From Macromonas bipunctata (GTDB taxonomy: Bacteria > Pseudomonadota > Gammaproteobacteria > Burkholderiales > Burkholderiaceae_C): DNA of 64,000 nucleotides. The DNA is taken from contig NZ_NWBQ01000011.1 in NCBI RefSeq assembly GCF_002837135.1, positions 1-64,000 on the forward strand. The letters are read 5' to 3'. Of this stretch, positions 1 to 64,000 are shown one piece after another. Below the pieces are notes generated by a model. It had not been told where the DNA came from. It saw only the letters and a list, made by a program, of their open reading frames with translations, and made no database searches. The number at the start of each line of letters is the position of its first letter. The stretch's first letter is position 1. Made by a program: the position numbers and the translations under genes.

Positions 1-28
1 GGTGTTTGTGCAACAAAGCCATCCCGCA

Positions 29-2398
29 TCAATTGTTTTGAATAGAACGAATTGCAGCAACGCCAAGACCTAAATTGCTGAAAATTTGAGTAATGTCTTT
101 AGCATAACCCAAAGTTTTGTCAAAAGTAGAAATTGAAGGCGTTTTAGGTGGCACAACCACGGTATCACCAGGCATCAAACGCAATCCATTCAAACCACGC
201 CCAAACCAGCTATTCTGACTGTTTGCTGTAACCACTGTACCGTCTGCCCGAAGTACAAACGTCTGATCCAGATCCGCATCGGAGGTTGGCCCAACAGCAT
301 TCAACACATCGGACACCGTACGGCCTGAGCGGTACACCAAGGCATTTTCGTTGTTGATAGCGCCATAAGCAGAAACAAAGCTGGGCAATGCAGGTACCAC
401 AATACGGTCACCATCTTCCAACGGCATGGTCGGCAAGGCTGCCAAACTCTGATCTTGGGTATTCAGCTCAAGAGCGACACGGCCATTGCTTTGAAAATTT
501 CTAAGGCGACTGATTTGTTGTTGGGTGGATTGCTTCTGCAATTCAAAATTTGCGAGAGCTTTACTACCCAACTCTCCAGACAAAGAGGCTGCCTCAGATC
601 CAACCTGTGCCGTGAGGGTTTGTTCAAGTTTAGAAATAATTTTGTTCAAATTTTCCTGCTGCTGCTTGCGCACACTTTCGCGGGTAAATTCCATGCCATA
701 CACGTACGCTTGAGGTGTCAATCCACCAATTCGTCGCAACAACTGGGGCAAAGTCTCGCCGGGCAACAACGGGTACAACCCAGGCGCAGCCACCTCCCCC
801 TCCACCTTGACCATACGCAACTGCTTGTCCATCGGCAGCTGGATATCTTTGGTACTAAATACGGTTACCACATCGCCCGGCTGCAATTCAATATCATGGT
901 TAGAGTCACGCTCCAATACCGCCTTACCCAAGTTGAATGAGATTAATTGATTTTCAAGGGTTTTTCTATTTAATCGCTCAATAGAAGCATAACTCCAATT
1001 GATGGACTCTAAGTCGTTTTTTATTTTTTTATTTACATCATCTACATCTATCCTGTCAACATTTTTGGCTACAAAATTTTTATTTTCGGAGATGGTTTTT
1101 TTTCTGTCATCAACCTGTACACGGGAATTTTTTTTGTTATAGTAATCTTTGACAATCAAAGCCTCAACATCAGGTATCAGATCACTGACGCGCATACCAT
1201 TTTTATAAGCATGCCGAGATGGCGTATCTACACTGCCTTGAAGTGTGACAGCATTGGAAAATTCAGGACTGATACCCAACAAAGTGACGATATCACCATC
1301 TTTCAATGCGGTTGATAACCCGATATCATTGAGTGCCAAGTCCGCAACTTGACGCGGCGGTTGAGCCGAAGGCACCACGCGTTCCAACAGCGCTTTCTGA
1401 CTTGTGGCTAAAACAGGTACGCCACCACCTTTGGCCAGAATATCTTTCAGTGTAGTTTCAGCAGGCTTGAGTTCGTAGATGGCAGCATGGTCAAAAGCAC
1501 CATGAATGGCCACACGTGGTCCGACGGGAGGAATGACAATTACGTCACCTGTTTGCAATGCAACATCGGTCTGAGCGTTCCCTGCACCAATAAAATCGTA
1601 CAAATCGAGCTGAGAAACGGTTTTCCCACCACGCTTCAATTGAATCTGGCGCATGCTGCCTTTGTTGCCGGGGCCGCCACTGGCAAACAAGGCATTGACC
1701 AAAGTACTCAAACTGCTGAGCGTGTAAACACCGGGTTGTGCCGCATGGCCAACCACATACACTTGAATACTGCGCAGTTTGGACACATGCGCTGCAACTT
1801 CTACGTTGGCCAGCACCTTGGTCAAATGGGCTTTAAAGACACCGTCCAATTGACCAGCTTGTACACCAACCAGAGACAAGGGCCCTACTCTGGGCACCAT
1901 CACTTGACCTTGTCGATCTATGGTTAAATTCAAGTTCAGGTTGGTTGCGCCCCATACTTGCAACTGTACTTCATCACCTGGTGCCAGCACATAATTGACT
2001 GGTGCCGGAACGTTGGTAACGGGGGAAAAAGTTTGTGGCGTTTCAAACAGCTCTGCGCCGTAGATAGGCAAACGCTTTCCTGTAGCATTTTTTACAAACA
2101 GTTCAAACTGACTTGGCTCTTGAGGCTTAACAACGCGTGCCGCAGGGGATGTCAACGCTGTGGTGCTGTCAGACTGAATATTGGCACCAATACCATTGTT
2201 TTTCAGCGATTGCTGCGCCATCGCGGCCAACCCGTCGGTTGGCAAAGGTGCCGAAGCCGCAGCAAAGCCTGTTAAACCCACGGCAGACTCGCCCGGAACA
2301 GCAGGCGACATGTAGCCCGCAGCCGAATTTTGCGCATGAGCGGTTACAAAAACGCTGACGATTGCAGATGCAATACATGCACTAGTTGTTTTTTTCAT
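29..2398 (-). CDS. Polysaccharide export outer-membrane protein (Wza/GfcE-like, SLBB domains)
   Basis: This 789-residue protein is a probable outer-membrane exporter for capsule or exopolysaccharide. Residues 1-22 form a signal peptide ending AHA. A polysaccharide-export domain begins near residue 135 (NYVLAPGDEVQLQVWG) and is followed by several SLBB-type repeats, each ending in an LQPGD or LEDGD turn. That makes it much longer than E. coli Wza (about 380 aa). I start at ATG 2398; a TTG two codons earlier is also possible. It is last in a minus-strand operon after yjbE-, yjbF- and yjbH-like genes, the place of gfcE in gfcABCDE. Residues about 416-480 are Lys/Asn/Asp-rich and encoded by strikingly AT-rich DNA. 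The family is clear; the exported polymer is unknown. Confidence 0.88.
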   Translation of the reverse strand: MKKTTSACIASAIVSVFVTAHAQNSAAGYMSPAVPGESAVGLTGFAAASAPLPTDGLAAMAQQSLKNNGIGANIQSDSTTALTSPAARVVKPQEPSQFELFVKNATGKRLPIYGAELFETPQTFSPVTNVPAPVNYVLAPGDEVQLQVWGATNLNLNLTIDRQGQVMVPRVGPLSLVGVQAGQLDGVFKAHLTKVLANVEVAAHVSKLRSIQVYVVGHAAQPGVYTLSSLSTLVNALFASGGPGNKGSMRQIQLKRGGKTVSQLDLYDFIGAGNAQTDVALQTGDVIVIPPVGPRVAIHGAFDHAAIYELKPAETTLKDILAKGGGVPVLATSQKALLERVVPSAQPPRQVADLALNDIGLSTALKDGDIVTLLGISPEFSNAVTLQGSVDTPSRHAYKNGMRVSDLIPDVEALIVKDYYNKKNSRVQVDDRKKTISENKNFVAKNVDRIDVDDVNKKIKNDLESINWSYASIERLNRKTLENQLISFNLGKAVLERDSNHDIELQPGDVVTVFSTKDIQLPMDKQLRMVKVEGEVAAPGLYPLLPGETLPQLLRRIGGLTPQAYVYGMEFTRESVRKQQQENLNKIISKLEQTLTAQVGSEAASLSGELGSKALANFELQKQSTQQQISRLRNFQSNGRVALELNTQDQSLAALPTMPLEDGDRIVVPALPSFVSAYGAINNENALVYRSGRTVSDVLNAVGPTSDADLDQTFVLRADGTVVTANSQNSWFGRGLNGLRLMPGDTVVVPPKTPSISTFDKTLGYAKDITQIFSNLGLGVAAIRSIQNN

Positions 2399-2442
2399 TT
2401 TCAATGTAAATCTGAACAGTGTTCTGTAAAAAAGTTTTCAAC

Positions 2443-5400
2443 TCAATAATGCCACTGGACACCAACGTGTCTGTCCTGAACAAACAGTTGACGATCGGTA
2501 CGTGGCGCTGTGCTTGGAGCCCCCACCCAACGTCCAATTACATAACCCAGCAATCCACCAGTCACCGTATCAGACACCCAATGCTCCCGGCTCTGAACGC
2601 GACCATAGGCTGTAGCCGCTGCAAGCCCATACAACCAAGGGGAATCGTTGTATTCCGCCCAAGGCGTGACCAACGCCATGGCAACCGCCATGTGGTTGGA
2701 GGAAAAAGCGCCAGATCGTCCGTTAGGCCGATCACGTTGGGCCAAGGTCTTCAATGCCATACTGCCCGCTAGGGCATAAACTCCTGCATGCAGTGCGCGC
2801 TGTGCGACCAAGGAAGAAGCCTCCCCCACCACACCTGTGGCCAACGCGAGGTTGGTGACACCCAAAACAGCGGGAATAGCGTTGCTCACAGTGGCGGCGC
2901 GACTCCAGTGACCGTCGGTATGCTGATCAGCCCAACGCCGGGCTGGTCGATCCAACGCAGCACTGAGCCCGACCGCACCCGCCATGCCCAACCACGCTGA
3001 AACAGGCGTTTCTTGGGCTGAGCGCCACAAATCTGATGCTGTGTCTTTGGGACTGACCCAGTGACTGGAGTGCATAGCGCCTGTGGTGGCAGGCATTTCT
3101 CCGGAACGCAAACGCGAATCCAGAGCTGGCTGCAATCGCCAAGCGGATGGATCGCGCAAACGGACGATGTCGTGCAAAGGAAAACGGCGGGACAATCTGG
3201 CACCACCATCACGTGTCAAGGGTGACCAGATCAAGTTGGCCATACCACCTGTAGAACGCGGAAACATCAGATCGAAGGGAATTCGGACGTAAATGCCCTT
3301 GTCAAAACTGCCTTCGCCAAATTGCTGTGCGGAAATATTGGTCTTGGTGGCCCACGCACCTACGCTGACACCGTTGTCGAATCTGCGGCTGAGGTCAATC
3401 GTTATGCCAGCATCACCCGCCAAATAGCGACCTGCGGAAATTTGGGTTTGCAACCCAGACCAGCCGGTGTCCCAATACAAGGTGGCGTGCCCAGTGGTAG
3501 TACGGTAATCCCGCAAACCAAAGTCCTGTGCAAAATCACGTTGTTGCACATGGTTGATGTCCGTTCCGACCGACCAACTTGAATTCCATGGGCGGTAGTA
3601 CCACTCTGCCCCTACCCCTGCAAACATGGACTCCAGCAAGCCACCGTACACACTGCTGTAATGCCCATCCCCCAAATCTGCCACCGTGGTCAGTTGGGCC
3701 AATGGCAGATTGACACGGGACGTGGTCACATAGTCTTTGACATGGGTACGGACACGCGGTAATTCGCTAAAACCACCAAACTTAAACTGGTCATAGTTGT
3801 CCAGCAAGCGCAGGTTCAGCTGACCAGCTAACCAAGTTTGTTGCGACCAACTGTATTCAGCGTAAGCACGGACACCCGTCTGGAACAGGATAAAACCATC
3901 GGGCCCCCCCAGACTCTGTGCATAGTAAGGCGACCATTCCAAACGGTGAGGTTGCGCAGATATGCTGGAAGCTTCCTCACTGAGGCTGCTGTCAGAGGGG
4001 CGTATGGTTTGCGCGGGCAGACGGGTTTCTTCTGGCACAGGGTACACACGGCCACGCAACCACTCAGCACGGTCTACGTCTACCGTAACCAAATTTAATC
4101 CTCTGTCCTGCAAACGGAATTCTATTTTCTGGAACGCTGCGGGCAAATGTGCGTGCAATACCGCCACCATGCGATCGATTCGCTCTTGGGTATAGGCCGC
4201 AAATTCGGTCTGCAATGTGACCCGAATCAGAGGCTGATTTTCTTGAATGTCCAGTACCGTCCAAGCAGATACCCCTTCCAACGTGCGGCGAAGGGTATCG
4301 GTAGCAGACGCTTGGACAGGAGGATCAATTGTCAAGCGTGGTAAAGGCGTGTCCAGCGTCTTAGGCATGTACATACGCCCAAAAGGCTGAGGGCCTGTGT
4401 GCAACGTCAGTGACAGGCCAAGACGCTGACCACGCTCCCATCCGACTCCCACATCAACATAGGGGCTGTAACGCCATGTAACCCCAAAATTGATGGGGGA
4501 AGATGTTTTTTGCGGGTTGTTCAATGGCTCCGATTGGTAGTTGTTGCCATCAATTTCGGCCTTCAGCAACCATTGTGGCGAGGCTTGGTACTGCACACCA
4601 CCAAACAGCGCCACCGACCCCTTGAAAAAGGCTTTGGTGCCAATCTCACCCCCTACATCGCCACCTACGCCAGTAGGCCGGTGGTTCCAATCGCTGCCCA
4701 GCAGTCCCGACAAGGGGTTGCGCAAATTGGCACGTGAACCCATGTTGCCCCAAGCGAGCCCCAAGGAAGTGTCCAAGTTGCCCCAGCGCTTGCTGGCCAC
4801 CAAATATTCCGAAGAGAAAAGTCCCGTACCGCCAATGTCACGGATACCCAGTGCCACCTGTGGCTGCCATGCACCGGACTCGGGCAACAGCTTAAGTTTT
4901 AGATCAATGGATTTGTCTTTGAAATCTTGATCGCCAGAAAAATCTTTGGGGCCATACAAGCGGTTAGCGATGTTGGTGTAGCGAAACCCAGCCTCCAGCC
5001 AATCAAATGGCTGCAACATGATGGTGCCACGGGTGTACGGGGACACGTGTGACAACGTAAAGCGTGCGTTGCCCGCTTCGGCCATGCGAGCGGTAGGCGT
5101 TTGCAGCAAACCTGTTTCGCCCCAGTCGCTGGCAGAAATGGCCAAATCGGACATAGGACGTTGCGGGATGGTCACATCGACCTCACGCGCTACCGCTATT
5201 GGAGCAGGCGCAGGGTGATGCTCCACCAGATATTCAAACGGTGGCAACGTCGCCAACCACTGCAACTGGGCGGGCAACGTGTACAGCGTAGGATGGTCTG
5301 CACCGGCAGGTACTACCACCCAGCTACCGGGCTGAGGATGGGGCTGGCTGTGTTCGCTGTAGGGCTGAACGCCCACCACATGGGTGGTCATGTCGGGCTG

Positions 5401-5919
5401 CGCCAAGCCGACATGAGAAATGTGTGATGGCAAGGAAAAGCAAGCTTGCACATAGGATTGGGCGTAAGCCTTGTCCACCCAAGGTACAGCACACACTTGG
5501 CCATCGGGCAACACCACCGCCACTTGTTGCACATTAGGATACGTTTTGAGGGTCTGATCCAGCTCCAGCGGCGGATCGTCACGCAAGGAACCTATGAGCG
5601 CCAGCGGGTTGGAAGAAGCCAGCGGGGTACGACCCGTCACAGGCAAAGACAACCACCAAGCCAGCCAGTCATTGCTGTAGGCCGTTGCGGCAGCATCCAA
5701 AGCTTGTTGCTTGAGCTGCGCTTGGGGCCGACGCTGCTGTGGCACCAACCAATGCGCCACAGGCGGCTCGACCAACGCATCACTGCTGCTGGCGTTGAGC
5801 AACCATTCGCCGACGGTGGCAGGCTGTGGTGGCACGGATTGGGCCAAGGCCGGTGCCGAACACACCAAACAACAGGCAACACACACCGCAGTGCGAGAGG
5901 GCAATACAAACTCAGACAT
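2443..5919 (-). CDS. GfcC-YjbH-PAP2 fusion, exopolysaccharide secretion protein
   Basis: This 1158-residue protein has an N-terminal signal peptide (cleavage near ALAQ, residue 27). The first 250 residues or so resemble GfcC/YjbG capsule proteins (a PGSWVVVPAG segment). The middle is a beta-rich YjbH/GfcD-type barrel with repeated short aromatic strands. The C-terminus carries all three PAP2 phosphatase blocks: K-x6-RP (KTLAQRDRP), SSNH in place of PSGH, and R-x5-H-x3-D ending near residue 1117. In E. coli GfcC and GfcD are separate and no phosphatase is attached. Only two bases separate it from the upstream lipoprotein gene. It probably acts in the outer membrane and periplasm. The PAP2 part may release undecaprenyl or polymer phosphate, which is inference. 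The GfcC assignment is weaker than YjbH and PAP2. Confidence 0.82.
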   Translation of the reverse strand: MSEFVLPSRTAVCVACCLVCSAPALAQSVPPQPATVGEWLLNASSSDALVEPPVAHWLVPQQRRPQAQLKQQALDAAATAYSNDWLAWWLSLPVTGRTPLASSNPLALIGSLRDDPPLELDQTLKTYPNVQQVAVVLPDGQVCAVPWVDKAYAQSYVQACFSLPSHISHVGLAQPDMTTHVVGVQPYSEHSQPHPQPGSWVVVPAGADHPTLYTLPAQLQWLATLPPFEYLVEHHPAPAPIAVAREVDVTIPQRPMSDLAISASDWGETGLLQTPTARMAEAGNARFTLSHVSPYTRGTIMLQPFDWLEAGFRYTNIANRLYGPKDFSGDQDFKDKSIDLKLKLLPESGAWQPQVALGIRDIGGTGLFSSEYLVASKRWGNLDTSLGLAWGNMGSRANLRNPLSGLLGSDWNHRPTGVGGDVGGEIGTKAFFKGSVALFGGVQYQASPQWLLKAEIDGNNYQSEPLNNPQKTSSPINFGVTWRYSPYVDVGVGWERGQRLGLSLTLHTGPQPFGRMYMPKTLDTPLPRLTIDPPVQASATDTLRRTLEGVSAWTVLDIQENQPLIRVTLQTEFAAYTQERIDRMVAVLHAHLPAAFQKIEFRLQDRGLNLVTVDVDRAEWLRGRVYPVPEETRLPAQTIRPSDSSLSEEASSISAQPHRLEWSPYYAQSLGGPDGFILFQTGVRAYAEYSWSQQTWLAGQLNLRLLDNYDQFKFGGFSELPRVRTHVKDYVTTSRVNLPLAQLTTVADLGDGHYSSVYGGLLESMFAGVGAEWYYRPWNSSWSVGTDINHVQQRDFAQDFGLRDYRTTTGHATLYWDTGWSGLQTQISAGRYLAGDAGITIDLSRRFDNGVSVGAWATKTNISAQQFGEGSFDKGIYVRIPFDLMFPRSTGGMANLIWSPLTRDGGARLSRRFPLHDIVRLRDPSAWRLQPALDSRLRSGEMPATTGAMHSSHWVSPKDTASDLWRSAQETPVSAWLGMAGAVGLSAALDRPARRWADQHTDGHWSRAATVSNAIPAVLGVTNLALATGVVGEASSLVAQRALHAGVYALAGSMALKTLAQRDRPNGRSGAFSSNHMAVAMALVTPWAEYNDSPWLYGLAAATAYGRVQSREHWVSDTVTGGLLGYVIGRWVGAPSTAPRTDRQLFVQDRHVGVQWHY

Positions 5920-5921
5920 GG

Positions 5922-6521
5922 TCAGCTGGCAGGCAAGGTGTAATCCATGGGCCAGCGGTAGGTGTGCAGACAGACATCAGGCGACCAGCAACGGTAGGCG
6001 TAAACTGGCTGTGTCGCGCCTCGGTGCTGCGCAACAGCAAAGTAAGACGGGACAACGCCAGGAATTTTGTACCAATCCAATTGCCCCCAAGGTGCGGCTT
6101 GGCTTGGCAATGCTGGACGTGCCTGCTCTGGAACTTGTTGCCACTCAACAGAAACAGGCACTGGCTGAGAAAGCTTTTGGGGCAACAAATCGTTGGGCAA
6201 TCCGTGCGTAGCGTGCGGCACCACATTCATGGTTTGAATAACCTGATGGTTGGCTCCCACCCAAGTCTCAAGCAGTCCTTGCGTCGGTACATGTTGATGC
6301 GACAACGCCAGCAGTGCCAGTGGACCGTCTGAGACGTGCGCCACCAGATAACGCATGCTGGGGTTTAAACCCGTTTCAAACGTGGGAAACTGTTTGACAG
6401 CTTCAGCGCGATTAGCCTGCCAGAGCTCCAACAACTGAAAACGGCTTTGACAAGCCACCAGCAGCACACTGACAGACGAAAAAAAGACCATCGAAACGAT
6501 GGTCTTGTGCCTCAACAGCAC
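5922..6521 (-). CDS. YjbF/GfcB-like outer-membrane lipoprotein
   Basis: This 199-residue protein is a probable lipoprotein of the YjbF/GfcB (YmcC) family, which accompanies YjbH and Wza-type exporters. The N-terminus (MLLRHKTIVSMVFFSS...LLVAC) has a positive n-region, a hydrophobic core and a lipobox LVAC. I chose the GTG start at 6521 because it supplies the charged n-region; an ATG at 6491 would leave only a very short signal. The ribosome binding site is weak. The gene follows the yjbE-like gene by three bases and precedes the YjbH fusion by two. A hairpin with a T-tract lies across its first codons (6479-6506). Function in polymer secretion is inferred from family and neighbours. Confidence 0.78.
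   Translation of the reverse strand: MLLRHKTIVSMVFFSSVSVLLVACQSRFQLLELWQANRAEAVKQFPTFETGLNPSMRYLVAHVSDGPLALLALSHQHVPTQGLLETWVGANHQVIQTMNVVPHATHGLPNDLLPQKLSQPVPVSVEWQQVPEQARPALPSQAAPWGQLDWYKIPGVVPSYFAVAQHRGATQPVYAYRCWSPDVCLHTYRWPMDYTLPAS
6479..6506 (-). terminator. Intrinsic terminator/attenuator at the yjbE-yjbF junction
   Basis: On the minus strand a perfect 10-bp stem (AAGACCATCG pairing with CGATGGTCTT) has a 3-nt TTT loop and runs straight into seven T residues. This has the form of a rho-independent terminator. It lies inside the first codons of the yjbF-like gene, just after the small yjbE-like gene. It would let most transcripts stop after yjbE and a fraction continue into the lipoprotein, fusion and exporter genes. 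If the ATG at 6491 is the true yjbF start, the hairpin would also hide that start codon. Confidence 0.68.
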
Positions 6522-6524
6522 AGA

Positions 6525-6800
6525 TTAATTCGTACCGGTAGTACCTGTGGTACCGGTAGTGCCCGTGGTACCACTAGAACCATCACTAGCCACAGCAGCC
6601 ACAGCAGCTACAGCAACCACAGCCAGAGCGACGGTGGTAGCGGTTACGGCACCAGCGGCGGCACCAGCAGCTACACCAGCGCCTGCCGGCGCACCAGCGC
6701 CCGCTGCGGCAGCTGAACCACCCGTTTCAGTTTGGGCATGGGCCAGAGGAGCGGTTGCCATGGCCAGAACAGCCAAAGAAGCCAGAATTTGCTTGATCAT
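6525..6800 (-). CDS. YjbE/GfcA-like small Ala/Gly/Thr-rich secreted protein
   Basis: This 91-residue protein has a clean signal peptide ending AHAQ (residue 23). The mature part is almost entirely Ala, Gly and Val, with a hydrophobic stretch and a tail of repeated TGT units. This composition and its place as first gene of the operon match E. coli YjbE and GfcA (YmcD), whose molecular role is not settled. The start is an ATG with a strong GAAAGGGG ribosome binding site five bases upstream. The leader contains an AT-rich TAATAATAA stretch suitable for a promoter, though I cannot place -35 and -10 with confidence. The TGT tail comes from a short tandem DNA repeat (about 6530-6580) that could change copy number. 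Confidence 0.72.
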   Translation of the reverse strand: MIKQILASLAVLAMATAPLAHAQTETGGSAAAAGAGAPAGAGVAAGAAAGAVTATTVALAVVAVAAVAAVASDGSSGTTGTTGTTGTTGTN

Positions 6801-6881
6801 AAAAACCCCTTTCGGTAAAAGTATGACTTATTATTACACAATGCATCAGGAAACAGGATGTTGCAATGGGCATTGCGCCAC

Positions 6882-7844
6882 TCACAATACCTCAGCCAAC
6901 ATGCGCTGCACACCCTGTTGCCACGGGGGCAGTGTCAAGCCAAAGGTGTGCCGGAGCTGGGTGGTGTCGAGGCGCGAGTTGTGCGGGCGTTGCGCCGGGG
7001 TCGGGAAGGCGCTGGTGGGCACGGGGTCGATGGTGTTGACCTTGAGGGTCAGCTCGGGCTTGAGGGTGCGGGCGGCGGCGATGACGTGGCTGGCGTAGCC
7101 GTGCCAGGTGGTTTCGCCCGCAGCGGCCAAATGGTACACGCCCTGCCCTTGGCCGGTGTGCAGCACGTGGCGGATGGCGTGGGCGGTCACGTCGGCGATG
7201 AGGTCGGCACCGGTGGGGGCACCGAATTGGTCGTTGATGACGGTGAGGCGTTCGCGTTCGGCGGCCAAGCGCAACATGGTCTTGGCAAAGTTGCCGCCGC
7301 GCGCGGCATACACCCAACTGGTGCGAAAGATGAGATGGCGACAACCGCTGGCTTGAATGGCTTGTTCACCTTCCAGCTTGGTGCGGCCATAGGTGCTGAG
7401 CGGGCCAGTGGGGTCGGTTTCCTGCCACGGGGTGCTGCCGCTGCCATCAAAGACGTAATCGGTGCTGTAATGCACCAGCCAAGCGCCCACGGCCTGCGCT
7501 GCTTGGGCCAGAACTTGCGGCGCTTCGGCGTTGAGGCGACGGGCGAGTTCGGGTTCGCTCTCTGCCTTGTCCACGGCGGTGTGGGCGGCGGCGTTGACGA
7601 TGACATCCGGGCGCAGCACTTGCACGGTGCGGATCAGGCCATCAAGGTCGGTCAAGTCACCGCACAGCGCAGGTGCGTTGGCATCGGTGGGGTGCGGTGT
7701 GCCGTGGCGGTCCAGGGCAATGACCTCGCCCAACGGGGCCAAGCTGCGTTGCAGCTCCCAGCCGACTTGCCCGTTTTTGCCCAGCAGCAGGATGCGAGGC
7801 AACGGGCGCGGTAAGGTAGACGAGCCTGTGCCAGTGTCGCTCAT
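6882..7844 (-). CDS. rfbD: dTDP-4-dehydrorhamnose reductase
   Basis: This 320-residue enzyme (RmlD) reduces dTDP-4-dehydro-L-rhamnose to dTDP-L-rhamnose, the last step of the pathway. It is a short-chain (extended SDR-like) Rossmann protein with GKNGQVG near the N-terminus, YSTDYVFDG in the middle and the YGRTK catalytic Tyr-x3-Lys. I start at ATG 7844, which overlaps the rfbB stop as ATGA; a longer frame runs upstream but adds only sequence inside rfbB. Translation is probably coupled to rfbB. The rfbA and rfbC genes needed to complete the pathway are not next to it; the polysaccharide secretion operon follows 82 bases downstream. Confidence 0.95.
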
Positions 7845-8908
7845 GCCACGCTCCCGGCGTATTGCTTGCTGACCCAATCGCGGTAGCTGCCGTTTTGTAC
7901 ATGAGCCACCCAGTCCGAATTAGCGAGATACCACTCGACGGTCTTGCGGATGCCGGTTTCGAAGGTCTCAGCGGGTTTCCAGCCCAGTTCGCGCTCGATC
8001 TTGCGCGCATCGATGGCGTAGCGGCGGTCGTGGCCGGGGCGGTCGGTCACGTAGGTGATCTGGGTGGCGTAGGAACTGCCGTCGGCCTTGGGGCGCAGTT
8101 CATCGAGCAAGGCGCAAACGGTGTGGACGATCTCGAGGTTGGGTTTTTCGTTCCAGCCGCCAATGTTGTAGGTTTCGCCCAAGGTGCCCGCCTCCAGCAC
8201 ACGGCGGATGGCGCTGCAATGGTCTTTGACGTAGAGCCAGTCGCGGATTTGCTGGCCATCACCGTACACCGGCAACGGTTTGCCTGCCAGCGCGTTAACG
8301 ATCATCAGCGGGATGAGTTTTTCGGGGAAGTGGTAGGGGCCGTAGTTGTTGGAGCAGTTGGTGGTGACCACCGGCAGGCCGTAGGTGTGGTGCCAGGCAC
8401 GCACCAGGTGGTCACTGGCCGCCTTGCTGGCCGAGTAAGGGCTGTTGGGCTCGTAGCGGTTGTCCTCAGCGAAGGGCGGATCGTCCTTGGTCAGGGAACC
8501 ATAGACTTCGTCGGTGCTGACGTGCAGGAAGCGGAAAGCGGTCTTGTCGGCCTCGGGCAGCGCCAGCCAGTAGGCGCGCACAGCCTCCAGCAAACGGAAG
8601 GTGCCGACGATGTTGGTCTGGATGAAGTCTTCCGGGCCGTGGATGGAGCGGTCCACATGGCTTTCGGCCGCAAAGTTGACCACAGCGCGCGGGCGATGCT
8701 GTGCCAGCAGTTGCGCCACCAACGCGCTGTCGCCCAGATCGCCTTGCACAAAGATGTGGTTGGGGTTGTCTTGCAGGGAAGCCAGATTTTCCAAGTTGCC
8801 GGCGTAGGTCAGCTTGTCGAGGTTGACGATGGCCTCACCCGACTGGGCCAGCCAGTCAAGCACGAAATTACTGCCGATAAAGCCTGCACCGCCTGTCACC
8901 AGAATCAT
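7841..8908 (-). CDS. rfbB: dTDP-glucose 4,6-dehydratase
   Basis: This 355-residue enzyme (RmlB) converts dTDP-glucose to dTDP-4-keto-6-deoxyglucose with bound NAD. Visible features are the NAD-binding [12 protein letters not shown] at the N-terminus, the catalytic STDEVYG (Asp-Glu pair) and the YSASKAASD Tyr-x3-Lys. The reading frame stays open far upstream, but that part is antisense to the neighbouring amidohydrolase and is not real. I start at ATG 8908, which has AGGG eight bases upstream; a GTG three codons earlier is a minor alternative. It is the first gene of the rfbBD pair and is divergent from the amidohydrolase. Confidence 0.95.
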
Positions 8909-9011
8909 GTTGTTCACCCTTGTTGTGTCGAAAATCTTTTGATTATCCGTGATGCAAGGGCCGTTCAAGTTGGCTAACATGGGGTTTTGCGACGACGACA
9001 AGGGACAAGCC

Positions 9012-10229
9012 ATGCAATTGAACGAGACCCTGTTGCGTGCCACGGACACGCTGACCGCCCTGCGACGCGACTTGCACGCCCACCCCGAGCTGTGTTTTGA
9101 GGAGGTGCGCACCGCCGATGTGGTGGTGCGCCAATTGGCGCAATGGGGCATTGAAGCGCGCTGCGGACTGGGCCAGACCGGCGTGGTGGCGGTGGTGCAT
9201 GGCCGCGATGGCGGAGCCTGTGGCCGTGCGGTCGGCCTGCGCGCCGATATGGACGCGCTGCCGATGACGGAACTCAACACCTTTGCCCACGCCAGCCAAC
9301 ACCCCGGCAAGATGCACGGCTGCGGCCACGATGGCCACACCGCCATGCTGCTGGGCGCGGCCCAGGCGCTGGCACAGCAACGCGATTTCGATGGAACGGT
9401 GTACCTGATCTTCCAGCCCGCAGAGGAAGGTGGTGGCGGAGCAAAACGCATGATGGACGATGGGCTGTTCGAGCGCTTTCCGATGGAAGCGGTGTTTGGG
9501 TTGCACAACTGGCCGGGGTTGCCCGAAGGCACGTTTGCCGTGAGTGCCGGGCCGGTGATGGCGTCGAGCAACGAGTTCAAGATCACCATTCGGGGCAAGG
9601 GCGGGCACGCTGCCATGCCACACAACACCATCGACCCGGTGCCGGTGGCGTGCCAGCTGGTGCTGGCGCTGCAAACAGTAGTGAGCCGCAACACCAAGCC
9701 GGTGGAAGCGGCGGTGGTGTCGGTGACGATGATCCACACCGGCGAGGCCACCAACGTGGTGCCCGATGTGTGCGAGATCCAGGGCACGGTGCGCACCTTC
9801 AGTGTGGCGGTGCTGGACATGGTGGAGCAACGCATGCGCGATATCGCACAGCACACCTGCGCCGCGTTTGGGGCCAGCTGCACGTTTGAGTTTGAACGCA
9901 ACTACCCGCCTACCGTCAACAGCGCCGCCGAAGCCGCTTTTGCGCGGCAGGTAATGCTGGACTTGGTGGGCCCGGAGCGCGTGCTGGCGCAAGAACCCAC
10001 GATGGGCGCCGAAGATTTTGCCTACATGTTGCAAGCCAAGCCGGGGGCGTATGTGTTCCTGGGCAACGGCGAAGGCGCACACCGCGCCGGTTACGCCGGG
10101 GGTGGCCACGATGCTGGCCCCTGCACGCTGCACAACCCGCGCTACGACTTCAACGACCGGCTGCTGCCCATCGGGGGCACGTATTGGGTGGAACTGGCGC
10201 GGCGCTGGTTACAGCAGCCTGCCGCCTGA
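9012..10229 (+). CDS. M20 family amidohydrolase (hippurate hydrolase-like)
   Basis: This 405-residue protein is a zinc amidohydrolase of the M20D group (hippurate, indole-acetyl-amino-acid and N-acyl-amino-acid hydrolases). The metal-binding segments [15 protein letters not shown] and [13 protein letters not shown] are intact, as is the late [10 protein letters not shown] block carrying the last metal-ligand region. I start at ATG 9012, with AGGGA six bases upstream; an in-frame start 21 codons earlier lacks a comparable ribosome site. It has no signal peptide and should be cytoplasmic. The exact acyl substrate cannot be read from sequence. It stands alone, divergent from rfbB and convergent with coaX. 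Confidence 0.9.
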
Positions 10230-10247
10230 ACCAGCAACGCCACCGCT

Positions 10248-11027
10248 TTAAGCTGGTTGCTGCGCCAACCGGTGTGCGGCAATGGCCAACAGGCCGTCGA
10301 AGATCAAGCCATCCACCAGCTCGAACGGCACGGTCATGCTGGGGGCCATTTTCCAGCCCGCACCGCCGGTCATGATGCACACAGGCTCTTGGCCGGTATG
10401 TTGGCGCAGGTTGTCCACCATGCGGTGAACGGCACCGGCAATGGCAAAGGTGCCGCCACTGGTCAGTGCATCGCTGGTGTTGGTGGGAAAGTTGCACACG
10501 TTGCCGGTGGGCACGTGCAGGCCAGCGGTGCCAGATTCCAGCGCGCGCAGCATGATGCCATGGCCAGGCAGGATGATGCCCCCCAGGAACTTGCCGTCGG
10601 CGTCGATGGCCTCGACCGTGACGGCGGTACCCACCATCACCACCACGCAGGGCTTGTGGCCATCACCGCGCGCCAGCAGGCGTTGGCGGGCGCCAATCAT
10701 GGCCACCCAGCGGTCGGAGCCCAGGCGCGAGGGGTGGTCGTAGCCGTTGGTCAGGCCCGCCTCGGTGGCACTGGAGACGACCCAGCGTGGGTGTACGTCC
10801 CAGACTTCAAGCTGCTCCTGCACCCGGCGCTTGACGGCGTCACCCGCCACGGTGCAGCCCAGTATCCATTGCGGCGCGGGCAGGCGGCGCCAGTCGCCTT
10901 CGGCCAGCGATTCAATGTTTTCCAGAAACTGCACCCCGTGCGCCAGCAAGGGGGCATCGGCGCGGGGGGCTTCGTACAGCGACCATTTGAGGCGCGTGTT
11001 TCCAACGTCCAGGGCAAGAAAGCTCAT
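10248..11027 (-). CDS. coaX: Type III pantothenate kinase
   Basis: This 259-residue enzyme phosphorylates pantothenate in the first step of coenzyme A synthesis. The N-terminal DVGNTRLKW matches the phosphate loop of the ASKHA-fold CoaX family, and [20 protein letters not shown] matches the central conserved region. Length is typical for the family. It sits on the minus strand between the convergent amidohydrolase and the persulfide dioxygenase gene, 27 bases beyond the latter's stop, so co-transcription is possible. In many betaproteobacteria coaX follows birA; birA is not present here. Confidence 0.93.
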
Positions 11028-11054
11028 GGACGTGGATGATAGTCGGCTTCGGCC

Positions 11055-12179
11055 TCAGTTCTGGCGCCACGGCAGTCCGTGGAATCGCCAGCCACCCAAG
11101 TGACCACGCTGGCCGTTGGCATCGGGGTCGCCTTCAAAGCCTTCGAGGATGTTGTAAGCGGTCAGGCCAAGTTCGGTGGCGCGTTGGGCGGCGGCCACGG
11201 AGCGCACGCCGCTGCGGCACAGCATCAGCAGTTTCTGGCCGTGGGCAGCGGCTTGTTGCACTTCGGCATCAAAGTTGGGGTTGGCCTGCATGCCGGGCCA
11301 TTGCTTCCAAGCGGCGTTGAGGGCACCGGGCACAAAGCCGACCCAGGCACGTTCGGCATCGGTGCGTACGTCCACCAACACCGCTTCGCCCGCCTGCACC
11401 CATTGCCAAGCCAGTGGTGCCGACACATCGCCCGCGTAGCCGGTGGCGGGACGCGGTTGCATCAGCAAGGCACCGTCCACGTCGTGACGCAGGCCGGAGC
11501 TGAGGTTGGCGGGCACCGCTTCGTCGATGCGGCGCGGCCGAGGCAGTTGCAGCCCGGCCATGATGGCAACGAACTCGGCCTCGGTCTTGCCCGCCACGCG
11601 GGCGTTGGTGGCTTTTTCTTGCCCGATGCTGGAGTGGCTGCGGCCCTGGTAGTCGTGGCCGGGCCAGACCAGGGTGTCGTCAGGCAAGGCCAACAGCACT
11701 TGCGTCAGGCTGTGGTACATGGCCTGCGCACTGCCGGATTGGAAGTCTGTGCGGCCACAGCCGTTGATGAGCAGGGTGTCGCCGGTGAAGGCGTGGCGCT
11801 GTTCGCCGTCGTCCCAGGTGAAGGACATGCTGCCCGCCGTGTGCCCGGGCGTGGCCAGGGCGCGCAGCTGGTGGCGGCCAAAGGCCAAGGTGTCACCGTG
11901 CTGCAGTTGCACCGAGGCGTTGCCGATGCCGCAAGCCGCCGGGGCGGCGGTGCGCGCGCCGGTGTGTTCGGCCAGCACTGCCGCGCTGGTGATGTGGTCG
12001 GCGTGGGCGTGGGTTTCCACCGTCCACAGCAGCTTGAGGCCGTACTGGCGCAGGGTGGCCAGGTCGCGCTGGAGCTGGGTGTCCACCGGGTCGATCAGCA
12101 GGGCCTCACGCGTCACGTCGTCGAACAGAATGTAGGTGTAGGTGCTGGAGTCGGGATCGAACAGCTGGATGGGCAACAT
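11055..12179 (-). CDS. Persulfide dioxygenase-rhodanese fusion (ETHE1-like)
   Basis: This 374-residue protein joins an N-terminal metallo-beta-lactamase-fold persulfide dioxygenase (ETHE1/Blh type) to a C-terminal rhodanese domain. The iron-site motif THAHADH is near residue 55, followed by GHTAGS and GDTLLINGCGRTDF. The rhodanese active loop is CRSGVRS near residue 340. Such fusions oxidise glutathione persulfide to sulfite and move sulfane sulfur between sulfite and thiosulfate. I start at ATG 12179 (MLPIQLFDPDSSTY), where family similarity begins, rather than at an upstream in-frame codon. It is divergent from the PmpAB-type transporter genes, which fits a sulfide-detoxification locus. Confidence 0.9.
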   Translation of the reverse strand: MLPIQLFDPDSSTYTYILFDDVTREALLIDPVDTQLQRDLATLRQYGLKLLWTVETHAHADHITSAAVLAEHTGARTAAPAACGIGNASVQLQHGDTLAFGRHQLRALATPGHTAGSMSFTWDDGEQRHAFTGDTLLINGCGRTDFQSGSAQAMYHSLTQVLLALPDDTLVWPGHDYQGRSHSSIGQEKATNARVAGKTEAEFVAIMAGLQLPRPRRIDEAVPANLSSGLRHDVDGALLMQPRPATGYAGDVSAPLAWQWVQAGEAVLVDVRTDAERAWVGFVPGALNAAWKQWPGMQANPNFDAEVQQAAAHGQKLLMLCRSGVRSVAAAQRATELGLTAYNILEGFEGDPDANGQRGHLGGWRFHGLPWRQN

Positions 12180-12315
12180 GGGCGGGAACCTCGCAGGTGA
12201 AGGGCCAAGGGGTGTTGAACGGGTGAACCTTGGCATTTTTACACCAAAGAGGCAAAACGGCCGGTTGGTGCGAAAATACTGGTATGGGTTTGTTTGTTAA
12301 TGCAAGGAGCGTGTG

Positions 12316-12720
12316 ATGCACCCTTATGTACAGGCCGCCGTGGGTGGCGGGTTGATTGGACTGGCCAGCTGGCTGGTGCTGGCCGGGCTGGGGCGGGTCA
12401 CTGGCATCAGCGGCATTGCCTGCGGGGTAATGGGCCCGCAGACGCCAGCGGTGCGCTGGCGCTGGGCGTTTCTGGTCGGGCTGGTGGCGGGCGGCACGCT
12501 GTTCGGGCTGTGGCTGGAGCCGCCGACGCTGCCCGAGCGTTCGCCGCTGCTGCTGCTGGCGGCGGGGCTGCTGGTGGGCTACGGTACGGTGCGGGGCTCG
12601 GGTTGCACCAGTGGCCACGGCGTGTGCGGGCTGGGGCGGCGCTCCGTGCGTTCGCTGGTGGCGGTGCTGACGTTCATGGCCACCGCGTTTGCCACCGTGT
12701 TTGTGATGGGACAACTGTAG
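12316..12720 (+). CDS. YeeE/YedE-family sulfur transporter half (PmpA-like)
   Basis: This 134-residue membrane protein is the first half of a two-gene YeeE/YedE-type permease for sulfur compounds (PmpA type). Four hydrophobic segments can be seen. The conserved cysteine motifs [12 protein letters not shown] and [12 protein letters not shown] mark the sulfur path in this family. I start at ATG 12316, with AAGGAG six bases upstream; the preceding GTG codon is in frame. Its partner (14462-14962) is normally adjacent but is here 1.7 kb away, because an IscB element lies between them. The final codons of this gene overlap the predicted guide end of the element's RNA. Confidence 0.87.
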
Positions 12721-13045
12721 TCAATCACCCCGTCCTAAAGGACGAGGCTTGGGCATTAATTGCTTGAAGCCTGAGATTGATCAGACCGAGTAGTCGAAAA
12801 GCTACTACGTTGCCAGTAAGTACAAGACTCACCTCGGAGTGCTTCCTCAGCTCTGAGCTCTGAAAGTCGCAGCAGCAGACAAGCGTCGGGTACGTACGAA
12901 CCGGGCTGCGATAGGCACTCAGGTGCCAAGCTGGCTGACAACATGGTCGAGGGGAGCGATGCCGCAAGGTATCTGTCACAAGGCCCGTAAGGGCAAAGCT
13001 GTATCCAGCCGGTAGCTGTGCTGTTCACAGTGTGTAGGAGATGTC
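12721..13045 (+). ncRNA. Candidate omega RNA (HEARO RNA) of IscB
   Basis: This 325-base non-coding stretch directly precedes iscB on the same strand, where IscB omega RNAs are encoded. It is rich in short hairpins: the end hairpin at 12726-12750, GTAG/CTAC near 12790-12806, GGCAC/GTGCC around the tetraloop TCAG near 12916-12931, and GCCC-GTAA-GGGC near 12983-12996. In this family the guide is at the 5' end and is read from DNA outside the element. That would put it roughly at 12704-12725, in the last codons of the pmpA-like gene. Boundaries and fold are by eye; a covariance-model search would settle them. Confidence 0.7.
12726..12750 (+). repeat. Left-end hairpin of the IscB element
   Basis: The layout is CACCCCG, a 4-base arm TCCT, loop AA, arm AGGA, then CGAGGCTT. 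The right-end hairpin has the same frame (C-W-CCCCG, arm, RA loop, arm, CGAGG-Y-TT) with a different but still complementary arm. The arms covary, which supports a folded structure of the kind recognised at IS200/IS605 ends. Confidence 0.72.
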
Positions 13046-14374
13046 GTGGCTGTATTGGTATTGGATCGCAGCGGTAAACCTTTAATGCCTTGCAGCGAAA
13101 AGCGTGCGAGATTGTTGCTCGAGCGTGGTCGTGCCCGGGTGCATCGCGTCGTGCCGATGGTCATACGCCTGGTTGACCGACAGGTGGCGGACTGTACGCT
13201 GCAGCCGGTGCGCGTGAAGTTGGACCCAGGCAGCAAAACCACGGGCTTGGCATTGGTGCGTGACGCGGAGCGCATTGATGTCACCACGGGTGAGATTCAG
13301 CGGGAAGCCGCTGTCCTAAACCTGATGGAGCTGGTGCACCGTGGGCGTCAGATTTCAGAAGCATTGAGTGCGCGCAGCCGTATGCGCAGGTGTCGTCGCG
13401 GCAATTTGCGCTACCGAGCTCCTAGGTTCTTGAACCGGCGCAAGCCGCAAGGTTGGTTGCCACCGTCACTGCGGCATAGAGTGGATACCACCGTGGCTTG
13501 GGTCGAACGTTTGCGGCGCTGGACGCCTGTCGTGGCCATCTCTTCGGAGCTGGTGCGTTTCAATATGCAAGCGCTTGCCAATTCCGAGATTGCTGGCGTA
13601 GAGTACCAGCAAGGCACGCTGGCAGGTTACGAAGTACGTGAATACCTGCTGGAGAAGTGGGGCCGCAAGTGTGCTTATTGTTGCGCCACTGAGGTGCCAT
13701 TGCAGGTAGAGCACATCCAGCCAAAGGCCCGAGGTGGAACTAACCGCATCAGCAACTTGACCTTGGCGTGCCGACCGTGCAACGAGCGCAAGGCAGCTAG
13801 GCCGGTGCAAGAGTTTCTAGCTAAAGAGCCGCAACGGCTGGCGAGCGTCCTAGCGCAAGCCAAACGTCCCTTGAAAGATGCCGCTGCCGTCAACACCACC
13901 CGGTGGGCCTTGGCCAATGCGCTCAAAGACACTGGCTTGCCGGTCGAACTGGCTTCAGGCGGTCAAACAAAATACAACCGAGTTCGCTTGGGGTTGCAAA
14001 AAACCCATGCCTTAGATGCGGTTTGCGTGGGTGTAGTAGGAACAACCGTGACCCACAGCCAACAACCGACGTTGACGATCACGTGTACGGGGCGAGGCAG
14101 CTACCAGCGCACACGCCTGGATCAGTACGGCTTCCCGAGAGGCTACTTGATGCGAACCAAGCGCGTCAAAGGCTTTGGGACTGGTGACATGGTGCGGGCT
14201 CACGTCACTTCCGGCAAGAAAGTCGGCAACTATGTTGGTCGTGTAGCGGTACGCGCGAGCGGCAGCTTCAACATTCGCACCAGCGGCGAATTGGTGCAAG
14301 GCATCTCACACAAGTATTGCCACTTGGTGCAGCGCGCCGACGGCTATGGCTATTTCTTCAACTACAGGGCATAA
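13046..14374 (+). CDS. iscB: IscB, RNA-guided HNH/RuvC nuclease
   Basis: This 442-residue protein is an IscB, the ancestor-type relative of Cas9 that cuts DNA under guidance of an omega RNA. It starts with the PLMP domain (SGKPLMPCSEKRARLLL). RuvC-I follows with LDPGSKTTGLAL, then an Arg-rich bridge helix region (SRMRRCRRGNLRYRAPRF). RuvC-II is AISSELVRFN. The inserted HNH has CAYC, VEHIQPKARGG and CRPCNERK. RuvC-III is THALDAVCVG. All the catalytic positions I can identify are present. The start is GTG 13046, with TAGGAG six bases upstream. Its GC is lower than that of the flanking transporter genes. Activity is inferred from intact motifs. Confidence 0.93.
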   Translation: MAVLVLDRSGKPLMPCSEKRARLLLERGRARVHRVVPMVIRLVDRQVADCTLQPVRVKLDPGSKTTGLALVRDAERIDVTTGEIQREAAVLNLMELVHRGRQISEALSARSRMRRCRRGNLRYRAPRFLNRRKPQGWLPPSLRHRVDTTVAWVERLRRWTPVVAISSELVRFNMQALANSEIAGVEYQQGTLAGYEVREYLLEKWGRKCAYCCATEVPLQVEHIQPKARGGTNRISNLTLACRPCNERKAARPVQEFLAKEPQRLASVLAQAKRPLKDAAAVNTTRWALANALKDTGLPVELASGGQTKYNRVRLGLQKTHALDAVCVGVVGTTVTHSQQPTLTITCTGRGSYQRTRLDQYGFPRGYLMRTKRVKGFGTGDMVRAHVTSGKKVGNYVGRVAVRASGSFNIRTSGELVQGISHKYCHLVQRADGYGYFFNYRA

Positions 14375-14422
14375 CGAAAAAGGATGCGGGTAAGGGTCGT
14401 GCTAGGGCACGACGCGCTCTGC

Positions 14423-14447
14423 CTCCCCGGCATGAATGCCGAGGTTT
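14423..14447 (+). repeat. Right-end hairpin of the IscB element
   Basis: The layout is CTCCCCG, arm GCAT, loop GA, arm ATGC, then CGAGGTTT. It mirrors the left-end hairpin with a compensated arm. About 14 bases separate it from the ATGA that begins the pmpB-like gene. Confidence 0.72.
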
Positions 14448-14461
14448 CCCGCGCAGCTTTG

Positions 14462-14962
14462 ATGACAACAACGACGCTGAATCCGAATCAACCTGCCAAC
14501 AATACGCCGGGCGTGGCGGTGCTGCTGCTGGCGCTGGTGGCCGGGGTGCTGTTTGCGCTGGGGCTTGTGGTGTCGGGTATGACGCAGCCGGGCAAGGTGC
14601 TGGGCTTTTTGAACCTGGCGGGCATGGCGCAAGGGGAATTTCCGGGCGCGTGGGATCCGAGCCTGGGGTTTGTGATGGGCGGCGCGGTGCTGGTGACGCT
14701 GATGGCGTTCTGGATCACGCCCGCCGATCCGCAGCACCCGCAGCGCAAGCCGTGGCTGGCACCGAGGTTTGAACTGCCCACCCGCACCGAGCTGGACGCG
14801 CGCCTGCTCACGGGTGCGGCGCTGTTTGGCATTGGCTGGGGCTTGGCCGGTTATTGCCCCGGCCCGGCGCTGGCGTCGCTGTTTACCGGTGGCAGCGACG
14901 TGTGGTGGTTTGTACCCGCCATGCTGGCGGGGATGTGGCTGGCGCAACGCACCAGCCGCTGA
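14462..14962 (+). CDS. DUF6691/YeeE-family sulfur transporter half (PmpB-like)
   Basis: This 166-residue membrane protein is the second half of the PmpAB/YeeE-type sulfur permease. It has four or five hydrophobic segments, the GMTQPGKVLGFL motif near the N-terminus and the conserved cysteine motif GLAGYCPGPALAS near the C-terminus. I start at ATG 14462 (MTTTTLNPN), right at the edge of the IscB element; the open frame upstream is element sequence. Its original upstream ribosome site was probably displaced by the insertion, and only a weak purine stretch now precedes it. Expression may therefore be altered, but the frame is intact. Confidence 0.85.
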   Translation: MTTTTLNPNQPANNTPGVAVLLLALVAGVLFALGLVVSGMTQPGKVLGFLNLAGMAQGEFPGAWDPSLGFVMGGAVLVTLMAFWITPADPQHPQRKPWLAPRFELPTRTELDARLLTGAALFGIGWGLAGYCPGPALASLFTGGSDVWWFVPAMLAGMWLAQRTSR

Positions 14963-14980
14963 ACCACCACGCTCCCGCCA

Positions 14981-15961
14981 TCAGGACTGCAGCGCGTTCC
15001 ACATGTCCTTGTCGCGCTCGGCGGTCCAGATGCGCGGGTTCTTGATGCCGCTGGCCTCGTCGTAGGCGCGGGTCACGTCGAACGGCAGGCAGTGTTCGTA
15101 GATGAACACGTGGCCGAAGACGGGGTCCATGCTCTTGCGGGTGTGGGCCATGGCGGCTTTCAGGTCCATGTTGGCGGCCACGGCTTCCTTGCCGGCCTGG
15201 AACAGGGTGCTCACCCAGCGCTGGGTGTAGTCCAGCGCCTTGTTCACGTTGTCGTTGCCTTTCATGGCTTCGCCACGGCCCGGCACGATGAATTCGGCGT
15301 TGAGGTCGCGCAGAGCTTCCAAAGTGGCGGGCCATTCTTCGAGTTGTGCGTCGCCGGTGTACACGCCTGCTTCGTACTCAACCAAGTCGCCGCTGAACAG
15401 CACTTTTTCTTCTTCCACCCAGGCAATGGTGTCGCCACGGGTGTGGCCCGCGCCCGGATGCCAAATCTGCACTTTGACACCACCCAGGTCAATTTCCAGC
15501 GTGCCTTGACGGCCCGGTTGGCCATCGCCCACCACCATCGTCGGCCAAGTCAGGCCGGGGATGCTGTCGGCACCACGGAACAGACGCGGAAAGCGTTCCA
15601 TCTCGCTCTTCATGTCTTGTGCGCCGCGCTCAACGATGAGTTCGTAGGTGCCACGGCTGGCGATGATTTCGGTCGCGCCCTCGTCCACGTAGGCACTGGC
15701 ACCCAGCACGCGCACGGCGTGGTAGTGGGTCAGCAGCACGTACTTGATGGGCTTGTCGGACACGGTGCGGATCTTGGCGATCAGGTCGCGCGCCATGGCC
15801 GGGGTGGCGGTGGCGTCGCTGACCATGATGTACTTGTCGCCAATGATGACGCCCGAGTTCGGGTCGCCTTCGGCGGTATAGGCCCAGCAGTGGGCGCTGA
15901 GTTGCTCAAAAGTGATTTTTTTTTCTTCCAGGTCGGCCTGGCTGGCAAAGGCTTTGCTCAT
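14981..15961 (-). CDS. Metallo-beta-lactamase-fold hydrolase with an altered HxHxDH motif
   Basis: This 326-residue cytoplasmic protein has the MBL fold: GVIIGDKYIMVSDATAT early, GAGHTRGDTIAWVEEE in the middle and LFSGDLVEYEAG for the bridging Asp region. The first metal motif reads THYHAVRVLG, so the Asp-His of HxHxDH is replaced by Val-Arg. Similar sequences are, as I recall, labelled only MBL-fold hydrolase. The C-terminal 80 residues (KSMDPVFGHVFIYEHCLPFDVTRAYDEASG) form a family-specific tail. It is convergent with the pmpB-like gene. The substrate is unknown; one metal site may be lost or built differently. Confidence 0.8.
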   Translation of the reverse strand: MSKAFASQADLEEKKITFEQLSAHCWAYTAEGDPNSGVIIGDKYIMVSDATATPAMARDLIAKIRTVSDKPIKYVLLTHYHAVRVLGASAYVDEGATEIIASRGTYELIVERGAQDMKSEMERFPRLFRGADSIPGLTWPTMVVGDGQPGRQGTLEIDLGGVKVQIWHPGAGHTRGDTIAWVEEEKVLFSGDLVEYEAGVYTGDAQLEEWPATLEALRDLNAEFIVPGRGEAMKGNDNVNKALDYTQRWVSTLFQAGKEAVAANMDLKAAMAHTRKSMDPVFGHVFIYEHCLPFDVTRAYDEASGIKNPRIWTAERDKDMWNALQS

Positions 15962-16065
15962 GGTGTGTCTCCGGGGTTGCGGGGGGATAAGGTCTTGACG
16001 TCTGGAATTCTACCTAAACAAAACGAGTTACACATTATTGAATTCCAACCCTGGCACAAAAAGGG

Positions 16066-16689
16066 TCATTCCAGCGGCCAGACCACGCCGTTGTCGTTCA
16101 GGATGGCGTCCAGCGGCACGTCGTGCGGCTCGGGCTCCAGGTCGGGCAAGAAGCCGTGGGTGTAGCCCAGCCCGACCGTGAAGGGCTTGGGTTGCAGCTG
16201 CGCCAGCGTGCGGTCGTAGAAGCCGCCGCCGTAGCCCAGCCGGTAGCCGCCGGGGCCATAGCCCACGCAAGGCACAAACAGCAGCGTGGGCTGGATAAGT
16301 TCGGTGTCCTTGGGCTTGGGGATGCCGTAGGCGTCTTCCTCCATCGGGCAGCCTGGGTACCAGGTGTAGAAACTCAGGGTGCGGTCGATCTTGTTGATGA
16401 CGGGCAGGCCGATGCGGCGGCGCTGGCTGGCGTGGCGCGCGTCGGCTTCCATGCCCGCCTCTTGCCAGCGGAACAGCGCGGGCAGCGGGTCGAATTCGCC
16501 CTTGATGGGCCAGTAGGCACCAATCACCACGTCGGGCCGATCGACCAGCCAGACGCGCAGCACGCGCTGCAGGGCCTCGGCGCGGGCGAGCCGGTCGGGC
16601 AGGCGCAGCCGCTCTGCCACCAGTTGTTGACGCCATAAAGCTTTGCGTGGAACCGCATCGGGTGCGGTGGCAGGGGGTTTGTTGTCCAT
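16066..16689 (-). CDS. 5-formyltetrahydrofolate cyclo-ligase
   Basis: This 207-residue enzyme converts 5-formyl-THF to 5,10-methenyl-THF using ATP. The N-terminal RKALWRQQLVAERL matches the family start. The core motif GYGPGGYRLGYGGGFYDRTL holds the ATP-binding glycine-rich loop. Length is typical. Its start codon at 16689 lies only 11 bases from the start of the divergent slt gene at 16701, so each promoter must overlap the other gene. Confidence 0.93.
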   Translation of the reverse strand: MDNKPPATAPDAVPRKALWRQQLVAERLRLPDRLARAEALQRVLRVWLVDRPDVVIGAYWPIKGEFDPLPALFRWQEAGMEADARHASQRRRIGLPVINKIDRTLSFYTWYPGCPMEEDAYGIPKPKDTELIQPTLLFVPCVGYGPGGYRLGYGGGFYDRTLAQLQPKPFTVGLGYTHGFLPDLEPEPHDVPLDAILNDNGVVWPLE

Positions 16690-16700
16690 AATTCCGGGCT

Positions 16701-18761
16701 ATGCGTATTACAACCATCATGCAGCGACAATTGTTGACCATTATGACGGCGTTGGCGCTGCCGACACTGGCAGAAATCCCCCACGCCAGCCCACCCGTGG
16801 GGGCCAGCGTCAGCGGTAGCGTCGTTGGCAGCGTCATCATGGGCGCTGCCAGCGCCAGCCACGCCACGGGTGACGCCGTGCTGCTGCAAATGCGCGAGGC
16901 CGTGCGCAAGAACGACGCGCTGCGCCTGCAGGAGCTGCTGCCCCAGGTGCAAGGCCACCCGCTGGAGCCGCTGGCGGCGTACTGGGCCCTGAAAACCCGG
17001 CTGGAGCAGGCCAGCCCCGACGAGATCCGCGCCTTTCTGGCGCGCTACGCGGGCAGCTACTACGAGGACCGCCTGCGCAACGACTGGCTGCTGCTGCTGG
17101 GCAAGCGCGCCGACTGGGCCACCTTTGCCGCCGAGCTGCCCCTGTTCCGCATGAACGACGACCGCGAGGTGCAGTGCTACGCCCTGCTGCTGGCACAGCC
17201 CCGCCCCGCCAACGTGGCGGCCCAGGTGGCCGAACGCTGGCTGGCGCAAAAAGACATCGACCAGGGCTGCGCCAGCGCCGCGCGCGAGCTGCTGCAAAGC
17301 GGCCAGATGGCCCCGGCGGTGGCGTGGCAGCGCGCCAGGCTGGCGCTGGAAAATGGCCGCCAGCGCGCCGCCACGCAGGCGGTGGAGCTGGTGGACAGCG
17401 CCTCGCTGCCCGTGTTGCAGGAGATCTACGCCAACCCGCAACGCTACCTGGACGACAAGATCACCGCGCTGCGCCCCCGCACCAAGGAGCTGGTGACGCT
17501 GGCGCTGGTGCGCCTGGCCACCCGCGACGAGGCCGCCGCCGCCGAGCACGCCAGCCGCCTGCGCTGGCGCGCCCAGCTCACCGACGAGGAACTGGGCTGG
17601 GTCTGGGGCGTGATTGGCAAGCGCGCGGCGCTCAACCTCCACCCCCAGGCGCTGGATCACTTTGCCCACACCGACGACGCCCGCCTGAGCGACGACCAGC
17701 TGGCCTGGAAAACCCGCGCCGCCCTGCGCGCGAGCGCCTGGTCCCAGGTGGCGGCCGCCATTGCGGCCATGGGCCTGGCCCAGCAGCAAGAACCGGCCTG
17801 GACTTACTGGCGCGCTCGCGCGCTGCAGGCGCTCTACCCCAGCGACGCGGCCCAGCAGGCCCAAGCGCAAACGCTGTACCAGCGCATCGCGGGCAGCAAG
17901 GGCTTTTACGAACAGCTGGCGCTGGAGGCCCTGGGCCAGCTGGTGACACTGCCGCCCGCCCCCGCACCGCTGAGCGCACAGGAAAGCGCCAGCGCACAAC
18001 ACAACCCGTCGCTGCAACGCGCGCTGCACGCCATCCGCATCGGGCTGCGCGCCGAAGGCGTGCGCGAGTGGAACTACGCCACCAACCTGCACACCCCCGG
18101 CGGCATGAACGAGCGCGAGCTGCTGGCCGCGGCCGACCTGGCCTGCCAGCACGAAGTGTGGGACCGCTGCATCAACACCAGCGAGCGCACCCGGGCCAGC
18201 ATCGACCACCTGCAACGCTACCCCACCCCGTTCCACGACCTGGTGGCGCGCCGCGCGCAGGAGGTCAACCTCGACCCGGCCTACGTCTATGGCCTGATCC
18301 GGCAGGAGAGCCGCTTTGTGATGGACGCGCGCTCCGGCGTGGGCGCCTCGGGGCTGATGCAAGTGATGCCCGCCACCGCCGCCTGGACGGCCAGGCGCAT
18401 CGGGCTGAGCGACTTCAAGGCGTCGGACATCACGCAGCGCGACACCAACATCCGCATCGGCACCGCCTACCTCAAGTTTGCGCTGGACGACGTGGAGGGC
18501 TCCATGCCCATGGCCGCCGCCGCCTACAACGCCGGACCGGGCCGCCCGCGCAACTGGCGCAACGGCCCTGTGCTGGAGGGCGCGGTCTGGGTTGAAAATA
18601 TCCCGTTCACCGAAACGCGCGACTACGTGAAAAACGTGCTGGCCAACACGCTCAACTACTCGGTGCGCCTGACCGGACAGCCGCAAAAACCCAGCACGCG
18701 GCTGGGCACCATTGGGCCGCGTGCGGCCCAGGCCCCTGCTGTGCAACGCGATCTGCCCTGA
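16701..18761 (+). CDS. slt: Soluble lytic murein transglycosylase
   Basis: This 686-residue periplasmic enzyme cleaves peptidoglycan glycan strands with formation of 1,6-anhydromuramic ends. A signal-like hydrophobic N-terminus (LLTIMTALALPTLA) is followed by a long alpha-helical superhelix domain. The catalytic SLT domain is near residues 520-640, with the active Glu in LIRQESRF, then SGVGASGLMQVMP and AAAYNAGPGRPRNW. The start may be ATG 16701 or the ATG at 16719. The anhydro-sugar product links it to anmK elsewhere in this window. Confidence 0.93.
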   Translation: MRITTIMQRQLLTIMTALALPTLAEIPHASPPVGASVSGSVVGSVIMGAASASHATGDAVLLQMREAVRKNDALRLQELLPQVQGHPLEPLAAYWALKTRLEQASPDEIRAFLARYAGSYYEDRLRNDWLLLLGKRADWATFAAELPLFRMNDDREVQCYALLLAQPRPANVAAQVAERWLAQKDIDQGCASAARELLQSGQMAPAVAWQRARLALENGRQRAATQAVELVDSASLPVLQEIYANPQRYLDDKITALRPRTKELVTLALVRLATRDEAAAAEHASRLRWRAQLTDEELGWVWGVIGKRAALNLHPQALDHFAHTDDARLSDDQLAWKTRAALRASAWSQVAAAIAAMGLAQQQEPAWTYWRARALQALYPSDAAQQAQAQTLYQRIAGSKGFYEQLALEALGQLVTLPPAPAPLSAQESASAQHNPSLQRALHAIRIGLRAEGVREWNYATNLHTPGGMNERELLAAADLACQHEVWDRCINTSERTRASIDHLQRYPTPFHDLVARRAQEVNLDPAYVYGLIRQESRFVMDARSGVGASGLMQVMPATAAWTARRIGLSDFKASDITQRDTNIRIGTAYLKFALDDVEGSMPMAAAAYNAGPGRPRNWRNGPVLEGAVWVENIPFTETRDYVKNVLANTLNYSVRLTGQPQKPSTRLGTIGPRAAQAPAVQRDLP

Positions 18762-18821
18762 ACCACCCCCCGTTGGCGGGTTGATCCGTTTTCCTTCTTC
18801 ATTACACCCTGGAGTCTCCCC

Positions 18822-19766
18822 ATGAAAAAAGTTCTGGTTCTCGGCGGTACCGGCTTTGTCGGTCGCCATGTGTGCGAACAGCTCACCCGTGCAGGTATCC
18901 GCGTGACCGTGCCCACACGGCGCGCCATCAATGCACAGCATGTGCAAATGCTGCCCATGGTGGATGTGCTGGAAGCCAATGTCCACGACGAAGCCACGCT
19001 GCAACGCCTGTTGCCCGGCCACGATGCGGTGGTGAACTTGGTGGCCGCGTTGCACGGCAGCCGCAAAAATTTTGACAAACTGCATGTAGAACTGCCGCAA
19101 AAGCTGGCCCGCGCCATGCAGGCCACGGGCGTGCAACGGCTGGTTCACATCAGTGCGATTGGGGCGGACGTGAACGGCCCGTCCAACTACCTGCAAAGCA
19201 AAGGCGCGGGCGAGGCGGCACTGCAAGGGGCCGGCCTGCAACTGACCATCCTGCGCCCCAGCGTGATTTTTGGGGCCGAAGACAAGTTCATGAACCTGTT
19301 TGCGCGCCTGCAACGCTGCCTGCCCGTGGTGCCATTGGCCGGGGCCGATGTGAAATTCCAACCCGTGTGGGTGGGCGACGTGGCCAAAACCGTGCTGCGC
19401 TGCCTGCAAGACCCCGAACACACCATGGGCCAAACCTATGAACTGGGTGGCTCGCAAGTGTTCACCTTGCGCGAACTGGTGCAGATGGCGGGCAAACTCT
19501 CGGAACACCCGCGCCCCGTCATTGGTATGCCGCTGGCACTGGGCTGGCTGCAAGCCGGCCTGATGGAAATCATGCCGGGCGAGCCGCTGATGAGCACCGA
19601 CAACGTGTGCTCGCTGATGCGCGACAACGTGGCCAATGGCCAGTTGCCGGGCCTGGAAGCCTTCGACATCACCCCCGCCGCGCTGGAGCCCACCGCCGCA
19701 CAGTACTTGGACTTGCAAGGCCGGGCCGATCCGTTGTTGCAAGCGCGTTTGCGCGCGGGCCGCTAA
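18822..19766 (+). CDS. NAD(P)-binding complex I NDUFA9-like protein
   Basis: This 314-residue protein is an atypical short-chain dehydrogenase of the NDUFA9 group. It has the N-terminal Rossmann motif VLGGTGFVGRHVCEQL and the segment RLVHISAIGAD in place of a canonical catalytic Tyr-x3-Lys. In mitochondria NDUFA9 is an accessory subunit of complex I; bacterial relatives are usually annotated only as NAD-binding. It follows slt by 60 bases on the same strand and is followed by two possible terminator hairpins. Its precise role is unknown. Confidence 0.85.
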   Translation: MKKVLVLGGTGFVGRHVCEQLTRAGIRVTVPTRRAINAQHVQMLPMVDVLEANVHDEATLQRLLPGHDAVVNLVAALHGSRKNFDKLHVELPQKLARAMQATGVQRLVHISAIGADVNGPSNYLQSKGAGEAALQGAGLQLTILRPSVIFGAEDKFMNLFARLQRCLPVVPLAGADVKFQPVWVGDVAKTVLRCLQDPEHTMGQTYELGGSQVFTLRELVQMAGKLSEHPRPVIGMPLALGWLQAGLMEIMPGEPLMSTDNVCSLMRDNVANGQLPGLEAFDITPAALEPTAAQYLDLQGRADPLLQARLRAGR

Positions 19767-19778
19767 AGCCCGATACTT

Positions 19779-19814
19779 CGCACTTCGGCGGTCTTGGCCG
19801 TTGTGCGCCTTTTA
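19779..19814 (+). terminator. Probable intrinsic terminator after the NDUFA9-like gene
   Basis: Stem CGCAC/GTGCG plus inner stem CGGC/GCCG with symmetric TT internal loops, followed by CCTTTT. It lies 13 bases after the stop codon of the NDUFA9-like gene. Confidence 0.5.
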
Positions 19815-19820
19815 ACCAAA

Positions 19821-19860
19821 GGGGCCTGTACCACGCAGGCCCCATTGCTGTCCCTTTTTG
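19821..19860 (+). terminator. Second hairpin with downstream T-tract
   Basis: A perfect 8-bp stem GGGGCCTG/CAGGCCCC with a 7-base loop, followed 11 bases later by TTTTT. The gap before the T-tract is longer than ideal, so it may be a terminator or a leader structure of the regulator gene that starts at 19869. Confidence 0.4.
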
Positions 19861-19868
19861 AATTCACC

Positions 19869-20189
19869 ATGCCCCACCCCGCCCAGCCAGTGACCGATGT
19901 TGCCACCCGCCCCGCCAGCGCCACCACGGTACACCGCAGTGAGCACCAACGCGACATCATCAACCGGCTGCGCCGCATTGAGGGCCAGGTGCGCGCCCTG
20001 ACCGACATGATCGAAAGCGGGCGCAGTTGCGAAGAAGTGGCGCAACAAATGTCGGCCGCCCGCAAAGCGATGGACAAAGCCTTTTACCGCATGATGGCGT
20101 GTTCGATGTTGGAAGCGGTGTCCAACACCGACGGCGACTTGGTACAAGAAGTGGAACGCTCCACCCGCATCTTAGAAAAGTACGCCTGA
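19869..20189 (+). CDS. CsoR/FrmR/RcnR-family transcriptional repressor (DUF156)
   Basis: This 106-residue all-helical regulator belongs to the metal- or formaldehyde-sensing CsoR family ([28 protein letters not shown] at its core). The first ligand Cys is present in GRSCEEV. At the second site the usual His is replaced by Ser, and a Cys lies one position earlier (RMMACSM), so the Cys-Cys spacing is 24. This matches neither CsoR (Cys-His-Cys) nor FrmR (Cys-His). I start at ATG 19869, where similarity begins. The target gene cannot be told; cca follows on the same strand after five bases. Confidence 0.85.
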
Positions 20190-20194
20190 GCGGC

Positions 20195-21532
20195 ATGGCG
20201 GACTTTTGCACCTACCTGGTGGGCGGCGCCGTGCGCGACGGCCTGCTGGGCCACTTTCACACCGCGCACCGCCTGCCCGACGGCAGCGTCCACGCCGACC
20301 GCGACTGGGTGGTGGTGGGGGCCTCGCCACAGGTGCTGCACGCGCAGGGTTTCATTCCGGTGGGGCGGGACTTTCCGGTCTTCCTGCACCCGCACACGCG
20401 CGAGGAATACGCGCTGGCGCGCACCGAGCGCAAGACCGCACGCGGCTACCACGGCTTTGACTTCTACGCCGAGGCCGACGTCACCATCGAGCAAGACCTG
20501 GCGCGGCGCGACCTGACCATCAACGCCATGGCCATCCCCGCCGAGGCGCTGGACAGCGACGGTTGTTTTGACCCACTGCACGGCGACCTGATCGACCCTT
20601 ACGGCGGCCAGCGCGACTTGCAGGCCAAAGTGCTGCGCCACGTCACCGAAGCCTTCCACGAAGACCCGGTGCGCATCTTGCGCATGGCACGCTTTGCGGC
20701 ACGCTGGCCCGATTTCACCATCGCCCCCGAAACGCAAGCCCTGATGCAGCAGATGGTGGCGCATGGCGAGGTGGATCACTTGGTGCCCGAGCGCGTGTGG
20801 CAAGAGCTGTCGCGTGGGCTGATGGAACAGCGCCCCTCGCGCATGCTGGAGGTGCTGCGCGGCTGTGGCGCGCTGGCGGTGCTGCTGCCCAGCGTGGACA
20901 AGTTGTGGGGGGTGCCGCAACGCGCCGAACACCACCCCGAGGTGGACACAGGCCTCCACCTGCAACTGGTGTTGGACATGGCCGCCCGCCTGCAAGCGCC
21001 GCTGACGGTGCGGCTGGCCTGCCTGTGCCACGATTTGGGCAAAGGCAACACCCCTGCCGACGTGCTGCCGCGCCACATCGGGCACGAAGCCCGCAGCGTG
21101 AAGCTGTTGCGCGAGCTGTGCGACCACTGGCGCGTGCCACGCGACTGCCGCGAACTGGCCGAGGTGGTGGCGCGCGAACACGGCCACATCCACCAGAGCG
21201 CCCACCTCTCAGCCCCCGCCACGCTGCGGCTGCTGGAGCGTTGCGATGCCATCCGCCGCCCGGCGCGCTTTGCCGAAGTGCTGCTGGCCTGTGAATGCGA
21301 CGCACGGGGCCGGCTGGGCCACGCCAACGATGCCTACCCGCCAGCCACCCGACTGCAACGCGCGCTGGACGCGGCGCTGGCGGTCGAAACCGCGCCGATT
21401 GCCGCCGAGGTGCAAGCCCGCAGCACCGACCCGCGCAAGACCGGCCTGCTGATTGCGCAGGCGATTGAAGCGGCCCGCACCACGGCGGTGGCACAGGCGC
21501 TCAACACGCTGGCCCACACAGCGGCCCGCTGA
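20195..21532 (+). CDS. cca: Multifunctional CCA tRNA nucleotidyltransferase
   Basis: This 445-residue enzyme adds or repairs the 3' CCA end of tRNAs. The N-terminal head has [13 protein letters not shown], the family nucleotidyltransferase motif; RDFPVF and the catalytic acidic pair follow. [10 protein letters not shown] and [14 protein letters not shown] match the tRNA-binding neck. The C-terminal HD phosphohydrolase domain ([11 protein letters not shown], then GHE) identifies the long, multifunctional type. I start at ATG 20195, five bases after the upstream stop; similarity begins here. Confidence 0.94.
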
Positions 21533-21539
21533 AACCCAT

Positions 21540-21998
21540 TCAGCCGCCGCGCTGCCCCGCCAGTGCCGCGTGCGCCCAACGCACAATGTCGGCCTGCCGC
21601 ATGGCACCGGGTTGACGTGCAACCTCGCGCCCGTGGTGGAACAACGCCAACGTGGGGATGCTGCGAATCTGGAACCGCGCGGCCAAGGCCTGCTGCTCCT
21701 CGGTGTTGACTTTGAGCAACCGCATCTGAGGCTCCAACTGCGCGGCAGCGGCCTCGAAAGCGGGAGCCATCATGCGGCATGGGCCACACCACGGGGCCCA
21801 GAAATCCACCAGCAACGGCACGTCGCTGCGCGCAAGGTGCTTGTCGAAGCTGGCCTCGTCCACCGCCAGCGGGTGGGCCGTGAACAGCGGGCGGTGGCAC
21901 TTGCCGCAATCGGGCGCGCTGTGCAGGTGCTGGGCGGCCACGCGGTTGGTGGCCAGACAGTGCGGGCAGACAAGGTGCAGCGGATCGGGGGTGGACAT
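21540..21998 (-). CDS. trxC: Thioredoxin 2
   Basis: This 152-residue thioredoxin has an N-terminal zinc finger (CPHC near residue 11 and CGKC near residue 31) and the active site WCGPC in the thioredoxin fold. The combination identifies TrxC, a cytoplasmic disulfide reductase linked to oxidative stress. It is convergent with cca, with seven bases between the stops. Confidence 0.95.
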   Translation of the reverse strand: MSTPDPLHLVCPHCLATNRVAAQHLHSAPDCGKCHRPLFTAHPLAVDEASFDKHLARSDVPLLVDFWAPWCGPCRMMAPAFEAAAAQLEPQMRLLKVNTEEQQALAARFQIRSIPTLALFHHGREVARQPGAMRQADIVRWAHAALAGQRGG

Positions 21999-22098
21999 GG
22001 CAGGTACTCCAAGGCGGGTGATGCCTGCATGTTGGGGTGGGTGCAGCGGGTTTTCAATAGATACCGCATTGGGTATTTTGACCCTGCCCGCACGGCGT

Positions 22099-22293
22099 TC
22101 AAAGCAACTGCTGGATCAACCCCACCACAAAGCTCAACAGCACCGTGCTGGCCAGCGGAATGAACCAATCGCGCCCAAAAGCGTGAAAGCGGAAATCACC
22201 CGGCAATTGGCCCAGCCCGATTTTTTGCAAAAGCGCACTCAGCCCATTTACGAGCAACAGCGCCAGCGCAATGACGATCAACCAGCGGAGCAT
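22099..22293 (-). CDS. DUF2905 small membrane protein
   Basis: This 64-residue protein has two hydrophobic helices around a short conserved loop (IGLGQLPGDFRFHAFGRDWFIPL). The loop with LPGD is typical of the DUF2905 family of inner-membrane proteins of unknown function. It is the last ordinary chromosomal gene before the AT-rich restriction-modification island. Confidence 0.82.
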   Translation of the reverse strand: MLRWLIVIALALLLVNGLSALLQKIGLGQLPGDFRFHAFGRDWFIPLASTVLLSFVVGLIQQLL

Positions 22294-22352
22294 AACGTTT
22301 GAGTTTAGCGGCGCGCTTTAGCGCATTCGCCAGAACAAATTTTTATAGTATT

Positions 22353-23375
22353 TTATCTTTTAATTTGATAGAAAGCCTCTGAACCAGAGATGATAATTTG
22401 CTGCTCTTCCCAAGATAAAGTTACTTGCTCCAGCGTTGTAAGCTGAATGTCTTCAATTTCCGAGATCGCCGGACGGATGTATTTTTCAATAAAAACTGAA
22501 ACAACATCACCGGATTTCTCCTCCATGTAATTCCACGCATCTTCGCCTTGATAAAACTCACCATCGCAATCAATGAACTTTCGTGATAATTCATCAAGTC
22601 GAGTTGATGGGGTCGGGTCTAAGACAAGTAAAACGGGCTTGATTCCAGCAGCTTTGCACTCAGCGGGAAATGATAGCTCTTCTCCAAAACGACCTTGACC
22701 ACTAGCCGCAATTGTTACCCGAAGTTTTATTTCATAGGCTGTATTTAATGATGGAACATAGCAGTCAATTTGCCTTCCATTAGCGGTTTGGCATCCAGAT
22801 TCATCAACGCGTTTTACTGGAGAATTTCTCGCACCCACAGATTCCCCACCAAGACAGCTTGCAATTATTGGTTCAAACACGTAACCAGTTTCTTGAGCTG
22901 CTCTGTTATCAATATCGTAAATCCACTTCCTCCATGTCATCCAATTTGCTAATAATTTAGAGTCGCAAGCACCAAACTCTAGCAGGACACGCGGACCAAT
23001 TTGATCCATTGTTGGCATTGGCTGAGAGGACAAAATTCTTCTATATTTGACTCTTCTTCTATGAAGTGCCGCAAGGTTTTCGATAAACAAAACAAAATCT
23101 TCTTCTTTGTCTTTCGCTTTTTCAAGCGTTTCCTCAATATCAGATGCTGAAACAGCAATATTTATTTGTTCAAACCAATCCAAAGAAATTTCATAGTAAT
23201 TCTTCCTTGGGATATTAATATTTTTAGTATGTAGACCATCTTCCAACCAGCCAAGATTATCAAGAGCAACAACAATTAGTGCGTACAGCTCCCCATCTGA
23301 TAGAACAACTTGTGCATCGCCACTACCATGCATTTTGCACTTCGCGTATAAATTTCTAATAAATAAAGTTTTCAT
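22353..23375 (-). CDS. Putative type II restriction endonuclease (possibly ApaLI-like)
   Basis: This 340-residue protein lies directly after a cytosine methyltransferase, and its start overlaps that gene's stop as ATGA. It has a possible PD-(D/E)xK core: Asp in RQIDCYVP, then YEIKLRVT with Glu-x-Lys. The following SGQGRFGEELSFPAE and GIKPVLLVLDPT segments remind me of the ApaLI-like endonuclease family. That assignment is from memory and uncertain, so the recognition site should not be assumed. The context makes a restriction role likely. The DNA is AT-rich compared with the chromosome, which points to recent transfer. Confidence 0.68.
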   Translation of the reverse strand: MKTLFIRNLYAKCKMHGSGDAQVVLSDGELYALIVVALDNLGWLEDGLHTKNINIPRKNYYEISLDWFEQINIAVSASDIEETLEKAKDKEEDFVLFIENLAALHRRRVKYRRILSSQPMPTMDQIGPRVLLEFGACDSKLLANWMTWRKWIYDIDNRAAQETGYVFEPIIASCLGGESVGARNSPVKRVDESGCQTANGRQIDCYVPSLNTAYEIKLRVTIAASGQGRFGEELSFPAECKAAGIKPVLLVLDPTPSTRLDELSRKFIDCDGEFYQGEDAWNYMEEKSGDVVSVFIEKYIRPAISEIEDIQLTTLEQVTLSWEEQQIIISGSEAFYQIKR

Positions 23376-24643
23376 ATTGCAATTTTTCTTTGGGGTGAAT
23401 TTATGGTTAAACTATCGAGCAAGGCACACGTTTTTTTAAGAGATGGACTCATTGCATTCGCTTTTGTAACAGAATATCCAATTAGACCGCCATCACCAGA
23501 AATATTTCCATCAAATCCGTAGTCGTCACGAATATGCTCAGCAAATATTTTAGCAATAATTGGAGGTATTGCATTTCCAATTTGCTGAATTTTATCGGAG
23601 GCACTTCCATGAAAGTTAAAATCATCAGGAAATGTTTGAATTCTCGCGCACTCCCTGATGGTTAGTGGTCTGTGATACGTTGGATGTATAAACTCTCTCG
23701 TGGCAGCACCGGTTATTGTCAGGCATGGTTCGTTGATAATGAGCCTTTTTAGACCAGAAGGAGACCCTCCTCTTTTCTCCGTAGGAGTTCCATCCATTAC
23801 TCTCCTATTTGCTCTTTTCTTGAAAGATTCATGCTGTAAATGCTCCGGCATATCTTTCATAGTTTGACCGGGAGATAGTGCCATAATTCTTTGAAGTTGA
23901 ATTTCGCTCATTGGTGGACAAAAATGCTCTTTAATCACACCAGAAGTGCCTCTTAAATAGGCCTCAAACTGATCCTCTGGTGGTGCTATATAAGGCAGCA
24001 CAATATCCTTCGATGAAGCTGCATTAGGAAGCCCCCCTATTACGTGTGCCAATGTCACATCCGAATTTCGGAATATTTTTCCGCTTAATTTAATTGCTGG
24101 TTTTGGAAAGTTGAAGTCTTTACCTAATCTGTTTCCAACTATTAAAACTCTTTTTCTTCTTTGAGGGACACCAAATTCATGAGCATATATTTTTTCAATC
24201 CTAATTTTATATCCTAAAGCAATAAACGCTTTAGCTGCTTCAAACAGATATTTTCCATTTTTTGCGGTCAAAAGGCCTTCGACATTCTCCATAAGAAACC
24301 ATTTTGGTTTTATTGCTCCCAACGCCCTCACATAGCTTTTCAGCAGTTCATTTCTTGGATCTTCCCAAAACCGAGCACCAGCCGTTGAAAATCCCTGGCA
24401 AGGAGGCCCGCCAACTAATATATCAAGCTCGCCTTCTTTTATTCTGCATTTTAACAAAATTGATTTGAAATCCAATTTATTAATATCTTCCCAATCAAAT
24501 GCAGCTTCGGGAAAATTGTCTGAATATGATTTTCCTGCAAACTCATCAATATCGTTCGCATACAAAATAGAATACCCAGCCTGCTTAAATCCAAGCGAAC
24601 AACCACCTGCGCCGGAAAATAAACTAAATACTGTATTGCTCAT
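23372..24643 (-). CDS. DNA (cytosine-5) methyltransferase
   Basis: This 423-residue enzyme methylates cytosine at C5 within a DNA site, protecting the host from the paired nuclease. Motif I is FSLFSGAGGCSLGF. Motif IV holds the catalytic Cys in GGPPCQGFS. Motif VI is MENVEGLL, and motif X is near the C-terminus as QIGNAIPPIIAK. I start at ATG 24643 (MSNTVFSLFSG), where the family normally begins. It overlaps the endonuclease start by four bases, so the pair is translationally coupled. Codon use is AT-rich. Confidence 0.92.
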   Translation of the reverse strand: MSNTVFSLFSGAGGCSLGFKQAGYSILYANDIDEFAGKSYSDNFPEAAFDWEDINKLDFKSILLKCRIKEGELDILVGGPPCQGFSTAGARFWEDPRNELLKSYVRALGAIKPKWFLMENVEGLLTAKNGKYLFEAAKAFIALGYKIRIEKIYAHEFGVPQRRKRVLIVGNRLGKDFNFPKPAIKLSGKIFRNSDVTLAHVIGGLPNAASSKDIVLPYIAPPEDQFEAYLRGTSGVIKEHFCPPMSEIQLQRIMALSPGQTMKDMPEHLQHESFKKRANRRVMDGTPTEKRGGSPSGLKRLIINEPCLTITGAATREFIHPTYHRPLTIRECARIQTFPDDFNFHGSASDKIQQIGNAIPPIIAKIFAEHIRDDYGFDGNISGDGGLIGYSVTKANAMSPSLKKTCALLDSLTINSPQRKIAI

Positions 24644-24738
24644 ATTTTTTCGTAGATGAATAAATCTACTGACACACAAAATTAGCCGATTACTAAGAGC
24701 GCAAGCGACGAATTATTCAGATAGATTTTTTGTTAGGA

Positions 24739-25323
24739 TTATATTCGACTTGGTACTTTGCCTGTCCACTCATGAAGCGCATGATAAATTTCATTTTCAC
24801 TAATTCCCCTTATGCGAAACACTTCGCAAATAAAATCCTCAGCGATATTCAGTGCAGCAATTGCCATTTCTTTGCTCATGGAATCATACGCTGATGTATC
24901 TGCAACGCCATTTATAATCACACCAGGAATTTTGATAGTTTCATGAGAGCTAGAAAAATGAGTTAGCTTATTTCTTTTGTTTTTTAGTTCAGTAAATTTT
25001 TGACCAATGCCAGACCCGAAATTAATTTTCGACCCAAAAACTACATGTGGCCAATCACGAATTTTTATATCAATCCCAACTTTTGACTTTAAATCTTGCA
25101 CGATTCTTTCATAAGAACTTTCAAACATTCTCTCTGGCACGAGAATTCTGAAATAAATATTCAGAAACACCTCGACACCGTTAACTGCCAAGATCACGCA
25201 TAGCGCGGCATCTTGCCGTATTTCATTTGCGTTCTTACACTCCTGAACGCGCCTGCACAAACGCCTGAGAGCTTCAAAATACTCCCAAACCATTCTATTT
25301 GGAGATGAGTAGGTTGCTGCCAT
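24739..25323 (-). CDS. HEPN-motif hypothetical protein in R-M island
   Basis: I do not recognise this 194-residue protein as a named family. It is mostly helical, has no signal or membrane segment, and contains KNKRNKLTHF, which fits the R-x4-H signature of HEPN RNases common in toxin-antitoxin and defence loci. It lies 95 bases upstream of the methyltransferase in the same AT-rich island and on the same strand. A defence or accessory role is inference from motif and context. No antitoxin-like partner is visible beside it. Confidence 0.6.
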   Translation of the reverse strand: MAATYSSPNRMVWEYFEALRRLCRRVQECKNANEIRQDAALCVILAVNGVEVFLNIYFRILVPERMFESSYERIVQDLKSKVGIDIKIRDWPHVVFGSKINFGSGIGQKFTELKNKRNKLTHFSSSHETIKIPGVIINGVADTSAYDSMSKEMAIAALNIAEDFICEVFRIRGISENEIYHALHEWTGKVPSRI

Positions 25324-25354
25324 TTTTTAAAAAATAAGTATCAAGGCATCAAGG

Positions 25355-25412
25355 GGTGTTGCACTTCAGTTTTGAAACCGCCGGGTGTTGCATTTCAGAT
25401 TTGAAACCGCCG
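25355..25412. repeat. Two tandem 29-bp imperfect direct repeats
   Basis: The unit GGTGTTGCA-Y-TTCAG-W-TTTGAAACCGCCG occurs at 25355-25383 and 25384-25412 with only two mismatches. The copies touch head to tail at the right edge of the AT-rich island. They resemble the repeated terminal boxes of IS21-type insertion sequences, so they may be an IS-end remnant or an attachment scar; this is inference. Confidence 0.6.
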
Positions 25413-25508
25413 TTCTATAACTCTCACACAACACACTTCGCTGCGCGCTTCGCCTGCTTAGCCTGTCAAGCCCATGCGGGCGTTGCCAGTATGCACCATC
25501 TTGAACAA

Positions 25509-26729
25509 TCAAAGTGTATGCGTACGGTCACCGCGCACAAAGCCCAGCGGCACCCAACCGTCGGCGCTTGGCATGGGCGCAAAAGCCAGCACTTTGAAGA
25601 ATTCGCCCATTTCGTGCTCGTTCACCAGCTTGGCCAGGTGGGCGCGCTCGGCCAGCGGTGCGTCGTGCGCCAGTTCCAGCAAACCCGCGTTGATGAGAAA
25701 ACGCCCCTGGCTGGCGTAGCCCAGCACTTGCAGGCCCGCGTCCTGCGCCGCCAACGCCACGCCGGTAAAGTTGACGTGGGCGGTGATGTCCTTGTCGCCC
25801 ACATCGGCCAGCGGGTCGTCGTCGCTGCGGTGCGCGCGGTGGCACATCAAGGTGCCCATGTGGCGCTGTGGGTGGTAGTACTCGGCCTCAGGAAAGCCGT
25901 AGTCGATGAAGAACGCCGCCCCGCGCGTCCAGCGTTCGGCCAGCGTGCGCACAAAGGCTTCGGCCTGCGGGTGGATCTCGGTCAGATAGTCCTGCGGGCC
26001 GTCGATGGCGATGGGCGGGCGCAGCTCGGTGGGGCGGTCTTGCCAGACGAAGGGGCTGGCTTCGGCGGGGGTGTCATCAGCTGGATAGGCTGCATTGGCC
26101 AATGCCACGCCGCGTTCGTGCCACACGCCTTGGCGGCGGTACAGCAGTTGCACTGGCATCGCGTCCAGCACCTCGTTGCCCACCAGCACACCTTCCAGAC
26201 GCTCGGGCAAGCGGTCTTCCCACGTCACACGGTCGGCAAATGCGGCCAGCGTGGCCTGCTGGCGCGCGCGCAAGGTGCCCGACACGTCCACGATGTGGTA
26301 ACGCACCTCGGTCAAGCCATCGTGCGCCAGCTGTTGCAGCACCTGCTGCGCCAGTGCGCCGGTGCCTGCGCCAAACTCCCATACCTCGTGCGTGCTGGTG
26401 GCTTGGAGCGCCTGCCCAATCTGGCGCGCCAGCGTGCGGCCAAACCAGGGCGAGAGCTCGGGCGCGGTCACAAAGTCGCTGCCACTGTCGGGCATGGCCC
26501 CAAATTTGACCAAGTCGTTGGCGTAATAGCCCAGACCGGGCGTGTACAAAGCCAGTGCCATGAAACGGTCAAACGGCACCCAGCCGCCCGCAGCGTGCAG
26601 CTCGCGGACAATATGGGCTTGCAAGGTAGAAGATGAACTGGAGGGGGCCAAGGTGGTCTGGGGCAGCTGCCCGGTGGGGTGAACGCACGCCGCGCACAGC
26701 CACAGCGGCCAGCGGGCGCGCGCCATCAT
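25509..26729 (-). CDS. SAM-dependent methyltransferase, MidA/NDUFAF7-like
   Basis: This protein of about 406 residues is a class I SAM methyltransferase of the NDUFAF7/MidA family, which in eukaryotes methylates a complex I subunit. The key motifs are the family N-terminal RFMALALYTPGLGYY, FVTAPELSPWFGR, the SAM loop EFGAGTGALAQQ, and NEVLDAMPV. The late FFIDYGFPEAEYYHPQR is also characteristic. The start is uncertain; ATG 26729 or 26726 is used because the longer upstream frame overlaps the divergent gene. The bacterial substrate is unknown. It is divergent from the FolM-like reductase. Confidence 0.85.
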   Translation of the reverse strand: MMARARWPLWLCAACVHPTGQLPQTTLAPSSSSSTLQAHIVRELHAAGGWVPFDRFMALALYTPGLGYYANDLVKFGAMPDSGSDFVTAPELSPWFGRTLARQIGQALQATSTHEVWEFGAGTGALAQQVLQQLAHDGLTEVRYHIVDVSGTLRARQQATLAAFADRVTWEDRLPERLEGVLVGNEVLDAMPVQLLYRRQGVWHERGVALANAAYPADDTPAEASPFVWQDRPTELRPPIAIDGPQDYLTEIHPQAEAFVRTLAERWTRGAAFFIDYGFPEAEYYHPQRHMGTLMCHRAHRSDDDPLADVGDKDITAHVNFTGVALAAQDAGLQVLGYASQGRFLINAGLLELAHDAPLAERAHLAKLVNEHEMGEFFKVLAFAPMPSADGWVPLGFVRGDRTHTL

Positions 26730-26834
26730 AAACCCACCTGCACGCCTGCCCAGTGCCCACGCGGGCCTGCGTCGGCCCCGCCGCATTCTGGTTGCTTCTG
26801 CGCCTTGCCATTTTTTTAATTGTGCCCCTCCACC

Positions 26835-27668
26835 ATGACCCTTGCTTCCTCCTCTACCCCGGCGCGTCGGCCCCGTGTGCTCGTCACCGGCGGCGGCGTG
26901 CGCCTGGGGGCCGCCATTGCCACCACCTTTGCCCAAGCGGGTTGCCAGGTGGTGTGCCAATACCGCGCCTCTGAGGCCGCTGCCCACGCGCTGCGCCTGA
27001 ACCTGACCGCACAGGGCCACCAGATCGAGACCCTTTCAGGCGACCTGACCACCGAAGCGGGCCGCCAGGCGCTGATGCAAGAGGTGCTGGCCGGTGGCCC
27101 GCTGGACTGCCTCATCAACAACGCCTCGGCGTTCGAGCCCGACACCGGCGCCAGCTTCAACCCCGAACTGGCGCGCCAGCAGCTGGAGGTGAACCTGATT
27201 GCGCCGCTGCACCTGTCGCGCCTGATGGCCGCCGCCCTGCCCGCCGACAGCCGCATCGACCAGCGCAACGCCAGCGTCATCCACATCCTGGACCAAAAGG
27301 TGTTCAACCTGAACCCGGACTACTTCTCGTACACCGTGACCAAGCTGGCACTGGAACGCGCGGTGGCCCTGCAAGCGCAAGCACTGGCGCCCCGGGTGCG
27401 CGTATGCGGCGTGGCGCCGGGGCTGCTGTACCTCAGCGGGCCACAGACGCAAGAGAACTTCGACCGCGCCAGCCGCGTCAACCTGCTGCGCCGTCCCACC
27501 GACCCGCAAGACGTGGCGCGCACCTGCCTGTTTCTGGCACAGACGCGCTCCATCACCGGCTGCACGCTGCCCGTGGACAGCGGCCAGCACCTGGTGCCGC
27601 TGGAACGCGACGTGATGTTCGTTGCCGATACCCTGCCCTCTCATCCCACCGTAGAAGCCTCCATATGA
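26835..27668 (+). CDS. FolM/pteridine-reductase-like SDR
   Basis: This 277-residue short-chain dehydrogenase has VLVTGGGVRLGAAIA for cofactor binding, LINNAS, and a catalytic Tyr-x3-Lys in FSYTVTKLALE. The family resembles FolM (dihydromonapterin reductase) and pteridine reductases. That fits its position: the stop codon overlaps (ATGA) the start of the first of two dihydroneopterin-aldolase-fold genes. It probably supplies reduced pterin. I start at ATG 26835. The exact substrate is inferred from neighbours. Confidence 0.82.
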   Translation: MTLASSSTPARRPRVLVTGGGVRLGAAIATTFAQAGCQVVCQYRASEAAAHALRLNLTAQGHQIETLSGDLTTEAGRQALMQEVLAGGPLDCLINNASAFEPDTGASFNPELARQQLEVNLIAPLHLSRLMAAALPADSRIDQRNASVIHILDQKVFNLNPDYFSYTVTKLALERAVALQAQALAPRVRVCGVAPGLLYLSGPQTQENFDRASRVNLLRRPTDPQDVARTCLFLAQTRSITGCTLPVDSGQHLVPLERDVMFVADTLPSHPTVEASI

Positions 27669-28096
27669 ACGACGTGACCCCGCCCCTGCACCTGTCGCTG
27701 ATGGACGACCTGCGGCTGCACTGCCGCAAACTGTTCCTGAAGAACCACGAAGTCCACGCCCACATCGGCGCACACGCGTTTGAAAAAAACGTGACGCAGC
27801 GCCTGTGGATCAACGTGGAACTGTGGGTGCCACTCGCGCAATCCACCCCCAGCGCCGACCAGTTGCACGAAGTGGTCGATTACGATTTCGTCCGCGCCGA
27901 AGTGGTGGCCCGGCTGGCGCAAGGCCACATCGAATTGCAAGAAACCCTGTGCGACGACTTGGCCGCGCGCCTGCTGGCCCACCCCGGTGTGCGTGCGGTA
28001 CGCCTCTCGACCAGCAAGCCCGACGTGTACCCCGACTGCGAAACCGTGGGCGTGGAAGTGTTCCGCCTCAAGCCCGACTTCAACGCCCAGCCCTGA
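27665..28096 (+). CDS. Dihydroneopterin aldolase-fold protein 1 (FolB/FolX-like)
   Basis: This 143-residue protein has the tunnelling FolB fold: RKLFLKNHEVHAHIGAHAFEK at the N-terminal substrate segment, a central VDYDFVRAEV and a C-terminal SKPDVYPDCETVGVEV containing the Lys-Pro of the active site. FolB makes 6-hydroxymethyl-dihydropterin in folate synthesis; FolX epimerises dihydroneopterin triphosphate. Sequence alone does not decide between them. It is translationally coupled to the FolM-like gene and followed 14 bases later by a second paralog. Confidence 0.82.
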   Translation: MNDVTPPLHLSLMDDLRLHCRKLFLKNHEVHAHIGAHAFEKNVTQRLWINVELWVPLAQSTPSADQLHEVVDYDFVRAEVVARLAQGHIELQETLCDDLAARLLAHPGVRAVRLSTSKPDVYPDCETVGVEVFRLKPDFNAQP

Positions 28097-28110
28097 GCCT
28101 GCACCCCGCC

Positions 28111-28494
28111 ATGAAACCCAACCTCGCCCCCCAAGCTGGTACCCAAACGCTAACCCTGACCGGGTTGCGCTTTGTGGCCAATCTGGGCATCCTCGACCAC
28201 GAAAAAACCAGCCCGCAGCCCATACAAGTGGATGCCGAACTCAACCAAGGCACCCAACCACTGCTGCCGCACAACGACGACATCGACCACGTGCTGGACT
28301 ACCGCCACGTGCGCCAGATCATCATCGACGAATGCACCGCCGAACACGTCAACTTGCTGGAGACACTGATTGGCAAACTCGCGCACCGGCTGATGCAGTT
28401 GCCCGGCGTGATTGGCGTGCGCGTCAAGATTGCCAAGCTCGAAATTTTTGCCGACTGCGAAGTGGCCATCCGCATGGAAAGCGGCCAGTGGTGA
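28111..28494 (+). CDS. Dihydroneopterin aldolase-fold protein 2 (FolB-like)
   Basis: This 127-residue protein is a second FolB-fold member directly after the first. It has [20 protein letters not shown] at the N-terminus, [11 protein letters not shown] in the centre and [19 protein letters not shown] at the C-terminus. The Lys-Pro of copy 1 is replaced by Lys-Leu. One copy is probably the folate aldolase and the other an epimerase or a paralog with a different role. ttcA follows 49 bases downstream. Confidence 0.82.
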
Positions 28495-28543
28495 CCCCTT
28501 TCTTTTCCGCCTGATACACGACCCCATCGACCCTATTGACCCC

Positions 28544-29488
28544 ATGAACAGCACCGCCACCCCTGCCGCCACCGACACCCCCGCCCCCAAGAACAGCGCC
28601 AAGATCGAGCGCGAGGATCACAAGCTCGAAAAGCGCCTGTGCCGCGAGATGGGCCAGGCCATTGCCGACTACAACATGATCGAGGACGGCGACCGCGTGA
28701 TGGTCTGCCTCAGCGGCGGCAAAGACAGCTACGCCCTGCTCGACATTCTGATGAAGTTGCAACAGCGTGCGCCCATCCACTTTGAGCTGATTGCCGTCAA
28801 CCTGGACCAAAAACAGCCCGGCTTTCCGGCCGAGGTGCTGCCCAACTACCTCAGCCAACTGGGTATCAAGTTCCACATCGAAACGCAAGACACGTACAGC
28901 GTGGTCAAAAAAGTGATTCCCGAAGGCAAGACCATGTGCAGCCTGTGCAGCCGCTTGCGCCGGGGCATCTTGTACAAAGTGGCCAAAGAGCTGGGCTGCA
29001 ACAAAATTGCGCTGGGCCACCACCGCGACGACATCCTGCAAACCCTGCTGCTCAACATGTTCTTTGGCGCCAAGCTCAAGGGCATGCCCGCCAAGCTGGT
29101 GAGCGACAACGGCGAATTCATGGTGATCCGCCCGCTGGCCTACGTGCCCGAGAAAGACCTGATCCGCTGGGCGCAGGTGCGCCAGTTCCCCATCATCCCC
29201 TGCACGCTGTGCGGCAGCCAGGAAAACCTGCAGCGCCAGAACATGAAAGCCATGCTGCAGGACTGGGACAAACGCTTTCCGGGCCGCATCAACAACATGC
29301 TGACGGCACTGCAAAACGTGGTGCCAAGCCACCTGATGGACCGCCAGCTGTTCCCGTTCGAGACCCTGAAAACCACCGGCGTGGCCGATGCCAACGGCGA
29401 CACCGCCTTCGACGAGGAAGAACTGCCACTGACCCCGGCCACGCTGCCGGGGGAGCAGATCATCCAGCTGATGCCCGGCGCCGACTGA
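28544..29488 (+). CDS. ttcA: tRNA 2-thiocytidine(32) synthetase
   Basis: This 314-residue enzyme thiolates C32 of certain tRNAs using ATP and a [4Fe-4S] cluster. The PP-loop is [13 protein letters not shown]. The two cysteine pairs are [11 protein letters not shown] and [11 protein letters not shown], as in TtcA. I start at ATG 28544 ([10 protein letters not shown]); an upstream in-frame region overlaps the preceding gene. Length and motifs are typical. Confidence 0.94.
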
Positions 29489-29505
29489 CGCCCAGGCACC
29501 GCCGC

Positions 29506-30492
29506 TCAGCCGCCCGACGCGCGGTGGGCGTCGTACTTGGCCAACACGCTGCGCAGCGCGGTGGCCAACTCTTCAGCGGCAAACTTGGCCACGTAGGCGT
29601 CGGCCCCAGCGGTGCGGACGTGGTTTTCGTTGGCATCGCCCGTCAGCGAGGAGTGGATCACCACCGGAATGCCGCGCATGCGCGGGTCTTTTTTGATGTT
29701 GCGCGTGAACGTGAAACCGTCCATCTCGGGCATTTCCAGGTCGGTCAACACCAGCGCCACCTTGTCCTGCACCGGAATGCCCTTGCTCTGGCAGTCGGCG
29801 GCAATGCTTTGCAGCTTGTCCCACGCTTCCTGGCCGGTCTTGGTCATGAGGTAGGGCAGCTCCAGCACCTGCAATTCGCGCTCAATCAGGCTGCGGGCCA
29901 CAAACGAGTCGTCCGCCGCCAGCACCACGCTGCCGGTTTTGATGCGTACCGCTGGGCCCACCAAGTCCTCGGTCACAGGAGCGGCATCGGTGGGCAACAC
30001 ATTGCTCAGGATGGACTCCACGTCCAAAATTTGTGCCAAGCGGGTGGTGCTGCTGTCGTTGCCATCCAAGCGGGCAATGCTGGTCACCATGCCGCTGGCC
30101 ACCGAGTTGTCGGCGGACAGGATCTGGTTCCAATCCAGGCGCACAATGTCTTCCACCGACTCGGCGGCAAAGGCCTGCGTGCTGCGCGCGTACTCCGTCA
30201 CCAGCATGATGTTGAGCCCGGTCTTGGGCACGCAGCCCACCACGGCGGGCAAATCGATCACCGGAATCACCTGACCACGCAGGTTGACCACGCCCAGCAC
30301 GTTGGGCGGCGAACCCGCCATCGCCGTCACAGGCGGCATGGCCACGATCTCGCGGATCTTGAACACGTTGATGCCAAACAGCTCCGAGCGGTCGCTGCCA
30401 GCGGTGTCGCCCAGGCGAAACAGCAGCATCTCAAACTTGTTGGAGCCGGTCAGGTTGGTGCGTTCGTCGATGTCTTGTTGAATGGAGCTCAT
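29506..30492 (-). CDS. cheV: Chemotaxis protein CheV
   Basis: This 328-residue protein couples a CheW-like domain (residues about 20-160, LFGINVFKIREIV and VLGVVNLRGQVIPVIDLP) to a receiver domain (from about residue 190, VVLAADDSFVARSLIERELQ). The receiver's phospho-acceptor Asp is in LVLTDLEMPEMDGF and its Lys lies in the AKFAAEELA region. CheV links chemoreceptors to the CheA kinase and can be phosphorylated itself. I start at ATG 30492, with AGAGGAC upstream; the longer frame covers the intergenic region. No other chemotaxis genes adjoin it. Confidence 0.92.
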   Translation of the reverse strand: MSSIQQDIDERTNLTGSNKFEMLLFRLGDTAGSDRSELFGINVFKIREIVAMPPVTAMAGSPPNVLGVVNLRGQVIPVIDLPAVVGCVPKTGLNIMLVTEYARSTQAFAAESVEDIVRLDWNQILSADNSVASGMVTSIARLDGNDSSTTRLAQILDVESILSNVLPTDAAPVTEDLVGPAVRIKTGSVVLAADDSFVARSLIERELQVLELPYLMTKTGQEAWDKLQSIAADCQSKGIPVQDKVALVLTDLEMPEMDGFTFTRNIKKDPRMRGIPVVIHSSLTGDANENHVRTAGADAYVAKFAAEELATALRSVLAKYDAHRASGG

Positions 30493-30626
30493 GTATCTGG
30501 TGTCCTCTGGCCAAACCGGCGCGGCAACCACCGCCCCTGATGTTGTGCAAATGGCTACCATTCTAGGCACAAGCGGCCCGTCCTGATGCGTGCCCGCCCC
30601 CAAATGCCACCCCACAGGAGCAGCAA

Positions 30627-31277
30627 GTGCAATTTACCCGCATCGTGGCCATCCGCCACGGCGAAACGGCCTGGAACAAAGACACGCGGCTGCAAGGCCA
30701 CCTTGACATTGCGCTCAACGCCACCGGCCGCTGGCAAGCCCAGCGCGTGGCCCACGCCCTGCGCGACGAGCCCGTGGCCGCCATCTACAGCAGCGACCTG
30801 CAGCGCGCCCACCACACCGCGCAGGCCATAGGCCAGGCCGTGCAGCGCCCGGTCCACACCCACCGCCAGTTGCGCGAACGCAGCTTTGGCCACTTCGAGG
30901 GCAAGACCTGGGCCGAACTGGAAACCGGCTGGCCCGCCGAAGCCCAAGCCTGGCGCCAGCGCGTGCCCGACTTTGCCCCCACTGGCGGCGAAACTCTGCT
31001 GCAACTGCGCGCACGCATTGAACAAGCACTGAACGAACTGGCGGCCCGGCACATCGGCGAACAAATTGTGCTGGTGGCGCACGGTGGCGTGCTGGACGTG
31101 CTGTACCGCATTGCCACGCAATTGGACTTGCAAGCCCCACGCACCTGGCAATTGGGCAACGCCGCCATCAACCGCCTGCTGTGGACGCCGCAAGGTACCT
31201 CACTGATCGGCTGGGGCGACGTGGCCCACCTGAGCGACGCCCCCGAGGCCGCCCGCGACGACACCAGCACCGCCTGA
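30627..31277 (+). CDS. Histidine phosphatase family protein (phosphoglycerate-mutase-like)
   Basis: This 216-residue protein is of the GpmB/CobC-type histidine phosphatase superfamily. The catalytic RHG motif is in IVAIRHGETAWN, the second active His is in LVAHGGVLDV, and LRERSFGHFEG lies between them. It starts with GTG 30627, which has AGGAG six bases upstream. It is a cytoplasmic phosphatase; substrate specificity cannot be read, and a true mutase is unlikely from its length. Confidence 0.88.
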   Translation: MQFTRIVAIRHGETAWNKDTRLQGHLDIALNATGRWQAQRVAHALRDEPVAAIYSSDLQRAHHTAQAIGQAVQRPVHTHRQLRERSFGHFEGKTWAELETGWPAEAQAWRQRVPDFAPTGGETLLQLRARIEQALNELAARHIGEQIVLVAHGGVLDVLYRIATQLDLQAPRTWQLGNAAINRLLWTPQGTSLIGWGDVAHLSDAPEAARDDTSTA

Positions 31278-31301
31278 CGCCCCGTCTGGGCCCAAGGCGG
31301 G

Positions 31302-32528
31302 CTACACCGCCACGTCGATCTGTTGCACCACCCCGGCCTGGCCGGTGCTTTCACGCAGATAGACACTGCTGGCGCGCACCTGGCCCAGCGTGGCGTTCTG
31401 GTCGTTGCGCAAGCTGAACGGCGTAGCCGCCGCCTGCACCGACACCGCGCCCACATCGGCCTGCGCCAGGGTGCGCCACTGGTCTTGCCCGCTTGCATCT
31501 TTTTGCCACAAGCGCAATTCGGCAAACACCGAGTCGGCCTCGTCGATCCAGCCGTTGCCGTCGTCGTCCCACGCGGCCAGTTCGGCAAAGCCGTTGCCAC
31601 TGACGGCGCCAAAGAGTTCGCTGCCATCGTCCGCACGGCCATTGCGGTTGCGGTCCAGCACCAGAAAACCGCTGCCTTGGCCCACAAACGGGATGTTCTC
31701 GGTCTGGCCGTCGGCGTCGATGTCGAACGCAAAGCGCGTGTCGGTCAGTGCGGGTAAGGCGCCGTCAAAGTGCAGCACCAGCGGGTCTTTCATCACCGCA
31801 TCGCCCGCGCGCACCGACACCGATTCGCGCTCGCTGTGGCTGCGCTCCATCTGCAGGCCCACCGCCAGGTCCAGCGTGCGGCCGTCGGCGGTCTGCACAC
31901 GGCCCCGCGCCACAAAGGTGCTGCGCTCGCTTTCATGGCGCACCACCACGCGGTCGTATTCCAGGCCCCAGCCCACGCGCTGCGGGGCCTCGGACTGGCC
32001 CTGGGCCGCTGCGCCGCCCGCCGCCTGCGGTGGCACCTCGCCGTGGGCAGAAGCGCCGCTGCCGCGCCCGGTGTCGGCCACCGTCACGCGCACCTTGAAG
32101 CCGGTCATGGCCTCCACCATGCGGGCCAGCATCAGCAAGCGCGGCTCGACCGCGTCTTCCTCGTCGGTGGTGGCGGCGGTGGCGCTGGTCTGATCCACCG
32201 CATCGGCCTTGGCCCCATGGGCCGCCGGAACCTGGCCCGCCAGCACGGCAGGCCGCCCCAGCGCCAGCCTGGGCACGTCTTGCGCACGGGCCTGGCGCGC
32301 GGCGTCGGACAACTGCAGCAACACGCCCGAGCGCGCCGTGGTCTGCGACAGCTCGGCGCGCACCTGCACCGTCGCACCCGCCGAAGTACCGGCACCAGCG
32401 CCGATACGGGCGGTGGCGGGGCGTGCCGCGTCCCGATCCTGCCACACCGACAACCGCTCCTGCACCTGCGTGCTGGAGCTGGCGCTGTGTTGCTGGGCCA
32501 ATTGCAAGGCAGAGGAGGTAATGCGCAT
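31302..32528 (-). CDS. Hypothetical protein with EF-hand-like calcium loops
   Basis: I do not recognise a named family for this 408-residue protein. The N-terminal half is Ala/Gln/Thr-rich and low in complexity. The C-terminal half has a conserved block DIDADGQTENIPF, LDRNRNGRADDGSELFG and WDDDGNGWIDEADSVF, which read as EF-hand-like calcium loops. A similar block is found in large RTX-type adhesins and hemolysin-type proteins. There is no signal peptide, so secretion would need another route. I start at ATG 32528. It lies 81 bases downstream of the TonB C-terminal gene on the same strand. Confidence 0.6.
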   Translation of the reverse strand: MRITSSALQLAQQHSASSSTQVQERLSVWQDRDAARPATARIGAGAGTSAGATVQVRAELSQTTARSGVLLQLSDAARQARAQDVPRLALGRPAVLAGQVPAAHGAKADAVDQTSATAATTDEEDAVEPRLLMLARMVEAMTGFKVRVTVADTGRGSGASAHGEVPPQAAGGAAAQGQSEAPQRVGWGLEYDRVVVRHESERSTFVARGRVQTADGRTLDLAVGLQMERSHSERESVSVRAGDAVMKDPLVLHFDGALPALTDTRFAFDIDADGQTENIPFVGQGSGFLVLDRNRNGRADDGSELFGAVSGNGFAELAAWDDDGNGWIDEADSVFAELRLWQKDASGQDQWRTLAQADVGAVSVQAAATPFSLRNDQNATLGQVRASSVYLRESTGQAGVVQQIDVAV

Positions 32529-32609
32529 AGTGGCCCCATCATCGGCCAAAGCGGGAACGGCGGCAAGGGTTACAAGGCGCCGTTGGTCGGCTGGCCTGCG
32601 GGCCAGGCG

Positions 32610-32951
32610 CTACTGCGGGCGCAGCTGCACAATCACGGTGCTCGGCATCTTGCCCTTGTCGGCCTGCGGCAGGTGGGTGGTGCCCTGCACCGCACGCAGC
32701 ACGGCCTGGTCCCAGGCCTCGGAGCCGCTGGAGCGCGTCAGGTTGAAGCCCTCCACGCTGCCGTTGGCGCGGGCACGGATGGCCACCTCGGCCACAGAGG
32801 CCACTTCGTCCACCTTGCCCTCGAACACGATCTTGCCCATCAGCTCGGCCTGCACCTGCGCCGCGTAAGGCGAGTGGCTGCCCGCCACGCGCAGGTGCTC
32901 TGCGCTGGGCAAGTACCACGTGCCGGGGCCTGAGATGGAGTTGAGAAACAT
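32610..32951 (-). CDS. TonB/TolA C-terminal domain protein without membrane anchor
   Basis: This protein of about 113 residues consists almost only of a TonB C-terminal-like domain (YAAQVQAELMGKIVFEGKV, VAEVAIRARANGSVEGF, then a VQGTTHLPQADKG loop and a final STVIVQLRP strand). Normal TonB or TolA has a transmembrane anchor and a Pro- or Ala-rich spacer; neither is visible. The start is uncertain (ATG 32951 used; 32999 also possible). It is either a minimal energy-coupling protein or a domain with another role. Confidence 0.62.
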   Translation of the reverse strand: MFLNSISGPGTWYLPSAEHLRVAGSHSPYAAQVQAELMGKIVFEGKVDEVASVAEVAIRARANGSVEGFNLTRSSGSEAWDQAVLRAVQGTTHLPQADKGKMPSTVIVQLRPQ

Positions 32952-33056
32952 GGTGCAAGGTCTGGCGCTGAAACGGCCCGCCAGCGGCCAGACCCACAAG
33001 AAAATGCGCCCTGAGGACGCGCTTATCGTTTCATATCGGCCAGACTGCAGCCAAAT

Positions 33057-34127
33057 TTAGCCCGCTGCGCCCGGGCTGAACAAACCCGGCTCCACCGACG
33101 GCGCTTCCAAGCCCAGATGCCGCCAAGCCGCCAGCGTGGCCACCCGCCCGCGTGGGGTGCGCTGCAAATAACCTTGCTGAATCAGGTAGGGCTCGATCAC
33201 GTCCTCGATCGTGCCCGCCTCCTCACCTATGCTGGCTGCAATGTTGTCCAGCCCCACCGGGCCACCGTCAAACTTGTGGATCACCGCTTCCAGCAGCTTG
33301 CGGTCCATCAGGTCAAAGCCCAGCGGGTCTACATCCAGCATGGCCAGCGCGCGCTGCGCCATCTCCACCGTGATGGTGCCATCGCCCTTGACCTCGGCGT
33401 AATCGCGCACCCGGCGCAACAAGCGGTTGGCAATGCGCGGGGTGCCACGCGAACGGCGCGCCACCTCCAGCGCCGCATCGGCCTGCATGGGGGTCTGCAA
33501 CAAGCCTGCGCTGCGCCTGACGATGTGCGCCAGCTCCGCCGGGGTGTAGAACTCCAGCCGCCCCACAATGCCAAAGCGGTCGCGCAAGGGGTTCGTCAAC
33601 ATGCCGGCACGGGTGGTGGCCCCCACCAGCGTAAAGGGCTGCAAATCGAGCTTGATGCTGCGCGCCGCCGGCCCTTCGCCGATCATGATGTCGATCTGGT
33701 AGTCCTCCAGCGCGGGGTACAGGATTTCCTCCACCACCGGACTGAGGCGGTGGATTTCGTCGATGAACAGCACGTCGTTGGGCTCCAGGTTGGTGAGCAA
33801 CGCGGCCAAGTCCTTGGGCTTTTCCAGCACGGGGCCACTGGTCTGGCGCAGGTTCACGCCCAGCTCATGCGCAATGATGTGGCTCAGCGTGGTCTTGCCC
33901 AGCCCCGGCGGGCCAAACAGCAGCACGTGGTCCAACGCCTCGTGGCGCTTCTTGGCCGCGCCAATGAAAATCTCCAGCTGCTCGCGCACCTTGGCCTGAC
34001 CCACGTACTCGTCCAGTCCCTTGGGCCGCAAGGCACGTTCCAGCGCCTCTTCGCGCGGCGATTCCGGCACCGCCGCCACCATGCGCTTGGCGGGTGCGCG
34101 GGCAAAATCGTCGGTTTCAATGGCCAT
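33057..34127 (-). CDS. ruvB: Holliday junction branch migration helicase RuvB
   Basis: This 356-residue AAA+ ATPase drives branch migration of Holliday junctions with RuvA. Walker A is [11 protein letters not shown], Walker B is LFIDEIH, and the C-terminal winged-helix part ([25 protein letters not shown]) is intact. Its start codon overlaps the stop of the type III restriction subunit by one base. Normally ruvB directly follows ruvA; here a whole restriction-modification system separates them, so ruvB must be co-transcribed with it or rely on internal promoters. Confidence 0.96.
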
Positions 34128-36829
34128 TACAGCTGCTCCTCAATCCAGTCCCAACGCTTGTTTTTCACCATCACAAACCGGCAACGCCCCTGCGACAAAT
34201 TGGCCCACAAGCCACCAATCACCCGGTCATCACTGGCTTCCTTCCAACGGTCTGCGCCCTTGTATTCCACTATCAAGACCGGGCCAGGCCGACCGTCGAT
34301 GTCGGGCAACTGGCACAGAAAATCCGGGTAAAAACGGCCATTGGCTTTCTGCAAAAAGAACGAACCACCCCCTCGGTTCACCAAGTTGCGTACCCAAAAC
34401 TGGATGCGACCTTGTTGCGCCAGAATATCGAGCGTGCAGGCACACTCAAATTCCTCTTTGCTGTCAAAGTCGCCCATGCGCCCATAAAAGTGGCGCTTAA
34501 AGTCGAAGCTACCAAAACGCTCGCCGTCGTAGTCTCGGCTGGGCGCGTACATCTGGTTCTGAAAGTCAAAAGCGTTGTCGTCCGTCAATGCCATCCGCTG
34601 CGCCGCTTCATCGCCAAACAGTGCTTGCTGAAAGGCTTGGGCCACAGCCTGCTGTCGCAATTGCCGGATGCGCTTTTCAAGCAAACTGCGGATCATGAAT
34701 TTTTGCAAATTGGCGCGTGCCAGCGTGAACCCGTCATGCTCCAACAAGTGCATCAACCACGCGGCCACAAACGCCCGCTTGCTGGCATGTGTCAAGGACG
34801 GCTCGGGCAAGTTGTGGCACAACCAAGTGGCCAAACGGACTTCATCCCAATGCTCGGGCTGGTAAGCCAGTCCTAAATCGCGTTGCAACTCCGGTAAAAA
34901 TGTGGAAACAAGCTTGCCGTTGTCGTGAATGTCCAGCAAACCGCCTTCTTTGACTTTCAACCCTGCACCCAGCGCGCTCCAATCGTCGACAGTGGGGGTG
35001 GCATCGTAAGGCGACAAATCCCACGGGTATTCCAGCAACTCCGGGTCGTCAAACAGTTGCAACTCGCCTTGTACACGCAGCGCCAGCTGTGGCACACAAA
35101 AGTGCTGCCCTTTTTCAGCCGGTGTCTGAAAAAACTCAATCGCAGTGGTGCGGCTGGTTTCGGCGGCTTGCTCAATGGCTTGGACTGCACTGGCCGAACT
35201 CACACTGGTCTTAAGGGCTTCGGCCTCGTTTTGCGTCAGCGGCGTGTGAATCGTCAAGGTGTTGAGCTTGCCGTCCCAACGCACCTTGTCACGCACGGGT
35301 TTGGGCACAATCTTGAGGTTGGGCTTTTCGGGCAAGGCAACCACCACGGGCCGCACCACCACACGCCCGGCGTGGCCTTCCAAGTCCAAGCGGTCTTGCT
35401 CCTCTTTGGCGGCCTTGACAAATTCGGCCACCTCGCGCCGCTCAAAACCCGCGCCAGCTACCAGCCGATCGCGCAAAGCACCAGCGGTTTCCACAAAACT
35501 GGACGACACCACAAAAGCATAAGACTGGTTCAACGCCTTAGCGCGGCGGTGGCTCGCTCCGGGCTGGCGCAGCACGCGGCCCAGCAACTGCTCCACGGCG
35601 GTAGCAGAATGCAGCGTTGCCATGCTGACCAAAATGTAGGCAAAGGGACAATCCCAGCCCTCGGCCAGCGCCTTTTGGGTAATCACAAACTTGACCGGGC
35701 AAGCCGGGTCGGCAACCCCCAGTTTGTAATCGACATCTATCTGTTCCAACCCTTTTTCTTCGCTGGTGGCCACCACAATTTCACTGGCCGGAATGTTGTG
35801 GTGTGCCATCAACTCTTGGCGCACCCTGCCAACATCCAGCGTTTCCACACCTGCGCGGCGGGGTTCTGACTGAATTAGCACCAGCGGGCGCAGGTAAGGC
35901 GCACCCGTACGGTGCTCTTCATCAGCCAGCTGTTGCAGGGCTTCGCGCCGGGCAATGGCATCGGCCAGACATTGCTGCCAGTTGGATTCTGCCTCCAGCA
36001 CCACCGGCAGCTTGATCATCTCCTCACTCTTGAGTTCAGCGGCTGATACGCTGTGCAACACGTTGCTGGGTGTACGCTCCAGATCGGGCGTGGCGGTCAA
36101 CTCCATGACACCGCTGGGCCTGAAGCGTGCCAACATGTCAAACGCCAATTCGGTGCGGCTGTTGTGGGCCTCATCCACCACCACAAACGGGCGGCGCAAG
36201 CGCAACACGTTGGCCAATGAATACGGCGTGGTGCACTGCGCGCCTTCGCCTTCCCCCAGCAACTCGGCACGCTGGGCCGGGGCCAAGTTGTCGAAATGGT
36301 GCATCAGCGCGCCGCTGGACTGGTACACCTTGCGGAATTCCTCTTCTTCCACCTGAAATGCTTGCCGTGTGGCCACGATGATGGTGGTGGAAGTGTCCAG
36401 CGTAGCGCGGGTGACGCTGCGGGCTTCCTCCAAATCCAGCACCGTGACGGGGCCAGCCTCACGCAATGCAGCGTGGTACGGGTGGGTGCACTCTTTGAGC
36501 GCCTTGAGGGTTTGTTCGCGGATGGGCTTGCTGGGCACCAGCCACACAATCACGCTGTGTTGGCAGCGCAGCAAGTGAGTGTTGACCAGTGCCACGCTTT
36601 TGGCCGCCAGCCAGGTTTTGCCGCCCCCCGTGGGCACACGCAGGCAAAAGTACGGCATATCGGCAGGGAAACCCCGCAGCGCGTGGTACGGGTTGCCCCA
36701 GCCCCACAGCTGTTGCGTAGTACTGGTGAAAGCCAGCGACGGCGAATTCAGCTCATGGCAAGATTGAAAGTAGGCTTGCACACTGTCCAGCACCTGCTGC
36801 TGGTAAATTTTTGGCGCAAATGCTTTCAC
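34127..36829 (-). CDS. Type III restriction endonuclease subunit Res
   Basis: This 900-residue protein is the DEAD-type helicase and nuclease of a type III restriction system. Motif I is [13 protein letters not shown], motif II is [10 protein letters not shown], and later helicase blocks include [16 protein letters not shown] and [12 protein letters not shown]. The C-terminus has a PD-(D/E)xK nuclease core, PDF followed by VEYKG. It starts with GTG 36829, overlapping the DUF2442 stop as GTGA. It works with Mod (37362-38972) to cut unmethylated DNA. Motifs appear intact. Confidence 0.9.
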
Positions 36830-37077
36830 ACAGCCTCCTCTGACACCGACTGTCCGCGCAGGTACAACGTGTCTGGCGACAAATCAATCTCATCCGTCCA
36901 CACCACCGTGCCATGTTCCACATGGGCGCGCTGGAACAGTGCAGGGTCTTGCAATGCGGAAAAGGCCGGATAATGCAAATAATTGCCCATCTCGAAACGG
37001 CGGCGCTCGCCGTTGGCAAATTTCGCCAACAAAGTGTAATTGGACAAGGGATACACCTGAACCACATCGGGAGTCAT
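36826..37077 (-). CDS. DUF2442 domain protein
   Basis: This 83-residue protein matches the DUF2442 pattern: VYPLSNYTLLAKFANGERRRFEM, a short body and a C-terminal DLSPDTLYLRG. DUF2442 proteins often sit next to DUF4160 genes, as here, and the pair has been suspected to be toxin-antitoxin-like; that role is inference. It lies 12 bases after the DUF4160 gene and overlaps the Res start by four bases, so all are likely translated together. Confidence 0.8.
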   Translation of the reverse strand: MTPDVVQVYPLSNYTLLAKFANGERRRFEMGNYLHYPAFSALQDPALFQRAHVEHGTVVWTDEIDLSPDTLYLRGQSVSEEAV

Positions 37078-37089
37078 AGCGGCTCTCCT

Positions 37090-37359
37090 TTAACGCAACG
37101 GATCGATTTTGAAAGGCGTTTGCCCGGTGCTGGCCAGGTACCAATCCGCCATCAGCTCGTCACGGTGGATTTCGAGCCACGCTTGCAACAATTTCATTTG
37201 TCGCCCTGGCAACTCACCATCCAGCAGCTCGCCGTCTGGAATTTGAAGCACCGCTTTGAACTCGTTGTAACGCACGTGGATGTGCGGGTGGTGGTGCCTG
37301 TCGATGTCCAACACATACATGGCCACCAAAATACCGTAAAACATGCTGATTGTGGGCAC
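37090..37359 (-). CDS. DUF4160 domain protein
   Basis: This 89-residue protein matches DUF4160: PTISMFYGILVAMYVLDIDRH, then HHHPHIHVRYNEFKAVL with a His-rich metal-like site. I use the GTG start at 37359, because family members start MPTIS; a TTG two codons earlier overlaps the mod stop as TTGA. It is inserted between the type III mod and res genes with DUF2442. No enzymatic role is established to my knowledge. Confidence 0.8.
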   Translation of the reverse strand: MPTISMFYGILVAMYVLDIDRHHHPHIHVRYNEFKAVLQIPDGELLDGELPGRQMKLLQAWLEIHRDELMADWYLASTGQTPFKIDPLR

Positions 37360-37361
37360 GA

Positions 37362-38972
37362 TCAAATCTCCAGCGCGTAAGGGGTTTGCTTGAAGGTAAT
37401 GCCTTCGCGTGCGGCGCGGGCACCCATGCGGTCGGCGGCGGCGTAGATCACTTTCGGCCCGGCAAACGTCGGCAACAGATTGAATACTTGGGGTGTCAGG
37501 ACGTTGCCTCCGCCCACGGATTTGTCTTTAAGGATGCCGTTGTAGAGCAGGTAGATAGCACGGCCTTCATGCACGCCCAGTAGTGGCGAGTCGGCGCTGC
37601 CGCTGTAACCGGTTTGGGTTTCAGAGAACCAGACGAATTTGACCAGCTGTGCGAAAGTGACATCGCTGCGGATCTCGCCCATGGCATCGAACAGCGGCTG
37701 ATCGGACAAGCGACAGAACTGGAAGCCTCCCCCCAAACCTTGCACCGCCTGCCCTTTGGCGCTGGTGTAGCCTTGGGCCACGCGGCGCACACGTTCAGCG
37801 GTGACATTTTGCGCGATGTGCTCGTCCATTTCAACGAGAATGAAACGGCGGTTTCCGCCGTCTTCGGCGTTTTGTTTCAGGATGGCGTGGCCGGTGGTGC
37901 CGGAACCAGCAAAGCTGTCCAAAATGATGGAGTCTTGGTCTGTGGCGATTTGCAGGATGCGCTGCAATAATCCAACTGACTTAGGGGTTTCAAATGTTGC
38001 ATCCCGCTCCATAATTTCAAGAACGGTCTTTGTTGCAATATCTGTTGTTCCCACTTCATCGGCCTGCCACAGCGTATGTGGCGTAAGACCGCGACTTACT
38101 TCTGAAAGAAATTTTTTCTGGCGCGGGACATTATTTCCATTTACACCAAAGTAAATTCGATTATCCGCAATCAGTTCGTCAAGTTTGCTTTGTGTAAACC
38201 TCCAGCAGTTGCCATGTGGTAGCTCAATCTGGCGACCGCCAGGGGTGGTAATGGTGTAGAACTGTGCGGATGTACCATGGCCTGCTTGTGCGGTTATCGC
38301 AACGGATTGCCATGGGCCACGAGGATCGTTATCAGGGTTTTTGTGTCGATCTTTGACTTCTTGACTGAGCGGCAATTCACCTCTAGTTTTCTCGAACATA
38401 TCGAGCCGCCGTGCATAGCACAGTACATAGTCATGGCTGAACGAAAAAACCCGACGGTTCTCTCTGGTGGTGCGCTTCTCCCAGATAAATGTGGCAGCAA
38501 AGTTTGAAGCCCCAAAAATCTCATCCATCAACAGCCGTAGCGTTGCCACTTCGTTGTCGTCGATGGAGATAAAAATCGCCCCGTCCTCACGCAGAAACTG
38601 CTTCAGCAGCACCAAACGCGGATACATCATGCACAGCCAGCGGTCGTGCCGGTCTAGCGTCTCGCCTTCCTTGCCAACTACCTCGCCCAACCATTGGCGG
38701 ATTTCCGGGCTGTTGACGTTGTCGTTGTACGCCCAGCCTTCGTTGCCGGTGTTGTAGGGCGGGTCAATGTAGATGCACTTGACCTGCCCCGCATAACGCG
38801 GCAGCAGTGCCTTGAGCGCGTGCAAGTTGTCGCCTTGCACAATCAGGTTGCCGCTGTCTTGGCCGTGGTGGTTGCCACAAGACAAGTTGGGCACCGGCTC
38901 CAGCAGACGGAACGGCACTTCTTTGTGGTGTCGGGTTACGGCATCTTTGCCTATCCAGTTCAGTGTGGGCAT
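37362..38972 (-). CDS. Type III DNA methyltransferase subunit Mod (adenine-specific)
   Basis: This 536-residue beta-class N6-adenine methyltransferase has motif IV IYIDPPYNTGN near residue 90 before motif I LDSFAGSGTTGHAIL near residue 355. It recognises the site for both modification and restriction in type III systems. The middle is a variable target-recognition region. It follows ruvA by 13 bases and precedes the DUF4160 gene. The surrounding DNA at 37900-38400 is somewhat AT-richer, suggesting transfer or recombination of the recognition region. Confidence 0.9.
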   Translation of the reverse strand: MPTLNWIGKDAVTRHHKEVPFRLLEPVPNLSCGNHHGQDSGNLIVQGDNLHALKALLPRYAGQVKCIYIDPPYNTGNEGWAYNDNVNSPEIRQWLGEVVGKEGETLDRHDRWLCMMYPRLVLLKQFLREDGAIFISIDDNEVATLRLLMDEIFGASNFAATFIWEKRTTRENRRVFSFSHDYVLCYARRLDMFEKTRGELPLSQEVKDRHKNPDNDPRGPWQSVAITAQAGHGTSAQFYTITTPGGRQIELPHGNCWRFTQSKLDELIADNRIYFGVNGNNVPRQKKFLSEVSRGLTPHTLWQADEVGTTDIATKTVLEIMERDATFETPKSVGLLQRILQIATDQDSIILDSFAGSGTTGHAILKQNAEDGGNRRFILVEMDEHIAQNVTAERVRRVAQGYTSAKGQAVQGLGGGFQFCRLSDQPLFDAMGEIRSDVTFAQLVKFVWFSETQTGYSGSADSPLLGVHEGRAIYLLYNGILKDKSVGGGNVLTPQVFNLLPTFAGPKVIYAAADRMGARAAREGITFKQTPYALEI

Positions 38973-38985
38973 GTTGCGGTACCCC

Positions 38986-39567
38986 TCAACGCGCCAGCGC
39001 CCGCAGCGCCAGCTTGATGCCTTCGCTCACACCCACATCCGGCGGCAGGGCCTTGAGGGCTGCGGCGGCTTCTTTGTCGTTGTAACCCAGCGCCAGCAGG
39101 GCTTGCTGGATGTCGCTGTGCGCGTCGCTGGCCACCACGGCCCCAGCGGGCAGCGGCCCCAAATCGGCCCCCAGCTTGCCCTTGAGTTCCAGCAGCAGGC
39201 GTTCGGCGGTTTTCTTGCCCACACCCGGCACCTTGACCAACCGCGCCACCTCCTGCGCCGTCACGGCGTGCGCCAGTTCGGCCACCGTCAGGCCCGACAA
39301 CAGCCCCAGCGCCATGCGTGGCCCCACGCCCGTGACCTTGATTAACTGCCGAAATGCCTCACGTTCGGTCGCGGTGGCAAAACCGTACAAAATCTGGGCA
39401 TCCTCACGCACCACAAAATGCGTCAGCAACGCCACGGCCTCGCCCACGTTGGGCAGGTGGTAAAACGTGCTCATGGGCACATCCACCTCGTAGCCTACGC
39501 CGTGGCAATCGATGAGAATTTGCGGGGGATTTTTTTCCAGCAACGTGCCGGTCAGTTTGCCTATCAT
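38986..39567 (-). CDS. ruvA: Holliday junction branch migration protein RuvA
   Basis: This 193-residue protein binds Holliday junctions and loads RuvB. It starts [12 protein letters not shown], the family start, at ATG 39567 with AAGGA upstream. [15 protein letters not shown] and [17 protein letters not shown] are the two helix-hairpin-helix motifs, and the C-terminal domain (residues about 145-193) contacts RuvB. It is separated from ruvB by 4.9 kb of restriction-modification genes on the same strand. Confidence 0.96.
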
Positions 39568-39610
39568 TCGCTTATTCCTTTGTATGCACACTTATACCGC
39601 ATTGTGCAGC

Positions 39611-39649
39611 TTGACTTTCGCCCCTAACGTCATATCATTAATCATATGA
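39611..39649 (+). promoter_or_regulatory. Promoter and palindromic operator of the PIN/RHH toxin-antitoxin operon
   Basis: TTGACT (39611-39616) and TATCAT (39633-39638) are spaced 16 bases, a plausible sigma-70 promoter. A 20-base near-perfect palindrome (TCATAT, C, ATTAAT, C, ATATGA at 39630-39649) covers the -10 box and the start codon. This suits autoregulation by the ribbon-helix-helix antitoxin. Transcription would begin almost at the ATG, so the mRNA may be leaderless. Confidence 0.55.
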
Positions 39650-40086
39650 AAAAAGCATGGCGGGTGGTGCTCGACACCAACATTTTGGTGGCAGCGGCAC
39701 GCAGCCAAGTGGGTGCATCCCACGCACTGTTACGCCAACTGCGTACTGGCCGGTTAGTAGCACTGGTGTCGGTGCCACTGATGTTGGAATATGAAGCTGT
39801 GCTCAAGCGCCCCGAACAGCTCGCCCCTGGGAGCCGCACACCGGCGATGGTCGATGCCATGCTGAACGCCTTGTCGCTGTGCATCGAGCCTGTCCACCTG
39901 CATTACCTGTGGCGGCCCCAATTGCGCGATCCCGCCGACGAGATGGTGCTTGAAACCGCACTCAACGGGCGGGCGCAAGGGCTGATCACGCTCAATGTGA
40001 AAGACTTTGCCCCAGCCGCTCACTTTGGCCTGCCCGTGCTCACGCCAGGCGCTTTTCTGCAACAACTGAACGAGGAGAATACCTGA
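39646..40086 (+). CDS. PIN-domain toxin (COG1569-type)
   Basis: This 146-residue protein is a PIN-fold RNase typical of toxin-antitoxin pairs: VVLDTNILVAAARS with the first catalytic Asp, SVPLMLEYEAVLKRPE with the acidic pair, and PADEMVLETALNGRAQGLITLNVKDF with the last acidic residues. It starts at ATG 39646, with no ribosome binding site upstream. Its stop overlaps the antitoxin start as TGATG. Toxin-first order is common in this PIN group. Predicted to cut RNA when the antitoxin is lost. Confidence 0.87.
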   Translation: MKKAWRVVLDTNILVAAARSQVGASHALLRQLRTGRLVALVSVPLMLEYEAVLKRPEQLAPGSRTPAMVDAMLNALSLCIEPVHLHYLWRPQLRDPADEMVLETALNGRAQGLITLNVKDFAPAAHFGLPVLTPGAFLQQLNEENT

Positions 40087-40325
40087 TGGCCAATTACGCA
40101 CTGCGCGTGCCGGAATCGCTGTTTGCCTACGCCCGATCGGTGGCGCAGGAGGAACACGTTTCGATGAACCAGTTCTTTGTCACGGCCATTGCTGAGAAAG
40201 TCTCGGCCCTCAAAACCGAAGCCTACTTCCGCGAACGCCAAACCCAAGGCGACCTCAACGCCTTGGATACGTGGCTGGCGGCCAGCCCCAACGCCCGGCC
40301 CCTGCCAGGTGACGAACTGCCTTGA
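40086..40325 (+). CDS. Ribbon-helix-helix antitoxin of the PIN pair
   Basis: This 79-residue protein begins YALRVPESLFAYARSVAQEEHVSMNQFFVTAI, the strand and two helices of a ribbon-helix-helix DNA-binding domain. The C-terminal part probably wraps the PIN toxin. Translation is coupled to the toxin through TGATG. It is expected to bind the palindrome at 39630-39649. The gene ends 25 bases before phoH. Confidence 0.83.
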   Translation: MANYALRVPESLFAYARSVAQEEHVSMNQFFVTAIAEKVSALKTEAYFRERQTQGDLNALDTWLAASPNARPLPGDELP

Positions 40326-40350
40326 TAGCCCATTACCGCCCCGACCTACC

Positions 40351-41373
40351 TTGATTCTCACCCACACCTTCGCCCCCCCCGACAACACCCGCATGGCCCA
40401 CCTGTGCGGCCCGATGGACCAGCACGTGCGCACCATCGAAGCGGCGTTGCAAGTCAAGATCGCGCACCGCTTTGAGCAGTTCCGCATCGAAGGCCCCAAA
40501 GCCAAAGCCGAGCAGGCACTGGAGGTGTTGCAGGCGCTGTACGAGCTGGCGCGCCACCCCATCCCAGACGAGCAAATTCAACTCATGCTGGCGGGCGACA
40601 CCAGCTTGCCCGAAGGCAGCGTGGACACCGTGGCCATGCACACCCGACGCGGCGAGGTGCGGGGCCGCACCGCCAACCAGCAACGCTACCTGGCCAGCAT
40701 GGCCACACACGACATCACCTTTGGCATAGGCCCGGCGGGCACGGGCAAGACTTACCTGGCCGTGGCCTGCGCCGTCGATGCGCTGGAGCGCAACGCCGTG
40801 CAGCGCATCGTGCTGACGCGCCCAGCGGTGGAGGCCGGCGAGCGGCTGGGCTTTCTGCCCGGTGATTTGACGCAAAAGGTGGACCCTTACCTGCGCCCGC
40901 TGTACGACGCGCTGTACGACCTGATGGGCCACGACAAGGTACAAAAAGCGTTCGAGCGCCAACAAATTGAAATTGCACCACTCGCCTTCATGCGCGGGCG
41001 CACGCTCAACCACGCCTTCGTCATTCTGGACGAAGCGCAGAACACCACGCCCGAACAGATGAAAATGTTTCTCACCCGCATCGGCTTTGGCAGCAAGGCG
41101 GTGGTCACGGGCGACGTGAGCCAGATCGACCTGCCGCGCACCCAGCTCAGTGGCCTGATTGACGCAGAACGCGTCTTGAAGCGCGTGCAAGGCATCGCCA
41201 TCAACCGCCTGACCAGCGCCGACGTGGTGCGCCACCCACTGGTGGCCCGCATCGTGGACGCTTACGACAGCGGCAGCGCCAGCGCCAGCCTGGACGATAC
41301 TGGCATCAACGCCACCCCCGCACCGCGCCGCGCCAGCCGCACCGGGCGCACGCCCCGCCCCACCTTGGATTGA
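40351..41373 (+). CDS. PhoH family ATPase (YbeZ-like)
   Basis: This 340-residue protein is a PhoH-like ATPase linked to ribosome and RNA metabolism. Walker A is GIGPAGTGKTYLAV, Walker B is FVILDEAQN, and VVTGDVSQIDLPR follows. I choose the TTG at 40351 because homologs begin near LTHTFAPPDN; ATG 40393 is the alternative and would remove the first 14 residues. It is usually paired with ybeY; here rmuC stands between the two. Confidence 0.87.
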   Translation: MILTHTFAPPDNTRMAHLCGPMDQHVRTIEAALQVKIAHRFEQFRIEGPKAKAEQALEVLQALYELARHPIPDEQIQLMLAGDTSLPEGSVDTVAMHTRRGEVRGRTANQQRYLASMATHDITFGIGPAGTGKTYLAVACAVDALERNAVQRIVLTRPAVEAGERLGFLPGDLTQKVDPYLRPLYDALYDLMGHDKVQKAFERQQIEIAPLAFMRGRTLNHAFVILDEAQNTTPEQMKMFLTRIGFGSKAVVTGDVSQIDLPRTQLSGLIDAERVLKRVQGIAINRLTSADVVRHPLVARIVDAYDSGSASASLDDTGINATPAPRRASRTGRTPRPTLD

Positions 41374-41381
41374 CCCACCCC

Positions 41382-43238
41382 ATGAGCCCCGACACCCTGT
41401 TGTACCTGTTGCTGGCGGGCCTGCTGGCCGTCATCGGTTTGCAAGTGCTGCACCTGGTGCGCAAGCGCCCGTTCGAGCTGCCACCCGACCTCAACACCCG
41501 CCTGACGCTGCTGGAACACAACCTGCACAACCTGCTGCAGACCAGCACGCGGCAAGAAGGCGGCCACGAGCGGGTCGAGTCCCGCCTGACCAGCCTGGAC
41601 AACACCCTGATCCAGCACATAGCGCAGCTGCAAAAAAGCACCGGCGACCAGCTCGAAACCACGCGCCAGGCGCTGGACGACAAACTCGCGCGCTCGCACG
41701 AGGAAACCCGCCACAGCCGCCAGGAACTGACGCAAGCCTTCCAGCAGCTCGAACAACGGCTGGAGCAGCGCCTGGGCGGCTTTGACAGCGCCATGGGCCA
41801 ACGCTTTGACAGCCTGCAACACGCCCTGCTGGGCCGCCTGGACCACAACGGCCAGACCCTCAACGACCACCTGCAACAGGCGCAAGCCCAAGCGGTGCAG
41901 GCACGCGATGAACTGGGCCAGACCCTGGGCCTGTTCCGCAGCGAAATTGGCCAGGGCCTGCAAAGCCTGTCCAGCGAGACCCAGCACGCGCACCAGAGCG
42001 CCAGCGCCAGCGCCAACCGCTTCGAGCAGCAGATGCAGCAGCACATCCAGGAACGCTTTGGCGCGCTGATGCAAACCACCCAGCAAACGCTGGACTCCAT
42101 CCGCACCGACACCCAGTCGCGCCTGAGCGCGCTGTCGCTGGCGCTCAAGAACCAGCTCGACAGCAACGGCCAGCAACTGCGCCACCAGCTGGCCACGCTG
42201 CAGGATGGCGTGGGGCAGCAACTGTCGGCGCTGGTGCAGAACTCCAGCCAGAACGCCGAGCAGCTGCGGCTGGCGCTTAACGACCGGCTGGCCGCCATCC
42301 AGGCCGACAACAGCGCCAAGCTCGAGGAAATGCGCCGCACCGTCGATGAAAAACTCCACGCCACGCTGGAGCAGCGCCTGGGCGAATCGTTCAGACTCGT
42401 CAGCGACCGGCTCGAACAAGTCCACAAGGGGCTGGGCGAGATGCAGACCCTGGCCAGCAGCGTGGGCGACCTGAAGCGCGTCATGACCAACGTCAAGACC
42501 CGCGGCACCTGGGGCGAGGTACAACTGGGCGCCATCATCGACAACGTGCTCACGCCCGACCAGTACGCCAAGAACGTCAAGACCGTGCCCGGCAGCGACG
42601 AGCTGGTCGAGTTCGCCATCCGCCTGCCCGGGCGCCGCGACGAGCAGCCGGTCTGGCTGCCCATCGACTCCAAGTACCCGGTCGAACACCACCAGCGCCT
42701 GCTGGACGCGCAGGACTCTGCCGACAAGGCGCTGATCCAGAGCACCGGCGCCGCGTTCGAGGCCTCCATCAAGCTCGAAGCCAAGAAGATCTTCGTCAAG
42801 TACGTCTCGCCGCCGCACACCACCGACTTTGCGGTGCTCTACCTGCCCACCGAGGGCCTGTTTGCCGAAGTCATGCGCCGCCCCGGCCTAGTGGAAGCGG
42901 TGCAGAACGACTGCCGCGTCATGATCACGGGCCCGGCCAACCTAGCCGCCATGCTCAACAGCCTGCAGATGGGCTTCAAGACGCTGGCAATCGAGAAACG
43001 CTCGTCCGAAGTCTGGGCCGTGCTGGGCCAGGTCAAGACCGAGTTCAGCAAATTTGGCGAGGTGGTGGAAGCCACGCGCAAGTCCATCGACGCCGCTGCG
43101 CGCAAGTTCGAGCAGGTCGATGTACGCACCCGCGCCATCCAGCGCAAGCTGCGCACGGTGCAAGAACTGCCCAGCCCGTCAGCCGAGGATGCCCCTGCCG
43201 CCACACTGGGCAACCCCAGCGACGACATCGAAGACTGA
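41382..43238 (+). CDS. rmuC: DNA recombination protein RmuC
   Basis: This 618-residue protein has one N-terminal membrane helix (LLYLLLAGLLAVIGLQVL), a long coiled-coil region rich in Gln, Leu and Glu (residues about 40-330), and the conserved RmuC domain (VKTRGTWGEVQLGAIIDNVL, LPIDSKYPVEHHQRL). The RmuC domain has a nuclease-like fold and limits certain DNA rearrangements. It follows phoH closely and precedes ybeY by 141 bases. Confidence 0.92.
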   Translation: MSPDTLLYLLLAGLLAVIGLQVLHLVRKRPFELPPDLNTRLTLLEHNLHNLLQTSTRQEGGHERVESRLTSLDNTLIQHIAQLQKSTGDQLETTRQALDDKLARSHEETRHSRQELTQAFQQLEQRLEQRLGGFDSAMGQRFDSLQHALLGRLDHNGQTLNDHLQQAQAQAVQARDELGQTLGLFRSEIGQGLQSLSSETQHAHQSASASANRFEQQMQQHIQERFGALMQTTQQTLDSIRTDTQSRLSALSLALKNQLDSNGQQLRHQLATLQDGVGQQLSALVQNSSQNAEQLRLALNDRLAAIQADNSAKLEEMRRTVDEKLHATLEQRLGESFRLVSDRLEQVHKGLGEMQTLASSVGDLKRVMTNVKTRGTWGEVQLGAIIDNVLTPDQYAKNVKTVPGSDELVEFAIRLPGRRDEQPVWLPIDSKYPVEHHQRLLDAQDSADKALIQSTGAAFEASIKLEAKKIFVKYVSPPHTTDFAVLYLPTEGLFAEVMRRPGLVEAVQNDCRVMITGPANLAAMLNSLQMGFKTLAIEKRSSEVWAVLGQVKTEFSKFGEVVEATRKSIDAAARKFEQVDVRTRAIQRKLRTVQELPSPSAEDAPAATLGNPSDDIED

Positions 43239-43306
43239 ACGTCTGTTGCTGGTTTTGAGGCAAGCAGCCGCACGCAGAACGCTGTAGCCTCCTCCGGCGA
43301 CCTGTG

Positions 43307-43333
43307 TTGACAAGTGCTAATAAATGCTAGAAA
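43307..43333 (+). promoter_or_regulatory. Possible promoter for ybeY
   Basis: A perfect TTGACA at 43307-43312 is followed after 15 bases by TAGAAA. The spacing is short and the -10 weak, so confidence is limited, but it lies in the only sizeable gap upstream of ybeY. Confidence 0.35.
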
Positions 43334-43379
43334 TTTTGTATCTATCCACCGTTTTACCTGTCCACCACCACACGCCCTC

Positions 43380-43844
43380 ATGTCCACCCGCCTGCCCGCC
43401 CTGAGTCTGTCCCTGCAATTTGCCCGCTTTGACGGCGTGGCCGACCACCGCACCGCCCTGCCCCGCCACAAGGTGGAACGCTGGCTGCGCCACGCGCTCG
43501 GTGCCGACGGCGAAATCACCGTGCGTATCGTCGATGCCGAAGAGGGCCAGACCCTCAACCGCGACTACCGCCAGAAAGACTACGCCACCAACGTGCTCAC
43601 CTTCGACTACGAGACCGACCCCGTGGTGATGGCCGACTTGGTGCTGTGCGCCCCCGTGGTGGCCCGCGAAGCCGCCGAACAAGGCAAAAGCCTGCAAGCC
43701 CACTACGCCCACCTGCTGGTGCATGGCGCGCTGCACGCCCAAGGCTGGGACCACGAAACCAGCGAAGCCGATGCCGAGGCCATGGAAGCGCGCGAGATCG
43801 AGATCCTGGCCGGGCTGGGGTTTGACAACCCTTACGCCACCTGA
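43380..43844 (+). CDS. ybeY: Endoribonuclease YbeY
   Basis: This 154-residue metalloenzyme acts in rRNA maturation and ribosome quality control. The zinc-binding [16 protein letters not shown] matches the family H-G-x-L-H-x2-G-x-D-H signature, with [18 protein letters not shown] upstream. I start at ATG 43380 (MSTRLPAL). It is convergent with dbpA, with four bases between the stops. Confidence 0.95.
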
Positions 43845-43848
43845 AACA

Positions 43849-45282
43849 TCAAAGCAGCCGCACCTTCACGCTGCGGCCCTTGATACGCCCGGTGGCCAAC
43901 TTGGCCTCGGCCTGCTTGGCAATGGCGCGATCCACCGCCACGTAGGTGGAAAACTCGTTGATGTTGATCTTGCCAATCTGCTCCTTGGCAAAACCGGCCT
44001 CACCGGTCAAAGCACCCAGCACATCGCCGGCGCGGATTTTTTCCTTGCGGCCGCCCAGAATCTGCAGCGTCGCCATCGGCGGGCGCAACGGGCCGCCTGC
44101 CGCCGGGGTCAAGCTGGCCAACGGTTGCCACGTGGATTCACGCCCCTGCAACTGCTCAATGCGGCCCACGCTGCCCATTTCGTCCAGACTGGCCAGCGTC
44201 AGGGCCAAGCCTTCGGCGTCACCGCGCCCGGTGCGGCCTATGCGGTGGACGTGGACCTCCGGGTCGGGTGTCACGTCCACGTTGATGACGCACGCCAGTT
44301 GCGCGATGTCGATGCCGCGTGCGGCCACATCGGTGGCCACCAGCACCGAACAGCTGCGGTTGGCAAACTGCACCAGCACCTGATCGCGCTCGCGCTGCTC
44401 CAGCTCGCCGTACAGCGCCAGCGCACTGAAGCCTTGCGCTTGCAGCACCGCCACCACGTCGCGGCACTGCTGCTTGGTGTTGCAAAACGCCAGCGTTGAT
44501 TCGGGCCGGAAGTGGTTCAGCAGCAGCGACACCGCGTGCAGGCGTTCGCTGTCTTTCACCTCGTAAAACACCTGCCGGATCTTGTGGCCGCTGTGCTGCG
44601 CCTGCACCTTCACCGTTTGCGGCCCGCGCATGAACTGCGCCGCCAGCTGGGCAATGCCATCGGGGTAAGTGGCTGAGAACAACAAGGTCTGGCGTTGTGC
44701 CGGGCAACGCTTCGCCACTTGGGCGATGTCCTCGAAGAACCCCATGTCCAGCATGCGGTCGGCCTCGTCCAGCACCAGCGTTTGCACCGCGTCCAGGCTA
44801 AGGGAGCCGCGCTCCAGATGGTCCAGAATCCGCCCCGGTGTGCCCACCACCACGTGCGTGCCGTGTTCCAGGCTCAAGGTCTGGCCGCGCAAGGCCACGC
44901 CACCGCACAGCGTCACCACCTTGATGTTGCCCACCGCGCGCGCCAGGCGGCGGATTTCCAGCGTCACCTGGTCGGCCAGCTCCCGCGTAGGGCACAACAC
45001 CAGCGCCTGCGCCTGCCAACGCGCCGGGTCGAGCTTTTGCACCAGCGGCAGGCCAAACGCCACCGTCTTGCCGCTGCCCGTGCTGGCTTGGGCGATCACA
45101 TCACGCCCAGCCAACGTCAGCGGCAAACTGGCGGCCTGGATCGGTGTCATGGTGGTGTAGCCCAATTGGGCCAGGTTGGCCAAGGCGGCCTCGGGCAAGT
45201 TCAGGCCAGCAAAAGACGGGCCAGCGGTGGCGGCGGTCAACACAGGGGCGGCGGGGGCAACAGAAGGCGAAGGGATATTCAT
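43849..45282 (-). CDS. dbpA: ATP-dependent RNA helicase DbpA
   Basis: This 477-residue DEAD-box helicase has the Q motif region (YTTMTPIQAASLPLTL), ASTGSGKT, PTRELA, VLDEADRML, SAT and HRIGRTGRG. The C-terminal RNA-binding domain (KIRAGDVLGALTGEAGF...INEFSTYVAVDR) is the DbpA type, which binds 23S rRNA hairpin 92 during large-subunit assembly. Length is normal. Confidence 0.93.
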   Translation of the reverse strand: MNIPSPSVAPAAPVLTAATAGPSFAGLNLPEAALANLAQLGYTTMTPIQAASLPLTLAGRDVIAQASTGSGKTVAFGLPLVQKLDPARWQAQALVLCPTRELADQVTLEIRRLARAVGNIKVVTLCGGVALRGQTLSLEHGTHVVVGTPGRILDHLERGSLSLDAVQTLVLDEADRMLDMGFFEDIAQVAKRCPAQRQTLLFSATYPDGIAQLAAQFMRGPQTVKVQAQHSGHKIRQVFYEVKDSERLHAVSLLLNHFRPESTLAFCNTKQQCRDVVAVLQAQGFSALALYGELEQRERDQVLVQFANRSCSVLVATDVAARGIDIAQLACVINVDVTPDPEVHVHRIGRTGRGDAEGLALTLASLDEMGSVGRIEQLQGRESTWQPLASLTPAAGGPLRPPMATLQILGGRKEKIRAGDVLGALTGEAGFAKEQIGKININEFSTYVAVDRAIAKQAEAKLATGRIKGRSVKVRLL

Positions 45283-45455
45283 CGGGTGATTATCGTTGGC
45301 GTGGCAGCCGCGCCATCAGGGTAAACGCCAGATAGCCGTTTGGCGCCCAGCCTCGCACAATGGCACATCAGACCCGCCCGCGCCAGCGCACACGCCACGG
45401 CCAAGGGTGGGCGCATCTTGCCGCCGCCGTGCCCGACAACCGAGGAGTAAATGCC

Positions 45456-46553
45456 ATGAGTACCCTGATGAGAGCCGCCGTGTTTGTGGAACCGGGCCGC
45501 ATTGAGCTGGCCGACAAGCCCATCCCCAACGTCGGGCCCAACGATGCGCTGATCCGCATCACCACCACCACCATCTGCGGCACCGACGTCCACATCCTCA
45601 AGGGCGAGTACCCCGTGGCCAAGGGCCTGACCGTCGGCCACGAACCCGTGGGCGTGATCGAAAAACTCGGCAGCGCCGTGGTGGGCTACACCGAAGGCCA
45701 GCGCGTGATTGCCGGGGCCATATGCCCCAACTTCAACTCCTATGCCGCGCAAGATGGCGCACCGTCGCAGGACGGCAGCTATCTGATTCCGCAAGGCCTG
45801 TGCGGCTGCCACGGCTACAAGGCCACCGCCGGCTGGCGCTTTGGCAACCTCATCGACGGCACGCAGGCCGAGTACGTGCTGGTGCCCGATGCCCAGGCCA
45901 ACCTCGCCCCTATCCCCGACGGCCTGACCGACGAGCAGGTGCTGATGTGCCCCGACATCATGTCCACCGGCTTCAAGGGCGCCGAAAACGCCAACATCAA
46001 AATCGGCGACACCGTGGTGGTGTTTGCCCAAGGCCCCATTGGCCTGTGCGCCACCGCTGGCGCGCGCCTGCTGGGGGCCACCACCATCATCACCGTCGAC
46101 GGCAACGACCACCGCCTGGGCATCTCGCAAAAAATGGGGGCCGACATCACGCTCAACTTCAACCAGTGCGACGTGGTGGACGAGATCATGAAACTCACCG
46201 GCGGGCGCGGTGCGGACTCGTCGATCGAAGCGCTGGGCACGCAAACCACCTTCGAGGCGGCGCTGCGCGTGCTCAAGCCCGGCGGCACGCTATCGAGCCT
46301 GGGCGTGTACTCGTCCGACCTCAAGATCCCGATGTCGGCGTTTGCGGCGGGCCTGGGCGACCACCAGATCCGCACCGCGCTGTGCCCCGGTGGCAAGGAG
46401 CGCATGCGCCGCCTGATGAACGTGGTGGCCTCCAGCCGGGTGGACTTGGGCCTGCTGGTGACGCACCAGTACGCGCTGGACGACATCGTGGCCGCCTACG
46501 ACCTGTTCTCGCACCAGCGCGACGGCGTGCTCAAGGTGGCCATCAAACCCTGA
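45456..46553 (+). CDS. Zinc-dependent alcohol dehydrogenase (isopropanol-dehydrogenase-like)
   Basis: This 365-residue medium-chain dehydrogenase has the catalytic zinc ligands in TTICGTDVHI (Cys) and VGHEPVG (His-Glu), with CPDIMSTGF carrying a possible third ligand. The nucleotide loop is VVFAQGPIGLCATAG. The usual four-Cys structural zinc lobe is replaced by a longer loop (CPNFNSYAAQDG). This suits the secondary-alcohol dehydrogenase group. It starts at ATG 45456 with GAGGAG upstream and is followed 98 bases later by the formaldehyde dehydrogenase gene. Substrate unknown. Confidence 0.87.
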   Translation: MSTLMRAAVFVEPGRIELADKPIPNVGPNDALIRITTTTICGTDVHILKGEYPVAKGLTVGHEPVGVIEKLGSAVVGYTEGQRVIAGAICPNFNSYAAQDGAPSQDGSYLIPQGLCGCHGYKATAGWRFGNLIDGTQAEYVLVPDAQANLAPIPDGLTDEQVLMCPDIMSTGFKGAENANIKIGDTVVVFAQGPIGLCATAGARLLGATTIITVDGNDHRLGISQKMGADITLNFNQCDVVDEIMKLTGGRGADSSIEALGTQTTFEAALRVLKPGGTLSSLGVYSSDLKIPMSAFAAGLGDHQIRTALCPGGKERMRRLMNVVASSRVDLGLLVTHQYALDDIVAAYDLFSHQRDGVLKVAIKP

Positions 46554-46651
46554 AAAACGGGCGTCGGGGCCACGGCCAGCGGCGCGTGCGCGGTGTTTGT
46601 AAACTAGCGGCCACAACCTTTTCCTCCGTTCAACCGCAAAGGACACCCCTC

Positions 46652-47770
<1,119 letters not shown>

Positions 47771-47803
47771 CCCTTCAGCCGCAGCGCTACGGCGACACCA
47801 CGG

Positions 47804-48643
47804 TTACACATCCACCTTCTTGACGTACGCCAGCGCCACCCGGGGCGCGGCGTGCAGCAGGGCGGAGATCTGGTCGATGTCGTTGGCCAGCAGCGGGGAC
47901 TCCCAGTCGCGCGTGGTGTGACGCGCCAGCCGCGCGGCCAGCACCACACTTTGCACCTTGGCGCTGGCCTCCATTTGCTGCGGGTTGCTCAGGCGCGCCC
48001 ACAGGGGCGGCAAGCGCCAGCGTTGCAGCAGGGCCTGGCGCAACGCGTCCAGCTCCACGTTCAGCACCTGGCGCTGGGCCGCTGCGCGGCGCAAGGTGGG
48101 GTCGGCCTGGCGGGCGGCGGCCAGGCGCAGCATCAGCGCCGGGGCGTGGTACCACATCAGCATCTCGGTCACGTCCTGCAGGCGTGCCAGCAGCGCCAGC
48201 AGCGACGCGTCGGGGTCGGCGCGGTGTACCGCAAACGCCAGCGCAAAGCGGCCCGCCCGCTCGCTGCGCCGGTGCAGCGCGGCCAGTGCCTCCAGTGCGG
48301 CGGGCTGGTCCTGCAGCCAGACCTGCAGCGTCATCTGCGGCCCGAAGTGGGCAAAGAACGGCGAGATGCCGCTCATCACCAGCGCACCCAGCACCGAATC
48401 GGGCAGCTCGGCGTCGTCATCGCCCCAGCGCCGCCAACGGGTGGCCAGATCGGCCATGAACTTGAGCGTCAGCAGCGGGTCGGCCTCGATCACCGCCGCC
48501 AGCTGCGATGGCGCCACCTGCTCCTCGGCCTCGCGCAAGGCCTCCAGCGCGGTGGCAGTGGTGTCCCACACGGGCATGTCGGCGGGCTTGAAATGGCGCA
48601 CCCAAGCGTCCAGATCCCGCAACGGTTGCTCCAGTCCTGCCAT
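47804..48643 (-). CDS. HDOD-domain protein
   Basis: This 279-residue protein looks like an HDOD-type regulator: a helical fold with AAVIEADPLLTLKFMADLATRW and LVMSGISPFFAHFG matching the start of the domain, and no HD metal residues. HDOD proteins take part in signalling or stress responses, but their partners are unclear. I start at ATG 48643 with AGGAG nine bases upstream; an open frame continues upstream but is antisense to tyrS. It ends 34 bases from the frmA stop on the other strand. Confidence 0.75.
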   Translation of the reverse strand: MAGLEQPLRDLDAWVRHFKPADMPVWDTTATALEALREAEEQVAPSQLAAVIEADPLLTLKFMADLATRWRRWGDDDAELPDSVLGALVMSGISPFFAHFGPQMTLQVWLQDQPAALEALAALHRRSERAGRFALAFAVHRADPDASLLALLARLQDVTEMLMWYHAPALMLRLAAARQADPTLRRAAAQRQVLNVELDALRQALLQRWRLPPLWARLSNPQQMEASAKVQSVVLAARLARHTTRDWESPLLANDIDQISALLHAAPRVALAYVKKVDV

Positions 48644-48723
48644 GTGTGCGTGCTCCTGTCTGCGGGTGGTGGTGGCGTTGCTTTCATTATGCGCGCCCCA
48701 CCACGCCCTGCGGCCGACGGGCC

Positions 48724-49977
48724 TTACGCAAGCGTCACGCGGGCAAACTTGCGCTTGCCCACCTGCACCACATAGGTGCCCGCATCCAGCTTCAGGCCGC
48801 GGTCGCTCACCACCGCGCCGTCCACGCGCACACCGCCGCCGTCGATCAGGCGGTTGGCCTCGCTGGTCGAGGGTGCCAGATTGGCCTGCTTGAGCAACGC
48901 CCCGATGCCCAGCGGCGCGCCCGCCAGCGCCACCTCGGGAATCTCGTCGGGCACACCGCCCTTGCTGCGGTTGATAAAGTCCTGCTCCGCCGCGTCCGCC
49001 GCCGCCGCGCTGTGGAAGCGCGCCGTGATCTCCTTGGCCAGTGCCACCTTGGCGTCCTTGGGGTTGGCACCCTGGGCGATAGCGGTTTTGAGCGCCGCGA
49101 TCTCGGCCTCGCTTCTGAAGCTCAACAGCGTGTACCAGTCCCACATCAGCGTGTCGCTGATCGACAGCACCTTGGCAAACATGGTGTTGGCATCTTCGGT
49201 AATGCCAATGTAGTTGTTCTTGGATTTGGACATCTTGTCCACCCCGTCCAGCCCCACCAGCAGCGGCATGGTCAGAATGCACTGCGGCTCCTGGCCGTAC
49301 TCCTGCTGCAGGTGGCGGCCCATCAGCAGGTTGAACTTCTGGTCGGTGCCGCCCAGCTCCAGATCACTCTTCAAGGCCACCGAGTCGTAGCCCTGCATCA
49401 GCGGGTACAGGAACTCGTGCACGCTGATGGAGGTACCGGCGCTAAAGCGTTGGTGGAAATCGTTGCGCTCCATCATGCGCGCCACCGTGTACTTGGCCGC
49501 CAGCTGGATCATGCCCACCGAACCCAGCGGCTCGCACCACTCGCTGTTGTAGCGGATCTCGGTCTTGGCCGGGTCCAGCACCAGGCTGGCCTGCTTGTAG
49601 TAGGTCTCGGCGTTGGCCTTGATCTGCTCCGGTGTCAGTGGCGGGCGCGTGCTGTTGCGGCCCGACGGGTCACCGATCAGGGTGGTGAAGTCGCCAATCA
49701 GGAAGATGACGGTGTGGCCCAAGTCCTGCAGCTGGCGCATCTTGTTGAGCACCACCGTGTGGCCGATGTGGATGTCGGGCGCGGTCGGGTCCAGCCCCAG
49801 CTTGATGCGCAGCGGCACGCCGCTGGCCTCGCTTTTTTGCAGTTTCTTGACCCAGTCGGCTTCGGGAATCAGCTCCTCGCAGCCGCGCCGCGTCACGGCG
49901 AGCGCGTGCTGCACCGCATCGGACAACACCGGCGCGGGCGAGGAAGAACAGGAGGAGAGAGCAGGTGTGTGGTTCAT
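48724..49977 (-). CDS. tyrS: Tyrosyl-tRNA synthetase
   Basis: This 417-residue class I synthetase charges tRNA-Tyr. The HIGH motif is literally HIGH ([14 protein letters not shown]) and KMSKS is [11 protein letters not shown]. The C-terminal S4 RNA-binding domain is present ([20 protein letters not shown]). I start at ATG 49977. It is divergent from the M23 peptidase gene, with 219 bases between. Confidence 0.95.
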
Positions 49978-50196
49978 GGGACGGCAGGACAAACAGGTGC
50001 AGTGCCCGGACAATCGGGCTATACTGGTGCGCTATCTTGGCTTGTCATTCTAGTGGGCGCCACGGTCTTGCACCGACCGGCACCCGGCAAATGCCCCCTT
50101 TCCCGGCGACTGCGTGGCCTTGCGTGCCAGCCCTCGCCCTGAGGCCAGCGGCCCTGCAACCCCGGTTGCGTGGGGTAACTGGCCCACGCACAACCT

Positions 50197-51536
50197 ATGA
50201 ACACACTCCTTCAAGAACTGGCCCGCCTGTTCCAGCACTACCCCAAACGCTTCATGGGCGGTCTGGGCGTGCTGCTGCTGGGCACCGGCGTCACCGCTTT
50301 TGGCGTGGCCCCGTTGAGCCCCACGGCCAGCACCCCCCGGTGGTGGTGCAAAACTTCGTCGAGCCTGTGCAACCTGCGCTGACCACCCCGCAACACAGCC
50401 CCGAGGCCGGCACCCCGTTCGTGCTGTTCCAGAGCGACGTGACGCGCCGCGACGACACCGTGCACAGCCTGCTGCGCCGCCTGGGCGTGCAGGACAGCGC
50501 CGCCGCCGCCTTTTTGCGCCAGGACGCCCACGCGCGCCAGCTGCTGCAAGGCCAGTCGCGCAAGCTCGTCAGCGCCGAAACCGACGACCAGCGCCAGCTG
50601 GTGCGCCTGACCGCGCGCTGGCTGCCCGACGAACGCGCCGAGCACTACAACCGCCTGGTGGTGGAAAAACACCCCGCGCTGGGCTGGCACAGCTACACCG
50701 AGGAAGCCCCGCTGACGCGCTCCACGCGCCTGAGCAGCGGCACCATCCGCCACTCGCTGTTTGCCGCCACCGACGCCGCACGCCTGCCCGACGAGATTGC
50801 GGCCCAGCTGGCCGACCTGTTTGGCTCGCAGATCGACTTCCGCCGCGACCTGCAACCGGGCGATCGCTTCAGCGTGGTGTACGAGACTCTGGAAGCCGAT
50901 GGCGAAGTGCTGCAGTTTGGCCGCCTGCTGGCGGCCGAATTCATCAACCAGGGCCAGGTACACCAGAAACTGTGGTTCGAGGAACCCGGCCAGAAAGGCG
51001 CCTACTACGGCGCAGACGGCCAGAGCAACCGCAGCGCCTTCCTGGCCTCGCCGCTGGAGTTCTCGCGCATGAGCAGCGGCTACGGCATGCGCTTCCATCC
51101 CATCTCGGGCCGCCTCAAGGCCCACCTGGGCGTGGACTACGCCGCCCCCACCGGCACCCCGGTGCGCAGCGTGGCCGAAGGCACCGTCGCCTTTGCCGGC
51201 TGGAAGAACGGCTACGGCAACGTGATCGAGGTCGAGCACACCGAGCGCAAGAGCACCGTGTACGCCCACCTCAGCCGCATCGACGTGCGCAGCGGCCAGC
51301 GCGTAGGCCAGTCCGACCGCATCGGGCTGGTGGGTTCCACCGGCGCCTCCACCGGCCCGCACCTGCACTTTGAATACAAGATTGCGGGCCAGCACCAGGA
51401 TCCGCTCAACATTGCCCGCGACGGCGGTGGCCAGTCCATGACCGTGGCCGCGCGCCAGGAGTTCGAGCAAGTGGCCCAGGCCATGCGCCGGCAACTCGAC
51501 ATCGCCGCCACCGTGGTGCAGGCCAGCGCCGACTAA
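50197..51536 (+). CDS. M23 peptidase (MepM-like), frame broken at a C-tract
   Basis: This murein DD-endopeptidase homolog of about 446 residues needs a frame change. The start (MNTLLQELARLFQHYPKRF with a hydrophobic anchor) is in one frame until a run of six C at 50333-50338. The rest (VVVQNFVEPVQPAL to the end) continues in another frame; one extra C restores the whole. Later parts are intact: RRDDTVHSLLRRLGV in the N-terminal periplasmic domain, YGMRFHPISG, HLGVDYAAP with a zinc His and Asp, and GPHLHFEYK. Cause: sequencing error, true mutation or slippage. It lies just upstream of anmK, another cell-wall gene. Confidence 0.85.
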
Positions 51537-51545
51537 AGCCAGCCG

Positions 51546-52670
51546 ATGGCACCCGCGTCGGGCCACTGCATCGGGCTGATGTCCGGCACCTCGCTCGACG
51601 GGGTGGATGGCGTGCTGGCCGATTTTTCTGGCACGCAGCCGCGCGTACTGGCCAGCCACTTCGTGCCCATGCCAGATGATTTGCGCGCCGAGCTGCTGGC
51701 CCTCAACACCCCCGGCCACAACGAACTGCACCGCGCCAGCGCCGCCGCGCAGCAACTGGTGGCACTGTACACCGACGCCGTGCACGCCCTGCTGCAACGC
51801 AGCGGCCTGCCCGCCAGCGCCATTGCCGCCATCGGCGCGCACGGCCAGACGGTGCGGCACCAGCCGCCACCCGCTGTGCCAGCCTACACGCTGCAACTCA
51901 ACCAGCCTGCGCTGCTGGCCGAAGCCACCGGCATCACCGTGGTGGCGGACTTCCGCAGCCGCGACGTGGCCGCGGGCGGCCAGGGCGCACCGCTGGTGCC
52001 CGCGTTCCACCAGCACGTCTTTGGCCAGCCGGGCCGCGCGCTGGCGGTGGTCAACATCGGCGGCATTGCCAACGCCAGCGCCCTGCCCGGCGATGGCCGC
52101 GTGCTGGGTCTGGACACCGGCCCCGGCAACGTGCTGCTGGACTTGTGGTGCGCGCGCCATACCGGCCAGCCCTACGACGCCGATGGCGCCTGGGGCACCC
52201 AGGGCCACGCCAACCCCGCCCTGCTGCAACAGCTGCTGTCCGATGCCTACTTCAGCCGCAGCGGCACCAAGAGCACCGGGCGCGACCTGTTCCACGCCGA
52301 CTGGCTGGCACAGCACCTGCGCGGCTTTGAGCACCTGCGCGCCGTGGACGTGCAAGCCACGCTGGTGCAGCTCACCGCGCACAGCATCGCACAAGGCCTG
52401 CGCCAATTGCCGTGGCAGGCCGATGCGGTACAAGACGTCTGGATATGCGGCGGTGGCGCCTGCAACGCCGCCCTGATGGCTGCGCTGCAACAGCAGTTGC
52501 CGCAGGCACACGTGCGCCCGACCAGCGACGCTGGCTGGCCAGTCTCGTGGGTGGAAGCGGCCGCGTTTGCGTGGCTGGCACGGCAAACCCTGCTGGGCCT
52601 GCCCGGCAACGAACCCCAAGTCACCGGCGCACGCGGGCGGCGCGTGCTGGGTGCCATCTACCCCGCCTGA
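51546..52670 (+). CDS. anmK: Anhydro-N-acetylmuramic acid kinase
   Basis: This 374-residue ATPase converts 1,6-anhydro-MurNAc, released by lytic transglycosylases such as Slt, to MurNAc-6-phosphate. The N-terminal GLMSGTSLDGVDGVLADF phosphate loop and GLDTGPGNVLLDLW are family hallmarks. It starts nine bases after the M23 gene stop, suggesting an operon for wall turnover and recycling. Confidence 0.94.
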   Translation: MAPASGHCIGLMSGTSLDGVDGVLADFSGTQPRVLASHFVPMPDDLRAELLALNTPGHNELHRASAAAQQLVALYTDAVHALLQRSGLPASAIAAIGAHGQTVRHQPPPAVPAYTLQLNQPALLAEATGITVVADFRSRDVAAGGQGAPLVPAFHQHVFGQPGRALAVVNIGGIANASALPGDGRVLGLDTGPGNVLLDLWCARHTGQPYDADGAWGTQGHANPALLQQLLSDAYFSRSGTKSTGRDLFHADWLAQHLRGFEHLRAVDVQATLVQLTAHSIAQGLRQLPWQADAVQDVWICGGGACNAALMAALQQQLPQAHVRPTSDAGWPVSWVEAAAFAWLARQTLLGLPGNEPQVTGARGRRVLGAIYPA

Positions 52671-52694
52671 CGCTGGCGGGGCCGCTTTTTCAGC

Positions 52695-53072
52695 TTAAAC
52701 GCTGAAGCTGGAGCCACAACCGCAGGTGGTGGTGGCGTTGGGGTTCTTGATGACGAACTGCGCGCCTTGCAGGTCTTCCTTGTAGTCGATCTCGGCGCCC
52801 ACCAAGTACTGGTAGCTCATGGCGTCGATCAGCAGCGAGACACCGTTCTTGCTCATCACGGTGTCGTCCTCGTTCTGGATCTCGTCGAACGTGAAACCGT
52901 ACTGGAAACCCGAGCAGCCGCCGCCCTGCACGAACACGCGCAGTTTCAAATCCGGATTGCCTTCCTCGGCGATCAGGTCGGCCACCTTGGCGGCCGCGCT
53001 GTCGGTGAACACCAGCGGCGCGGGCATGTCGGTTTCAACGTCTTGGGCAACTTCAGCGGCAACGGCACTCAT
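52695..53072 (-). CDS. erpA: Iron-sulfur cluster insertion protein ErpA
   Basis: This 125-residue A-type carrier delivers [4Fe-4S] clusters to target enzymes. The three conserved cysteines are in [11 protein letters not shown] and TTCGCGSSF. It lies after the rpsI terminator on the same strand and is convergent with anmK. Confidence 0.94.
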
Positions 53073-53200
53073 GGGGCAACCTTGTGGAAAACAAAAAAGG
53101 GAAAAGAAGCGGAATAGTAAACCAAAACAGTCGGGAATGCAGCCCTGGGGTCTTGCGGCCTGTGGATACGGCCCAAGTTTGGCCTACGCGCCGGACAAAC

Positions 53201-53234
53201 AAAAACCGCCCGCAGCACAAGGCCGGGGGCGGCG
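53201..53234 (-). terminator. Rho-independent terminator of rplM-rpsI
   Basis: On the minus strand CCGCCC (53232-53227) pairs with GGGCGG (53211-53206) around a GC-rich loop and is followed by TTTTTG. It sits 48 bases past the rpsI stop codon and separates the ribosomal genes from erpA. Confidence 0.72.
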
Positions 53235-53281
53235 TTTTGGCGGGGGCAGCCCAACAGGCACCCCGGCAGCGCAACAGCGAA

Positions 53282-53674
53282 TTAACGCTTGCTGAACTGC
53301 TTGGCGCGGCGTGCGGAACGCAGACCGACCTTCTTACGCTCGACCTCACGCGCATCGCGGGTCACGAAACCAGCTTGCGACAGTGCGGGCTTGAGCGACG
53401 CATCGTAGTCGATCAGGGCGCGGGTGATGCCGTGGCGCAGGGCGCCGGCCTGACCGGATTCGCCACCACCATGCACGTTGACCTGGATGTCAAACGCTTC
53501 GGTGTTTTCGGTCAGCACCAGCGGCTGCTTGGCAATCATGATCGAGGTCTGACGGCCGAAGAACGATTCGATGTCCTTGCCGTTGACCGTGATCTTGCCG
53601 GAGCCTTTTTTCAGAAACACGCGGGCGACGCTGGATTTGCGACGGCCGGTGCCATTGTTCCATTCACCAATCAT
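53282..53674 (-). CDS. rpsI: 30S ribosomal protein S9
   Basis: This 130-residue protein has the typical S9 start ([18 protein letters not shown]), central [21 protein letters not shown] and the basic C-terminal [17 protein letters not shown], whose tail reaches the P-site tRNA. It follows rplM by nine bases in the conserved rplM-rpsI operon. Confidence 0.97.
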
Positions 53675-53683
53675 GGCGGCTCC

Positions 53684-54118
53684 TTAGATGTCCAACACTT
53701 TGGGTTGCTGGGCGGTGTGCGGGTGCTCGGCACCACCGTACACCTTGAGCTTCTTGATCATGGCGTAGCCCAGGGGACCCTTGGGCAGCATGCCTTTGAC
53801 CGCTTTTTCCAGCGCACGGCCAGGGTGCTTGGCTTGCAGGTCGCGGAAGTTGGTGCCGTAGATACCGCCCGGGAAGCCCGAGTGACGGTAATACATCTTG
53901 TCCAGGGACTTGGTGCCCGTGACCTTGATCTTGGCGGCGTTGACGATGACGATGAAGTCACCGGTATCAACGTGAGGGGTGTAAATGGCTTTGTGTTTAC
54001 CACGCAGACGGCGTGCCACTTCGCTGGCGACACGTCCGAGCACCTTATCGGTGGCGTCAACAACAAACCACTCGTGCACCACCTCAGCGGGCTTGGCGCT
54101 GACGGTTGTTTTTTGCAT
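53684..54118 (-). CDS. rplM: 50S ribosomal protein L13
   Basis: This 144-residue protein has the L13 signature [25 protein letters not shown] and the conserved [23 protein letters not shown] near the C-terminus. It is the first gene of the rplM-rpsI operon. A leader of about 120 bases separates it from a promoter at 54244-54273. Confidence 0.97.
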
Positions 54119-54243
54119 GAGATTGCTCTTGAGGAAAGAGGGTTTGGCAGGCTCTTTTCCACGGTCGGTGCTTCTCTGAAGGAAGCCTCTTAGGTGGGGA
54201 TGAACTTCGCCGCGGAGCCCAGAAAATCGCTGCGAAGCCGACG

Positions 54244-54273
54244 ATTATATGAAGAAAGCACCCAGCCGTGCAA
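54244..54273 (-). promoter_or_regulatory. Promoter of rplM-rpsI
   Basis: On the minus strand TTGCAC (54273-54268) and a perfect TATAAT (54249-54244) are spaced 18 bases. Transcription would start near 54237, giving a leader of roughly 120 bases that could carry ribosomal-protein autoregulation; I could not fold it with confidence. Confidence 0.6.
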
Positions 54274-54293
54274 ACGCTTTTTGGCAGGTGGCG

Positions 54294-54497
54294 TCAGGCC
54301 ATGACGTTGAGCTGGGTGCCCAGCGTGCCCTCGCTGGCCAGCGGCAGCGGGCCGGGCAGGGTCTGCAGCAGGTTGGCGGCCTGCACCTTCTCCATGTCTT
54401 GCGACATCTTGATCATGTTGACCTGCGCGTCCTGGTTGGCACGTGCTTGCTGCATCTGCATGACACCGGTGGCAGCGGCGGTAACGGACATGTCCAT
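54294..54497 (-). CDS. YjfB-family putative motility protein
   Basis: This 67-residue protein matches the YjfB/putative-motility family: a helical N-terminus (ATGVMQMQQARANQDAQVNMIKMSQDME) and a C-terminal LLQTLPGP followed by GTLGTQLNVMA. Members are often found in flagellated bacteria; a direct role is not established. An in-frame ATG lies further upstream of its reading, but position 54497 is preceded by AAGGAG. Confidence 0.72.
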   Translation of the reverse strand: MDMSVTAAATGVMQMQQARANQDAQVNMIKMSQDMEKVQAANLLQTLPGPLPLASEGTLGTQLNVMA

Positions 54498-54600
54498 GGT
54501 TCAACTCCTTGAGAACGTGGTAGATGCTTCATTATGGAGCGCCCACCGCGTGCTGGCAAGCCACGGCGACAGGCGGCCCCCGGCGGTGTACCATGCGCGC

Positions 54601-55521
54601 ATGTTCAGTTACCGCCACGCTTTTCACGCGGGCAACCACGCCGATGTGCTCAAGCACATGACGTTGGTGGCCATGTTGCAATATTTGACCCAGAAGGACA
54701 CCGGCCTGCTGCTGGTGGACACCCACGCCGGGGCCGGGGTGTACCGGCTGGATCAGGACCACGCCCGCACCTCGGGCGAGTCCGAGCACGGCATCTACCA
54801 GCTGCAGGTGGTGGCCGACGCGGCGCGCGCTGCGGGCCAGACGGTGCCGGAGGCGGTACAGGCCTACCTGGCGCAGGTGGCGCAGTTCAACCACGGCAGC
54901 CCGGTCTGGCGCACCTACCCCGGCTCGCCGTGGATCAGCCAAGCGCTGCTGCGCCCGCAGGACAAGCTCAAGCTGTTTGAAGTCCACCCCACCGACAGCA
55001 AGCTGCTGGAAAAGCAGGTGGCCGAGCTGGAGCGTGGGCGCCAGATCGAGGTGCTGCGCCGCAACGGCTTCGAAGGCCTCAAGGCGCTGCTGCCCCCGCC
55101 CACGCGGCGCGGCCTGGTGCTGATCGACCCCAGCTACGAGCTCAAGACCGATTACGCCGAGGTGGTGACGTGCCTGGAGGACGCGCTCAAACGCTTCCCG
55201 ACCGGCACCTACGCGGTGTGGTACCCGGTGATCGGACGCCCGGAGGCGCATTCGATGGCGCGCAAGCTCAAGACCATGAGCAGCAAACTGCAGCGCCCGT
55301 GGGTGCAGGCCGAACTCAACATCGGCCTCAACCCCACCGAGGGCGTGACCACGCAGGCGGCCCAGGGGCGCACCCCGACCACCATGCGCGCCAGCGGCAT
55401 GCACATCATCAACCCGCCCTTTACGCTGGCGGCGCAGCTGCGCGACGCCCTGCCCTGGGTGACGAAGGCGCTGCGCCAGGCCACCGGCTCGGGCTGGACG
55501 GTGGAACACGGCGGCCACTGA
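54601..55521 (+). CDS. rlmJ: 23S rRNA (adenine(2030)-N6)-methyltransferase
   Basis: This 306-residue enzyme methylates A2030 of 23S rRNA. The characteristic N-terminus MFSYRHAFHAGNHADVLKH starts at ATG 54601. LLLVDTHAGAG is the SAM loop and DPSYELKTDY replaces the classic DPPYE catalytic motif, having Ser instead of Pro. The C-terminal SGMHIINPPFTL is conserved. A longer open frame upstream is not supported. Confidence 0.93.
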   Translation: MFSYRHAFHAGNHADVLKHMTLVAMLQYLTQKDTGLLLVDTHAGAGVYRLDQDHARTSGESEHGIYQLQVVADAARAAGQTVPEAVQAYLAQVAQFNHGSPVWRTYPGSPWISQALLRPQDKLKLFEVHPTDSKLLEKQVAELERGRQIEVLRRNGFEGLKALLPPPTRRGLVLIDPSYELKTDYAEVVTCLEDALKRFPTGTYAVWYPVIGRPEAHSMARKLKTMSSKLQRPWVQAELNIGLNPTEGVTTQAAQGRTPTTMRASGMHIINPPFTLAAQLRDALPWVTKALRQATGSGWTVEHGGH

Positions 55522-55559
55522 CACCACCAGCCGCCCCGCCCGCGCCATCCGGCCCAGCG

Positions 55560-56051
55560 TCAGCGGCGAGTGGAGGGGGCAGCGTCGTCGGGCTTGCGGG
55601 TCAGCAGTTGCACCTCCGAAACGCCCAGGCTGCGGATGCCCAGGGCACCGGCGGCGGCGTGGCTGAGGTCGATGATGCGGCTCTTGATGTGCGGGCCACG
55701 GTCCACGATGCGCACCACCACCTCGCGCCCGGTGTCCAGGCTGCGCACCAGCACTTCGGTGCCGAATGGCAGCGTCTTGTGCGCCGCCGTCAGGGCGTGC
55801 ATGTTGTAGCGCTCGCCGCTGGCGGTGGGCAGGCCGTGGAAGCGGTTGGCCAGGAACGACGCCTTGCCTTGCTGCAGCACATGGGTCTTGCGCGCTTGCA
55901 CCTGCCGGGTTTTGACGCCTTCCATGGGGGCGTGCTGCACGTGGGTGGCACCCGCCTGCACGCTGGTGGAGCAGCCACTCAGCAGGGTCAGGCAGGCGGC
56001 GCACAGCAGCGCCAGCGGTCGGGGTTTGGGTAAGATTTGCGAAAAATGCAT
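55560..56051 (-). CDS. rlpA: RlpA-like septal ring lipoprotein
   Basis: This 163-residue lipoprotein has a signal peptide ending in the lipobox LLSGC and a double-psi beta-barrel RlpA domain: [58 protein letters not shown]. Some RlpA proteins are lytic transglycosylases for denuded glycans. There is no SPOR domain. It follows metF by 31 bases in the ahcY-tlyA-metF transcription unit. Confidence 0.88.
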
Positions 56052-56082
56052 CCGGTACTTTGGTTCCTCAAAGCCCTGCAAT

Positions 56083-56919
56083 CTACAGCAAACCCAGGTT
56101 CTTGACAATTTCCAGCGTCGGGCCGCTCTGGTTCATGGTGTAGAAATGCAGGCCCGGCACGCCCGCGGTGCGCAGTTGATCGCACAAATCCGTCACCACT
56201 TCCAGCCCAAAGGCGCGGATGGAAGCTATGTCGTCGCCATAGGCTTGCAGACGCAGGCGGATCCAGCGCGGGATCTCGGCCCCGCACGCGTCCGAGAAGC
56301 GCAGCAGCTGCGCCGAGCTGGTGATGGGCATGATACCCGGCACCACCGGAATGTCCACGCCCAGCTGGTAGGCGTCGTCCACAAAGCGGAAGTAGGCGTC
56401 GGTGTTGTAGAAATACTGCGTGATGGCCGAATTGGCCCCCGCCTTGACTTTGGTGGCAAAGGCTTGCAGGTCGTCCTGCGGCGAGCGCGCCTGCGGGTGG
56501 AACTCGGGGTAGGCCGCCACTTCGATGAAGAAAGCGTCGCCAAACTCGGCGCGGATGAAGGCCACCAGGTCGCTGGCGTACTGGAACTCACCGCCCAGGC
56601 CATAACCGCTGGGCAGGTCGCCGCGCAGGGCCACCAGGCGTTGCACACCCATGTCGCGCAGGGTGACGAGTTGCTGGCGCACGGTGTCGCGGGTGGCGCC
56701 AATGCACGAGAAGTGCGACGCGGCGGGCACACCTTCGGCCAGGATCTCGGCCACGGTGGCGAAGGTACCTTCCTGGGTGGAACCACCGGCGCCAAACGTC
56801 ACAGAGCAAAACTCGGGCTGGAGCGCGTAGAGCTGCTGGCGCGTGGCGCGCAGCTTGGCCGTGCCCTCGGGGGTCTTGGGCGGAAAGAATTCAAAACTGA
56901 GGGGAATTTGGGCACTCAT
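56083..56919 (-). CDS. metF: 5,10-methylenetetrahydrofolate reductase
   Basis: This 278-residue flavoenzyme reduces methylene-THF to methyl-THF for methionine synthesis. [14 protein letters not shown] at the N-terminus, [10 protein letters not shown] with the FAD contact, ALRGDLP and [12 protein letters not shown] are all family signatures. It lies downstream of ahcY and tlyA, so it is probably under the same SAH riboswitch, which links methyl supply to SAH removal. Confidence 0.95.
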
Positions 56920-56946
56920 GCGGGTGCTCCTTGTGTAGGGGTTGCT

Positions 56947-57726
56947 TCAGGCCGCCATGCGGCTGGCCCAGACAAAAAATTCGCGGTTGCCGTCGCCACC
57001 GGCAATGGGGGAGTCGAACCAGCCACGCACCAGCAGCCCCGCTTCGGCGCAGGCGCGGCGCAGGCGTTGTTCCACCTGGGGGTAGCAGGCGGGGTCTTTC
57101 ACCAGCCCGCCCTTGCCGATGTGCTCGGGTTGCAGCTCGAACTGGGGCTTGACCAGCATCAGCAGCTGCCCGCCGGGGGCCAGCAGCGGTGCCAGCGCCG
57201 GCAGCACCAGCGTGAGCGAGATGAAGGACAGATCGCCCACCACCAGCTCAAACCCGGCGCCAATGCGCTCCGGCGCGGCCCCGGCTTGCAGCAGCCGCTC
57301 AAAGCTGAGTTGGCGCGCATTGAGCTTTTCCAGCGCCTGCACGCGGGGGTCTTGCGCCACGCGCGGGTGCAACTGGCCCTGGCCCACGTCCACACCCAGC
57401 ACGCTGGCGGCACCGTGTTGCAACAGCACGTCGGTAAAGCCGCCGGTGCTTTGCCCCACATCCAGGCAGCGCCAGCCGTTGGGGCTGAGGCCGCTGGCGC
57501 GCAGCGCACCTTCGAGCTTGAGGCCACCGCGCGAGACATAGCGCGACTCGGCGGCGTCCACCAATTCCAGCTCGGCGCTCAGCGGCAGATCGTCACCGTT
57601 CTTGGCCACGGTTTTCCACGGTGCGGCACCGCCCAGCCGCCAGCGCACGCCAGCGGCAATCAGGCGTTGTGCTTGCGAGCGTGACGCGGCCAAACCGCGT
57701 TCGGTGAGCAACTGGTCGGCGCGCAC
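56947..57726 (-). CDS. tlyA: TlyA family rRNA methyltransferase
   Basis: This 259-residue protein has an N-terminal S4 domain (MRADQLLTERGLAASRSQAQRLIAAGVR) and an FtsJ-type methyltransferase domain (RYVSRGGLKLEGAL, CLDVGQSTGGFTDVLL, VVGDLSFISLTLVLP). Mycobacterial TlyA makes 2'-O-methylcytidine in both ribosomal subunits; the betaproteobacterial target is inferred. It lies six bases downstream of ahcY and 27 upstream of metF. Confidence 0.92.
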   Translation of the reverse strand: MRADQLLTERGLAASRSQAQRLIAAGVRWRLGGAAPWKTVAKNGDDLPLSAELELVDAAESRYVSRGGLKLEGALRASGLSPNGWRCLDVGQSTGGFTDVLLQHGAASVLGVDVGQGQLHPRVAQDPRVQALEKLNARQLSFERLLQAGAAPERIGAGFELVVGDLSFISLTLVLPALAPLLAPGGQLLMLVKPQFELQPEHIGKGGLVKDPACYPQVEQRLRRACAEAGLLVRGWFDSPIAGGDGNREFFVWASRMAA

Positions 57727-57732
57727 GGGGTA

Positions 57733-59172
57733 TCAGTAGCGGTAGGTGTCGGGCTTGTACGGGCCTTGCTTGGGCACGCCAATGTAGGCGGCTTGCTCGT
57801 CGCTGAGTTCGGTCAGCATGGCACCGACTTTCTTCAGGTGCAGGCGCGCCACTTTCTCGTCCAGGTGCTTGGGCAGCACGTACACCTTGCCCGCGTCGTA
57901 GCCGTCGGGGTGGCAAAACAGCTCGATCTGGGCAATGGTCTGGTTGGCAAAGCTCGACGACATCACAAAGCTGGGATGGCCCGTGGCGCAGCCCAGATTG
58001 ACCAGGCGGCCCTTGGCCAGCAGGATGATCTTCTTGCCATCTTCAAAGATCACGTGATCGACCTGCGGCTTGATTTCTTCCCACTGGCACTTGTCTTCCA
58101 GCGAGGCCACATCGATCTCGTTGTCAAAGTGGCCGATGTTGCACACGATGGCCTGGTCTTTCATGGCGGCCATGTGGGCGTAGGTGATAACGTTCTTGTT
58201 GCCGGTGGCGGTGACGAAGATGTCGGCCTTGTCGGCAGCGTATTCCATCGTCACGACCTTGTAGCCTTCCATCGCGGCTTGCAGCGCGTTGATGGGGTCG
58301 ATCTCGGTCACCCACACTTGGGCACTCAAAGCGCGCAGGGCTTGGGCCGAACCTTTGCCCACGTCGCCGTAACCCGCCACCACAGCCACTTTGCCTGCGA
58401 TCATCACGTCGGTAGCGCGCTTGATGCCATCCACCAGCGATTCGCGGCAGCCGTACAGGTTGTCGAACTTGGATTTGGTGACCGAGTCGTTGACGTTGAT
58501 GGCACGGAACAGCAGCGTGCCCTTGGCACTCATTTCCTTGAGGCGGTGGACACCGGTGGTGGTTTCCTCGGTCACGCCAATGATCTGCGCACCCTTGCGG
58601 CTGTACCAGGTCGGGTCTTGCGCCAGCTTGTTGCGGATGGCGGCGAACAACACGCGCTCTTCTTCGCTGCCGCCGTTGCCAGCGACCAGCGACGGGTTGG
58701 TCTCGGCTTGCTTGCCCAGGTGCATCAGCAGCGTGGCGTCGCCGCCGTCGTCCAGGATCATGTTGGGGCCTTCGCCTTCGGTGCCGGCGGCGCCGAATTC
58801 AAAGATGCGGTGGGTGTAGTCCCAGTAATCGGTCAGGGTTTCGCCCTTGATGGCGAACACCGGCGTGCCCGCAGCGGCAATGGCGGCGGCGGCGTGGTCT
58901 TGCGTGCTGAAGATGTTGCACGAGGCCCAGCGCACTTGCGCGCCCAGGGCTTGCAGGGTCTCGATCAGCACGGCGGTCTGGATCGTCATGTGCAACGAGC
59001 CGGTGATGCGTGCGCCCTTGAGCGGCTGCTGGGCCGCGAATTCCTCGCGGATGGCCATCAGACCGGGCATCTCGGTTTCGGCAATCTTGATTTCCTTGCG
59101 GCCCCAGGCGGCCAGTGCAATGTCGGCAATAGCGCAGTCGGCGGGGGCAAGATGGACGAGCGGCGCATTCAT
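57733..59172 (-). CDS. ahcY: Adenosylhomocysteinase
   Basis: This 479-residue enzyme reversibly splits SAH to adenosine and homocysteine, relieving inhibition of methyltransferases. It uses a bound NAD ([19 protein letters not shown]). [26 protein letters not shown] and the C-terminal [17 protein letters not shown] ...DTYRY are conserved. It starts at ATG 59172 with GGAG nine bases upstream; the open frame upstream is leader. An SAH riboswitch precedes it. Confidence 0.96.
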
Positions 59173-59255
59173 GGGGGTGACTCCGTGACAAAAAAGTGAA
59201 CCACCACCCCACGCTGGGCATTTGCAACACACGCACGCGCACCAGCAAGGGGTGG

Positions 59256-59368
59256 GCGAGCGCCGTTGTCTGTGGCCTGCGCGTGCCGCGTCAGGCTGGC
59301 CGAGCCTCACCGCCTGCGTGGTGGCCATAAGGCAAACACCAGCGCCGGGGTTGCAACGCTCCTCGGTA
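59256..59368 (-). promoter_or_regulatory. SAH riboswitch of the ahcY operon
   Basis: On the minus strand the conserved 5' core CCGAGGAGCG-UUGCAAC begins at 59366. A GAGGCUCGG segment at about 59308-59300 closes the first stem, and the 3' pseudoknot part CAACGGCGCUC lies at 59268-59258. These match the three conserved blocks of the SAH riboswitch known upstream of ahcY in betaproteobacteria, in order and with matching pairing. The loop between the first two blocks is longer than in the Ralstonia example. Binding of SAH is expected to raise ahcY-tlyA-metF expression. Confidence 0.85.
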
Positions 59369-59373
59369 CAGCA

Positions 59374-59379
59374 ATTATA
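59374..59379 (-). promoter_or_regulatory. -10 element of ahcY promoter
   Basis: A perfect TATAAT on the minus strand would start transcription at about 59367, exactly at the first base of the riboswitch. No good -35 box is visible. Confidence 0.5.
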
Positions 59380-59414
59380 AATTGCCCCGTCAGCGGGCGT
59401 GGGGAGCGCGTTTC

Positions 59415-59420
59415 TATAAT
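59415..59420 (+). promoter_or_regulatory. -10 element of ispB promoter
   Basis: A perfect TATAAT lies 19 bases before the ispB start codon on the plus strand, back to back with the ahcY -10 box 35 bases away. The -35 region is weak. Confidence 0.45.
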
Positions 59421-59438
59421 CCCCACCAAACAACCGGC

Positions 59439-60431
59439 ATGCACACCTTGAGTCCAGAATCCAACCCCACTTTGCAAGCCCTGTCGCTGGTCGGCGCCGA
59501 CATGCGCGAGGTTGACCGCGTCATCCAGGAGCGCCTCCACAGCGAGGTCGAGCTGATCGGCCAGGTCGCGCGCTACATCATCAGCGCTGGCGGCAAGCGC
59601 GTGCGCCCCGCCCTGCTGCTGCTGATGTGCGGCGCGCTGGACTGCGAGCACCCGCAGCGCCACAGCATGGCGGCGGTGGTGGAGTTCATCCACACCGCCA
59701 CGCTGCTGCACGACGACGTGGTGGACGAGTCCACCCTGCGCCGGGGCCGCTCCACCGCCAACGAGGTGTTTGGCAACGCCGCCAGTGTGCTGGTGGGCGA
59801 CTTTTTATACACCCGCGCCTTCCAGATGATGGTGGCGCCAGGCGACCTGCGCATTCTGGACGTGCTGGCCGAGGCCACCAATGTGATTGCCGAAGGCGAG
59901 GTGTGGCAGTTGATGAACATGCACGACGCCACGCTGGACGAGGCGGGCTACCTGCGCGTGATCCGCGCCAAGACGGCCAAGCTGTTCGAGGCCAGCGCGC
60001 GCCTGGCGGCCATTCTGGCCGGGGCCGATGCCGAGCTAGAGGCGCGCTGCGCCGACTACGGCCAGGCGCTGGGTGCGGCGTTCCAGGTGGTGGACGATGT
60101 GCTGGACTACGAAGGCAACGCTACCGAACTGGGCAAGAACCTGGGCGACGACCTGCGCGAAGGCAAGATGACGCTGCCGCTGATCTGCACCCTGCGCCAC
60201 TGCACCCCGGCGCAGGCCGAGGTGATACGCGATGCGATCGAACAGGGCAACACCGAGCGGCTGGACGACATCATCCAGATTGTGCGCAGCTGCGGTGGCC
60301 TGAGCGACGCCCGCCGCACCGCGCAGGCCGAGGCGCAACGCGCGGTGGACGCCGCTTTGGCGTTGCCGGTCAACCAATGGTCAAAAGCTTTGGTACAATT
60401 AGCGTCTGCACTGCTGGAGCGACGCTCCTGA
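59439..60431 (+). CDS. ispB: Octaprenyl diphosphate synthase
   Basis: This 330-residue trans-prenyltransferase makes the ubiquinone side chain. The two Asp-rich motifs are [10 protein letters not shown] and [10 protein letters not shown], with [12 protein letters not shown] at the substrate lysine. I start at ATG 59439 (MHTLSPESN). It is divergent from ahcY and followed 10 bases later by tRNA-Pro. Confidence 0.93.
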
Positions 60432-60441
60432 CATTGCACAT

Positions 60442-60518
<77 letters not shown>

Positions 60519-60523
60519 GATTC

Positions 60524-60560
60524 AAAAAAACCCGCTGAGCACCTTGTTCAGCGGGTTTTT
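60524..60560 (+). terminator. Rho-independent terminator after tRNA-Pro
   Basis: A perfect 8-bp stem CCCGCTGA/TCAGCGGG with a 9-base loop, flanked by an A-tract and followed by TTTTT. It may work in both directions. Confidence 0.85.
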
Positions 60561-60630
60561 GCTTTGGATCAAGCTTGGACAGAGCGATCGACCGCAGAAC
60601 CGCCAAGACAGTACACCGATGGTTGATGCT

Positions 60631-60649
60631 ATTAACGATAGCCGTTAAT
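60631..60649 (+). promoter_or_regulatory. Inverted-repeat operator of higBA
   Basis: A perfect 7-bp inverted repeat ATTAACG/CGTTAAT with a 5-base centre ends 9 bases before the higB start. HigA-type antitoxins bind such repeats to control their own operon. Confidence 0.5.
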
Positions 60650-60657
60650 ATTGCAGC

Positions 60658-60936
60658 ATGATTTTGAATTTCTGCTGCACCGATACCGAAGCCCTCTTTC
60701 AAGGTAAGCGCGTGAAGCGGTTTGTGAATTTTGAGAGCGTGGCCATGCGCAAGCTGCAACAACTCAGCGCCGCTGTGGAGCTGGAGTTTTTGCGAATTCC
60801 ACCGGGCAACAAGCTGGAGGCCCTCAAGGGCGACCGCAAGGGCCAGCACAGCATCCGCATCAACGACCAGTGGCGCATCTGCTTTGTGTGGCGCAACGGG
60901 CACGCACACGATGTGGCCATCGTGGACTACCACTGA
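60658..60936 (+). CDS. higB: HigB-family toxin (RelE/ParE superfamily)
   Basis: This 92-residue protein is a RelE-fold mRNA interferase of the HigB type: RVKRFVNFESVAMRKLQQL, then LRIPPGNKLEALKGDRKGQHSIRIN and the C-terminal WRICFVWRNGHAHDVAIVDYH. It is followed 12 bases later by a HigA antitoxin gene, the toxin-first order of this group. It starts the accessory segment downstream of tRNA-Pro. Confidence 0.9.
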   Translation: MILNFCCTDTEALFQGKRVKRFVNFESVAMRKLQQLSAAVELEFLRIPPGNKLEALKGDRKGQHSIRINDQWRICFVWRNGHAHDVAIVDYH

Positions 60937-60948
60937 AAGGACGCACAC

Positions 60949-61260
60949 ATGTTGCGAGAAGTACCCCTGACACACCCCGGCGTGATTTTGCTGGAGGACT
61001 GGCTCAAGCCGCTGGGTCTGAGCCAGTACGCACTGGCCAAGGCCATTGGCGTACCGCCGCGCCGCATCAACGAGATTGTGAAGGGCTTGCGCGGCATCAC
61101 GGTGGACACGGCGTTGCGGCTGGGTGCCTACTTCGGCACAGATGCGCAAAGCTGGATCAACCTGCAAACGCAATACGACACCGAGCAAGCACGCGCCACT
61201 ATGGTGGACATTCTGCAACGCATTGCACAACACGGGCTGCATCCGGTGGCGGAGGCGTAG
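60949..61260 (+). CDS. higA: HigA-family antitoxin
   Basis: This 103-residue XRE-type protein starts MLREVPLTHPGVILLEDWL and has a helix-turn-helix (LSQYALAKAIGVPPRRINEIVKGLRGIT) followed by the HigA tail TALRLGAYFGTDAQSWINLQ. It neutralises HigB and is expected to repress at the inverted repeat at 60631-60649. Confidence 0.92.
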   Translation: MLREVPLTHPGVILLEDWLKPLGLSQYALAKAIGVPPRRINEIVKGLRGITVDTALRLGAYFGTDAQSWINLQTQYDTEQARATMVDILQRIAQHGLHPVAEA

Positions 61261-61281
61261 CCCTGCCCATCAGCCCCCCGG

Positions 61282-63669
61282 TTACTGCCGCAGGAAGCCG
61301 TATTCGTACACTTGCGGGCGCAGTTTTTGGCTGAGGGCATCGTAAGCGGTCTTGAAGGGGTCGAAGTCGATGGGGTGGGTGTCGCTGTTGGCTTCGAGGG
61401 CTTTGCGGATTTGGTACCAGCCAGCATCCGGGCGATTGAGCTTAAAGGTATCGCGGATTTTTTTCTCAAAACGGGTGGAGTGGTAGGTCGTCCAAAGTTT
61501 GCGGCCTTCGTCCAGCACTTGCCGCGCCTCTTTGGAGGGCTTGAGCTTTTTGAGGTAAGCGGCCATGAAGTCGGACTGGAAACGGCCCGATGCGGCGACT
61601 TCTTCCTCGGTGAAGGGGATGAAGTGGTTGACCAGTGACCACGGCTTGCCGTTCCACACCAAGCCATCGGCACCGGCGGAGAGGTTGGAGCCGTTGAACA
61701 GCATCCAGACCAGGCAGTCGGTCTTGAATGCGGCGGGCAGTTCGCAGGTGGGTTGCAGGAACTGGTCGCGGTCGTTGAGCCAAGTGGGGCGGATGAGGCG
61801 GCGCACCGCAAACACGACGGCGGCTTGCCAGAGGTTGTCCGGGGTGATGAAGTAGCCCCCGGCGTGGCCGATGGAATGCACCGAGGAGAACACGGCGGTC
61901 ATGGTGCCCGCGTTCTGGAAGTCGTTGCCGTTGCAGAAGAAATGCCCAATCGCGCCGTTTGACCACTTGGTGTTACGCACGTGCTCGGTCTTGGTGGTGG
62001 GGGTGACGGCGTTGATGAGCGGCACCGCGTCCACGTCATTTTTCTTGAGGCGCGGCATCCATTCGCTCAAGAAGAGCGCATTGGGCAGGTTGTGGAAGGA
62101 CTTTCGGCCCAAGGCGTTGCCGTCCTTGTCCAGCGCGGTGGTTTCGATGGCGCTAAGCCGTGTTTTTTTGCTGGTGTCCCAGACCAAAAAGCCGATAGGG
62201 AAGTTGCCATTCAGGCCATCGAAGGCCTTGCTGTGTACGACGAAACCGCCCAGATATTTGGCCCGCCACTTCTCACGGAACTGGGCAAAGTTGGGGGCGT
62301 TGACGTACTTGAGTTTACTGAACATCGCCACGACAGCGTTGGGTATTTCACGCTGAATCCGCACGAGGAATTGCACAAACAGTTCGCGGGCGGCGTAGCC
62401 CAAGTGCCCCATATCGGCACCGACGGCTGTCTTGGCGATATTGGTCTTGCCCGCGTTGCCTTGGGAGTTGGCGGCTTCGCCATACGGCGGGTTGATGAGC
62501 ACCAGGATTTTCTTGGCACCCTTCTTTTTCACCTTGGCATCGGCAATGGCTTGGCGCAGTTCCAGCGGTACCTTGTTGCTGCGCGTGTAGTCGATTTGGC
62601 CAAAATCGTCCACGTCATCGTTGAGGTAGTCGTACTGGAACTTGGTGGCGGCCACGCAGGTGCGGCTGGCACGCATCACGTCGATGTCGGCCTGATCCAG
62701 CGTGCTCATGTAGATGTTGCGGTGGTTGGAGTGCTTGACCTCCAGGTTGCCCACGCCGCAGCACATGTCCCACACGATGTATTTCTGCTGCCAGTTCTTG
62801 CCCAGCAGTTGCGCCAGTTGGTCGTAGGCTTTGTCCACGATGTGCAACGGCGTGTAGTACGCGCCTTTGAAGCTGCGTTCGTCCAAGGGCAGCAGGCTGT
62901 CACGGCGTTCCAGCAGGTAGGCGCGGTGTTCCTCGTCCGGTGGGCGGTGGTAGATGGCCCAGAAGTTGCGGTAGCCTTTTTCGCTGGAGAGTTCGTAGGT
63001 GGTGCCATCCAGCAGGAACAAGGGCCGGTCGCCTTCGTGCAGCAGCCGCGCGGGCAAATTGGCGATGGCGGCTTTGGTGCCATCGTGCATGATGTCGGCA
63101 AAGAACAGCAGGGCGTAGTCGGTTTCGGCCACACCTTCCAATTCCTGCCCCACCATCGTGACCCACTTGTCAAACACCTGGCGCAGGTTGTCGGGCGTGA
63201 TGGGGGTGCGCACCAATTGGCCCGCCTGGAGGGCGTGCTTGACGGCGGCGACGAATTCTTTTTCGTGGCTGTCGATTTTGTAGACCACGAAATGGGTCTC
63301 GATGTAAGGGGCCACCTGCGCCGCCACGCCCCTGTCCACCGCCGAGGCGGACTTGGGCCATTTGATGGCCTTGTCGGCCAAAATGGGCAAGGCCTTGGCG
63401 GTTTCCATGATGGCGGCTTTTTCGCGGTCAATCACGGCCAAAAACGGCGGGATGTGCTCGCCTTGCTTGCGCGCGTCGCGCACGTAGAACAGCAACTGGG
63501 CAAACATCAGCACTGGGGAGGTGGCGGCCTCTTTGGCCTCGAACCAAATTTCTTCGGCCTGGATGTCCACCAGCCCTTTGCTGTATTTTTTCAGGCCCAG
63601 GGCCTTGATGTAGGCATCTTTGACGTCTTCTTCGGTTCGGGCGGCGTTCAGTTCTTGGATCAGGCTCAC
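61282..63669 (-). CDS. Type IIG-like restriction-modification enzyme (N6-adenine methyltransferase with nuclease domain)
   Basis: This 795-residue single-chain protein combines an N-terminal PD-(D/E)xK-like segment (GLVDIQAEEIWFEAKEA near residues 32-50) with a class I DNA methyltransferase domain. The SAM loop is WDMCCGVGNLEVKH, motif IV is VLINPPYGEAANS, and RSFKGAYYTPLHIVDKAYD precedes them as in Eco57I-type enzymes. A C-terminal target-recognition region follows. No separate nuclease or S subunit is adjacent. Type IIG is the best fit; a stand-alone phage-defence methyltransferase is the alternative. Confidence 0.78.
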   Translation of the reverse strand: MSLIQELNAARTEEDVKDAYIKALGLKKYSKGLVDIQAEEIWFEAKEAATSPVLMFAQLLFYVRDARKQGEHIPPFLAVIDREKAAIMETAKALPILADKAIKWPKSASAVDRGVAAQVAPYIETHFVVYKIDSHEKEFVAAVKHALQAGQLVRTPITPDNLRQVFDKWVTMVGQELEGVAETDYALLFFADIMHDGTKAAIANLPARLLHEGDRPLFLLDGTTYELSSEKGYRNFWAIYHRPPDEEHRAYLLERRDSLLPLDERSFKGAYYTPLHIVDKAYDQLAQLLGKNWQQKYIVWDMCCGVGNLEVKHSNHRNIYMSTLDQADIDVMRASRTCVAATKFQYDYLNDDVDDFGQIDYTRSNKVPLELRQAIADAKVKKKGAKKILVLINPPYGEAANSQGNAGKTNIAKTAVGADMGHLGYAARELFVQFLVRIQREIPNAVVAMFSKLKYVNAPNFAQFREKWRAKYLGGFVVHSKAFDGLNGNFPIGFLVWDTSKKTRLSAIETTALDKDGNALGRKSFHNLPNALFLSEWMPRLKKNDVDAVPLINAVTPTTKTEHVRNTKWSNGAIGHFFCNGNDFQNAGTMTAVFSSVHSIGHAGGYFITPDNLWQAAVVFAVRRLIRPTWLNDRDQFLQPTCELPAAFKTDCLVWMLFNGSNLSAGADGLVWNGKPWSLVNHFIPFTEEEVAASGRFQSDFMAAYLKKLKPSKEARQVLDEGRKLWTTYHSTRFEKKIRDTFKLNRPDAGWYQIRKALEANSDTHPIDFDPFKTAYDALSQKLRPQVYEYGFLRQ

Positions 63670-63701
63670 GGGAGGGCTACTGTGGTGGGAGGGGCTGGTG
63701 G

Positions 63702-64000
63702 TCAGGCGTGTGCTGCGGTGTGCGCGCCGGGATGGGCTTCCAAGCGCAAGCCCAGGGCGTGTATCACCTTGAGGATGGTGCCAAAACTGGGGTTGCCTTG
63801 CCCCGATAAGGCTTTGTACAGGCTTTCGCGGCCCAGGCCGGTGTCGCGCGCCAACTGGGTCATGCCACGGGCCTTGGCAATGTCGCCCAACGCCGCAGCG
63901 ATGAAGGCGGCATCGTCAGGCGCTTCGTTCAGGCAGGCTTGCAGGTACAGCGCCATATCCTCCTCGGTTTTGAGGTGTTCCACTACGTCCCATTTGCGGG
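63702..64000 (-). CDS. Addiction-module antidote (COG3636 type), 5' end outside window
   Basis: At least 99 residues of an XRE-like antitoxin are visible. The frame continues to the window edge and reads RKWDVVEHLKTEEDMALYL at its visible start, as family members do near their N-terminus, so the real start lies beyond 64000. The HTH part is KARGMTQLARDTGLGRESLYKAL, followed by GNPSFGTILKVIHALGLRLE. Its RelE-like toxin would be expected upstream, outside the window. It lies 32 bases from the type IIG gene. Confidence 0.82.
   Translation of the reverse strand, partial: RKWDVVEHLKTEEDMALYLQACLNEAPDDAAFIAAALGDIAKARGMTQLARDTGLGRESLYKALSGQGNPSFGTILKVIHALGLRLEAHPGAHTAAHA

What the first reader, a model, noticed from the sequence alone, without database searches (positions are those of the whole stretch)
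12704..13045. Predicted omega RNA whose guide is the 3' end of the host transporter gene
Seen: a 325-base hairpin-rich non-coding stretch directly upstream of iscB. Known: IscB omega RNAs carry the guide at their 5' end, read from DNA next to the element. Inference: the guide here is about 16 bases around 12704-12725, in the last codons of the pmpA-like gene. It would target the empty pmpA-pmpB junction, so the nuclease could favour its own retention or return at this site.
Basis: partly seen in the sequence, partly recalled or inferred. Interest (0 to 1): 0.8.

Follow-up and report, generated by a model that had tools for sequence, protein, structure and literature searches.

The report
IscB guide RNA at operon junction
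A small mobile element sits exactly between two neighbouring bacterial genes and carries an RNA-guided DNA cutter whose guide is copied from the end of the first gene, so it should recognise and cut copies of this site that lack the element; relatives of the element often sit right at the start codon of ordinary host genes.

Summary
Rfam HEARO (RF02033) matches 12720-12962 at 96.4 bits (cut-off 83), before an intact iscB (13046-14374; NF040563, 429 bits). The element is 12720-14461. Its 5' guide is 12704-12719 (TGATGGGACAACTGTA), the last codons of pmpA. Across 37 aligned loci, window included, 40 of 57 consensus RNA pairs show compensatory changes.

The right flank is ATGA (14462-14465), pmpB's start codon. 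Without the element the junction reads ...CTGTA|ATGA... and aligns, with no gap at the junction, to a relative's uninterrupted pmpA-pmpB. In 8 of 8 further continuous empty-site comparisons ATGA is kept; three keep all 16 guide bases, the other five 10-15.

Beyond the finding: these elements favour start codons. ATGA opens an ORF of at least 100 codons at 39 of 47 sites, against 428 of 1844 control ATGAs; hosts include purM, pyrB, leuB and ftsZ. The guide is then the initiation region or operon overlap before a start codon.

Cleavage, transcription and retention are inferred from relatives, not shown. The system is known; whether the start-codon habit is published I could not settle.

The parts
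12313..12720 (+). pmpA-like gene (Sulf_transp); in the occupied allele its stop TAG is made of host TA plus the element's first G; in the joined empty site it reads TAA
   Evidence: PF04143 30.5 bits over cut-off 27; codons read
12704..12719 (+). predicted 16-nt guide, host DNA at the 5' end of the omega RNA; once in the window; followed by GTCA, not ATGA
   Evidence: position next to HEARO base 1; flank without conservation in relatives; window search; the 16-nt length is recalled for IscB, not measured here
12720..14461 (+). whole iscB element (1742 bases), inserted without target duplication between pmpA and pmpB
   Evidence: ends shared with relatives, empty-site alignment, second copy with unrelated flanks
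12720..12962 (+). omega RNA scaffold, Rfam HEARO RF02033
   Evidence: 96.4 bits; covariation
12983..12994 (+). conserved 3' hairpin GCCC-GTAA-GGGC of the omega RNA, beyond the Rfam model
   Evidence: CGTAAG invariant in 37 of 37; 3 of its 4 pairs with changes on both sides
13046..14374 (+). iscB, 442 aa, GTG start; PLMP, RuvC-I D60, RuvC-II E168, HNH H223, RuvC-III D324 present
   Evidence: NF040563 429 bits, PF14239 and HNH, invariant columns; the roles of the residues are recalled
14396..14413 (+). hairpin in the right end of the element
   Evidence: read from the sequence
14422..14444 (+). sub-terminal hairpin CCTCCCCGGCAT-GA-ATGCCGAGG of the right end; its kind recurs in relatives
14462..14465 (+). 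ATGA: predicted target-adjacent motif, host DNA; also pmpB's start codon
   Evidence: [AG]TGA in this place in the 65 elements whose right end was assigned (a condition of the assignment); present in 9 of 11 continuous empty-site alignments
14462..14962 (+). pmpB-like gene (DUF6691), split from pmpA by the element but itself intact
   Evidence: PF20398 146 bits; MTTTTLNPN...

Best explanation
This is a complete, transposase-less IscB (HEARO/ISC-type) element, 12720-14461. Its omega RNA is read through from the pmpA operon, so that its 5' end carries the last 16 bases of pmpA as guide. IscB with this RNA would bind a site that holds this sequence followed by ATGA, that is the uninterrupted pmpA-pmpB junction, and cut it; repair from a sister copy that has the element puts the element back. 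The occupied site is not cut because the guide is there followed by the element's own GTCA. Insertion exactly before an ATGA start codon leaves pmpB whole, and the element's first G turns pmpA's TAA stop into TAG. Shown: RNA, intact enzyme, element ends, guide and motif positions, precise empty sites of relatives, start-codon preference in relatives. Inferred: transcription from the operon, the 16-nt length, cleavage, and gain by retention.
For: HEARO match and covariation; IscB equivalog with the recalled catalytic residues in invariant columns; 67% identity to the Allochromatium warmingii protein (recalled as the characterised AwaIscB with TAM ATGA). Flank left of the element unconserved up to -1. 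Eleven of 15 comparisons of joined flanks with uninterrupted relatives are continuous at the junction, 9 of them with ATGA; guide identity 16/16 for purM (G050), pyrB (G647) and pyrC (G704), 15/16 for purM in the window's own genome, 13/16, 12/16, 11/16 and 10/16 in four others, 10/16 for the window's own site in G050. Close elements with unrelated flanks show movement: six Rhabdochromatium copies 83-95% identical with guides alike at 2-9 of 16, Paraburkholderia L040/L041 95.9% with 9 of 16. The related IsrB cuts at TTGA/ATGA, and its motif was sought downstream of the target (PMC9581776, passages). TnpB records its insertion site in its guide and biases inheritance on plasmids (PMC11870625, passages). 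Of the 12 near matches of the guide in the genome (up to 3 mismatches) the 7 that could be read are not followed by [AG]TGA. No sigma-70-like match on the + strand in 12200-13574, in line with read-through but weak, since the scan finds none in front of pmpA either.
Against: No RNA data. No transposase in cis; the only Y1 transposase found in this genome, on another contig, looks REP-associated by my reading, so the copy may be stranded. The second copy is only 79% identical in DNA, so there is no sign of recent movement in this genome. No same-species or same-genus genome was available (one search held only G000), so the perfect empty allele was not seen; the nearest has 6 guide mismatches. 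Four of the 15 empty-site comparisons did not run through the junction, and two of the 11 that did (the window's site against L005 and L008) did not show ATGA.
Confidence: 0.75

Rival explanations
1. The element is a stranded remnant: RNA and enzyme are intact or nearly so, but it neither moves nor is kept by cutting; it persists because insertion before a start codon does little harm. (It shares the anatomy with the best explanation, so the two odds are not exclusive.)
For: No transposase in cis and one Y1 gene in the genome, REP-associated by my reading; the two copies in the genome are 79% identical in DNA; 6 of 399 genomes of the family, G000 included, carry a relative at E <= 1e-100.
Against: ORF open over 442 codons, catalytic columns and RNA pairs kept, which decay would erase; relatives with several close copies at different sites.
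Confidence: 0.35
2. The omega RNA is transcribed from a promoter inside the element or is trimmed, so that the pmpA sequence is not the working guide; the element then has no site-specific target.
For: No 5' end is known; the guide lies outside the element and so depends on host transcription.
Against: No promoter-like match on the + strand between 12200 and 13574 (weak, as none is found before pmpA either); HEARO begins at the first element base; HEARO 5' UTRs are expressed and a guide RNA is required (PMC9755519, section 9).
Confidence: 0.1
3. The start-codon habit follows only from the ATGA motif and from loss of insertions that break genes; it has no part in the mechanism.
For: Most ATGA sites lie inside genes and would be purged: 1366 of 1706 control sites fell inside crude gene calls. 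Relatedness was not removed (L040 and L113 are one site in two species).
Against: Among sites that break no called gene, 24 of 35 insertions but 96 of 340 control ATGAs are start-like. The caller is crude: it puts 14 of 49 insertions 'inside' genes, among them the window's, purM's and pyrB's, which homology places at starts.
Confidence: 0.5
4. The pair RNA plus IscB serves the host, for example by regulating pmpAB or cutting incoming DNA.
For: Only the setting: pmpA-pmpB lies next to a metallo-beta-lactamase/rhodanese gene.
Against: Relatives sit at unrelated genes with unrelated guides.
Confidence: 0.05

Closest known systems
AwaIscB of Allochromatium warmingii (OMEGA family; its function and TAM ATGA are recalled, the genome record is L062)
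   Same: 67% identical protein, GTCAA left end and alignable RNA, ATGA right flank that opens an ORF of 340 codons
   Different: Different host gene and guide; cleavage was not tested here
IsrB of Desulfovirgula thermocuniculi (PMC9581776, passages)
   Same: PLMP and RuvC, large omega RNA with guide, motif downstream of the target, cuts with TTGA/ATGA
   Different: IsrB lacks HNH and is a nickase; the window protein has HNH
TnpB of IS200/IS605 as retention or gene-drive nuclease (PMC11870625, passages; PMC10278001, start of abstract in a search listing)
   Same: Guide records the insertion flank, target is the empty site, motif is the insertion motif
   Different: Recalled: TnpB's guide lies at the 3' end of its RNA and the enzyme is Cas12-like; IS200/605 elements often carry tnpA
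HEARO RNAs and enzymes (Rfam RF02033; PMC9755519, section 9 and passages)
   Same: Same RNA and protein family; few associated with TnpA
   Different: Its main text has neither 'start codon' nor 'ATGA'. Weinberg 2009, recalled as reporting ATGA/GTGA integration, is not held

Membership tests
IscB (OMEGA RNA-guided endonuclease) | protein is an IscB by curated model | tested here: met
   NF040563 429.2 bits, cut-off 175, residues 3-329
IscB (OMEGA RNA-guided endonuclease) | PLMP, split RuvC and HNH with catalytic residues | tested here: met
   PF14239, PF01844; D60, E168, H223, D324 invariant in 25 of 25 sequences; their roles are recalled
IscB (OMEGA RNA-guided endonuclease) | HEARO-type omega RNA directly upstream | tested here: met
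   96.4 bits, cut-off 83
IscB (OMEGA RNA-guided endonuclease) | guide at 5' end read from flanking host DNA | tested here: inconclusive
   position and lack of conservation fit; no RNA data
IscB (OMEGA RNA-guided endonuclease) | target-adjacent motif 3' of the target, present at the empty site | tested here: met
   ATGA in 9 of the 11 empty-site alignments that are continuous at the junction, of 15 made; that it is needed for cutting was not tested
IscB (OMEGA RNA-guided endonuclease) | RNA-guided cleavage | not testable with these tools
   needs an assay
IS200/IS605 insertion sequence | Y1 transposase TnpA in the element | tested here: not met
   six-frame search of the genome with PF01797 finds only C52:7179-7478, on another contig
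IS200/IS605 insertion sequence | insertion next to a fixed tetranucleotide without target duplication | tested here: met
   empty sites continuous at the junction, with ATGA
IS200/IS605 insertion sequence | sub-terminal hairpins at both ends | tested here: met
   left hairpin in the RNA, right hairpins 14396-14413 and 14422-14444 read from the sequence

The most novel reading that the evidence does not exclude
IscB elements of this clade are start-codon homing elements. Their motif ATGA is read as a start codon (or as the TGA/ATG overlap of two operon genes), so the guide is the host's translation-initiation region or the end of the preceding gene. Such targets are transcribed in the right direction, which makes the guide RNA, and some are conserved between species, which widens the range of empty sites that can be cut (all 16 bases for purM, pyrB and pyrC in one relative each; 10-15 of 16 in five further comparisons). 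The element then rebuilds initiation of the host gene: in 23 of 65 elements the iscB stop falls exactly on the junction (ATGA or TGATG overlap), in some others the right end brings a Shine-Dalgarno sequence. The window's copy shows the placement but neither repair device.
Probability: 0.45. Interest if true: 0.75.

Novelty: new member of a known kind. Interest (0 to 1): 0.5.

Why it matters
The locus is a clean natural case of a guide copied from a host gene, with element ends, motif and empty site placed to the base, so retention by RNA-guided cutting can be tested directly. If the start-codon rule holds, it explains how a relative of Cas9's ancestor could settle at essential genes (purM, pyrB, leuB, ftsZ) without breaking them, why its motif is ATGA, and where its guides get their promoter; and it makes the guide of a newly found element predictable in kind: the sequence in front of a start codon.

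Tried and rejected
Stability as evidence for the RNA: the fold of 12704-13045 is not more stable than shuffles (z -0.99); covariation was used instead. Trans targets: 13 places in the genome match the guide with up to 3 mismatches, the reversed control pattern 5; of the 12 beyond the site itself 7 could be read and none is followed by [AG]TGA. Selection for an open iscB tail up to the junction: 23 of 65 iscB frames are open over the last 90 bases but so are 61 of 130 other frames, so openness is no sign of selection; all 23 open frames end on the junction overlap, which two of three frames would do by chance, and the elements are related. Shine-Dalgarno in the right end: 4 of 49 in one pattern, 8 of 65 in a wider one, no clear excess over the 10.7% of control ATGAs (first pattern). 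A strict start-codon test (ORF of 60 codons and an in-frame stop within 30 codons upstream) gives 21 of 49 against 218 of 1863 and misses true starts such as the window's own.

Rows dropped: the tool kept 80 of 147 relatives. Right ends were assigned in 63 of the 80 plus the window and copy 2, 65 in all, with [AG]TGA as a condition and with some offsets set by hand where candidates competed. Of the 17 unassigned loci six had a pattern hit that I left out by eye as not lying behind a right-end hairpin or not fitting (L047, L063, L074, L094, L099, L111); L063 (TTGA) and L064 (ATAT) may have other flanks. A leave-one-out profile, itself trained on the chosen ends, hit the same base in 35 of 65, within 3 bases in 23, elsewhere in 1 and nowhere in 6. 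The left end was found by its pattern in 58 of 80 loci. Both ends: 49 of 82; two of these (L070, copy 2) left the ORF count because the DNA ended. Some of the 39 long ORFs may be chance ORFs (L083 looks like one).

Considered and rejected: a riboswitch or leader of pmpB, a group I or II intron (HEARO is the only Rfam match there).

Full report
What is there. It precedes a GTG-started ORF of 442 codons (13046-14374) that is an IscB by NCBIfam (NF040563, 429 bits) with the RRXRR and HNH domains of Pfam; the residues that I recall as catalytic (D60, E168, H223, D324) are invariant in 25 aligned sequences. The 17 solved sequences it matches are IscBs, Cas9-like HNH nucleases and IsrB. On the left is a short Sulf_transp gene (pmpA-like), on the right a DUF6691 gene (pmpB-like).

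RNA evidence. In 37 aligned stretches from the element's first base to iscB (window, second copy, 35 of the 80 fetched loci), RNAalifold finds 57 pairs, 40 with a compensatory change in at least one sequence. The window's fold is not unusually stable. A conserved hairpin at 12983-12994 extends the RNA beyond the Rfam model.

Ends of the element. Of 147 relatives found in genome contigs the best 80 were fetched. A left end GTCAA...CCC was found at the expected distance in 58 of 80. The right end is a hairpin, a short tail and then [AG]TGA in 65 elements including the window and the second copy (ATGA 62, GTGA 3). Both were search conditions. Support that does not come from them: close copies whose likeness ends at the same bases on both sides, the empty sites, and in part a leave-one-out profile of the right end (same base in 35 of 65, within 3 bases in 23 more). 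The window's element is therefore 12720-14461, with ATGA at 14462-14465.

Empty sites. Flanks of insertion sites were joined and compared with genomes that lack the insertion. Eleven of 15 comparisons are continuous at the junction, nine with ATGA; the two without are the window's site against the more distant L005 and L008. The Malikia purM guide is identical in its congener G050 (16 of 16) and differs at one base in the window's own genome; guides at pyrB and pyrC are identical in G647 and G704 (16 of 16 each). Four others have 13 (L037/G050), 12 (L041/G647), 11 (L068/G553) and 10 (L035/G050) of 16. The window's own site has 10 of 16 in G050. A genus search held only G000 itself, so no closer genome was seen. 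In the joined empty site pmpA ends CTG TAA and pmpB starts with the overlapping ATG; with the element pmpA ends CTG TAG. The names pyrC, ubiG, xthA and trpF are my reading of the translations.

Guide and motif. The flank before GTCAA carries little information (0.01-0.23 bits; a faint purine preference at -12 to -8), as host DNA should. The guide is therefore 12704-12719 if its length is 16, a value that I recall. It occurs once in the window. In place it is followed by GTCA, so the locus should not cut itself. The related IsrB cuts at TTGA/ATGA; its motif was sought downstream of the target (PMC9581776, passages). AwaIscB, recalled as reading ATGA, is 67% identical.

Mobility. Six Rhabdochromatium copies are 83-95% identical over the element, with guides alike at 2-9 of 16 and 60-base flanks alike at 11-23 positions. 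Paraburkholderia L040 and L041 are 95.9% identical with different guides (9 of 16 alike); L040 and L113 share one insertion at pyrB in two species. The window's two copies are 79% identical in DNA and 84% in protein. No Y1 transposase lies in the element; the only one found in the genome is a 235-aa frame that I read as REP-associated.

A rule beyond the finding. The ATGA next to these elements opens an ORF of at least 100 codons in 39 of 47 sites, against 428 of 1844 ATGAs in the same flanks. Of 51 such ORFs of at least 60 codons I scanned 20 of my choice; 19 carry Pfam domains, several from the first residues on, for instance LeuB 4-353, GshB 1-128, MsrA 7-160. PurM, PyrB, LeuB and FtsZ are borne out by domains; PyrC, UbiG and an exonuclease III are my reading. 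Two further elements, in G371 and its congener G050, precede ORFs that I read as TrpF and XthA, and the second copy in G000 an ORF of 141 codons. Shine-Dalgarno-like sequence precedes the junction in 19 of 49 empty sites, against 204 of 1907 controls. In 11 of 49, against 104 of 1885 controls, an upstream ORF of at least 100 codons ends at the TGA of ATGA, the overlap type of operon junction. With crude gene calls, 24 of 35 non-disruptive insertions are start-like, against 96 of 340 controls; 14 of 49 insertions fall 'inside' calls, some wrongly. Independent annotation: of 52 plasmid records with a relative I opened 14; in 7 the next annotated gene starts at the ATGA (H1, H2, H4, H10, H15, H20, H26), in H19 at an ATGG in the same place, in H18 8 bases on, and in 5 (H7, H8, H16, H17, H22) no annotated gene starts at a recognisable junction. 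Two of the 7 lie between a parA and a parB gene, in Deinococcus and in Trichormus; their left ends were not found by the pattern. None of these counts corrects for relatedness.

How it works. Shown are the anatomy, the RNA, the ends, the guide and motif positions and the empty sites. Inferred are transcription through pmpA into the RNA, cutting of the empty allele, and repair from an occupied copy. That a guide recording the insertion flank restores or spreads an element is described for TnpB (PMC11870625, passages); for IscB I recall it from a paper that is not held.

Known or new. In the held library the searches listed no paper whose title or shown abstract describes start-codon placement; I looked inside three of them (PMC9755519, PMC9581776, PMC11870625) by term search, and read one section of the first. 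The founding papers asked for are not held, so I do not claim that it is unpublished.

Noticed in passing
23 of 65 related elements, e.g. L040, L042, L045, L061; plasmid copies L159 and L161: The iscB reading frame runs through the right-end hairpin and its stop falls exactly on the junction with the host start codon (ATGA or TGATG/TAATG; 1-base overlaps in the annotation), which could couple translation of the host gene to iscB; not so in the window. Chance is not excluded.
   Followed up: partly
L167, L171, L172, L091, L095, L097, L104, L106: Right ends of these mostly cyanobacterial elements carry Shine-Dalgarno-like sequence just before the host start codon, as if the element brings a new ribosome-binding site; no clear excess in the whole set.
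   Followed up: partly
L165 and L172 (plasmids): IscB elements sit between parA and parB, at the parB start, in Deinococcus and in Trichormus.
   Followed up: no
L174 and L081: Two distant IscB elements (genome G050 of Malikia's genus and a Leptospirillum MAG) sit at the start codon of genes that I read as exonuclease III, with different guides.
   Followed up: no
G000:C21:4712-6431 (second copy): A second element in the same genome, 84% identical IscB, sits before a 141-codon ORF MNKLKTRM....
   Followed up: partly
59251-59370, - strand: SAH riboswitch match just over the gathering score (38.3 against 37 bits).
   Followed up: no
12983-12994: The Rfam HEARO model stops short of a conserved GCCC-GTAA-GGGC hairpin; CGTAAG is invariant in 37 of 37 aligned sequences.
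   Followed up: yes
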